From Bacteroidales bacterium (lineage in GTDB: Bacteria; Bacteroidota; Bacteroidia; Bacteroidales; VadinHA17), in assembly GCA_017882305.1 (NCBI GenBank), contig JADGPU010000033.1:1-32346 (forward strand): a DNA stretch of 32,346 nucleotides, written 5' to 3'. Position numbers and translations under genes: made by a program. The notes under the pieces were generated by a model. It had not been told where the DNA came from. It saw nothing but the letters and a program-made list of their open reading frames with translations, and did no database searches. Shown here piece after piece: positions 1-32,346 of the stretch. Position 1 is the stretch's first letter. Each line of letters begins with the position of its first letter.

Positions 1-14
1 CACCTCACCCCTTT

Positions 15-2390
15 CTACTCATATCTTAGCGCCTCCACGGGGTTTCTCGTCGCTGCCCTCCAACTTTGCCAGCTTACTGTTAATACTGAAATGAGAACTG
101 CAGAAAGACCTGCAGCTGCAAAGATCCACCAGCTTAAATTTGTCTTGTATGCAAAAGTTTGTAACCATTTATGCATTGCATACCACGAGACCGGCATTGC
201 AATTATAAAAGACATCACTACCCATTTAATAAATTCACTGTTAAGCATTTTTAGTATTTCGGCAACCACGGCGCCATTAACTTTCCTGATCCCTATCTCT
301 TTAGTCCTTCTTTCTGAAAAGAAAGCTGCAAGCCCAAATAGTCCCATGCACGCAATGAGAATAGCAATCATTGAGAATATGAAAATAATCTTTCCGAATA
401 ATGCTTCTTTTTTATAAAGGTGATCATAATAGCTATCATAGAAAAAATATTCAAAAGGACTATCCGGAGCGATGTTATTCCATTGATGTTTGATGAATGC
501 AACCGAACCAGTAATATCGTGAGTATTAAGTTTAACTGCAAGATATTTAGGTTCCTCTTCTCTGATATAAAGAAACAGAGGTTCTATTTCTTTATGCAAT
601 GTTTTGAAATGAAAATCTCCTATTATCCCGGTTACGAACCCTTCTTTTCCATTGTAACATGAGAATCTTTTTCCTAAAGGCTTGTCCCACCCAAGTTTTT
701 TTACTGCTGATTCATTCAGCAGATATTGAGTTCCTGAATATGGAGTAGTCGTATCACCAGGTAAATATCCATCTCTCAGGTGAACTCCAAATGTTTTGAT
801 AAAATCCTTGTCAATTTCAAGGTATGTAATAACTATTGGAGACTGTTCACTGCTCCCGTCAAATTTTATGTCAGTTATCCATTTCATTTCTCCCGGCAAA
901 TCGGAAGTAGCTCCTGCAGCGAGAATATTTGGATTAGTCAGAAGATCCTGTTTGAAGGATTTTATTTTTGAAAGAATTTTTTGGTCGTTAAGAGGAATAA
1001 TCATCAGCTGTTCTTTTGAGAAACCGAGATTCAGATTCCGGATGAATCTCATTTGTCGGGATACAATTAACGTAGATGATATCAGGGCAATCGAGACTCC
1101 AAATTGAAAAAGAACAAGCAATCCTTGTGTTCCAATATTTTTTTTCCTATGGATCAAAGTTTTCCTTAGGGTGTCCATCGGATTGATCCTGGTTGATATC
1201 CATCCGGACGAAAGTCCTGTTATCAGTGAAATTATCAGGAACAATAAAACTATACCGGGAATTAAATTGTTGATTTTAGTATATTCTGTAAGGTTAACTC
1301 CCACCAGTCCACCAAACCATGGAAGAAGATCCGGAACAATTACTGCAGAAACGATTACTGCTATTCCTGCCAGTATGAACGCATCCTGCAGGTAAAGAAA
1401 TATCAGCTGCTTTTTCCTGGCGCCCATTATCTTCCTTATACCAAGTTCGGTTGAACGTCGGGTAATTATAGAAAATGATAGATTTATATAATTGATGCAG
1501 GCAATAACCAGAATAAGAAAAGCAATCGTACCTAGAATATATACATTTTTAATATCACCGTTCGTACCAAATTCTCCACCCATATCAGAATGAAGATGAA
1601 TAGAAGTAAGTGTTTGTACATGATAAAGCTGATTATCACCAAAATCACCCCCTGAATATTCCCGTGTGCTCTCAATTACCGCTTTTTCAAATCTGTCGAA
1701 ATCAGTGCCGGGATTTGTAAGCAGATATGTAAAAACTACTGTATTCATCCTGTTTTGCAGAAAATCATCCCCGATGAATTTTTTTGCGGAAGACATCGGA
1801 ATAACCATGTCAAATTGAAGATGAGTATTTCCGGGAATGTTTTTCATAATTCCGGTAACAGTCAGGTCTGTTTTGCGATTATAGCGGATTATCTTTCCGA
1901 TGGGATTGCTTTTCCCAAAGTATTTTTCAGCCGTTGACTCAGTTAAAACAACACTATTGGGTTGCTGTAATACCTCATTCGGATTGCCAACAACAAGAGG
2001 GAAAGTAAATACATCAAATATCGAGGAATCAGCCATTATTATTTTTTCGTCAAAAAAGTTTTTATCACCTTCTGATACTAATGCTTTTGGGCTACGTGCT
2101 ATCCTAACCGTTTTATTTACATCAGAAAATTTATTTTGGAGAAAGGATGCCAGTGGAGTAGGAGTCTGAACCCATGCTACATTTGCTCCTCCCATAGTAG
2201 CCGTACTATAGACTCTGAGTATCCGGTCGGAGTTTTTATGAAAACTGTCATAGCTAAGCTCATAACTTATATAGATCAGAATAAGAGTTGTGGAGATTAT
2301 TCCAAGGGTCAGACCAGCCAGATTGACAAAAGTAAAGAGCTTTTGTTTCCTGAAATTTCTGAAAGTATACTTTATGTTACTAAACATCAT
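15..2390 (-). CDS. MacB/FtsX-type ABC transporter permease
   Basis: Inner-membrane permease of 791 residues with the MacB periplasmic-core plus FtsX architecture found twice in tandem. An N-terminal membrane segment lies near residues 20-42, followed by a large periplasmic domain and an FtsX block of three helices around residues 285-400. A further helix near 430, a second periplasmic domain and a C-terminal FtsX block (about 670-780) follow. The protein ends in NPVEALRYE, the usual ending of Bacteroidota members. There is no ATPase domain, and no ATPase gene is adjacent on the side that can be seen, so a partner must lie elsewhere. Such permeases are thought to move lipoproteins, peptides or antimicrobial compounds; the substrate here is unknown. 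The start is the first of two ATGs (MMF). A GG-N10-GC sigma-54 promoter lies just upstream, and the divergent neighbour is a sigma-54 response regulator, so it is probably that regulator's target. Confidence 0.9.
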   Translation of the reverse strand: MMFSNIKYTFRNFRKQKLFTFVNLAGLTLGIISTTLILIYISYELSYDSFHKNSDRILRVYSTATMGGANVAWVQTPTPLASFLQNKFSDVNKTVRIARSPKALVSEGDKNFFDEKIIMADSSIFDVFTFPLVVGNPNEVLQQPNSVVLTESTAEKYFGKSNPIGKIIRYNRKTDLTVTGIMKNIPGNTHLQFDMVIPMSSAKKFIGDDFLQNRMNTVVFTYLLTNPGTDFDRFEKAVIESTREYSGGDFGDNQLYHVQTLTSIHLHSDMGGEFGTNGDIKNVYILGTIAFLILVIACINYINLSFSIITRRSTELGIRKIMGARKKQLIFLYLQDAFILAGIAVIVSAVIVPDLLPWFGGLVGVNLTEYTKINNLIPGIVLLFLIISLITGLSSGWISTRINPMDTLRKTLIHRKKNIGTQGLLVLFQFGVSIALISSTLIVSRQMRFIRNLNLGFSKEQLMIIPLNDQKILSKIKSFKQDLLTNPNILAAGATSDLPGEMKWITDIKFDGSSEQSPIVITYLEIDKDFIKTFGVHLRDGYLPGDTTTPYSGTQYLLNESAVKKLGWDKPLGKRFSCYNGKEGFVTGIIGDFHFKTLHKEIEPLFLYIREEEPKYLAVKLNTHDITGSVAFIKHQWNNIAPDSPFEYFFYDSYYDHLYKKEALFGKIIFIFSMIAILIACMGLFGLAAFFSERRTKEIGIRKVNGAVVAEILKMLNSEFIKWVVMSFIIAMPVSWYAMHKWLQTFAYKTNLSWWIFAAAGLSAVLISVLTVSWQSWRAATRNPVEALRYE

Positions 2391-2410
2391 TCTATTCTTT
2401 TAATAATTAA

Positions 2411-2428
2411 ATGCTATAATGATGCCAT
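2411..2428 (-). promoter_or_regulatory. Sigma-54 (-24/-12) promoter of the permease gene
   Basis: On the minus strand the sequence TGGCATCATTATAGCA matches the sigma-54 pattern TGGCAYR-N4-TTGCA at both invariant dinucleotides. GG is at 2426-2425 and GC at 2414-2413, exactly ten bases apart. Transcription would start near 2402, leaving about a dozen bases before the start codon at 2390. The divergent gene encodes a sigma-54 activator, which supports the call. It rests on motif matching only. Confidence 0.6.
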
Positions 2429-2480
2429 AATTGTATTTGTCTAATAAACAATAATATAAATAAAACATGATTTAGGAAGC

Positions 2481-2518
2481 GTAAATATATTTTACTGTAT
2501 AGCGTAAAATTATTTTAC
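2481..2518. promoter_or_regulatory. Tandem 15-bp dyads, probable activator-binding sites
   Basis: Two near-identical palindromes, GTAAATATATTTTAC (2481-2495) and GTAAAATTATTTTAC (2504-2518), are each preceded by AGC and have centres 23 bp apart. They sit about 55-90 bp upstream of the sigma-54 promoter that faces the permease, which is a normal enhancer distance. They are also close to the start region of the divergent response-regulator gene. They are the natural candidates for the binding sites of that regulator's Fis-type domain, and might also mediate autoregulation. Confidence 0.6.
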
Positions 2519-2568
2519 AGATTGTTGACTTTGGATTTGGAAAGAAATAAATTTACTACTTGGCTTCA

Positions 2569-2599
2569 ACCCCCAAACCCCCAAGGGGGGGTGGGGGGT
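2569..2599. repeat. C-rich/G-rich inverted repeat
   Basis: The left arm, ACCCCC-AAA-CCCCC, faces a right arm with G7-T-G6 across a two-base gap, giving a very GC-rich imperfect hairpin in an AT-rich intergenic region. I recall similar CCCCAAACCCC elements between genes in other Bacteroidota. It lies about 40 bp before the response-regulator start codon, so it could sit in that gene's leader RNA. The G runs could also form a quadruplex. Confidence 0.6.
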
Positions 2600-2637
2600 A
2601 AAAAGCAAGAAGTAAAAACAGTTTGATATCCGAACTT

Positions 2638-4005
2638 ATGCAAAACCTGAAAGACAACATCCTTGTTATTGATGACAACAAAAGTATCCTTAGCGCACTC
2701 GAGATATTGCTTATGCCTGAATTCCATGAGGTTACGCTTCTCTCAAATCCGAATCAGATACTTAACGAATTGTCTAAAAAGGATTATAACCTGGTAATTC
2801 TTGATATGAATTTTAAGGCCGGCGTCAATACCGGGAATGAAGGGATTTACTGGCTTGAAAGAATTAAAGAGACCAAACCAGAAATATCAGTTGTCATGAT
2901 AACGGCATATGGTGATATTGATACAGCTGTTAAGGCTCTCAAGTCTGGAGCCTCTGATTTCATTCTTAAACCCTGGGACAATGAAAAATTACTTGCAACT
3001 CTAAAACTAGCGATTCAGCTTAATCTATCAAAGAAGGAGGTACGACAGCTTAAAGAGAGAGAGACTGAACTTAAAAAAGAAATCAACCGTGACCAGAGGT
3101 TCATTATAGGTTCATCCCCCCAGCTTATTGGTGTACTGAACATGGTAAGAAAAGTAGCAAAGACTGATGCAAACGTGCTGATAACAGGAGAAAATGGAAC
3201 CGGAAAAGAATTGATTGCCCAGGAAATACACCGTATCTCAAACAGAGCTAAAGAAGTATTGGTTAGTGTTGATATGGGTGCATTAACTGAGACTCTCTTT
3301 GAAAGCGAATTGTTCGGACATGTGAAAGGTGCTTTTACAGATGCCCGCGAAAACCGGCAGGGGAAATTTGAAATTGCAGATAAGGGCACTCTGTTTCTTG
3401 ATGAAATTGGTAATCTGTCGTTTCACCTTCAGGCCAAACTACTTGCAGTTATTGAGAATCGTCAGTTTTCACGTATTGGCTCAAACCAGCTTATTCCCAC
3501 CGACATACGGCTGATATGTGCTACCAACAGGAATCTTGAAAGCATGGTTCAGGAGGGACTTTTCCGGGAGGATCTTCTTTATCGGATCAACACAATCCAG
3601 ATCGAATTGCCCCCGCTGAGGGATCGAGGAAATGATATCTTCATTCTGGCGGAATTCTTTCTGAAAAAATATGCTTATAAATACAATAAGCCCAGTCTGA
3701 AAATCAACCAGCAGGCACATGAAAAACTGCTGAAGTATTCATGGCCGGGTAATATCCGTGAACTTCAGCATACCATTGAAAAGGTGGTAATATTAAGTGA
3801 ATCAACTGTAATAAAACCTGATGATTTATATTTGCGTCATACAGGATCAGTTAATAGCAACAGCTCTTTCACAACCCTGGAAGAGATGGAAAAACTGATG
3901 ATTCAACAAGCCCTTGAGAAAAATAATGGTAACTTCACTGCGGCAGCTGACCAGCTTGGAATAACCAGGCAGACTCTTTATAACAGATTTAAAAAATCCG
4001 GATGA
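2638..4005 (+). CDS. Sigma-54-dependent response regulator (NtrC family)
   Basis: A 455-residue regulator in three parts. The receiver domain (about 6-125) has acidic D12/D13, phospho-acceptor D56, T89 and K111. The AAA+ domain (about 155-390) has Walker A GENGTGKE (184-191), Walker B LFLDEIG (252-258) and an arginine-finger region near 309-316. The C-terminal Fis-type helix-turn-helix is at about 415-455. It should open sigma-54 promoters after phosphorylation by the kinase encoded next. The L1 loop reads GAFTDA (231-236) instead of the standard GAFTGA. ATG at 2638 was chosen because the receiver fold begins directly after it; a TTG at 2623 would add five residues. The stop overlaps the kinase start by four bases (ATGA), implying translational coupling. 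It is divergent from the permease gene, its likely target. Confidence 0.93.
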   Translation: MQNLKDNILVIDDNKSILSALEILLMPEFHEVTLLSNPNQILNELSKKDYNLVILDMNFKAGVNTGNEGIYWLERIKETKPEISVVMITAYGDIDTAVKALKSGASDFILKPWDNEKLLATLKLAIQLNLSKKEVRQLKERETELKKEINRDQRFIIGSSPQLIGVLNMVRKVAKTDANVLITGENGTGKELIAQEIHRISNRAKEVLVSVDMGALTETLFESELFGHVKGAFTDARENRQGKFEIADKGTLFLDEIGNLSFHLQAKLLAVIENRQFSRIGSNQLIPTDIRLICATNRNLESMVQEGLFREDLLYRINTIQIELPPLRDRGNDIFILAEFFLKKYAYKYNKPSLKINQQAHEKLLKYSWPGNIRELQHTIEKVVILSESTVIKPDDLYLRHTGSVNSNSSFTTLEEMEKLMIQQALEKNNGNFTAAADQLGITRQTLYNRFKKSG

Positions 4006-5357
4006 TGTTCAGTAGAAACCTATATCTCAATATCATACTTAGAGTATCATTAATTGTTCTGCTTTCAGCTATTCTGGGATATTTTGCCGTAATTGACCGG
4101 TCGTTACGGTTTTCGATTATCTGTTTCCTGATGATAGTGTTCCTCACGATCAATCTCATATCTTATCTGAACAGTACAAATAAAAAGATCAGGTTTTTCT
4201 TCGATTCTGTCAGGAATGATGATTCGAACCTCACTTTTCCTGTTGAAACCAGGAATACGGCTTTAAGGGAGTTATATGAAAGCATGAACAGGGTGAACCA
4301 CCAGATTCAGCAGCTAAAAATTGAGAACAGACAGCAAGAACAATATTTCCGGACATTGCTTGAACATCTGGCTGCCGGCATAATTACTTATAATGATAAA
4401 GGATTCATTCTGCATGCTAATTCATCGGCAAAAAAGCTGCTTTCTATTGATGTTCTTACACACCTGCACCAGATTGAACGGAAAGACCAGAAGCTCTACG
4501 AGACAATAAACAGCATTAAACCTTTTGAACGGAAGCTCATCGCCATTTCTGATGAAGGTGGTGAAATACAGCTTTCGCTGAAAGCTACATCATTTAAGAC
4601 AAATGAAAATGAACTTGTAATTCTCTCTATACAGGATATAAAAAATGAACTTGACGAAAAGGAGATCGAATCGTGGATGAAACTTATAAGAGTATTAATG
4701 CACGAAATCATGAACTCCATTACACCAATAACTTCCCTGTCAGAAAGTCTGTCTAACATTTATAGTGCAGGAGGCAAGCCTGTTTTGCCCGAACAGATAA
4801 ATATTAAAACTATTGCCACTACCTTACAGGGCCTGAATGTAATTAAGGAACAGGGAAAAGGGCTGATGTCATTCGTGGATTCGTACAGGAAACTGACACG
4901 TGTACCGGAACCGGAAAAGAAATTTTTTAAGGTAGCTGATCTGATGAGCCGGGTGCAGATTCTTTATGATTCCCTTGAAAAGAGCGACAAATCTAAATTG
5001 TCTGTTTCATTGCTAAACCCTGATCTTGAGATATTTGCAGATCAAAACCTTATTTCACAGGTTTTAATAAACCTTCTTAAAAATGCCCTGGAAGCTAACG
5101 AAAATAATAATAACGGGAAAATAAGGATAGTAGCTTCCGGAGATTTTAACAATCATCCTGAAATATGTGTTATAGATAATGGCCCTGGAATTTCCGAGGA
5201 GAATATTGATGAGATATTTGTCCCGTTCTTTACGACCCGGCAAAACGGTTCAGGCATCGGACTTAGCATTTCAAAACAGATCATGAGGGTACATGGAGGA
5301 AACCTGAAAGTTCGATCGGTACCGGATAAGGAGACTGTATTTTGCCTGAGTTTCTAA
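4002..5357 (+). CDS. Membrane sensor histidine kinase (NtrY/AtoS-like)
   Basis: A 451-residue kinase and cognate sensor for the preceding response regulator. Two membrane helices at about 8-30 and 35-56 leave almost no periplasmic loop, so it may sense a membrane or cytoplasmic signal. A HAMP-like or coiled-coil linker and a PAS-like domain (about 108-215, with AAGIITYNDKGFILHANSSA) follow. The dimerisation/phosphotransfer helix carries the phospho-accepting H234 in LMHEIMNSITP. The ATPase domain has an N box near 361 (NLLKNALEAN), a G1 box DNGPGIS near 391 and a G2 box GSGIGLS near 416. It begins at the ATGA overlap with the regulator; a second ATG follows immediately. Its stop codon overlaps that of the convergent permease gene by two bases. 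Confidence 0.92.
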   Translation: MMFSRNLYLNIILRVSLIVLLSAILGYFAVIDRSLRFSIICFLMIVFLTINLISYLNSTNKKIRFFFDSVRNDDSNLTFPVETRNTALRELYESMNRVNHQIQQLKIENRQQEQYFRTLLEHLAAGIITYNDKGFILHANSSAKKLLSIDVLTHLHQIERKDQKLYETINSIKPFERKLIAISDEGGEIQLSLKATSFKTNENELVILSIQDIKNELDEKEIESWMKLIRVLMHEIMNSITPITSLSESLSNIYSAGGKPVLPEQINIKTIATTLQGLNVIKEQGKGLMSFVDSYRKLTRVPEPEKKFFKVADLMSRVQILYDSLEKSDKSKLSVSLLNPDLEIFADQNLISQVLINLLKNALEANENNNNGKIRIVASGDFNNHPEICVIDNGPGISEENIDEIFVPFFTTRQNGSGIGLSISKQIMRVHGGNLKVRSVPDKETVFCLSF

Positions 5358-6598
5358 TCGTACCTTATAGCCTTTACCGGTGAGATCCTGCTTATTAACT
5401 GTGATGGTACAAGAAGCATAAGAATTATAGCAACCATTGTTCCGGCATTCAATAATATTATATGAATTAATTCAAGATTAACAGGCACAGTTTTAATATA
5501 ATATGAGGATGGATCGAGTGTAATTACCCCGGTTTTCAGCTGAATATAAGCAAGTCCTATTCCGATAAGATTACCCCAGAATAATCCCTTTCCAATCAGA
5601 TAAGCAGCCTGATAAAGAAACACCCTGCGTATTGTAATATCTTCGGCACCAAGAGATTTAAGGACACCAATCATGTTGGTTTTTTCAAGAATAAGGATAA
5701 GCAGTCCTGATATCATATTAAATCCTGCAACAATAAGCATCAGCAATATGATGATTATGACATTGATATCCTGAAAATTCAGCCAGTCGAAGATCTGAGG
5801 ATATCTTATTCTTATGTTCGACACCTTAAATTTTGTATCTTCTTCAGTTATTTTATAGCCTATGGCATCTCTGACTGCTGTTGTCATTTCATCCAGTTTA
5901 CCGAAATCGTTGATAAACAATTCAAATCCACTTACCTGGTCCTCTTTCCATCCGTTAAGGCGTTTTATATGTCCGATATCGCAGTAAACGTACATTTTAT
6001 CAAATTCTTCAAGGCTTGTCTCATATATTCCGCTTATTGTAAATTTTCTCATTCGTGGTGGATCCTGTATAAAAAGCATGGCGAATGAATCACCCGTTTT
6101 CAGCCTGAGCATATCGGCGATCTTTTTTGAAATTATCACCTTATCAGTGCGTCCGGTATCTGTGACTGTGAAAACAGAGCCAACCACCATATTGCTTTTG
6201 AAGTAACTCCAGTCAAAATCACTTCCTATTCCTTTAAGTACTACTCCTTGGATATCCTCATCGGTCCTAATGATCCCTGCTTTGGTCGCAAATACCTGAA
6301 TATGTTCGATCCCCGGGATCTGTTTAATTTTGGAAATGAATTTTTGGGTATCACTTATTGGTGTAGTCTCAAATGAAATATTCGAGTCGAAGTTCATGAT
6401 CTGAATGTGTGATCCAAAACCGACTACCTTTTGCCTGATCTGTTGTTTGAAGCCGGTAAGTATTGCGACTGCAAGAATCATAACTGCAAGACCCATAGCT
6501 ATTCCGACTATTGCAATGACATTTATAGGACGTGAAAATGAGGTGCCTTCACGTCTCCCTTTTATGAGCCTGTGCGCTATGAAATATGGTAAATTCAT
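5354..6598 (-). CDS. LolC/LolE-family ABC transporter permease
   Basis: A 414-residue inner-membrane permease of the lipoprotein-releasing family, which with an ATPase (LolD type) detaches lipoproteins from the inner membrane. It starts with an amphipathic segment and an early membrane helix (about 25-50, containing AIVGIAMGLAVMILAVAIL). A periplasmic domain spans about 55-275. Three C-terminal helices near 278-300, 320-350 and 375-400 form the FtsX block, and the protein ends SPVKAIRYD. The family usually has about 400-410 residues, so it looks complete. Bacteroidota often carry one such permease acting as a homodimer. No ATPase gene is nearby. A TAnnTTTG box lies about 17 bases upstream. 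It is convergent with the histidine kinase gene, with touching stop codons. Confidence 0.88.
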   Translation of the reverse strand: MNLPYFIAHRLIKGRREGTSFSRPINVIAIVGIAMGLAVMILAVAILTGFKQQIRQKVVGFGSHIQIMNFDSNISFETTPISDTQKFISKIKQIPGIEHIQVFATKAGIIRTDEDIQGVVLKGIGSDFDWSYFKSNMVVGSVFTVTDTGRTDKVIISKKIADMLRLKTGDSFAMLFIQDPPRMRKFTISGIYETSLEEFDKMYVYCDIGHIKRLNGWKEDQVSGFELFINDFGKLDEMTTAVRDAIGYKITEEDTKFKVSNIRIRYPQIFDWLNFQDINVIIIILLMLIVAGFNMISGLLILILEKTNMIGVLKSLGAEDITIRRVFLYQAAYLIGKGLFWGNLIGIGLAYIQLKTGVITLDPSSYYIKTVPVNLELIHIILLNAGTMVAIILMLLVPSQLISRISPVKAIRYD

Positions 6599-6614
6599 TA
6601 TTCTGAAAAGTTCC

Positions 6615-6622
6615 CAAATTTA
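6615..6622 (-). promoter_or_regulatory. Bacteroidota-type -7 box before the LolC-like gene
   Basis: On the minus strand TAAATTTG matches TAnnTTTG perfectly and lies 16 bases before the start codon at 6598, giving a short leader. No clear -33 TTTG is seen at the usual spacing; that place is taken by the CTCTGTG repeat element. Confidence 0.4.
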
Positions 6623-6641
6623 AGAAATTTAAGATTAACTC

Positions 6642-6732
6642 CTCTGTGTAGCTCTGTGAATCCTCTGTGCAACCCTGTGTTAGTTCTTTTTGTTACACAG
6701 AGGGACACGGAGAAGCACAGAGAACCACAGAG
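6642..6732. repeat. Phased CTCTGTG inverted-repeat element
   Basis: The left arm has four copies of CTCTGTG (the last is CCCTGTG), starting at 6642, 6652, 6663 and 6673, so 10, 11 and 10 bp apart. The right arm has four copies of the complement CACAGAG (one is CACGGAG), starting at 6696, 6706, 6716 and 6726. Together they form a large imperfect hairpin with a T-rich centre. It fills the divergent region between the LolC-like and NamZ-like genes. Related left-arm elements occur at 8043 and 18559. Confidence 0.75.
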
Positions 6733-6774
6733 TCAAAAAAAAATCCCTAGATTTACATTTTCAAAACATAGTCG

Positions 6775-7947
6775 ATGATTAGATTTCTTTTTGCCCTAAT
6801 TTTTACAACACTGATTATCATATCTCCAGACTGCAATGGCGCTAAGAAACCTCCTATCCCGGGGGCAAACCAGATTGAATTATACAGAACAATTATTGAA
6901 GGCAGATCTGTTGCTGTTGTCGCCAACCAGACTTCCATGATTGATTCGACCCATCTGGTTGATAAGCTTTTATCAATCGGTATAAATATTAAGGTAATAT
7001 TCGCTCCCGAACATGGATTCAGGGACTTAGCTGATGCAGGTGAGAGTATCGAAAACGGAAAAGATCCTGAAACTGGCATTCCATTAATCAGTCTTTATGG
7101 TTCGCACCTGAAACCAAATGCACGGGATCTGACAGGAATTGATGTGGTGATTTTTGATATTCAGGATGTCGGTGCGCGTTTCTATACTTATATTTCAACG
7201 CTTCATTACATTCTGGAGTCGTGTGCGGAAAATCATGTTAAGTGTCTTGTACTTGACAGACCCAATCCGAATGGTTTTTATTTTGATGGGTCTGTCCTCG
7301 ATACGGTATACAAATCCTTTGTAGGTATAGATCCTGTTCCGGTTGTACATGGCATGACTGTTGGAGAGTATGCAGAAATGTTAAACGGGGAAGGATGGTT
7401 GAAAAATGGTTTAAGATGCGATCTGGTTGTCATTAAGTGTAAGAATTACACGCATCAAACACTTTATGAACTTCCTGTTAAACCATCGCCTAATCTGCCA
7501 AACCAGACATCTGTTTATCTTTATCCATCCATTTGCTTTTTTGAGGGTACGGCTATTTCGTTAGGAAGAGGAACATTATTCCCGTTTCAGGTGTTCGGAA
7601 GTCCGGACCTGCCAGACAGGGGGTTCAATTTTATTCCCGAAAGTGTTCCGGGGGCAAAAAATCCGCCACTCCTGGGGATTAAATGTTTTGGAACTGACCT
7701 GAAGGATGCAGTTAAAAATAAACTGGTGCCGAAACCTGAACTTAATCTTGACTGGCTGATCAGTGCTTATAACGATTTCCCACAGAAGGATAGGTTTTTC
7801 AATGCTTATTTTGATGTTCTAGCGGGAGGACCTGTATTAAGGGAACAAATACAGAAGGGGATGACTGCTAAACAAATCAGGGAAACATGGAAAGAGGGGC
7901 TAGAAAAATTTGCAAAAATAAGGGAGAAGTATTTGTTGTATCGATAA
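6775..7947 (+). CDS. namZ: Exo-beta-N-acetylmuramidase NamZ-like protein (DUF1343, GH171)
   Basis: A 390-residue exported protein of the DUF1343 family, whose characterised members remove N-acetylmuramic acid from the non-reducing ends of peptidoglycan fragments during cell-wall recycling. An N-terminal signal segment (about 1-22, hydrophobic FLFALIFTTLIIIS) is followed by a C without a convincing lipobox, so it is probably periplasmic. Family signatures are present: VANQTS (about 49-54), APEHGFR (about 80-86, with the Glu-His pair associated with catalysis), FDIQDVGARFYTY (about 126-138) and DRPNPNG (about 161-167). Length is normal for the family. An imperfect -7 box, TACATTTT, lies at 6754-6761. 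It stands alone between repeat elements, with no recycling partners beside it. The family assignment is firm; the precise substrate is inferred. Confidence 0.87.
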   Translation: MIRFLFALIFTTLIIISPDCNGAKKPPIPGANQIELYRTIIEGRSVAVVANQTSMIDSTHLVDKLLSIGINIKVIFAPEHGFRDLADAGESIENGKDPETGIPLISLYGSHLKPNARDLTGIDVVIFDIQDVGARFYTYISTLHYILESCAENHVKCLVLDRPNPNGFYFDGSVLDTVYKSFVGIDPVPVVHGMTVGEYAEMLNGEGWLKNGLRCDLVVIKCKNYTHQTLYELPVKPSPNLPNQTSVYLYPSICFFEGTAISLGRGTLFPFQVFGSPDLPDRGFNFIPESVPGAKNPPLLGIKCFGTDLKDAVKNKLVPKPELNLDWLISAYNDFPQKDRFFNAYFDVLAGGPVLREQIQKGMTAKQIRETWKEGLEKFAKIREKYLLYR

Positions 7948-7950
7948 TTT

Positions 7951-7996
7951 TTTAACCGCTAAGGCCGCAAAGGTTAGCGCAAAGTTCGCAAAGCAA
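7951..7996. repeat. CGCAAAG-type repeat element
   Basis: Directly after the NamZ-like stop codon, words related to CGCAAAG recur: CGCTAAGG, CGCAAAGG, CGCAAAG and CGCAAAG, about 9-12 bp apart, after TTTAACC. This is a second word family with the same layout as the CTCTGTG elements. It lies in a 267-bp convergent gap that also holds the elements at 8043 and 8121. Confidence 0.6.
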
Positions 7997-8042
7997 TAAT
8001 GTACTAATATTATAAGCGATAGATGATGTGTGACGATTGCTT

Positions 8043-8080
8043 CTCTGTGTACCTCTGTGAATCCTCTGTGAAACTCTGTG
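8043..8080. repeat. Phased CTCTGTG half element
   Basis: Four perfect CTCTGTG words begin at 8043, 8053, 8064 and 8074, spaced 10, 11 and 10 bp exactly as in the left arm at 6642. The linkers are also alike (ta[g/c], aatc, then three bases). The element is followed by TCAGTTTTTAA. No complementary right arm is seen, so this is a half element, between convergent genes. Confidence 0.7.
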
Positions 8081-8120
8081 TCAGTTTTTAATTTTCAGGA
8101 GGTCCCAGAGCGTCTTTTAT

Positions 8121-8182
8121 CCCCGCTTTGCGGGATTTGGCTACGCCGAGCTCCACTTCGTTCCGGTTCGTCACTTCGTTCC
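8121..8182. repeat. GC-rich hairpin plus CACTTCGTTCC direct repeat
   Basis: CCCGC-TTT-GCGGG (8122-8134) is a perfect five-base-pair hairpin. It is followed by GGCTACGCC and by two copies of CACTTCGTTCC (8154-8164 and 8172-8182), 18 bp apart. The block is more GC-rich than its surroundings, sits between convergent genes, and could end transcripts from either side. It looks like another dispersed intergenic repeat, but only one copy is in the window. Confidence 0.5.
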
Positions 8183-8214
8183 TCAACTTTTTACTTTTGT
8201 CTTTTGTCTTTGCA

Positions 8215-9411
8215 TTATACCTTTCCCGGATAAACCTTCAGCGCCTCCCCAAGGACAGTCATTGCATTTTTGAGGTCATCGATTTTTAATACATAAGCTA
8301 TACGTACTTCATTTTTACCGTATCCGGGAGTTGAATAAAAACCCGACGCTGGAGCAACCATTACTGTCTGATTATTATATTCAAACTCTTCAAGCAGCCA
8401 TTGTGCAAACTTGTCGGCATCATCAACCGGCAGTTTGACAACCGTATAAAATGCACCTTTTGGTTTAGGACAATAGACTCCCGGTATTTTATTAAGAGCT
8501 TCAACCATGTAGTTTCTACGTGCAGTATATTCCCTGTTAACTTCTTTAAAATAATCATCAGGGGTATCAATTGAGGCTTCACCGGCTATCTGTCCCAGTC
8601 CGGGAGGGGAAAGTCGGGCCTGTGCGAATTTAAGAGCAGTGGAAATGACATCTTTGTTTTTTGTAATCAGTGCACCAATCCTTACACCACATTCACTGTA
8701 TCGTTTTGATACTGAATCGAGCATAATAACATTATTATCAATGCCTTCAAGATTCATTGCTGAGAAATGTTCAGCGCCATCATAGCAAAACTCACGGTAA
8801 GCCTCATCTGAGAAAAGAAACAGATCATGTTTCTTTACGATCTCTTTCAGATGAAGAAGTTCTTCCTTCGAGTATAGATAACCTGTTGGATTATTTGGGT
8901 TGCAGACAATAATCCCCTTTGTTTTTGATGTAATCTTTTTTTCAATATCCCTGATCGGAGGGAGTGCAAAATCTTCTTTTATATAGGATGTAACCGGAAC
9001 AATTTTAATCCCGGCAGTTGTTGCAAATCCATTATAATTGGCATAGAATGGTTCAGGTGTTATAACTTCTTCACCCGGATTAACACACGACATAAGAGCA
9101 AAAAGTATAGCTTCGGATCCACCGGTCGTAATCAGAAGCTCTGTGTAGTCGATATTTATCCCGATCTTCTGATAATAACCTGCCAACTTACGGCGATATG
9201 ATTCATTACCTGCTGAATGGCTATACTCGATCACTTTTAGATTTATGTTGCGTAGTGCATTAAGCGCTACTTCAGGAGTAGGAATATCAGGTTGTCCGAT
9301 ATTTAGATGGTATACTTTTCTCCCTTTCCGTTTAGCTTCTTCTGAGTATGGAACAAGTTTTCTAATTGGTGATGCAGGCATTGCTTTGCCTTTATCTGAT
9401 ATTGATGGCAT
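8215..9411 (-). CDS. PLP-dependent class I/II aminotransferase
   Basis: A 398-residue fold-type I aminotransferase of the aspartate-aminotransferase superfamily, cytoplasmic. Cofactor and substrate residues are visible: GGSEA phosphate loop (98-102), N174 in NPNNPTG, D202 and Y205 in SDEAYREF, Schiff-base K236 in DSVSKRYSECG, and R244. The N-terminal HLNIGQPDIPTP is typical of family members that start near residue 35. Length is normal. The amino-acid specificity (aspartate, aromatic, alanine or other) cannot be read from sequence alone, so no gene symbol is given. It is monocistronic, divergent from valS, with a TACTTTTG -7 box upstream on its strand. A convergent, repeat-filled gap separates it from the NamZ-like gene. 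Confidence 0.9.
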   Translation of the reverse strand: MPSISDKGKAMPASPIRKLVPYSEEAKRKGRKVYHLNIGQPDIPTPEVALNALRNINLKVIEYSHSAGNESYRRKLAGYYQKIGINIDYTELLITTGGSEAILFALMSCVNPGEEVITPEPFYANYNGFATTAGIKIVPVTSYIKEDFALPPIRDIEKKITSKTKGIIVCNPNNPTGYLYSKEELLHLKEIVKKHDLFLFSDEAYREFCYDGAEHFSAMNLEGIDNNVIMLDSVSKRYSECGVRIGALITKNKDVISTALKFAQARLSPPGLGQIAGEASIDTPDDYFKEVNREYTARRNYMVEALNKIPGVYCPKPKGAFYTVVKLPVDDADKFAQWLLEEFEYNNQTVMVAPASGFYSTPGYGKNEVRIAYVLKIDDLKNAMTVLGEALKVYPGKV

Positions 9412-9450
9412 ATAAATAGTGTATTAATATAATTCTTTCTTAAAGTGACA

Positions 9451-9458
9451 CAAAAGTA
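9451..9458 (-). promoter_or_regulatory. -7 box before the aminotransferase gene
   Basis: TACTTTTG on the minus strand fits TAnnTTTG and lies about 40 bases before the start codon at 9411. No clear TTTG is found at the -33 position. Confidence 0.4.
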
Positions 9459-9511
9459 AGAAAAATCACTTATTAATTTTTTGCTCAGGTAAGTTTTGGA
9501 AAAAGATATAG

Positions 9512-9575
9512 TTTCCCGAAGATTACGGTGATTTTCGCTGATCTTTCCGCATCAATCTGCGAGATCAGCGGGAAA
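9512..9575. repeat. CGCTGATC hairpin repeat upstream of valS
   Basis: Nested inverted repeats: TTTCCCG (9512-9518) with CGGGAAA (9569-9575); CGCTGATC (9536-9543) with GATCAGCG (9563-9570), a perfect 8-bp arm; and CGCA/TGCG around a six-base loop at 9552-9557. I recall related GATTTTCGCTGAT elements between genes of other Bacteroidota. It ends just before the valS -7 box, so it would flank or overlap the -33 region. Confidence 0.65.
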
Positions 9576-9580
9576 TATTC

Positions 9581-9588
9581 TATTTTTG
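9581..9588 (+). promoter_or_regulatory. -7 box of valS
   Basis: TATTTTTG matches TAnnTTTG and lies 37 bases before the ATG at 9626. The -33 position falls inside the hairpin repeat and has no good TTTG. Confidence 0.4.
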
Positions 9589-9625
9589 CAATTCTATTTT
9601 ACGAATTTAATTCTGACAAACAGCA

Positions 9626-12256
9626 ATGGATATTCCTTCAAAATACGAGCCGGGGAAAGCTGAGAACAGGTGGTACAAGTACTGGGTGGATAATGGATTC
9701 TTCAAAAGCACTCCCGACGAGAGAGAGCCTTATACAATTGTTATTCCTCCACCGAACGTTACCGGTGTACTTCATATGGGGCATATGCTTAATAATACTA
9801 TACAGGATGTCCTGGTCCGAAGGGCAAGAATGCTGGGGAAAAATGCCTGCTGGGTACCCGGGACAGATCATGCGTCAATCGCTACCGAGGCCAAAGTTGT
9901 TGCGAAACTCAAGGCTGAAGGAATTGAAAAACGTGATATTACACGTGAGGAGTTTCTCGAGCATTCCTGGGAATGGACCCATAAACATGGCGGTATAATA
10001 CTCGAACAGCTTAAACGACTTGGTGCTTCATGCGACTGGGACCGTACTCTTTTCACTATGGATGAGAAACGGTATGATTCTGTTATTAAAGTATTTGTCG
10101 ATCTGTTCAGCAAAGGTCTGATTTATAGAGGTATAAGAATGGTTAACTGGGATCCCCAGGCTATGACCGCTGTCTCAGATGAAGAGGTTAATTACACTGA
10201 TGAAAAATCAAAACTTTATTACGTTCGTTATAAGATAGTAGGTGAGGATGGGTATGTGATGGTCGCTACTACGCGTCCTGAAACAATACTGGGAGATACT
10301 GCAGTTTGTGCAAATCCTGATGATGAGAGATACAAGCATCTGAAAGGTAAGAAAGTTATTGTTCCGATGGCCAACCGTGAGGTACCATTTATTTTTGACA
10401 GTTATGTTGATCCGGAATTTGGTACAGGATGTCTGAAAATTACTCCGGCTCATGATATTAATGATTACGAGATCGGTTTAAGACATAAGTTGCCATCAAT
10501 TGACGTCTTCAATGAGGATGGGACAATGAGCATAAGAGCAGGATTATTTATTGGTGTTGACAGGTTTAAGGCAAAAGAACTTGCCGAAAAAGAACTTCAG
10601 AAAACGGGAAACCTTGTGAAGGTCGAAAATTACGATAACAAGATAGGACGATCCGAAAGGACAAATGCAGTTATCGAACCACGACTTTCCCTTCAGTGGT
10701 TCTTAAAGATGAAGGATCTGTCGAAACCTGCATTTGATGCAGTTTTGAACGGAGATGTTCACATCTATCCGGCAAAGTTTAAAAATCTTTACCGCCACTG
10801 GATGGAGAATGTCCATGACTGGTGCATAAGCCGTCAGCTTTGGTGGGGCCACAGGATACCTGCATGGTACTATAATAATAATGAATTTGTTGTCGCAGAA
10901 AATATTGCTTACGCCCTTGAATTGGCAAGGGGAAAAAGCGGAAATCCAGCTTTGAGTATGAACGAGCTCCGCGAGGATGACGACGTACTTGACACCTGGT
11001 TCTCATCGTGGCTTTGGCCGATCACATCATTTGACGGGATAAATAATCCGGAGAACGCTGACATAAAATATTATTATCCTACAAATGATCTCATTACCGC
11101 ACCTGAGATCCTCTTTTTCTGGGTGGCACGTATGATAATTGCGGGTTATGAGTACAGAGGTCAGAAGCCATTTGACAATGTTTATCTTACGGGACTTGTA
11201 AGGGACCAGCAGAGGAGGAAAATGTCGAAATCGCTTGGTAACTCTCCTGATCCGATTGAACTCATTGAGAAATATGGCGCCGACGGAGTAAGAGTTGGTA
11301 TGCTCTTATGTTCACCTGCCGGCAATGACCTGCTTTTTGAAGACAGTCTGCCGGAACAGGGACGTAATTTTGCAAATAAAATCTGGAATGCCTTCAGACT
11401 TGTAAAGAGCTGGAAAATTGACGAAACAATAGATCAGCCTGATTCATCGAAAGTTGCTGTGAAGTGGATGGATGAGGTCTTGATGAAATCTATTAATGAA
11501 ATAGATGCGAATTTCAGAAAATTCAGGATATCAGAAGCTCTCATGATCACATATAAATTGTTCTGGGATGAATTCTCCGGCTGGTATCTTGAAATTATAA
11601 AACCTGAATATCAGAAGCCTATTGACAGGATTACTTATGATGTCACTCTCACTCTCTTTGAACAGCTTACGAAGTTAATCCATCCTTTTATGCCTTTCAT
11701 TACAGAGGAGATCTGGCAATTACTCCATGAAAGAAAAGCAGGTGAAAGTATTATGATAACCAGGATGCCTGAGGCTAAAAAATTCAATAAGGAAATGATA
11801 ACCGGATTTGAATCTGCTAAGGAGACAATCAGTGCCGTCAGAACTGTCAGGAAGAATAAGGACATTACAAACAGGGAAAAGATAGAGCTTCTTATCCTTA
11901 GCGATAAAGAAGGTTATGAATCTGAATTTCTCCCGGTTGTTAGTAAACTCTGTAATCTGTCAGAAGTGATATTTGTTTCCGAGAAGCAGGATGGAACAGC
12001 GACATTTATGGTAGGGACCACTGAGTATTTTATACCGCTTGCCGGTAAGCTTGATGTTGAAAGTGAGATTGCAAAGATTCAGGAGGATTTGAATTATAAC
12101 AGGGGATTCCTGGTCAATGTCATGAAAAAGCTTGAAAATGAGCGTTTTGTTAAAAATGCTCCTGCCAGTGTTCTGGAATTGGAAAGAAAGAAAAAGAGTG
12201 ATGCGGAGTCGAAGATAAAGTCGCTGGAGGAGGCACTAAAGTCTTTTAAAAAATAG
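9626..12256 (+). CDS. valS: Valyl-tRNA synthetase
   Basis: A class I aminoacyl-tRNA synthetase of 876 residues that charges tRNA-Val with valine in the cytoplasm and edits mis-activated threonine. The ATP-binding HIGH motif appears as HMGH (50-53) after PPPNVTGVL, and the KMSKS loop is at 532-536. Between them lie the CP1 editing insertion (about 190-330, containing [13 protein letters not shown]) and [16 protein letters not shown], a hallmark of the Val/Ile/Leu group. The C-terminal anticodon-binding domain is followed by a coiled-coil tail (about 810-876, lysine- and glutamate-rich), as in bacterial ValRS. Length is normal. The start at ATG 9626 fits the conserved KYEPGKAE N-terminus. It is monocistronic; the next gene is convergent after 72 bases. 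Confidence 0.97.
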
Positions 12257-12328
12257 CCGGCCTGCCTTATTTTGCCCTCCGACCCTCCTAAAGTGGGGCC
12301 ACCAAACTAAGGGAACAGAGGACAGATT

Positions 12329-13630
12329 TCAAGGCATGAGCTTCCTTACAAAATAATTCTGATCAACGGGAACAAGTTCCCAATCGCTATTAAGGATCAG
12401 ATGCCAGCCATCACCTGAAATATGGTTTTTATCTGCTGTGAATGACTTTGCAGTAACACGGATAAACTTCAGATTATTTGATACAAGACAACCACCTTTG
12501 TCAACAGTGAGTTTACCCCAGTTATCTGATACCCTCATAGAATTATACAGCGTTCCAAGCGTATCAAGCGAATGAATATCTTCCGGTTCAAAATCAAAAT
12601 ACGGGCTTTCAAGTTCAAGAAATACAACCGGTTTCTCAGTGAATATGCTTATCTGACTGTGAATACTCTCTTTTATATCTGTATCCCGTTTTTCTTCCTC
12701 CTTATTAACTGCCTCAATATCATAATTTACCGCAAGGCTGCCTGCCACATCCCTGCATATGGCCGGTACATCAATATCATATAGTTCTTCTACTGCATTT
12801 CCAAGATCAAAATTATTGGTATTTATTTTTTTAATGTCGTATCCTTTATCATATAGAAGAGAGGCATATAATGCCCCATGTATTATACCATATGACCTGG
12901 CATAGGATTGCATTGAATAAATCCGGTCGAGGTTTTCGAAAAGCCTGGTCTTGTATTCCTCTGGAGAATTAGTGCAAAGTATGGTATAGGTAAATGTCGC
13001 CAGTCCCTCATAAGTTTCAAACTTGTTTTCATCAGCAGCATACTTGTGATAAAGTTCTCTGTTGGATCCTCTGAAGATAAGGGCATCCCTTATTGCCAGC
13101 TGCCGTTCTTCACCTTCGGTATTAATTGCTTTCCGCAGTGCTTTCCATTCCAGCTTGATCCAAAGCCTTGCTTCCTTTTCATCCATATTATTTAAGTTGA
13201 AGGTTGAAGTAATAACTCCTTCATTTTCCTGAAACCGATGGAACAGACTGTGGATGACCCTTGTTTTTATCCTGTACTCATCTTCTTCGTCCGGAAGAGG
13301 TGCCATGGCATACTGCATTCCTCCGAACTTCACAGGAGCATTACGTAATATTAGTTCTTTTGGGTACAGACCAGTATAAACTCCATCTTTCGATTTCAGA
13401 AGGCCCTCATTATCAGGTTGATTAGCTATAATTCTGCGAGTGACTCTTTCTACAAACATTATAGGGCCATAAAGGTTTTTCCCCCATAGCTTACCACTAT
13501 CGCGGTTGCATATTTCCTTAATATCTTTGAAGTACCGCGATGCTTTTTCAGGTGTAAAGTAAGACTCACTGTTTTTTCCTTTACAGCTTAAGAGCATCAG
13601 GACTATAGGGAAAAATATCCAATTTTTCAT
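12329..13630 (-). CDS. Unknown lipoprotein with degenerate HExxH-like motif
   Basis: A 433-residue protein from the ATG at 13630; an in-frame upstream start (13681) would add 17 residues before an otherwise clear signal peptide, so it was rejected. A lipoprotein signal ends in LLSC with C16. The region 48-135 (KLWGKNLYGPIMFVE, then PLPDEEDEYR and VIHSLFHRFQ) resembles a family I recall in which the last part reads HExFHRxQ, a zinc-protease-like motif. Here residues 127-131 are HSLFH: both histidines stay but the catalytic Glu is Ser. A later YEGLA (207-211) sits where such enzymes have their third ligand. It may be a pseudo-enzyme or may not be a peptidase at all. No function can be given. 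It is divergent from the NifA-type activator. Confidence 0.75.
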   Translation of the reverse strand: MKNWIFFPIVLMLLSCKGKNSESYFTPEKASRYFKDIKEICNRDSGKLWGKNLYGPIMFVERVTRRIIANQPDNEGLLKSKDGVYTGLYPKELILRNAPVKFGGMQYAMAPLPDEEDEYRIKTRVIHSLFHRFQENEGVITSTFNLNNMDEKEARLWIKLEWKALRKAINTEGEERQLAIRDALIFRGSNRELYHKYAADENKFETYEGLATFTYTILCTNSPEEYKTRLFENLDRIYSMQSYARSYGIIHGALYASLLYDKGYDIKKINTNNFDLGNAVEELYDIDVPAICRDVAGSLAVNYDIEAVNKEEEKRDTDIKESIHSQISIFTEKPVVFLELESPYFDFEPEDIHSLDTLGTLYNSMRVSDNWGKLTVDKGGCLVSNNLKFIRVTAKSFTADKNHISGDGWHLILNSDWELVPVDQNYFVRKLMP

Positions 13631-13649
13631 TATGGTTGATTTGTGGCTC

Positions 13650-13682
13650 CGAAAGTAATGAAAAAAATTACAGAAAGTCAAA
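13650..13682 (-). promoter_or_regulatory. -33/-7 promoter of the unknown lipoprotein gene
   Basis: On the minus strand TTTG (13682-13679) and TACTTTCG (13657-13650) are separated by 21 bases. This fits the Bacteroidota TTTG/TAnnTTTG pattern with one mismatch. The -7 box is 19 bases before the start codon at 13630. Confidence 0.5.
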
Positions 13683-13716
13683 CACCCACTTAAGTTCGGG
13701 GATTGAGTTTTATTAA

Positions 13717-13724
13717 TAACTTTG
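13717..13724 (+). promoter_or_regulatory. -7 box of the NifA-type activator gene
   Basis: TAACTTTG is a perfect TAnnTTTG and lies 39 bases before the ATG at 13764. A TTC in place of TTG is found about 20 bases upstream. This suggests the activator itself is transcribed by the housekeeping sigma factor. Confidence 0.42.
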
Positions 13725-13763
13725 AAGCTCGTAAGTAATTCAACTATTTCTTATAAATAGTAA

Positions 13764-15302
13764 ATGATAGATCAATCGGATAATTTATCTCTTCTTTTTC
13801 AGGTAAGCGAAGTCGTTGCAAAAAGTTCTGATCTTGAGGAAGCCATCATCCAGGTAATGGAGGAAATGGCTAAAAAATTTGGCATACTACAGGCTTTCCT
13901 GACAGTTCTGAATCGTAACTCCTCTAAAATTAATATTGAGGTAGCTTATGGACTGACCCAGGAACAAAAAGACAGAGGTGAATATAAAATTGGAGAAGGT
14001 ATTATCGGGGAAGTAGTTAAAACCGGGGAGCCTGTTATCATTCCGCATATATCAGATGAACCCCGCTATCTGAATAAAACAAAATCGACGAGCAAATTTG
14101 AAGATGAGGATTCTTTCATCTGCGTTCCAATTAAAGCAAAAAATGAAATAATCGGTACCCTTAGTGTAAAACTTAAATACTATTCCAATCGTTCCTTTCA
14201 GAATGAGTTGCAGTTTCTGACCATTATAGCTTCTATGTTTGCCCGGCTGGTAAGGTCACGTCAGGATAAGATTGAAGAGCTGGAAAAACTTCATTATCGG
14301 AAACTAAGGGAACAGGGACTTTATAGTTATAATGACCGGATCACTTCACTTGTAGGCGAATCAGGGACGATGCAGGAGGTGTATGACCTGATTTCAAAAG
14401 TGGCAATGACAAATGCCACAATCCTTATTCGTGGTGAAAGTGGTGTGGGGAAAGAGCTGGTTGCCAGCGCGATCCATGATCAAAGCTCACGCAGCAAGTT
14501 ACAGATGATCAAGATAAACTGCGCTGCTATTCCTGAAATGCTGATTGAAAGCGAGCTGTTTGGTTATGAAAAAGGAGCATTCACAGGAGCAGACAAATTA
14601 CATAAAGGTCGTTTTGAATTAGCCGAAAAAAGTACGATCTTCCTGGATGAGATAGGTGACTTGTCTCCAAACCTGCAGGTCAAGTTATTAAGAGTTTTAC
14701 AGGAAAAGGAATTTCAGCGGCTGGGCGGAAGCGAAACAATCAGAGCTGATGTCAGGATCATTGCCGCCACAAACCGAAACCTGGAAGAGATGATCCTTAA
14801 GAACGAATTCCGCGAAGATCTCTATTACAGGCTAAATGTGTTCCCTCTGTTTGTACCTCCTCTCAGGGAACGCAGGGGAGATATTCCTCTGCTTGTAAAT
14901 CATTTTATCGAAAAGTATAACCGAATACATGGTCTTGAGATAAAACGAATCAGCTCAACTGCTATCGACTTGTTGATGACATATCACTGGCCCGGTAATA
15001 TCAGGGAACTTGAAAACTGTATAGAGCGTGCAGCCATTCTGAGCACGGACAGAGTAATCCGTTCGCATAACCTTCCACCCACTTTGCAAAGTGCAGCTTC
15101 AACACACTCACGAGTAGAAGGAAGCCTGGGAGCAATACTTGAAAATGTAGAAAAACAAATGCTGATTGATGCATTAAACCTGTCTAAAGGAAACATATCT
15201 AAAGCTGCTGAACAACTTAAACTTACTGAACGGATGATGGGACTCAGAATTAAAAAGTACCAGATTGATCCCGCAATATTCAAAAAATTTAAAATAACGT
15301 GA
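13764..15302 (+). CDS. NifA-type sigma-54 activator (GAF-AAA+-HTH)
   Basis: A 512-residue enhancer-binding protein. The N-terminal GAF domain (about 18-165) may sense a small molecule or a P-II protein. A coiled-coil linker (about 165-190) follows. The AAA+ domain (about 195-430) has Walker A GESGVGKE (224-231), an intact sigma-54-contacting GAFTGA loop (271-276), Walker B IFLDEIG (292-298) and FREDLYYRLN (349-358). The C-terminal Fis-type helix-turn-helix (about 465-500, GNISKAAEQLKLTERMMG) resembles NifA proteins of green sulfur bacteria and Bacteroidota. No receiver domain is present, so control is not by a histidine kinase. The following genes encode P-II and Amt behind a sigma-54 promoter with paired dyads, its likely targets. 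Whether nitrogen fixation genes exist elsewhere cannot be seen. Confidence 0.92.
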   Translation: MIDQSDNLSLLFQVSEVVAKSSDLEEAIIQVMEEMAKKFGILQAFLTVLNRNSSKINIEVAYGLTQEQKDRGEYKIGEGIIGEVVKTGEPVIIPHISDEPRYLNKTKSTSKFEDEDSFICVPIKAKNEIIGTLSVKLKYYSNRSFQNELQFLTIIASMFARLVRSRQDKIEELEKLHYRKLREQGLYSYNDRITSLVGESGTMQEVYDLISKVAMTNATILIRGESGVGKELVASAIHDQSSRSKLQMIKINCAAIPEMLIESELFGYEKGAFTGADKLHKGRFELAEKSTIFLDEIGDLSPNLQVKLLRVLQEKEFQRLGGSETIRADVRIIAATNRNLEEMILKNEFREDLYYRLNVFPLFVPPLRERRGDIPLLVNHFIEKYNRIHGLEIKRISSTAIDLLMTYHWPGNIRELENCIERAAILSTDRVIRSHNLPPTLQSAASTHSRVEGSLGAILENVEKQMLIDALNLSKGNISKAAEQLKLTERMMGLRIKKYQIDPAIFKKFKIT

Positions 15303-15458
15303 TTTCCAATTCGAACTGAAAAACAAAGGAAATCCAATCAGGAAATCTTCATTTCAATTGGTTTATCTATTTATTCATTGGTGCAATTTTTTCGCATAAA
15401 TACAGTTTCAAAAAGCGAGGGATCTCCCTATAAACAAGCTATTTACATCGCCGTTATG

Positions 15459-15486
15459 AAAATCCTACAATTTTGTAGGATTTTTT
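15459..15486 (+). terminator. Hairpin terminator, overlapping an activator-site dyad
   Basis: A perfect stem of about 12 bp (AAAATCCTACAA with TTGTAGGATTTT, 15459-15484) around a two-base loop runs into a T tract, about 157 bases after the activator stop codon. It looks like an intrinsic terminator, though AT-rich. The same dyad is one of the two CTACA-N4-TGTAG sites, so it may serve as both terminator and operator. Confidence 0.5.
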
Positions 15487-15510
15487 GTTGATTCCTACAG
15501 GTTTGTAGTC
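15463..15510. promoter_or_regulatory. Paired CTACA-N4-TGTAG dyads, probable enhancer
   Basis: Two perfect dyads, CTACA-ATTT-TGTAG (15465-15478) and CTACA-GGTT-TGTAG (15495-15508), share flanking TC before and have centres exactly 30 bp apart, close to three helical turns. They lie about 115-155 bp upstream of the -24 element of the sigma-54 promoter, the classical place for an upstream activator sequence. The adjacent NifA-type activator is the obvious candidate to bind them. They differ from the textbook NifA site TGT-N10-ACA. Confidence 0.62.
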
Positions 15511-15560
15511 TTTTTTTGTCTGTGAAAAGAAGTCAGATATTTTTTAACCCTTCAGTACTG

Positions 15561-15583
15561 CCTGTAATTTAATCGTTTACAGG
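15561..15583. promoter_or_regulatory. 7-bp inverted repeat between enhancer and promoter
   Basis: CCTGTAA (15561-15567) and TTACAGG (15577-15583) form a perfect inverted repeat with a nine-base AT-rich spacer, between the paired dyads and the -24/-12 promoter. It contains TGT and ACA half-sites but with 13 bases between them. It could be a further regulator site or a bending site. Confidence 0.4.
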
Positions 15584-15620
15584 CTTTCCTCTTATTCTTC
15601 CAGATTATTTTTTCAAAGAA

Positions 15621-15636
15621 TGGCATGTGTTTGGCC
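15621..15636 (+). promoter_or_regulatory. Sigma-54 (-24/-12) promoter of the P-II/Amt operon
   Basis: TGGCATGTGTTTGGC has GG at 15622-15623 and GC at 15634-15635, exactly ten bases apart, and matches TGGCAYG-N4-TTGC with one change in the -12 block. Transcription would start near 15647, giving an 84-base leader before the P-II start codon. Sigma-54 control of P-II/amt operons is well known in other bacteria, and an activator gene lies directly upstream. Confidence 0.68.
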
Positions 15637-15730
15637 TATATGTATGATCGATATGAAATTATACATCAATGTATCTTTTTACCATTATGAATATATCGGA
15701 TAAGTAAGTAATAACTAATAAAGGAAACGT

Positions 15731-16102
15731 ATGAAGAAAATTGAAGCGATTATCAGGACATCAAAATTTGAAGAAGTCACAGCAAGGCTTAAGGAAATCG
15801 GTATTGACTTCTTTTCCTACTGGGATGCCTCAGGGGTAGGTAATGAACATATGCGCGGACATCACAGCTACCGTGGCACTATTTACGACACACAGTATAT
15901 TTCGAGGATATTCATCTCGATTGTACTTCGTGACATAAATGTTCAAAAAACCATTGACTGTATTGAAAAAGCAGCATTCACAGGTGAAATAGGCGACGGT
16001 ATGATCTTCAGTTATAACATTGAAGAATCAGTCAGGATCAGCAACGGCGCACGCGGCGAATCTTCAACTGCAGGTCCCGGGGATATCAAATTAACCAAGT
16101 AG
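15731..16102 (+). CDS. glnK: P-II family nitrogen regulatory protein
   Basis: A 123-residue trimeric signal protein that binds ATP/ADP and 2-oxoglutarate and typically plugs the Amt channel when nitrogen is plentiful. The start MKKIEAIIRTSKFEEV, the B-loop TGEIGDGMIF (about 84-93) and the C-terminal ISNGARGE match the family. The T-loop (about 36-55) is unusual: it reads GNEHMRGHHSYRGTIY. Y52 corresponds to the uridylylated tyrosine 51, but the position of the ligand-binding Gln39 appears to be Met41, the spacing differs by a two-residue insertion and one deletion, and Lys58 appears as Arg. A purine-rich AAAGGA lies just upstream of the ATG, one of few Shine-Dalgarno-like sites here. It is the first gene of the operon with amt, 22 bases apart, behind the sigma-54 promoter. 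Named glnK for its linkage to amt. Confidence 0.9.
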   Translation: MKKIEAIIRTSKFEEVTARLKEIGIDFFSYWDASGVGNEHMRGHHSYRGTIYDTQYISRIFISIVLRDINVQKTIDCIEKAAFTGEIGDGMIFSYNIEESVRISNGARGESSTAGPGDIKLTK

Positions 16103-16124
16103 TAAATATTTAAAATTCAGACCA

Positions 16125-17675
16125 ATGACTAAAAAAATAATGTTCTTCGTAGTCGCATTCATTCTGACCCTGGGGACAGTGTGTAAAGCAGAGACAACAA
16201 CACCCAGAAAAACTGACCCAAGTGGCATTAAAACAGGAACTGCGATAGATATTTCAGCAGCAAAACCCGGAGAACCTACTTTAAATGAAGTGGCAGATCA
16301 GGTAGGGAAAAACAAAATCTCTATCAATCTTGTCTGGCTTCTTATGGCAGGGTTCCTGGTATTTTTCATGCAGGCTGGATTTGCACTTGTTGAAACTGGT
16401 TTTACACGGGCTAAAAATGTTGCACATACTATGGCAATGAACCTGTTTGTCTATCCTGCAGGGATGTTGGCCTTTTTTGTATGTGGATTTGCTATAATGT
16501 TTGGTGGAGTCGGCGCACTAGGAACTCTTGGTAATTTTGACGGGTTAAATCATGAGACCGGGATTACTCTTTTTGGGCATACCTTTGGGTTATTCGGAGG
16601 CAAGGGATTTTTTATGAGCGGTGTTTATGATGTAGCTGTCCTGGGATTATTTGTTTTCCAGGTAGTGTTTATGGATGCTGCTGCAACGATACCAACAGGC
16701 GCTATGGCCGAAAGGTGGAAATTTGCTTCATTCGCAATCTTTGGGTTTTTTGTTGGTGGTATCATTTATCCTCTGTTCGGTAACTGGGTATGGGGAGGAG
16801 GCTGGTTGGCTTCCTTAGGCAGTAACTTTGGTCTTGGACACGGACATGTCGATTTTGCAGGTTCATCAGTCGTGCATTTGACGGGAGGAGTATTAGCATT
16901 CGTAGGAGCAAAAATGTTAGGTGCACGAATTGGAAAATACAACAAAGATGGATCACACAACGCAATTCCCGGACATAATATACCAATGGCTGTTCTGGGT
17001 ACACTGGTATTGGCTTTCGGCTGGTTCGGGTTTAACTCTGGTTCTACATTATCCGGAACTGATCTTCGTTTCTCTGTCGTAGCATTCAATACCATGATAG
17101 CATCATGCGGCGGCGCTCTCACTGCAACATTATGGATGTGGTTCGTGAGAAGCAATAAACCTGATGTCAGTATGATGTGTAACGGACTATTGGCAGGATT
17201 GGTAGCAATAACAGCTCCCTGTGCATTTGTATCTCCGTCGGGCGCTCTGATCATCGGATTGATCTCTGGAGTTATAGTAGTAGAAGTTGCCTTCCTGGTT
17301 GAAAGAAAACTAAAGATTGATGACCCTGTAGGTGCAATTGCAGTTCATGGTGCAAATGGCATCTGGGGATGTATTGCTCTTGGTTTATTTGCCGACGGTT
17401 CATATGGTGAGGGATTTAATGGTGTGAAAGGTACAGTTACAGGTCTTTTTTATGGAAACGGAGGTCAGCTTATTGCCGAAATTATAGGTGTCACAACAAA
17501 CCTGATTTTTGTTGGGCTCTCTGGTTGGGTTTTATTCAAATTACTTGATAAAACTGTCGGCAACAGAGTAAAACCCGAAGTTGAACTTATTGGACTGGAT
17601 GTTGCTGAGATGGGATCTGAAGGTTATATGGGCATAAAAATGGATAAAAACTCCGAAACTCCATTATCAAGGTAA
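16125..17675 (+). CDS. amt: Ammonium transporter (Amt family)
   Basis: An inner-membrane ammonium channel of 516 residues, expected to act as a trimer gated by the P-II protein encoded just before it. A signal peptide (about 1-22) is followed by a roughly 40-residue periplasmic extension before the 11-helix Amt core. Key residues are present: D184 in FMDAAATIPTGAMAER, the twin pore histidines H251 (VVHLTGG) and H408 (AVHGANG), and WGGGWL near 222-227. The cytoplasmic tail contains LDVAEMGSEGYMG, a variant of the usual GLDxxEHGxxAY with Met in place of His. It is longer than E. coli AmtB mainly through the N-terminal extension. It lies between glnK and an outer-membrane protein gene. Confidence 0.95.
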   Translation: MTKKIMFFVVAFILTLGTVCKAETTTPRKTDPSGIKTGTAIDISAAKPGEPTLNEVADQVGKNKISINLVWLLMAGFLVFFMQAGFALVETGFTRAKNVAHTMAMNLFVYPAGMLAFFVCGFAIMFGGVGALGTLGNFDGLNHETGITLFGHTFGLFGGKGFFMSGVYDVAVLGLFVFQVVFMDAAATIPTGAMAERWKFASFAIFGFFVGGIIYPLFGNWVWGGGWLASLGSNFGLGHGHVDFAGSSVVHLTGGVLAFVGAKMLGARIGKYNKDGSHNAIPGHNIPMAVLGTLVLAFGWFGFNSGSTLSGTDLRFSVVAFNTMIASCGGALTATLWMWFVRSNKPDVSMMCNGLLAGLVAITAPCAFVSPSGALIIGLISGVIVVEVAFLVERKLKIDDPVGAIAVHGANGIWGCIALGLFADGSYGEGFNGVKGTVTGLFYGNGGQLIAEIIGVTTNLIFVGLSGWVLFKLLDKTVGNRVKPEVELIGLDVAEMGSEGYMGIKMDKNSETPLSR

Positions 17676-17687
17676 AGTTGATTAGCT

Positions 17688-17739
17688 GGCAGTCGGGAGC
17701 GCTATTTCAATTCCCACCATAATCCGCTCCCTGACTGTC
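17688..17739 (+). promoter_or_regulatory. Intercistronic stem-loop between amt and the OMP gene
   Basis: GGCAGTCGGGAGCG (17688-17701) pairs with CGCTCCCTGACTGTC (17725-17739) with one bulged base and one mismatch or wobble, around a 23-base loop. It is GC-rich but is not followed by a T tract, so it is more likely a partial terminator or an mRNA-stability element that lowers expression of the downstream gene than a full terminator. Confidence 0.5.
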
Positions 17740-17790
17740 ATCTTTCAATACGAAAAAGCTCTATAATTATTTATTCTAAATCAATTTATC

Positions 17791-18546
17791 ATGAAAAAAC
17801 TCTTAGTAATATATATGGTTTTTGGTTCTTTAATCAGTGAAATGACATTTTCAACTCCATCCACTCAGATATGGATTCCTTCCACAGATTTTCAAAAGTG
17901 GAAAACGATGCATCTGGGTCTCGATAATTACATTAGGACTTCGAATATTAATGGCATTCGTGGTGCCGGTATCTTCGATGCCGGTTTTACAACGGGTCTG
18001 TTGCCTTTCGAGAAATTTCAGGGAGAGATTGGTGTGGATTATTTGTATATGGGAGACAGCAATTACGATAACCATCCAATTTATTTCAATGCGAAAATAG
18101 GATTGCCTGAAGATGCATTGTTTAAAGGTTCTCCGGCTGTTGCTTTAGGGGCTTATAATTTTGGGTTAAAAACGAATCTTACCAATTATAACATTATATA
18201 CGGAGAAATTGCAAAAACAATTCCCATACTTGGCAGACTCAGCGTTGGTTATTATACTGGTAATGATAAGGTTCTTGTTGATGAGAATCTGAACAAAGCA
18301 AGTAATGGTGTTCTATTATCGTGGGATAGAACAATGACAGAAATCTCAGATAAACTTTGGCTGGCAATTGATTATCAGGGAGGCAAAAACTATTTGGGAG
18401 CCTTAAGTTTTGGCGCCTCATGGGCATTCTCTAAAAACGTTTCTGTGATTTTTGGGTATGATATTTATAATAATAAAAATGCTTATTATAACACCAGCAA
18501 CCAGAATGCCAACACTTTTACAGCACAGGTTGATATTAATTTCTGA
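17791..18546 (+). CDS. Putative outer-membrane beta-barrel protein of the ammonium operon
   Basis: A 251-residue exported protein with a signal peptide (about 1-21, MKKLLVIYMVFGSLISEMTFS). The mature part has alternating hydrophobic/aromatic strands, for instance around GEIGVDYLYMGDS and GALSFGASWAFSKNVSVIFGYDIY, and a C-terminal phenylalanine (FTAQVDINF). These are hallmarks of an outer-membrane barrel. The size suits about 10-12 strands. It lies 115 bases after amt on the same strand, behind an intercistronic hairpin. In proteobacteria unrelated porin-like proteins (TorF type) are often encoded beside P-II and Amt; this may be a Bacteroidota counterpart that lets ammonium or another nitrogen source cross the outer membrane. 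That role is inference; the specific family is not recognised. Confidence 0.72.
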   Translation: MKKLLVIYMVFGSLISEMTFSTPSTQIWIPSTDFQKWKTMHLGLDNYIRTSNINGIRGAGIFDAGFTTGLLPFEKFQGEIGVDYLYMGDSNYDNHPIYFNAKIGLPEDALFKGSPAVALGAYNFGLKTNLTNYNIIYGEIAKTIPILGRLSVGYYTGNDKVLVDENLNKASNGVLLSWDRTMTEISDKLWLAIDYQGGKNYLGALSFGASWAFSKNVSVIFGYDIYNNKNAYYNTSNQNANTFTAQVDINF

Positions 18547-18558
18547 TAATGAAAGGTC

Positions 18559-18657
18559 CTTCGTGTACCTTTGTGAAGTCCTTTGTGTGCCTTTGTGGTA
18601 AAAACTAATTCATTTAACCACTAATGATCACGAAGTAAAACTCAAAGTAACACAATG
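18559..18657. repeat. CTTTGTG-type phased inverted-repeat element
   Basis: Four words of the form CTTYGTG begin at 18559, 18569, 18581 and 18591, so 10, 12 and 10 bp apart, with linkers tac, aagtc and tgc. After a short centre, a degenerate right arm follows (TTTAACCACTAATGATCACGAAG, here split as TTTAACCACTAATG and ATCACGAAG, then CTCAAAGTAACACAATG). The layout matches the CTCTGTG elements at 6642 and 8043 although the words differ. It lies in the convergent gap after the OMP gene. Confidence 0.65.
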
Positions 18658-18722
18658 TAAAACAGCATCTGAAAGGGCATTATTATAAAAATCATTTTGT
18701 AGGTTGTTAGTTAGTAAAAGGG

Positions 18723-18749
18723 GCTGTCTCAGCAGAGGCAGCTTTTTTT
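18723..18749 (+). terminator. Intrinsic terminator after the ammonium operon
   Basis: GCTGTCTC (18723-18730), loop AGCA, and GAGGCAGC (18735-18742) form an 8-bp stem with one wobble pair, followed by seven T residues. It would end plus-strand transcription before the convergent nadC gene. Confidence 0.75.
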
Positions 18750-18803
18750 CTTTATCTTCAGCTCGTGCAGCCATGGTGCTCTGACTTCCCTGAGGTTTAT
18801 GAT

Positions 18804-19646
18804 CTAAATGGCTTTAAGACTCATATCCAGACTTTTGATATGATGTGTAAGTGCGCCAACAGAAATGAAATCAACACCACATTCCGCATAAGCTCTGATA
18901 GTTGAAAGATCAATTCCTCCTGAAGATTCTGTTTCATACTTGCCGGAAATTTCTTTAATTGCCATACGGGTATCCTCAATACTGAAATTGTCGAACATTA
19001 TGCGATCTACCCCGCCGACTAAAAGTATTGTTCTTACATCCTGCAGGGATCTGGCTTCTATCTCTACTTTCAGGTTAAGTTTGTTCTTCTTCAGATACTC
19101 CCTGGTTTTATTGATCGCTTTATCAATTCCTCCGGCATAATCTATATGATTGTCTTTCAGCATGATCATATCGAACAAACCCATCCTGTGATTCAATCCA
19201 CCGCCAATCCTGACAGCCTCTTTTTCAAGAAATCTAAACCCAGGGGTGGTTTTGCGCGTATCAAGTATTTTGGTTTTCAATCCCTTAAGCCGCATGGTAT
19301 ATTCATATGTGCTTGTGGCGATTCCACTCATTCTTTGCAAGATGTTCAGAACCAGGCGCTCTGACTTAAGTATTGATTGCTGTCGTCCTGAAAGGTAGAA
19401 GGCGATATCGCCCGGAACAACACTCGTCCCGTCAGCAAGAATCAGATCAGTTTTCAGATCTTTATCGATTATTGAAAAGAGCTCCAATATGACCCTGATC
19501 CCTGCAAGTATTCCTTTCTCTTTTATCAGGAGTTTGGCTTTACCGTTTGTTTCCGGAGGTATGCAGGCAAGGGATGTGTGATCACCGTCGCCTAAATCCT
19601 CAGCAAGGCTTCTTAAGATGAATTCCCTGAGAATTCTATTTTCCAT
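18804..19646 (-). CDS. nadC: Quinolinate phosphoribosyltransferase (decarboxylating)
   Basis: A 280-residue enzyme that converts quinolinate and PRPP to nicotinate mononucleotide, CO2 and pyrophosphate in de novo NAD synthesis. Typical stretches are present: LAEDLGDGDHTS near the N-terminus, ERLVLNILQRMSGIAT, the PRPP/quinolinate-binding LDTRKTTPG with the following GGGLNHRMGLFDMIMLKDNH, VEIEARSL, and FISVGALTHH near the end. Length is normal. ATG at 19646 was chosen over an in-frame TTG at 19658 because MENRILREFI gives the usual N-terminus. The gene overlaps the end of the DUF4783 gene by 11 bases, implying co-transcription and translational coupling. No nadA or nadB lies in the window. Confidence 0.95.
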   Translation of the reverse strand: MENRILREFILRSLAEDLGDGDHTSLACIPPETNGKAKLLIKEKGILAGIRVILELFSIIDKDLKTDLILADGTSVVPGDIAFYLSGRQQSILKSERLVLNILQRMSGIATSTYEYTMRLKGLKTKILDTRKTTPGFRFLEKEAVRIGGGLNHRMGLFDMIMLKDNHIDYAGGIDKAINKTREYLKKNKLNLKVEIEARSLQDVRTILLVGGVDRIMFDNFSIEDTRMAIKEISGKYETESSGGIDLSTIRAYAECGVDFISVGALTHHIKSLDMSLKAI

Positions 19647-20040
19647 TGTCAGATTCAATACGTATCTGATGAATTAGCAATTCCTGATCAACTTTCTTAA
19701 GAAGGAAATAAACACGAAAGTCACCTTTCTCTGTCTTAAGATTGCCAATGGCATACTGGGCATCATTTTTTGCACCCTGATGACGGATGGTAAAATCTTT
19801 AGTCTGGTACTCGGCAAAAAAGTCTTTAAGTATGGTTTCAGCTACATTCTTTTTATAGAAATCCTCCTTATCGAGCAGAAGAAGCTCAATTGTAGAGTTC
19901 ATATACCTGGATAACTCAGCAGCATTACCTGCTTTGATGGCAATTGAAATTCCTCCGGGTATTTTTGCCTGATCCTGCGCCGTGGTAGTAAGACTGATTA
20001 AGGATATTAATACTACCGGAATAATATTTACAGATTTCAT
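19636..20040 (-). CDS. DUF4783 family exported protein
   Basis: A 134-residue protein with a signal peptide (about 1-21, ending TTTAQ). The mature part (about 25-130) has the size and pattern of an NTF2-like alpha+beta fold, e.g. ISIAIKAGNAAELSRYMNSTIELLLLDKEDFY and GDFRVYFLLKKVDQELLIHQIRIE. This family is confined, as far as I know, to Bacteroidota and is commonly found beside nadC and rlmH, as here. Function is unknown. It precedes nadC with an 11-base overlap and is divergent from rlmH across 182 bases. Confidence 0.85.
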   Translation of the reverse strand: MKSVNIIPVVLISLISLTTTAQDQAKIPGGISIAIKAGNAAELSRYMNSTIELLLLDKEDFYKKNVAETILKDFFAEYQTKDFTIRHQGAKNDAQYAIGNLKTEKGDFRVYFLLKKVDQELLIHQIRIESDNGK

Positions 20041-20084
20041 ATCAATTCAGTTTAAATATTGCGGACAAAAAAATCAATGCATTA

Positions 20085-20103
20085 CAAATTTAATACTAAT
20101 TTG
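20085..20103 (-). promoter_or_regulatory. -7 box and small dyad before DUF4783-nadC
   Basis: On the minus strand TAAATTTG (20092-20085) matches TAnnTTTG, 45 bases before the DUF4783 start. It is also one arm of the inverted repeat CAAATT-N7-AATTTG (20085-20103), which might be an operator. No good -33 box is seen. Confidence 0.33.
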
Positions 20104-20168
20104 ATTACGATGGACCTCTTATGCATAATCAATACTGGTATCAGCTATGTTAAGATGCTATAAAATGC

Positions 20169-20176
20169 TATTTTTG
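20169..20176 (+). promoter_or_regulatory. -7 box of rlmH
   Basis: TATTTTTG matches TAnnTTTG and lies 46 bases before the ATG at 20223. It would serve rlmH and probably the histidine kinase gene 17 bases after it. Confidence 0.4.
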
Positions 20177-20222
20177 TATCAGTTGTTTTAGTCACTTCTG
20201 AAACAAATTTGAAGTATTTTAT

Positions 20223-20696
20223 ATGAAGATCGCCTTATTGCAAACAGGAAAGACTACAGATAAACACATAGCAGAGTTAGTTAATCTTTATTCAAACCGT
20301 ATAAAAAAGTACTCTGTTTTTGAGATCATTACACTGCCTGATGTAAAGAATACAAAGAACATGCCGATTCAGGAACAAAAGATTAAAGAGGCTACGAGAA
20401 TTAGTCAGTCGATCAATGAAGATGATTATGTTATATTACTTGATGAGAAAGGGAAAGAGTTAAGGACACTTGAATTTTCAGGAGCTTTGGAGAAGTTATT
20501 TTTCCTTCCAAAAAAGCGTATTGTATTTGTTATAGGTGGCCCCTGGGGCTTCGCGGAAGAAGTTTATTACAGGGCCGACTATAAAATGTCACTGTCAAAA
20601 ATGACTTTTCCTCATCAGCTGGTACGATTATTGTTTCTTGAACAGCTTTACAGGGTATTTACTATTATTAAGGGAGAGCCCTATCATCATCAGTAA
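20223..20696 (+). CDS. rlmH: 23S rRNA (pseudouridine1915-N3)-methyltransferase
   Basis: A 157-residue SPOUT-class methyltransferase that methylates pseudouridine 1915 in helix 69 of 23S rRNA on assembled 70S ribosomes, using S-adenosylmethionine. Family marks: an N-terminal MKIALLQTGKT strand, LLDEKGKE (about 80-87), the knot glycines in FVIGGPWGF (about 103-111), and the nearly invariant C-terminus with LSKMTFPHQLVR and EPYHHQ. Length is normal. It is divergent from the DUF4783 gene and precedes the large kinase gene by 17 bases. Confidence 0.97.
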   Translation: MKIALLQTGKTTDKHIAELVNLYSNRIKKYSVFEIITLPDVKNTKNMPIQEQKIKEATRISQSINEDDYVILLDEKGKELRTLEFSGALEKLFFLPKKRIVFVIGGPWGFAEEVYYRADYKMSLSKMTFPHQLVRLLFLEQLYRVFTIIKGEPYHHQ

Positions 20697-20713
20697 GCTA
20701 TGACTGTTACACT

Positions 20714-23700
20714 ATGAGAGCCAATCGTTATCCGATATTCCTTTCCATCCTGACTGTTGTACTCATAATTCTGGCACTTGTCGCAGAATCAGTTTATTTC
20801 AGTGATTTTGAGTATCGCTTCAGAACGAAGATGCTTAACAAGGCACTTATTGCGAAAGAAACAATTATGGAGGATTGCCTCAATGCCATGAAACCTATCC
20901 TGGCATGGGAGAATCATCATGGTACGATTTCACAAAATGACCTTTTTACAATAGCAGAAAAGAACAGGATCAGTATCCTTGAATACGTTGACAATAAGCT
21001 ATTTTATTGGTCGGATAATGAGTTTGATGTACCTAAGGATTTTATTGATTCACTTTATAACAAGCCATTGGTTTTTTTACAGAATGGATGGTTTCTTACC
21101 AGAACTATTCAGTCCGGAAATGAAAAAATAATTGGTTTGCTCAGGATACACACTGATTATGGTATTGAGAATAACATTATTAAAAGCGGGTTCGGAAAGG
21201 AATTCAGGATACCTGAAAACATTGAACTGGATACCGACAAAGCTGCTTCTGAATTTCACATTTTTGACAAAAAAGGCAATTTCCTCTTTTCGCTCATATT
21301 CCCCGCAGTCAAAGGTAATACCTCTTTTATTCTTGTCCCGTTATTTTTATGGGCAGGTGCATTTGTCCTGATCATTCTTCTTACTTTCGAAATCGTTAAA
21401 TTATTGGTTAGTAAGGGAAAAGGTCAGATTGGAACTGGTTTTGCCCTCATTGTTTTTGCTCTTGTTTATATGTTTATTCTCTTCACTGGGAAACCTCTGT
21501 CTATTTTTCAGACTGAACTTTTTTCTCCATACAGGTTCACTTTAAACAAGGTCATACCGTCATTGGGTCACCTGTTAATGCTCGGCATTCTTGCTGCAGC
21601 TTTTTCCACAGTTCTTTACCGTCATTTTCCGATTAAGGAGCTAAATGAGAGAAAGAGGATACCAAATTATCTGTTCCTTTCAGTTTTGCTGATGGGTGGA
21701 GCGCTTATCTTATGTTTATGTCAGTGGATCTTCAGTCAGCTTATTTCAACCTCAAATATAAACTTTGAAACTTATAAAGTGCTGGAATTGAATATGTTCA
21801 GTATTGCAGGATTTACCTCTGTTTTTCTGCTTCTGCTGGTTCCTGTGTTCTATCTGTTTAAAATATTTCAAAGTCTTAAGTTTTTCAGTGCAGGAACAGT
21901 CATCTTCTCATTAGTCAGTTCATTTGTCGTTCCGATAATCTTTTTCTTTAACACGCCCGGAACTCTGATCCCTCTGGCAATTTTTTATTTTGTTTTGGTT
22001 TTCAGTATCTGGATCTCAACGAAAAGAAATCTGGGTCTTTTTAGCATAACTGTAATTCTTTCTCTTATTTCCGGAGTCTATTTTCTATATTTTATAATCA
22101 TCCTGTCGGAGGAGAAGACAACTGATAATCTTAAGATTCAGGCAGTCTCTTTTTCAACAGAAAATGACCCTGAAGCTGAACATCTTCTGCTCGATTTAGG
22201 CCCTCTAATTGAGAAGGACACTTCTCTTACAAATATGATGAAGGTAGAACATTTCAACAAGGACAATGTCGAAAAAATATCAAATTACCTTGAGGATAAT
22301 TATTTCACAGGATTCTGGAAGAATTATCATTTCAGCGTTTACCTGTGCCGCAACGATCAGCCTTTGCAAATTGGAGCCGGCAGTGAGAGGTCTCAGAACT
22401 GTTTCAGCTTTTTTGATGAACGTATAAAGAGGGATGGTCACTTACTGACCGGCACCAATTTTTATTTTCTTGATAATCAGGGAGGAAGGTCATATTATTT
22501 GGGCAGGTACTATTACATATCAGGAAAAAGCAAAATAAATGGATTATTCATTGAACTGTACGGTGATGTAAATGTTTTCCAGCCAGGTTATTCGGAATTG
22601 CTTCTTGATAAAAAATACCACGAATATGCAGGGTTGAAGGACTACTCTTTTGCTAAATATATTAATGGTGAGATTGTACTCAGAACCCCTGAATTCCCAT
22701 TTGATAAAACAGATGCTGAATATGTTGATAAATTTTCGGATTATAGGATTTTCCGGACAGAGGGGTATAAGCATGTACTTTATAAAAACGGTAATACTAC
22801 TGTAATAATAACCAGACCGAAACTGACTTCGGGAGATATAATCATCTCATTTGCATACCTGTTTGCTTTCATTCTTCTCTTTTCAAACATGATCATTCTG
22901 ATGATCAGAAAACCGGTTGCGAAGAGTGTGAATATTTTCAATTTCCGTCAGAAGCTGCAGCTCTCGTATATAGTAATATTATTATTCTCATTTATTCTGA
23001 TTGGTATAGTTGTGGCATATATTACAATCGGGCAATACCAGGCAAAACATTATGAAAATATAAAAGAAAAACTTAATTCTGTCTATCTCGAGCTCGACAG
23101 TAAACTTTCGATGGAAAAGTATATTTCACCAGACTGGAAAGGCAGTGGTTACTCATCACTTAATGAGTTGCTGATAAAGCTTTCGAATGTTTTCAATACC
23201 GATATCAATCTGTATAATACTAACGGATTCCTTATCGCAACTTCGCGTCAGGAGATTTTTGATCGCGACCTTACCAGTGAGCGAATTAATAATATGGCAT
23301 TAAATTATCTTGTACATTTTACAAAAAGTGAATATTATCAGAAAGAGAAAATCGGTAAGCTTGAGTATTTATCAGCTTATGTTCCTTTTTTCAACACCGA
23401 CAATAAAGTTCTGGCATATCTGAATCTGCCCTATTTCAGGATGCAAAGTGTATTGGCAAAGGAGATTTCAAACCTGATTGTTGCCGTCATCAATTTCACA
23501 CTGCTTCTTATCGTTATTACAATGAGTCTCGCTGTCTTTATCAGCGGTCGCCTGACTTCACCGCTCGCTATGTTAAGCAAGGGAATAGCTACTGTAGGAG
23601 TGGGAAAGAAGAGTGAACATCTTACTTATGCAGGAAATGATGAAATCGGAGAGCTGGTCAAACAGTATAACAGGATGGTTGATGAGATCGAGGATAGCAC

Positions 23701-24415
23701 TTACAAGCTGGCCAACTCCGAAAGGGAATATGCATGGAGAGAGATGGCAAAACAGATTGCTCATGAGATAAAGAATCCGCTTACTCCAATGAAACTAAAT
23801 GTTCAGCAATTGTATAAATCATGGAATGATAAAGTTCCGGGGTTTGAAATGATGTTGGGACGGTTTACTAAAAACCAGATAGAATATATTGATAACCTCT
23901 CGTCGATTGCCTCTGCCTTTTCAGCTTTTGCGAAGATGCCGGAAACAAATCCGGTGGAAGTTAACATCCTCGAACAGATCAGGATAACTCTGGAACTCTT
24001 TAAAAATACTGAAAATGTTGGCTTCCGGGTGCATTGGCCCCATGAAAGTAAAATTGTCATATTTGCTGATAAAGAACAACTTAACGGAGTCTTCTCAAAT
24101 CTTATCAAGAACGGGATACAATCTATTCCATCGGGTAGGGAAGGGCTCATAACTTTAAAATTCGAGGTAAAAAACGATAAAGTTGTTGTTTCGGTTTCAG
24201 ATAATGGAACAGGTATCCCGGGAAATTTGCAGAAGAATCTTTTCACACCAAATTTTACTACAAAATCGTCAGGGATGGGACTTGGGTTATCAATTGCAAA
24301 GAAATATATTGAAAGTGCAAACGGCAGGATCTGGTTTGAATCAGAGGTTGATAAAGGCTCTGTTTTCTACTTTGAATTGCCGGTTATGTATACAGTTGAA
24401 AAACCTGGTGCCTAG
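20714..24415 (+). CDS. Large multi-sensor membrane histidine kinase
   Basis: A 1233-residue kinase with an unusual sensor part. One helix (about 7-28) precedes a first extracytoplasmic region (about 30-200). A run of about eight helices lies between roughly 205 and 470, followed by a second extracytoplasmic domain (about 475-715). Two more helices (about 716-738 and 752-777) lead to a third extracytoplasmic region (about 780-915). The last helix (about 917-940) is followed by HAMP (about 942-995). The kinase core resembles NtrY: H1017 in MAKQIAHEIKNPLTPMK, N box NLIKNGIQSI (about 1129-1138), DNGTGIP (about 1164-1170) and GMGLGLS (about 1187-1193). No response regulator is adjacent, so it is an orphan. 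It starts 17 bases after rlmH. Its stop codon lies inside a repeat element. Confidence 0.9.
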   Translation: MRANRYPIFLSILTVVLIILALVAESVYFSDFEYRFRTKMLNKALIAKETIMEDCLNAMKPILAWENHHGTISQNDLFTIAEKNRISILEYVDNKLFYWSDNEFDVPKDFIDSLYNKPLVFLQNGWFLTRTIQSGNEKIIGLLRIHTDYGIENNIIKSGFGKEFRIPENIELDTDKAASEFHIFDKKGNFLFSLIFPAVKGNTSFILVPLFLWAGAFVLIILLTFEIVKLLVSKGKGQIGTGFALIVFALVYMFILFTGKPLSIFQTELFSPYRFTLNKVIPSLGHLLMLGILAAAFSTVLYRHFPIKELNERKRIPNYLFLSVLLMGGALILCLCQWIFSQLISTSNINFETYKVLELNMFSIAGFTSVFLLLLVPVFYLFKIFQSLKFFSAGTVIFSLVSSFVVPIIFFFNTPGTLIPLAIFYFVLVFSIWISTKRNLGLFSITVILSLISGVYFLYFIIILSEEKTTDNLKIQAVSFSTENDPEAEHLLLDLGPLIEKDTSLTNMMKVEHFNKDNVEKISNYLEDNYFTGFWKNYHFSVYLCRNDQPLQIGAGSERSQNCFSFFDERIKRDGHLLTGTNFYFLDNQGGRSYYLGRYYYISGKSKINGLFIELYGDVNVFQPGYSELLLDKKYHEYAGLKDYSFAKYINGEIVLRTPEFPFDKTDAEYVDKFSDYRIFRTEGYKHVLYKNGNTTVIITRPKLTSGDIIISFAYLFAFILLFSNMIILMIRKPVAKSVNIFNFRQKLQLSYIVILLFSFILIGIVVAYITIGQYQAKHYENIKEKLNSVYLELDSKLSMEKYISPDWKGSGYSSLNELLIKLSNVFNTDINLYNTNGFLIATSRQEIFDRDLTSERINNMALNYLVHFTKSEYYQKEKIGKLEYLSAYVPFFNTDNKVLAYLNLPYFRMQSVLAKEISNLIVAVINFTLLLIVITMSLAVFISGRLTSPLAMLSKGIATVGVGKKSEHLTYAGNDEIGELVKQYNRMVDEIEDSTYKLANSEREYAWREMAKQIAHEIKNPLTPMKLNVQQLYKSWNDKVPGFEMMLGRFTKNQIEYIDNLSSIASAFSAFAKMPETNPVEVNILEQIRITLELFKNTENVGFRVHWPHESKIVIFADKEQLNGVFSNLIKNGIQSIPSGREGLITLKFEVKNDKVVVSVSDNGTGIPGNLQKNLFTPNFTTKSSGMGLGLSIAKKYIESANGRIWFESEVDKGSVFYFELPVMYTVEKPGA

Positions 24416-24446
24416 GTATCTGGAGTGCCTAAAGTGCCTGGAGTTA
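24404..24446. repeat. GTGCCTAAA-type repeat overlapping a stop codon
   Basis: Words GGTGCCTAGG (24407-24416), AGTGCCTAA (24424-24432) and AGTGCCTGG (24433-24441) follow each other, then AGTTAAA. I recall AGTGCCTAAAGTGCCT arrays between genes in other Bacteroidota. The first word contributes the last codons and the TAG stop of the large kinase gene, so the element has intruded into or defined the gene's 3' end. Confidence 0.6.
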
Positions 24447-24564
24447 AATGTATTCCGAATAATTTTTAACTCTAGTCAATCCAAACTTCGTTTTTAGTTC
24501 ACTTTAAATAAATATTAGTAAAAATATTCAGGATAATAGTTATATTAGCAGTTCTGATATACAA

Positions 24565-27500
24565 ATGATGACCGGCAATTTTTTGTGCCATAGCAAGAGG
24601 CTTATTCTTAGTTTGCTGATACTTGGGTTTAGCAGTACTATGGTATTATCTCAGAAAAGCCTGTCAGGGAATCTTAATCAACCAGCAGCGCATGTAATTA
24701 GTATCCCGGCAAGTGACAGAATCACAGTTGATGATGCAACTAACTTCGCTATTAACGATACAATTTTATTAATGCAGATGCAGGGAGTGGAAATATTAAC
24801 AGGTGCTCTTGATTATGGAAATATAAACGGATTTCTTGGACAGCCAGGAATGCACGAGTTTATGATAATTCAATCAGTAAACTATCTTACACAGGAAATA
24901 GTATTCCGTAATAACCTTCTTAAAACTTACGATACTCGAGGCAATATTCAGATAGTGAGGGTTGCATATTACAACAGTGTGGTTGTGACCGGGACACTTA
25001 CCTGTAATCCCTGGAACAGCACCACAAAAACCGGTGGCGTTCTGGCTTTGATTGTCGGCAGGTCACTTAAACTTAATGCGGATATTGATGTATCATCCAA
25101 AGGGTTTATTGGAGGTAATGATATAGCCGGAGAAGGAAGATGTCAGTTGGCGGCACCACTAACTTCAAATAAAACCTATCCTCTAAGCTTCCTAAATGCG
25201 GGATTTAAAGGGGAAGGAATAGCAATCCATGATTTTTCAGGTATCCTTCTTACACCTAATAATGTTAAGGGCAACGGTCCTAATTTTACTGGTGGTGGTG
25301 GGGGAAATGGACGTTTTGCGGGTGGCGGTGGCGGATCAAATAGGGGCGCTGGAGGGACAGGAGGATACGAGTCCAATACATGTACTGCACCACAAGCCGG
25401 TGGACTCGGCGGAATAAAATCAGAATCACCTTCATTCCCATCATTGGTTGACAGGATTTATCTTGGAGGTGGAGGTGGAGCTTCTACATCACTTACTGGC
25501 CTCTCTCAGCCAGGAGGAAATGGTGGAGGTATTGTAATAATTGTAACAGATACAATCATTGGTAATTCACATAAAATAATTTCAAATGGTAGCAATGGTG
25601 GTACCGCTGTCGCTAATGGTGGATCAGGCGGAGGAGGGGCAGGCGGATCAGTTGCACTCTCAGTAACCAGCTATGGATCAACTCCTTTGACAATCTCGGT
25701 TTCAGGAGGAAATGGTGGAGATAATCCAGATATTTTTGGAGAAGGTGGTGGTGGCGGCGGCGGACTTTTTTATTATTTAACTCCTCCTTCGGCCAACGTT
25801 CAGATTTTCAAGGATGGTGGAACACAGGGGAATTTCTCTAATCCTCCGGTTAATCCTGGATTTCCGGGTGATCCTGGTGATACAAAGCCAGTCTTTAAAG
25901 CGATACTGAACGGTTTTTTATTTAACTCAATTCGTTCTTCTGTTACCGGTAATCAGACAGATTCTATCTGCTCAAATATAAAACCTCCAAAGATAACTGG
26001 GACCATTCCCGTTGGGGGGACTCCTTCCTATACTTATCTCTGGGAGAAAAGTATTGATCAGGTTACATGGACTCTTCTTCCAAACGATCCTGATCCGGTT
26101 AACTTCACACCAGCAGCACCTGAGCCAGTAACAGTATGGTATAGAAGAACCATCACTGACCAGTCTTCACCGACTCCTCTGGTTGATGTCAGCAAACCTG
26201 TCAAAATTATTGTGCAACCTGCAATTACCGCGAACAACATCGGAAAAGACACAACTATTTGCCAAGGTCAGAATCCTCTTCCTATCGGATCAGTTCCGCT
26301 TAATTCAACACCATCAAATGGCAATGGAATCTACAGGTATAAATGGCTTCAGAATCTTTCTAACAGCAGCTGGGACACTCTACAGGTGGCTGCAGGATCA
26401 ATAATTAATAACAAAGGGTACGACCCTCCCTCTCTTACTCAAACAACATATTACAAACGATTTGTTCAATCCGGCCGTTGTATTGATTTTAGTCCTTCAG
26501 TGAAAATCACAGTCCTTAATTCAATTACCGGCAATATTATAACAAGGTCAGATTCAGTGATTTGTCAAGGCTTCACTTTCGTAAACCTTGGTGCCACCGC
26601 ACCGGGGCAAGGACAAACAGGTAATTATCTTTATCAATGGCAGGACAGTATTACATCATCTGTATGGAAACCAGCCATTGGATCCAATACTGGAACTACA
26701 TATTTACCGGATACATCTACTTTCTCAGTTGCTGTCCAAAACAGGTTTTACAGAAGAATTGTTTTCTCAGGACCTGACAGCGTTTGCAAAAGTAAAAGTT
26801 TACCAATCCGTTTAACCAGATATCCTAAAATAATAAATAATCTAATAACTGCTAATCTATCAGATTTGACTATTTGCTCGGGCAATACACCTCTTGCTCT
26901 TCCAGGTACAAATCCTGTAAATGGTGCAGGTTCAGGATCTTATTCGTTTATCTGGCAACAGAGTGCTAATGGCATATCATTTAATGCTGCTGATGGGATA
27001 AATAACTCAATAACAGGCAATTATCAGCCTCCGGTTCTTACTGACACCACCTGGTACCGGAGAATTGTTAATTCCGGTGTTTATAAAACAGCGGTAGTAT
27101 GTACTAATACGAGCCCATCGATTAGGATTAATGTTCATAAACCGATCTTAAACAATGACATAACTGTTCCGGGTGGTGGCGTTACGGAAACTAAATGTTA
27201 TAACCAGCAACCAGGTTCTATTCTGGGCACAGTTGCCACAGGAGGAACAGGTATTCCGGGAAGTTATATTTACCAATGGAAGTTTTCCCCCGATAATTCT
27301 ATTTTTACCGATGTTTCTACCGGGGGTACCGGAATTAATTATCAACCACCGCAACTGATAGCAACGACCTATTATAAGCGGGAAGTCACTTCCGGCGCAT
27401 GTATTGTAACCAGCAATCCGGTAACAGAGACAATCCTTCCATTAATAACAAACAATACCATATCAGGTAATGCAAAAGTTTGCTATAGCCTTATACCTGA

Positions 27501-28299
27501 TGTCATTACCGGGGCAACTCTTTCAGGAGGTTCGGGTGTCTACAAATATTTCTGGTCGCAGAGCATGGATGGCGGAGCTAATTGGGTTGCTGCAGCAGGA
27601 ACAAATAACTCATCAACCTATCAACCCCCGGCATTATTTACTGCTGTAAAATACGAACGAACAGTAACATCAGGTTTAAATGATTGTTGCACAAGTACCT
27701 CGAATATTTTTGATATTGGGATTGATCCCTTGCCGGTAAGCCCGATTTTTGCGGGTCCCGATACCACTATCTATTCGATTGAAAAAATGTATCATATGAA
27801 AGCCATCGATCCTGGTTTAGTAGGTGAAACAGGAACCTGGGCTCCTCTTAATAACGGGACAAGTTCTATAGAGGATACAACGAGTTATAACACAATAGTC
27901 AGGAATCTGTCATCCGGGAAAAATTCATTCCTGTGGACAGTTCACAAAGGTCCCTGTAAGCTAACTGATTCGGTAAATATCGAATTATTGCAAAATTTTG
28001 TACCCCAGGGATTTTCTCCAAACGGTGATGCCTGGAATAATACATTTGTTATTGAAGGATTGAATCTGGATGATAATTATGTTGATCTGAGTATTGTTAA
28101 CGGAGCCGGTACAGAAGTATTTAAAACTTCTAATCGTAACAATCAGAAATGGACAGATTGGGATGGTAAGAATTCAAAAGGAATTGATCTTCCGGAGGGG
28201 ACATATTATTACCTTCTAAAAGTTACTTCAAATAATTCAAAGGGTACCATTGGACAGGTTTACAAAAAGAGCGGATTTATCGTTCTTAAAAGATACTGA
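24565..28299 (+). CDS. T9SS cargo: glycine-rich, Ig-repeat protein with type B C-terminal domain
   Basis: A 1244-residue secreted surface protein. A signal peptide (about 1-29) is followed by an N-terminal domain with FAINDTILLMQMQG and FGQ-like turns. A glycine-rich region spans about 235-400, with clusters such as GGGGGNGRFAGGGGG. Six Ig-like repeats of 97-107 residues start near 450, 553, 653, 753, 859 and 959; each has a cysteine in an ICxG/ICQG-like context and ends with a (T)TYYKR/TWYRR motif and (x)SG. A seventh, divergent domain spans about 1056-1143. The C-terminal domain (about 1145-1244; FVPQGFSPNGDAWNN, then WDGKNSKG and LPEGTYYYLL) is the gliding-motility-associated type B sorting domain exported by T9SS and usually paired with PorP/SprF, which is the next gene. 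It probably acts as an adhesin or surface fibre. Confidence 0.9.
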   Translation: MMTGNFLCHSKRLILSLLILGFSSTMVLSQKSLSGNLNQPAAHVISIPASDRITVDDATNFAINDTILLMQMQGVEILTGALDYGNINGFLGQPGMHEFMIIQSVNYLTQEIVFRNNLLKTYDTRGNIQIVRVAYYNSVVVTGTLTCNPWNSTTKTGGVLALIVGRSLKLNADIDVSSKGFIGGNDIAGEGRCQLAAPLTSNKTYPLSFLNAGFKGEGIAIHDFSGILLTPNNVKGNGPNFTGGGGGNGRFAGGGGGSNRGAGGTGGYESNTCTAPQAGGLGGIKSESPSFPSLVDRIYLGGGGGASTSLTGLSQPGGNGGGIVIIVTDTIIGNSHKIISNGSNGGTAVANGGSGGGGAGGSVALSVTSYGSTPLTISVSGGNGGDNPDIFGEGGGGGGGLFYYLTPPSANVQIFKDGGTQGNFSNPPVNPGFPGDPGDTKPVFKAILNGFLFNSIRSSVTGNQTDSICSNIKPPKITGTIPVGGTPSYTYLWEKSIDQVTWTLLPNDPDPVNFTPAAPEPVTVWYRRTITDQSSPTPLVDVSKPVKIIVQPAITANNIGKDTTICQGQNPLPIGSVPLNSTPSNGNGIYRYKWLQNLSNSSWDTLQVAAGSIINNKGYDPPSLTQTTYYKRFVQSGRCIDFSPSVKITVLNSITGNIITRSDSVICQGFTFVNLGATAPGQGQTGNYLYQWQDSITSSVWKPAIGSNTGTTYLPDTSTFSVAVQNRFYRRIVFSGPDSVCKSKSLPIRLTRYPKIINNLITANLSDLTICSGNTPLALPGTNPVNGAGSGSYSFIWQQSANGISFNAADGINNSITGNYQPPVLTDTTWYRRIVNSGVYKTAVVCTNTSPSIRINVHKPILNNDITVPGGGVTETKCYNQQPGSILGTVATGGTGIPGSYIYQWKFSPDNSIFTDVSTGGTGINYQPPQLIATTYYKREVTSGACIVTSNPVTETILPLITNNTISGNAKVCYSLIPDVITGATLSGGSGVYKYFWSQSMDGGANWVAAAGTNNSSTYQPPALFTAVKYERTVTSGLNDCCTSTSNIFDIGIDPLPVSPIFAGPDTTIYSIEKMYHMKAIDPGLVGETGTWAPLNNGTSSIEDTTSYNTIVRNLSSGKNSFLWTVHKGPCKLTDSVNIELLQNFVPQGFSPNGDAWNNTFVIEGLNLDDNYVDLSIVNGAGTEVFKTSNRNNQKWTDWDGKNSKGIDLPEGTYYYLLKVTSNNSKGTIGQVYKKSGFIVLKRY

Positions 28300-28340
28300 T
28301 GTCAGGAATTTTAATACGGTTTTATGGTGATCTTATACTA

Positions 28341-29306
28341 ATGAATAAGATAAAGTTAATATTCTCTTTTTTCTTTTTATCGGTATTCACAAGTGTTCCC
28401 GGACAGGCAATTCCTGATTCTACCGGGATCAGCCTTGGATATCCGGTTTATAGCCAATACCTTCAGAATGGCCTGTTGATCAATCCGGCTTATGCCGGTT
28501 CAAGAGGTGCCTTAAGCGCATTTTTGTCGTACAGGATCCAATGGATGGGTATACCGGATGCTCCTGTTTTTCAGTCGGTTTCACTAAATGCACCTATGAA
28601 AAACGACAAAGTGGGTCTGGGTATTATGGCGCAGTTCATGCAATTTGGATTTACTAAATCGCAGAGTATTTATGCCAGTTATTCTTATCGTATAAGCCTT
28701 GAAACGGGCAAGCTTTCATTTGGACTCAAAGCAGGATTCGACCGGTCAAACACAGATTACTCGGGGTTACTTACAACTACAAAGAATGATCCGGTATTTT
28801 CTACAAACAACAAACCTTATTTTCTTCCCAACTTTGGAGCAGGGATCTACTACTACAGCGATAGACTATTTGCAGGAGTTGCTATTCCTGCTTTCCTGAA
28901 CTATAAGAAAAATACTTCAACAAGTTCTGTTGAGGCACATCATAGTATTAATAATTATGATATTATCTTTTCTGCAGGAGGTTTAATTACATTTTCGCAG
29001 GCGTTCAAGTTTAAGCCCTCGGTATTGATTGATTATTCTCTGGAAAGAACAAAAAGACTCACGCAGCTTGATATAAACTGTAATTTTATTTTAGGAGATC
29101 TCGTTTGGTTGGGCGGCTCATGGAGGACCTCAGAACAAGTTGCTGTGGGGATTCTTCAGGTTCAGATTAATCCGCAGCTTATGATCGGTTTCTCCTATGA
29201 TTATCCGGCAGGAAGGATGAGCTCTTATTCAAAAGGATCCACTGAATTTATTTTGCGATACGAATTCGGATATAAAGTAAGCGCAGCTAATCCAAGGTAC
29301 TTTTAA
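28341..29306 (+). CDS. PorP/SprF family T9SS outer-membrane protein
   Basis: A 321-residue outer-membrane protein that holds or helps export type B T9SS cargo. A signal peptide (MNKIKLIFSFFFLSVFTSVPGQA) follows the ATG at 28341. An in-frame ATG at 28299 overlaps the previous stop (TGATG) but would put 14 extra residues before the signal, so it was not used; the overlap may still help coupling. Family features: YSQYLQNGLLINPAYAG (split here as YSQYLQNG and LLINPAYAGSRG) near the mature start, then WMGIPDAPVFQSVSLNAP, and a series of barrel strands to a C-terminal Phe. It lies between the cargo gene and the PorE-like gene, spaced by two bases from the latter. Confidence 0.9.
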   Translation: MNKIKLIFSFFFLSVFTSVPGQAIPDSTGISLGYPVYSQYLQNGLLINPAYAGSRGALSAFLSYRIQWMGIPDAPVFQSVSLNAPMKNDKVGLGIMAQFMQFGFTKSQSIYASYSYRISLETGKLSFGLKAGFDRSNTDYSGLLTTTKNDPVFSTNNKPYFLPNFGAGIYYYSDRLFAGVAIPAFLNYKKNTSTSSVEAHHSINNYDIIFSAGGLITFSQAFKFKPSVLIDYSLERTKRLTQLDINCNFILGDLVWLGGSWRTSEQVAVGILQVQINPQLMIGFSYDYPAGRMSSYSKGSTEFILRYEFGYKVSAANPRYF

Positions 29307-29308
29307 TA

Positions 29309-30745
29309 ATGGGTAAGAGGTTTTTAAATATCATAACAATAGTTCTACTGTCAGTATTCGTTTCAATACAAACAAAGGCACAGCAACCTGCTGTTTATGA
29401 GGTTAAAAGGATGTCATTTAATAAAAATGGTTTTAACAATATATCTCCTGTTATTGTCAAAGATGGAATATTCTTCTGTTCCGACAGGCGATTCAGCGGA
29501 ATTGAGGACCGTACTTCTTTTGATGGCCGCCGTCTTTATAATATATATCTGGTAGAAAAAAAAGACACTTCTTCATTCGGTAAACCAAAGGCATTAAAGA
29601 GTGAACGGAGTAATAAATTCAATAACGGTCCATTATGTTTTGCACCTGATGGCAAAACAGTTTATTTTACAAGTGAAGTTGAAACAGGCAAAATGGCAGG
29701 CGATAAAAATTTCAAAAACCACAGCGGAATATTTATTGCTGAACTTAAAGGCACAGATCTGATATCTCTCCATCCATTTAAATATAATGATCCGAACTTT
29801 GATATTGGTCAACCATCGATTAGTAAAGACGGAAGATACATTTTTTTTGCATCGGATATGCCGGGAGGCAATGGAGGATCTGATCTGTACTACTGTGAAT
29901 TAGTTAAAGGTGAATGGTCTGCTCCAGTTAATCTTGGGTCTAAAGTAAATTCCTCCGGAGCTGAAAACTATCCTTATATGCATCTATCGGGTAAATTATA
30001 TTTTACTTCTGACAGACCAGGTGGTATTGGCAAACTTGATGTTTATTATACCTCATTAAGTAATGGTTCATGGGAGGACCCTGTTCTTTTGCCCGAACCT
30101 ATCAATTCCACATCAGATGATTTTGCTTTTGTTGCAGAGGATGATCTTCAGAAAGGTTATTTTTCTTCAAATCGACATAAGGAAGATGATATCTATGAAT
30201 TCATTTCGACAATCATAAGAAAAGCATCATGCGACACATTAACTGAGAATAATTACTGTTACCGGTTCTTTGAAGAGAATGCCATAAAATATGATACAAT
30301 GCCTTTCCGCTATGAATGGAAATTCGGCGATGGAACCAGTGCAACCGGAGCTGCTGTTGAGCATTGTTTTAATGGTCCCGGAACATATGCTGTTCAGCTT
30401 GATGTGGTGAACCTTATTACCAAAAAGGTTACATATAATGAAAAATCTGAAACCATTGTTGTAACAGAAGCTGAACAACCCTATATTTCAGCACCTGACA
30501 GGATAGGCACAAATCAAAAGATAACTTTGAGTGCGGACAGCACAAATCTTCCAGGTTGGAAAATATCACAGTACTATTGGAACTTTGGGGACGAAACAAT
30601 CGCAGTGGGGAAGGAGGTTCCCAAGAGTTACCTTAAACCCGGGACATACAATATTCAGCTTATTATATCAGATGAGCCGCAACCTGGAGGCAATGTCAGA
30701 GAGGCATGTATTTCAAAAAATATTATTGTATTCCCTAAGCCTTGA
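29309..30745 (+). CDS. PorE-like PD40 and PKD-domain exported protein without OmpA domain
   Basis: A 478-residue exported protein with a signal peptide (about 1-24, ending TKAQ). PD40/WD40-like beta-propeller repeats span about 40-295, each with a FxxDxxxxYFxS core: FAPDGKTVYFTS, SISKDGRYIFFASD and LSGKLYFTSDRPGG. Two PKD-like domains follow (about 325-385 with YEWKFGDGTS, and 395-478 with YYWNFGDE). The T9SS protein PorE has the same propeller but ends in a peptidoglycan-binding OmpA domain, which is missing here. It probably sits in the periplasm or at the outer membrane and works with the PorP/SprF protein encoded two bases upstream. The exact role is inferred from the neighbours. Confidence 0.82.
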   Translation: MGKRFLNIITIVLLSVFVSIQTKAQQPAVYEVKRMSFNKNGFNNISPVIVKDGIFFCSDRRFSGIEDRTSFDGRRLYNIYLVEKKDTSSFGKPKALKSERSNKFNNGPLCFAPDGKTVYFTSEVETGKMAGDKNFKNHSGIFIAELKGTDLISLHPFKYNDPNFDIGQPSISKDGRYIFFASDMPGGNGGSDLYYCELVKGEWSAPVNLGSKVNSSGAENYPYMHLSGKLYFTSDRPGGIGKLDVYYTSLSNGSWEDPVLLPEPINSTSDDFAFVAEDDLQKGYFSSNRHKEDDIYEFISTIIRKASCDTLTENNYCYRFFEENAIKYDTMPFRYEWKFGDGTSATGAAVEHCFNGPGTYAVQLDVVNLITKKVTYNEKSETIVVTEAEQPYISAPDRIGTNQKITLSADSTNLPGWKISQYYWNFGDETIAVGKEVPKSYLKPGTYNIQLIISDEPQPGGNVREACISKNIIVFPKP

Positions 30746-30772
30746 TACTGAAAATGACTAATTTTGGCGTTA

Positions 30773-31777
30773 ATGAAATTGAAAAAAACAATATATAAAA
30801 CTCTCCTTCTCGTTTTTTTACTTGGATTTCCGATGTTTTTCAGATTATCAGGGCAACCTGTTCCCGGGAAAGATGAAAATATCCCATTCCTGGTTACATT
30901 TGGGAAAGATGGTAAAACATCATGGGGTGACGATGATTTTTACCAGATATTTTTCTTCAGCATTCTGAAGGATTATACTCAACCGGTTTATATAAGAGTT
31001 TTTGACCCTGATTGCGGAGGTGAAAATGATGAAATACAGGGCGAATTCAATACTAAAACCAGATTCTCTGTCTATGGAGGCAAAGGAGTTGATCCTGAAA
31101 AAAATGAAGAATCAAGGGGCCTGTTGAAAGGATTAAATTACAAATCGGGTAACTTGTTGGCATCCAAGGTTTTTGGTAACGAAGCGAAGTATGATAATAA
31201 ATATTACACATTCGGACCGTTTAATCCTTCCGAAGGAGATTTTAATACAAAATGGAACAGCTATATGTTTAAAATTGTATGTGAAGGGATAAGCGGGGAT
31301 GATGGAAATCTTTACAGGTACTTTTTAAGCAGTGATCCTAACAACAATATTCCGATAGAGGGAGCAAATGCATTTACCTATGCATATCATTTCAGGATGT
31401 GGAATGATTTCAAGAGTGTTTCACACATATATCCTTATATTGATACCGGCATTGTATACATCAGGCAAAGTAATTTTGACTGGGATAATGATGGTAATAT
31501 TTTAGTGGTTTCAAGATATAAACAGGGTATCTCGGTCCCGATATCAAATGAGGATGACTGGATCAAATCCAATATCCCGATTGAACCTCCGGAAGTAGGT
31601 GCTTCACTTGACTTTCAGTTTCATAAAAGACAGGGCGAGCTGGTTAAAAATAATAATGTGGTAGTTACACTTGAAAACCAACGAGGAGATGCAGTAAAGT
31701 TCTTTAGTTCACCGATCGGAGGGGTGCCGATATATCAGCCCAAATTAGGTTACGAGAAAGTGAAGCCCAAAAAATAA
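30773..31777 (+). CDS. Unknown exported protein of the T9SS cluster
   Basis: A 334-residue protein from the ATG at 30773; a TTG at 30764 would add three residues. A signal peptide (about 1-29, ending RLSGQ) is clear. The mature N-terminal half contains VTFGKDGKTSWGDDDFYQIFFF, best cited as GKDGKTSWGDDDF (about 47-59), then VYIRVFDPDCGGENDE (about 75-90) and RFSVYGGKGVD (about 99-109). I recall similar blocks in unannotated Bacteroidota proteins beside propeller sensors. The acidic DPD and DDD stretches could bind calcium. No known enzyme motif is seen. It lies 27 bases after the PD40-PKD gene and 12 bases before the sensor gene, so it is probably part of the same transcript. Confidence 0.72.
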   Translation: MKLKKTIYKTLLLVFLLGFPMFFRLSGQPVPGKDENIPFLVTFGKDGKTSWGDDDFYQIFFFSILKDYTQPVYIRVFDPDCGGENDEIQGEFNTKTRFSVYGGKGVDPEKNEESRGLLKGLNYKSGNLLASKVFGNEAKYDNKYYTFGPFNPSEGDFNTKWNSYMFKIVCEGISGDDGNLYRYFLSSDPNNNIPIEGANAFTYAYHFRMWNDFKSVSHIYPYIDTGIVYIRQSNFDWDNDGNILVVSRYKQGISVPISNEDDWIKSNIPIEPPEVGASLDFQFHKRQGELVKNNNVVVTLENQRGDAVKFFSSPIGGVPIYQPKLGYEKVKPKK

Positions 31778-31789
31778 GTAAAGCCTGAA

Positions 31790-32346
31790 ATGAGATTTAA
31801 TATCAATTTTAAAATATTAATCAGTACCATCGGGTTCTTATTTTTATATTCATCATTATCAAGCGGTCAGACTTACAGTTTCATAAATTATGGAACTGAG
31901 AAAAGTATCCCCAGTGGTTATGTTTATACTGTTATACAATCAAATGATGGGTTTTTATGGGTTGGAACCGGTAACGGCCTGACCCGGTTTGATGGTTATA
32001 ATTTTTTTCCGGTACAGTATCCTGATTCCTCAGCCGGGCGATTCACTACAAAAAGTCTGAAAGATAAACAGGGAACTCTCTGGTTCGGTTGCAGTGATGG
32101 CGCTGTTCTGTACGAGAAGGATAATATATTGATAAAGATTCCTCTTTCAAACACAAAAAGCATCAGTGAGTTAATTGAAGGTCCTGATGGTCTGATTTAT
32201 GTGATTCCACAAGGCAAGGCTGTCTTTTCAATAAATCCATTGAAACCGGAAGATGTGCATCAGTACTCTATCGCCGTTGAACCGGCAATGTTTTCTGCTG
32301 CTTTTACCAAATCAGGGAACCTGCTTATTGGCACCCAGGAGAATCT
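31790..32346 (+). CDS. Propeller sensor (two-component regulator propeller), 5' part
   Basis: An open frame from ATG 31790 to the window edge, 185 codons with no stop. A signal or anchor segment (about 1-27, ILISTIGFLFLYSSLSSGQ) is followed by beta-propeller blades of the two-component regulator propeller type: YTVIQSNDGFLWVGTGNGL followed by TRFDGYNF, and LKDKQGTLWFGCSDGAVLY. Bacteroidota proteins that begin this way usually continue with a Y_Y_Y domain and either a kinase core (hybrid or LytS-like) or a DNA-binding domain; which one applies cannot be seen. It follows the unknown exported protein by 12 bases and may sense conditions at the cell envelope connected with the T9SS cluster. Confidence 0.85.
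   Translation, partial: MRFNINFKILISTIGFLFLYSSLSSGQTYSFINYGTEKSIPSGYVYTVIQSNDGFLWVGTGNGLTRFDGYNFFPVQYPDSSAGRFTTKSLKDKQGTLWFGCSDGAVLYEKDNILIKIPLSNTKSISELIEGPDGLIYVIPQGKAVFSINPLKPEDVHQYSIAVEPAMFSAAFTKSGNLLIGTQEN

Follow-up and report, generated by a model that had tools for sequence, protein, structure and literature searches.

A candidate sigma-54 enhancer and promoter for glnK-amt beside a NifA-type activator gene in Bacteroidales

What controls a P-II gene and an ammonium transporter gene that lie directly behind the gene for a NifA-type sigma-54 activator, in a genome in which nifH was not found? This arrangement occurs in a 32,346-bp stretch of a Bacteroidales contig (JADGPU010000033.1; hereafter, the whole stretch is called the window). 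The activator gene (13764–15302, + strand) encodes 512 amino acids with a GAF domain, an AAA+ sigma-54 activation domain and a Fis-type helix-turn-helix (Pfam GAF, Sigma54_activat, AAA_lid_14 and HTH_8). It is followed, after a non-coding gap of 428 bp, by a glnK-type P-II gene (15731–16102, + strand, Pfam PF00543) and by the ammonium transporter gene amt (16125–17675, + strand, TIGR00836, 373 bits against a cut-off of 343).

Three further features of the window frame this block. Downstream of amt lies a gene of 251 aa (17791–18546, + strand) with a signal-peptide-like start, which matched no Pfam family at E up to 1; it has homologues in the same block in 11 of 14 related loci (L071–L073, L075, L077, L078, L080, L084, L086, L087 and L104), and these keep the company of P-II/amt even where the gene order is altered (L072, L080, L104). 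Divergent from the activator gene is a lipoprotein-like gene of 450 aa (12329–13681, − strand) without a family match, the place of which is taken by a similar gene in L013. Finally, a sigma-54 response regulator and histidine kinase pair (2623–5357) is separate from the nitrogen activator.

The gap between activator and P-II genes

The original prediction held that this gap carries two CTACA-N4-TGTAG dyads with centres exactly 30 bp apart, 115–155 bp upstream of a GG-N10-GC promoter, and this is the arrangement that we found. The distal dyad (CTACAATTTTGTAG) occupies positions 15465–15478 and the proximal dyad (CTACAGGTTTGTAG), 30 bp away, positions 15495–15508; both share the core TAC-N6-GTA and neither was assigned a strand. 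The match to the sigma-54 promoter consensus, TGGCATGTGTTTGGC, lies at 15621–15635 on the + strand. Its first base is 149.5 bp from the centre of the distal dyad and 119.5 bp from that of the proximal dyad; the dyads themselves start 156 bp (distal) and 126 bp (proximal) before it. Dyads and promoter thus stand after the end of the activator gene at 15302 and before the starts of glnK (15731) and amt (16125), also as predicted. Transcription would presumably start near 15646, by the usual rule for sigma-54 promoters. The promoter consensus of Bacteroidota is TTTG-N17-23-TAnnTTTG, and it was absent from all 14 of the corresponding gaps in the genus alignment described below. No dyad was present 5' of the window's activator gene itself.

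How unusual are these sites in their own genome? Exact CTACA-N4-TGTAG occurs only at these two places in the 3.45-Mb genome (3,446,863 bases), against one occurrence of the reversed control pattern, and in 20,000 shuffles of the gap neither two exact dyads nor a TAC-N6-GTA pair spaced 30 bp apart ever arose. Once a mismatch is allowed the genome shows no excess, the motif matching 48 sites and its reversed control 95. The looser pattern, two TAC-N6-GTA sites spaced by 30 bp, was found once in the genome and once with its reversed control. Because single dyads are not enriched genome-wide, the case for function lies in arrangement and conservation and not in the motif alone. For the same reason we rejected a genome-wide regulon of CTACA-N4-TGTAG as a candidate, and further targets in the window's genome cannot be named.

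Taken with the comparisons below, we consider it very likely that this region is an enhancer and sigma-54 promoter for glnK-amt, driven by the neighbouring NifA-type activator acting at both dyads. The activator would bind as dimers to the two TAC-N6-GTA dyads, which at a distance of 30 bp, or about three helical turns, would present them on the same face of the DNA. Bound activator would then loop over the nearly fixed 126-bp stretch to the polymerase, and its ATPase would open the RNA polymerase–sigma-54 complex waiting at TGGCATGTGTTTGGC. In this way, P-II protein and ammonium transporter would be made when fixed nitrogen is scarce, the nitrogen supply being sensed either via the GAF domain of the activator or via the P-II protein. 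The sigma factor itself is available, as rpoN was found in the window's genome (411 bits versus a cut-off of 277), and we infer that glnK-amt depends both on sigma-54 and on the activator.

Conservation in the genus and a third dyad

To follow the region in relatives, named genomes were scanned with the C-terminal part of the activator and the best 80 of 194 relatives were kept as loci (labelled L; genomes are labelled G); Breznakibacter xylanolyticus, Geofilum rubicundum, Bacteroides graminisolvens and Alkaliflexus imshenetskii are among the species represented. Fourteen of these 80 were of the window's kind, giving 15 known genus loci with the window included. The window and 13 of the loci were aligned (14 rows); the remaining one, L104, in which the activator is cut by a contig end, was left out of the alignment and checked apart. 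L077 has a scaffold gap (N) in the region and was excluded from the dyad counts, which leaves 13 aligned loci plus L104. The activators of the genus loci are 83–94% identical, and the loci, being close relatives, are not independent.

The test set for the original prediction was whether the dyads recur in orthologous regions, and tandem dyads were indeed present in all 14 readable genus loci. Their sites, spacing and phasing are borne out by this comparison. The distance between the dyads is 30 bp in 13 of the 14 loci and 31 bp in the other, and that from the proximal dyad to the promoter is 125–127 bp in all 13 aligned loci (126 bp in 11 of them) and 128 bp in L104. The core of the distal dyad is exact in 12 of the 13 aligned loci, with one base changed in L080, and the proximal core in 13 of 13; both are exact in L104. 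Within the dyads of the aligned loci, TAC and GTA are near-invariant and the six bases between them vary more. The promoter averages 86% pairwise identity versus 48% for the spacer that separates it from the dyads, and GG-N10-GC is found in 14 of the 15 genus loci, L072 having GA instead of GC. The distance from the activator stop codon to the distal dyad varies between 60 and 162 bp. Phasing that persists while the intervening DNA diverges would reflect the needs of looping activation, not those of a terminator.

One genome, G077, contains two activator blocks (L072 and L080), each with activator, promoter, 251-aa gene, amt and P-II gene. Behind the promoter of L080, about 14 codons from the beginning of glnK survive as a remnant. 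A loss of glnK-amt from G077 was considered and rejected, as it is the same block in another gene order.

Further downstream, a third TAC-N6-GTA dyad (15661–15674, no strand assigned) lies exactly 40 bp downstream of the promoter's first base, the T of TGGCA. It recurs at the same offset in 14 of the 15 genus loci, 12 of them with the exact core and two with a single mismatch; in L104 there is only a one-mismatch site, 10 bp beyond that place. Given a transcription start near 15646, the third dyad would be centred at about +21, a position at which bound activator would obstruct RNA polymerase, so that a high activator level would hold transcription down. The third dyad is thus possibly an activator-bound brake.

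Could this third dyad instead be a hairpin in the RNA leader, and not a protein site? We think this unlikely, although some observations are in its favour: the dyad sits in the predicted transcript, a T-rich stretch follows it (mean 5.2 of 9 bases versus a background of 3.4), and in L072 its outer pair shows a paired change. However, the predicted folds of three sequences were no better than shuffles (z = −0.5, −0.9 and −1.4), and several loci have lost outer or inner pairs while the exact TAC-N6-GTA core is kept in 12 of 15.

Co-occurrence with the activator and the same core upstream of nifH

Among 98 genomes sampled from the family, the activator was found in seven (eight copies, at a threshold of E up to 1e-120). 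The tandem pattern (CTAC-N6-GTAG, 15–17 bases, YTAC-N6-GTAG) was present in exactly these seven and in none of the other 91, while its reversed control was found in 0 of 98; as the pattern was drawn from the loci of those seven, the informative part of this result is the absence from the other 91. The P-II genes of five family genomes without the activator at this threshold (G092, G004, G012, G069, G088) showed neither CTACA-N4-TGTAG, even with one mismatch allowed, nor a TGGCAY...TTGC promoter over the stretch examined; a single TAC-N6-GTA was seen, in G092. This control is weak because these five genes sit inside other operons and the G092 assembly is perhaps incomplete.

The same sample contained no nifH above the family cut-off (0 of 98 genomes). 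Even at 1e-40 none was detected in the seven activator-bearing genomes, which are 87–98% complete. Matches below threshold were confined to G088 and G096 (285 and 312 bits versus a cut-off of 394), neither of which has the activator. The activator thus appears to work in a lineage without detected nitrogenase.

To what, then, is the operator related? Among 395 genomes sampled from the class, four others of the order have an activator 49–54% identical to that of the window. All four carry nifH over the cut-off, and the DNA 5' of nifH bears dyads in these genomes, in one as a pair 30 bp apart. Together with 12 from the 80 named loci above, these four gave 16 nifH regions, all from genomes chosen for carrying a relative of the activator; two (L034, L036) were identical over 400 bases to L061 and L037, respectively, leaving 14, among which L061 and L066 are 79% alike.

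A check for the dyad upstream of nif genes in activator-bearing Bacteroidota had been part of the original prediction, and the core was present throughout: exact TAC-N6-GTA precedes nifH in all 14 regions (1.08 on average and at most five in shuffles), and each region has such a site 195–260 bp before the gene. When all four-base dyads with spacers of 0–16 were ranked, TACA-N4-TGTA came first, in 11 of 16 nifH regions versus 0.22 expected; the highest count of any four-base dyad in 60 shuffles was eight. Compared with the full CTACA-N4-TGTAG, the 14 regions showed no mismatch in three, one in eight, two in two and three in one. A match within one mismatch was therefore found in 11 of 14 regions, against 0.8% for shuffles (13% at two or better). 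Among the permuted control cores listed, the next best reached two of 14 regions at one mismatch; at two mismatches the permuted core ACCTA reached 10 of 14, versus 13 of 14 for CTACA. An earlier ranking over whole loci had mostly put C-rich and other repeats on top (with L104 counted twice) and was set aside, after which upstream regions alone were used. In that ranking CTAC-N6 was second and TACA-N4 sixth for loci of the window's kind, and neither was in the first 14 for the other 66 loci.

The dyad had also been predicted to differ from the classical NifA site, and it does: TGT-N10-ACA was found in none of the 14 Bacteroidota nifH regions. The classical site was present in two plasmid nifA-nifB gaps (Methylococcus, Paraburkholderia) and was not in the gap behind a third plasmid activator (Nitratidesulfovibrio), which is not beside nif genes.

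From the start of the best dyad to the promoter the distance is 164–170 bp in 10 of the 14 nifH regions, and the 156 bp of the window's genus is about one helical turn less. The four regions outside this range are L059 (159 bp), L044 (177 bp), L033 (138 bp) and L062, which is ambiguous with three promoter candidates. L037 and L047 each have a second exact core site at a distance of 30 bp, and L042 has one at 20 bp; the second dyad of the nifH regions is often weak, missing, or 19–20 bp off (L042, L061, L066). At the offset of the third dyad, no site within one mismatch occurred in any of the 14 nifH regions, although one-mismatch sites lie at other places in L061, L067 and L035. In L066 (Bacteroides), an exact TAC-N6-GTA stands 22 bp after the promoter start and 70 bp before nifH, which may be chance.

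By comparison among genomes, then, the co-occurrence with the activator and the sharing of the operator with nifH both hold. The same operator would serve related activators at nifH in nitrogen-fixing Bacteroidota, and this sharing points to a NifA/AnfA-like circuit that would control ammonium uptake in a lineage without detected nitrogenase. As a separate observation on the nifH loci, a P-II-like gene lies between nifH and nifD in L037 (Breznakibacter, 14797–15279; 160 aa, 68 bits, below the cut-off), and two P-II-like genes in this position are described for Bacteroidetes in passages of an earlier study (PMC4356463).

These comparisons also bear on whether the dyads might be real operators of some regulator other than the neighbouring activator, be it another sigma-54 activator or a repressor. 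Candidates exist, as the window's genome has seven further sigma-54 activator matches at E below 1e-60, one of them in the window itself (2623–4005). However, the tandem pattern tracks the neighbouring activator exactly through the 98 sampled genomes and adjoins it in the 14 readable genus loci, and the core recurs before nifH in genomes that were chosen for carrying a relative of this very activator. We therefore hold a different regulator to be very improbable.

The distal dyad has a second property. A 12-bp hairpin with a T tail surrounds it (15458–15485, + strand): the terminator scan found one terminator versus 0.2 in shuffles, the hairpin folds with −13.4 kcal/mol (z = −5.6), and all 13 aligned genus loci keep a T-rich tail. 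Operator and terminator thus probably overlap here, the distal dyad also ending the activator transcript. That both dyads are only terminators, two hairpins with T runs and no enhancer role, is very improbable, for although the distal hairpin is stable and the two dyads folded together give −20.2 kcal/mol (z = −3.9), the proximal dyad alone folds like shuffles (−3.6 kcal/mol, z = −0.72), what is conserved is sequence and not pairing (TAC and GTA stay, inner positions vary), a terminator has no need of a fixed 125–128 bp to the promoter, and the best dyad has four or fewer T in the next nine bases in nine of the 14 nifH regions.

Kinship of the activator and related operators

The best NCBIfam match of the activator is nifA (TIGR01817), at 493 bits and thus below the cut-off of 528.85; the four activators of the nifH-bearing order genomes, at 455–512 bits, fall below this cut-off as well. 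A quick tree built from 81 activators groups those of the window's genus in one clade (13 rows, support 100), nested in a clade of 69 Bacteroidota activators (support 100) that includes nif-adjacent ones; the order of the four main branches in this tree is not settled. With proteobacterial NifA the activator shares the domain order (GAF, AAA+, Fis-type helix-turn-helix), its best NCBIfam match, and upstream sites paired with a sigma-54 promoter. It differs in the helix-turn-helix stretch, which reads TERMMGLRIKKY versus TPRQMGYALHKY and TTRQMHYALQKY, and in that the dyads are TAC-N6-GTA, the classical TGT-N10-ACA being absent from the 14 Bacteroidota nifH regions, and nifH was not found in the window's genome.

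At glnAp2 of E. coli, governor sites stand 5' of the transcription start, whereas the third site of the window lies 3' of its predicted start. What the two have in common, according to the parts of PMC3870243 on which we draw, are two strong enhancer sites plus weaker downstream sites with a proposed limit at high activator levels, although the activator there is NtrC, a response regulator.

A known counterpart is the AnfA system of Rhodobacter capsulatus, which is alike in operator, layout and activator domains. As given in the sections of PMC7294313 considered here, the AnfA-binding consensus TAC-N6-GTA was set by deletions, base changes and gel shifts, and two such sites lie between the anfA terminator and the RpoN site. 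The anfH promoter and the window thus share the core, two tandem sites, a GAF, AAA+ and helix-turn-helix activator, and the order of activator gene, terminator, two sites, sigma-54 promoter and target operon; the defining feature of an AnfA-type operator, tandem TAC-N6-GTA upstream of a sigma-54 promoter, is present in the window. On the other hand, the target described there is the iron-only nitrogenase and here it would be glnK-amt in a genome where nifH was not found, and only here does the distal site overlap the terminator and a third site lie past the predicted start (PMC7294313, same sections). The VnfA1 motif of Azotobacter vinelandii, GT(T/A)C-N6-GTAC, has the same spacing and contains TAC-N6-GTA if its third base is A, and most VnfA1 promoters have two motifs at similar spacing; however, the flanking G and C are conserved there, whereas CTAC...GTAG is typical here, and the VnfA1 targets are alternative-nitrogenase genes (all from portions of PMC9542535).

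For Bacteroidota, the literature that we searched contained no operator for a nitrogen-fixation activator. Bacteroidales nif clusters resemble the window in having an activator gene, annotated nifA and sometimes near nifHDKENB, in the passages of PMC4356463 that treat them; the words 'promoter', 'upstream' and 'sigma' are absent from its main text, and those passages contain no operator proposal. Likewise, a TAC-N6-GTA-type operator was not seen in the excerpts of a sigma-54 regulon survey at hand (PMC12316311). The suggestion that the dyad defines a new operator is thus too strong. Its core is the published AnfA consensus and fits the VnfA motif, and so TAC-N6-GTA is a known operator type, but it is apparently new in Bacteroidota, for their NifA-type activators and for these targets.

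A wider reading, which we offer tentatively and regard as somewhat less probable than its converse, is that TAC-N6-GTA may be a general address of cross-phylum NifA/AnfA-type activators of nitrogenase or ammonium uptake, and that the window's genus may be a nitrogenase-free branch which kept the circuit for glnK-amt and gained a third site as the activator's own brake. The likeness between glnK-amt and nifH suggests that the group uses a single control sequence for its nitrogen supply, in which case nitrogen fixation and ammonium uptake would share one DNA address. With predicted sites and geometry, such an operator is directly testable, and it would allow regulons to be deduced from sequence in the Bacteroidota of wetlands, guts and termites, which are known mainly as assemblies.

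Sites of this type extend to relatives in other groups. Among 14 loci examined, seven (L048, L092, L098, L100, L103, L111, L116) had no dyad beside activator or amt. L074 was dropped as a case of amt linkage and is not counted as support, since the 260 bases that follow its activator contain no TAC-N6-GTA and the amt match is only 27% identical and about 1.9 kb away. In three loci, L081 (Spirochaetales), L090 and L094, a dyad does separate a related activator from amt, although the L081 activator is cut by the contig end and L090 has a 259-aa gene before amt. The distance from dyad to promoter-like site is 154 bp in L081, 132 bp in L090 and 103 bp in L094, versus 156 or 126 bp in the window, and none of the three has an exact TAC-N6-GTA after the promoter. 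In two Spirochaetales and two unplaced bacteria (L085 at 8678, L094 at 8680, L114 at 2127 and L115 at 8688), a dyad within one mismatch starts 23–42 bp upstream of the activator's first start codon, a position that suggests self-control.
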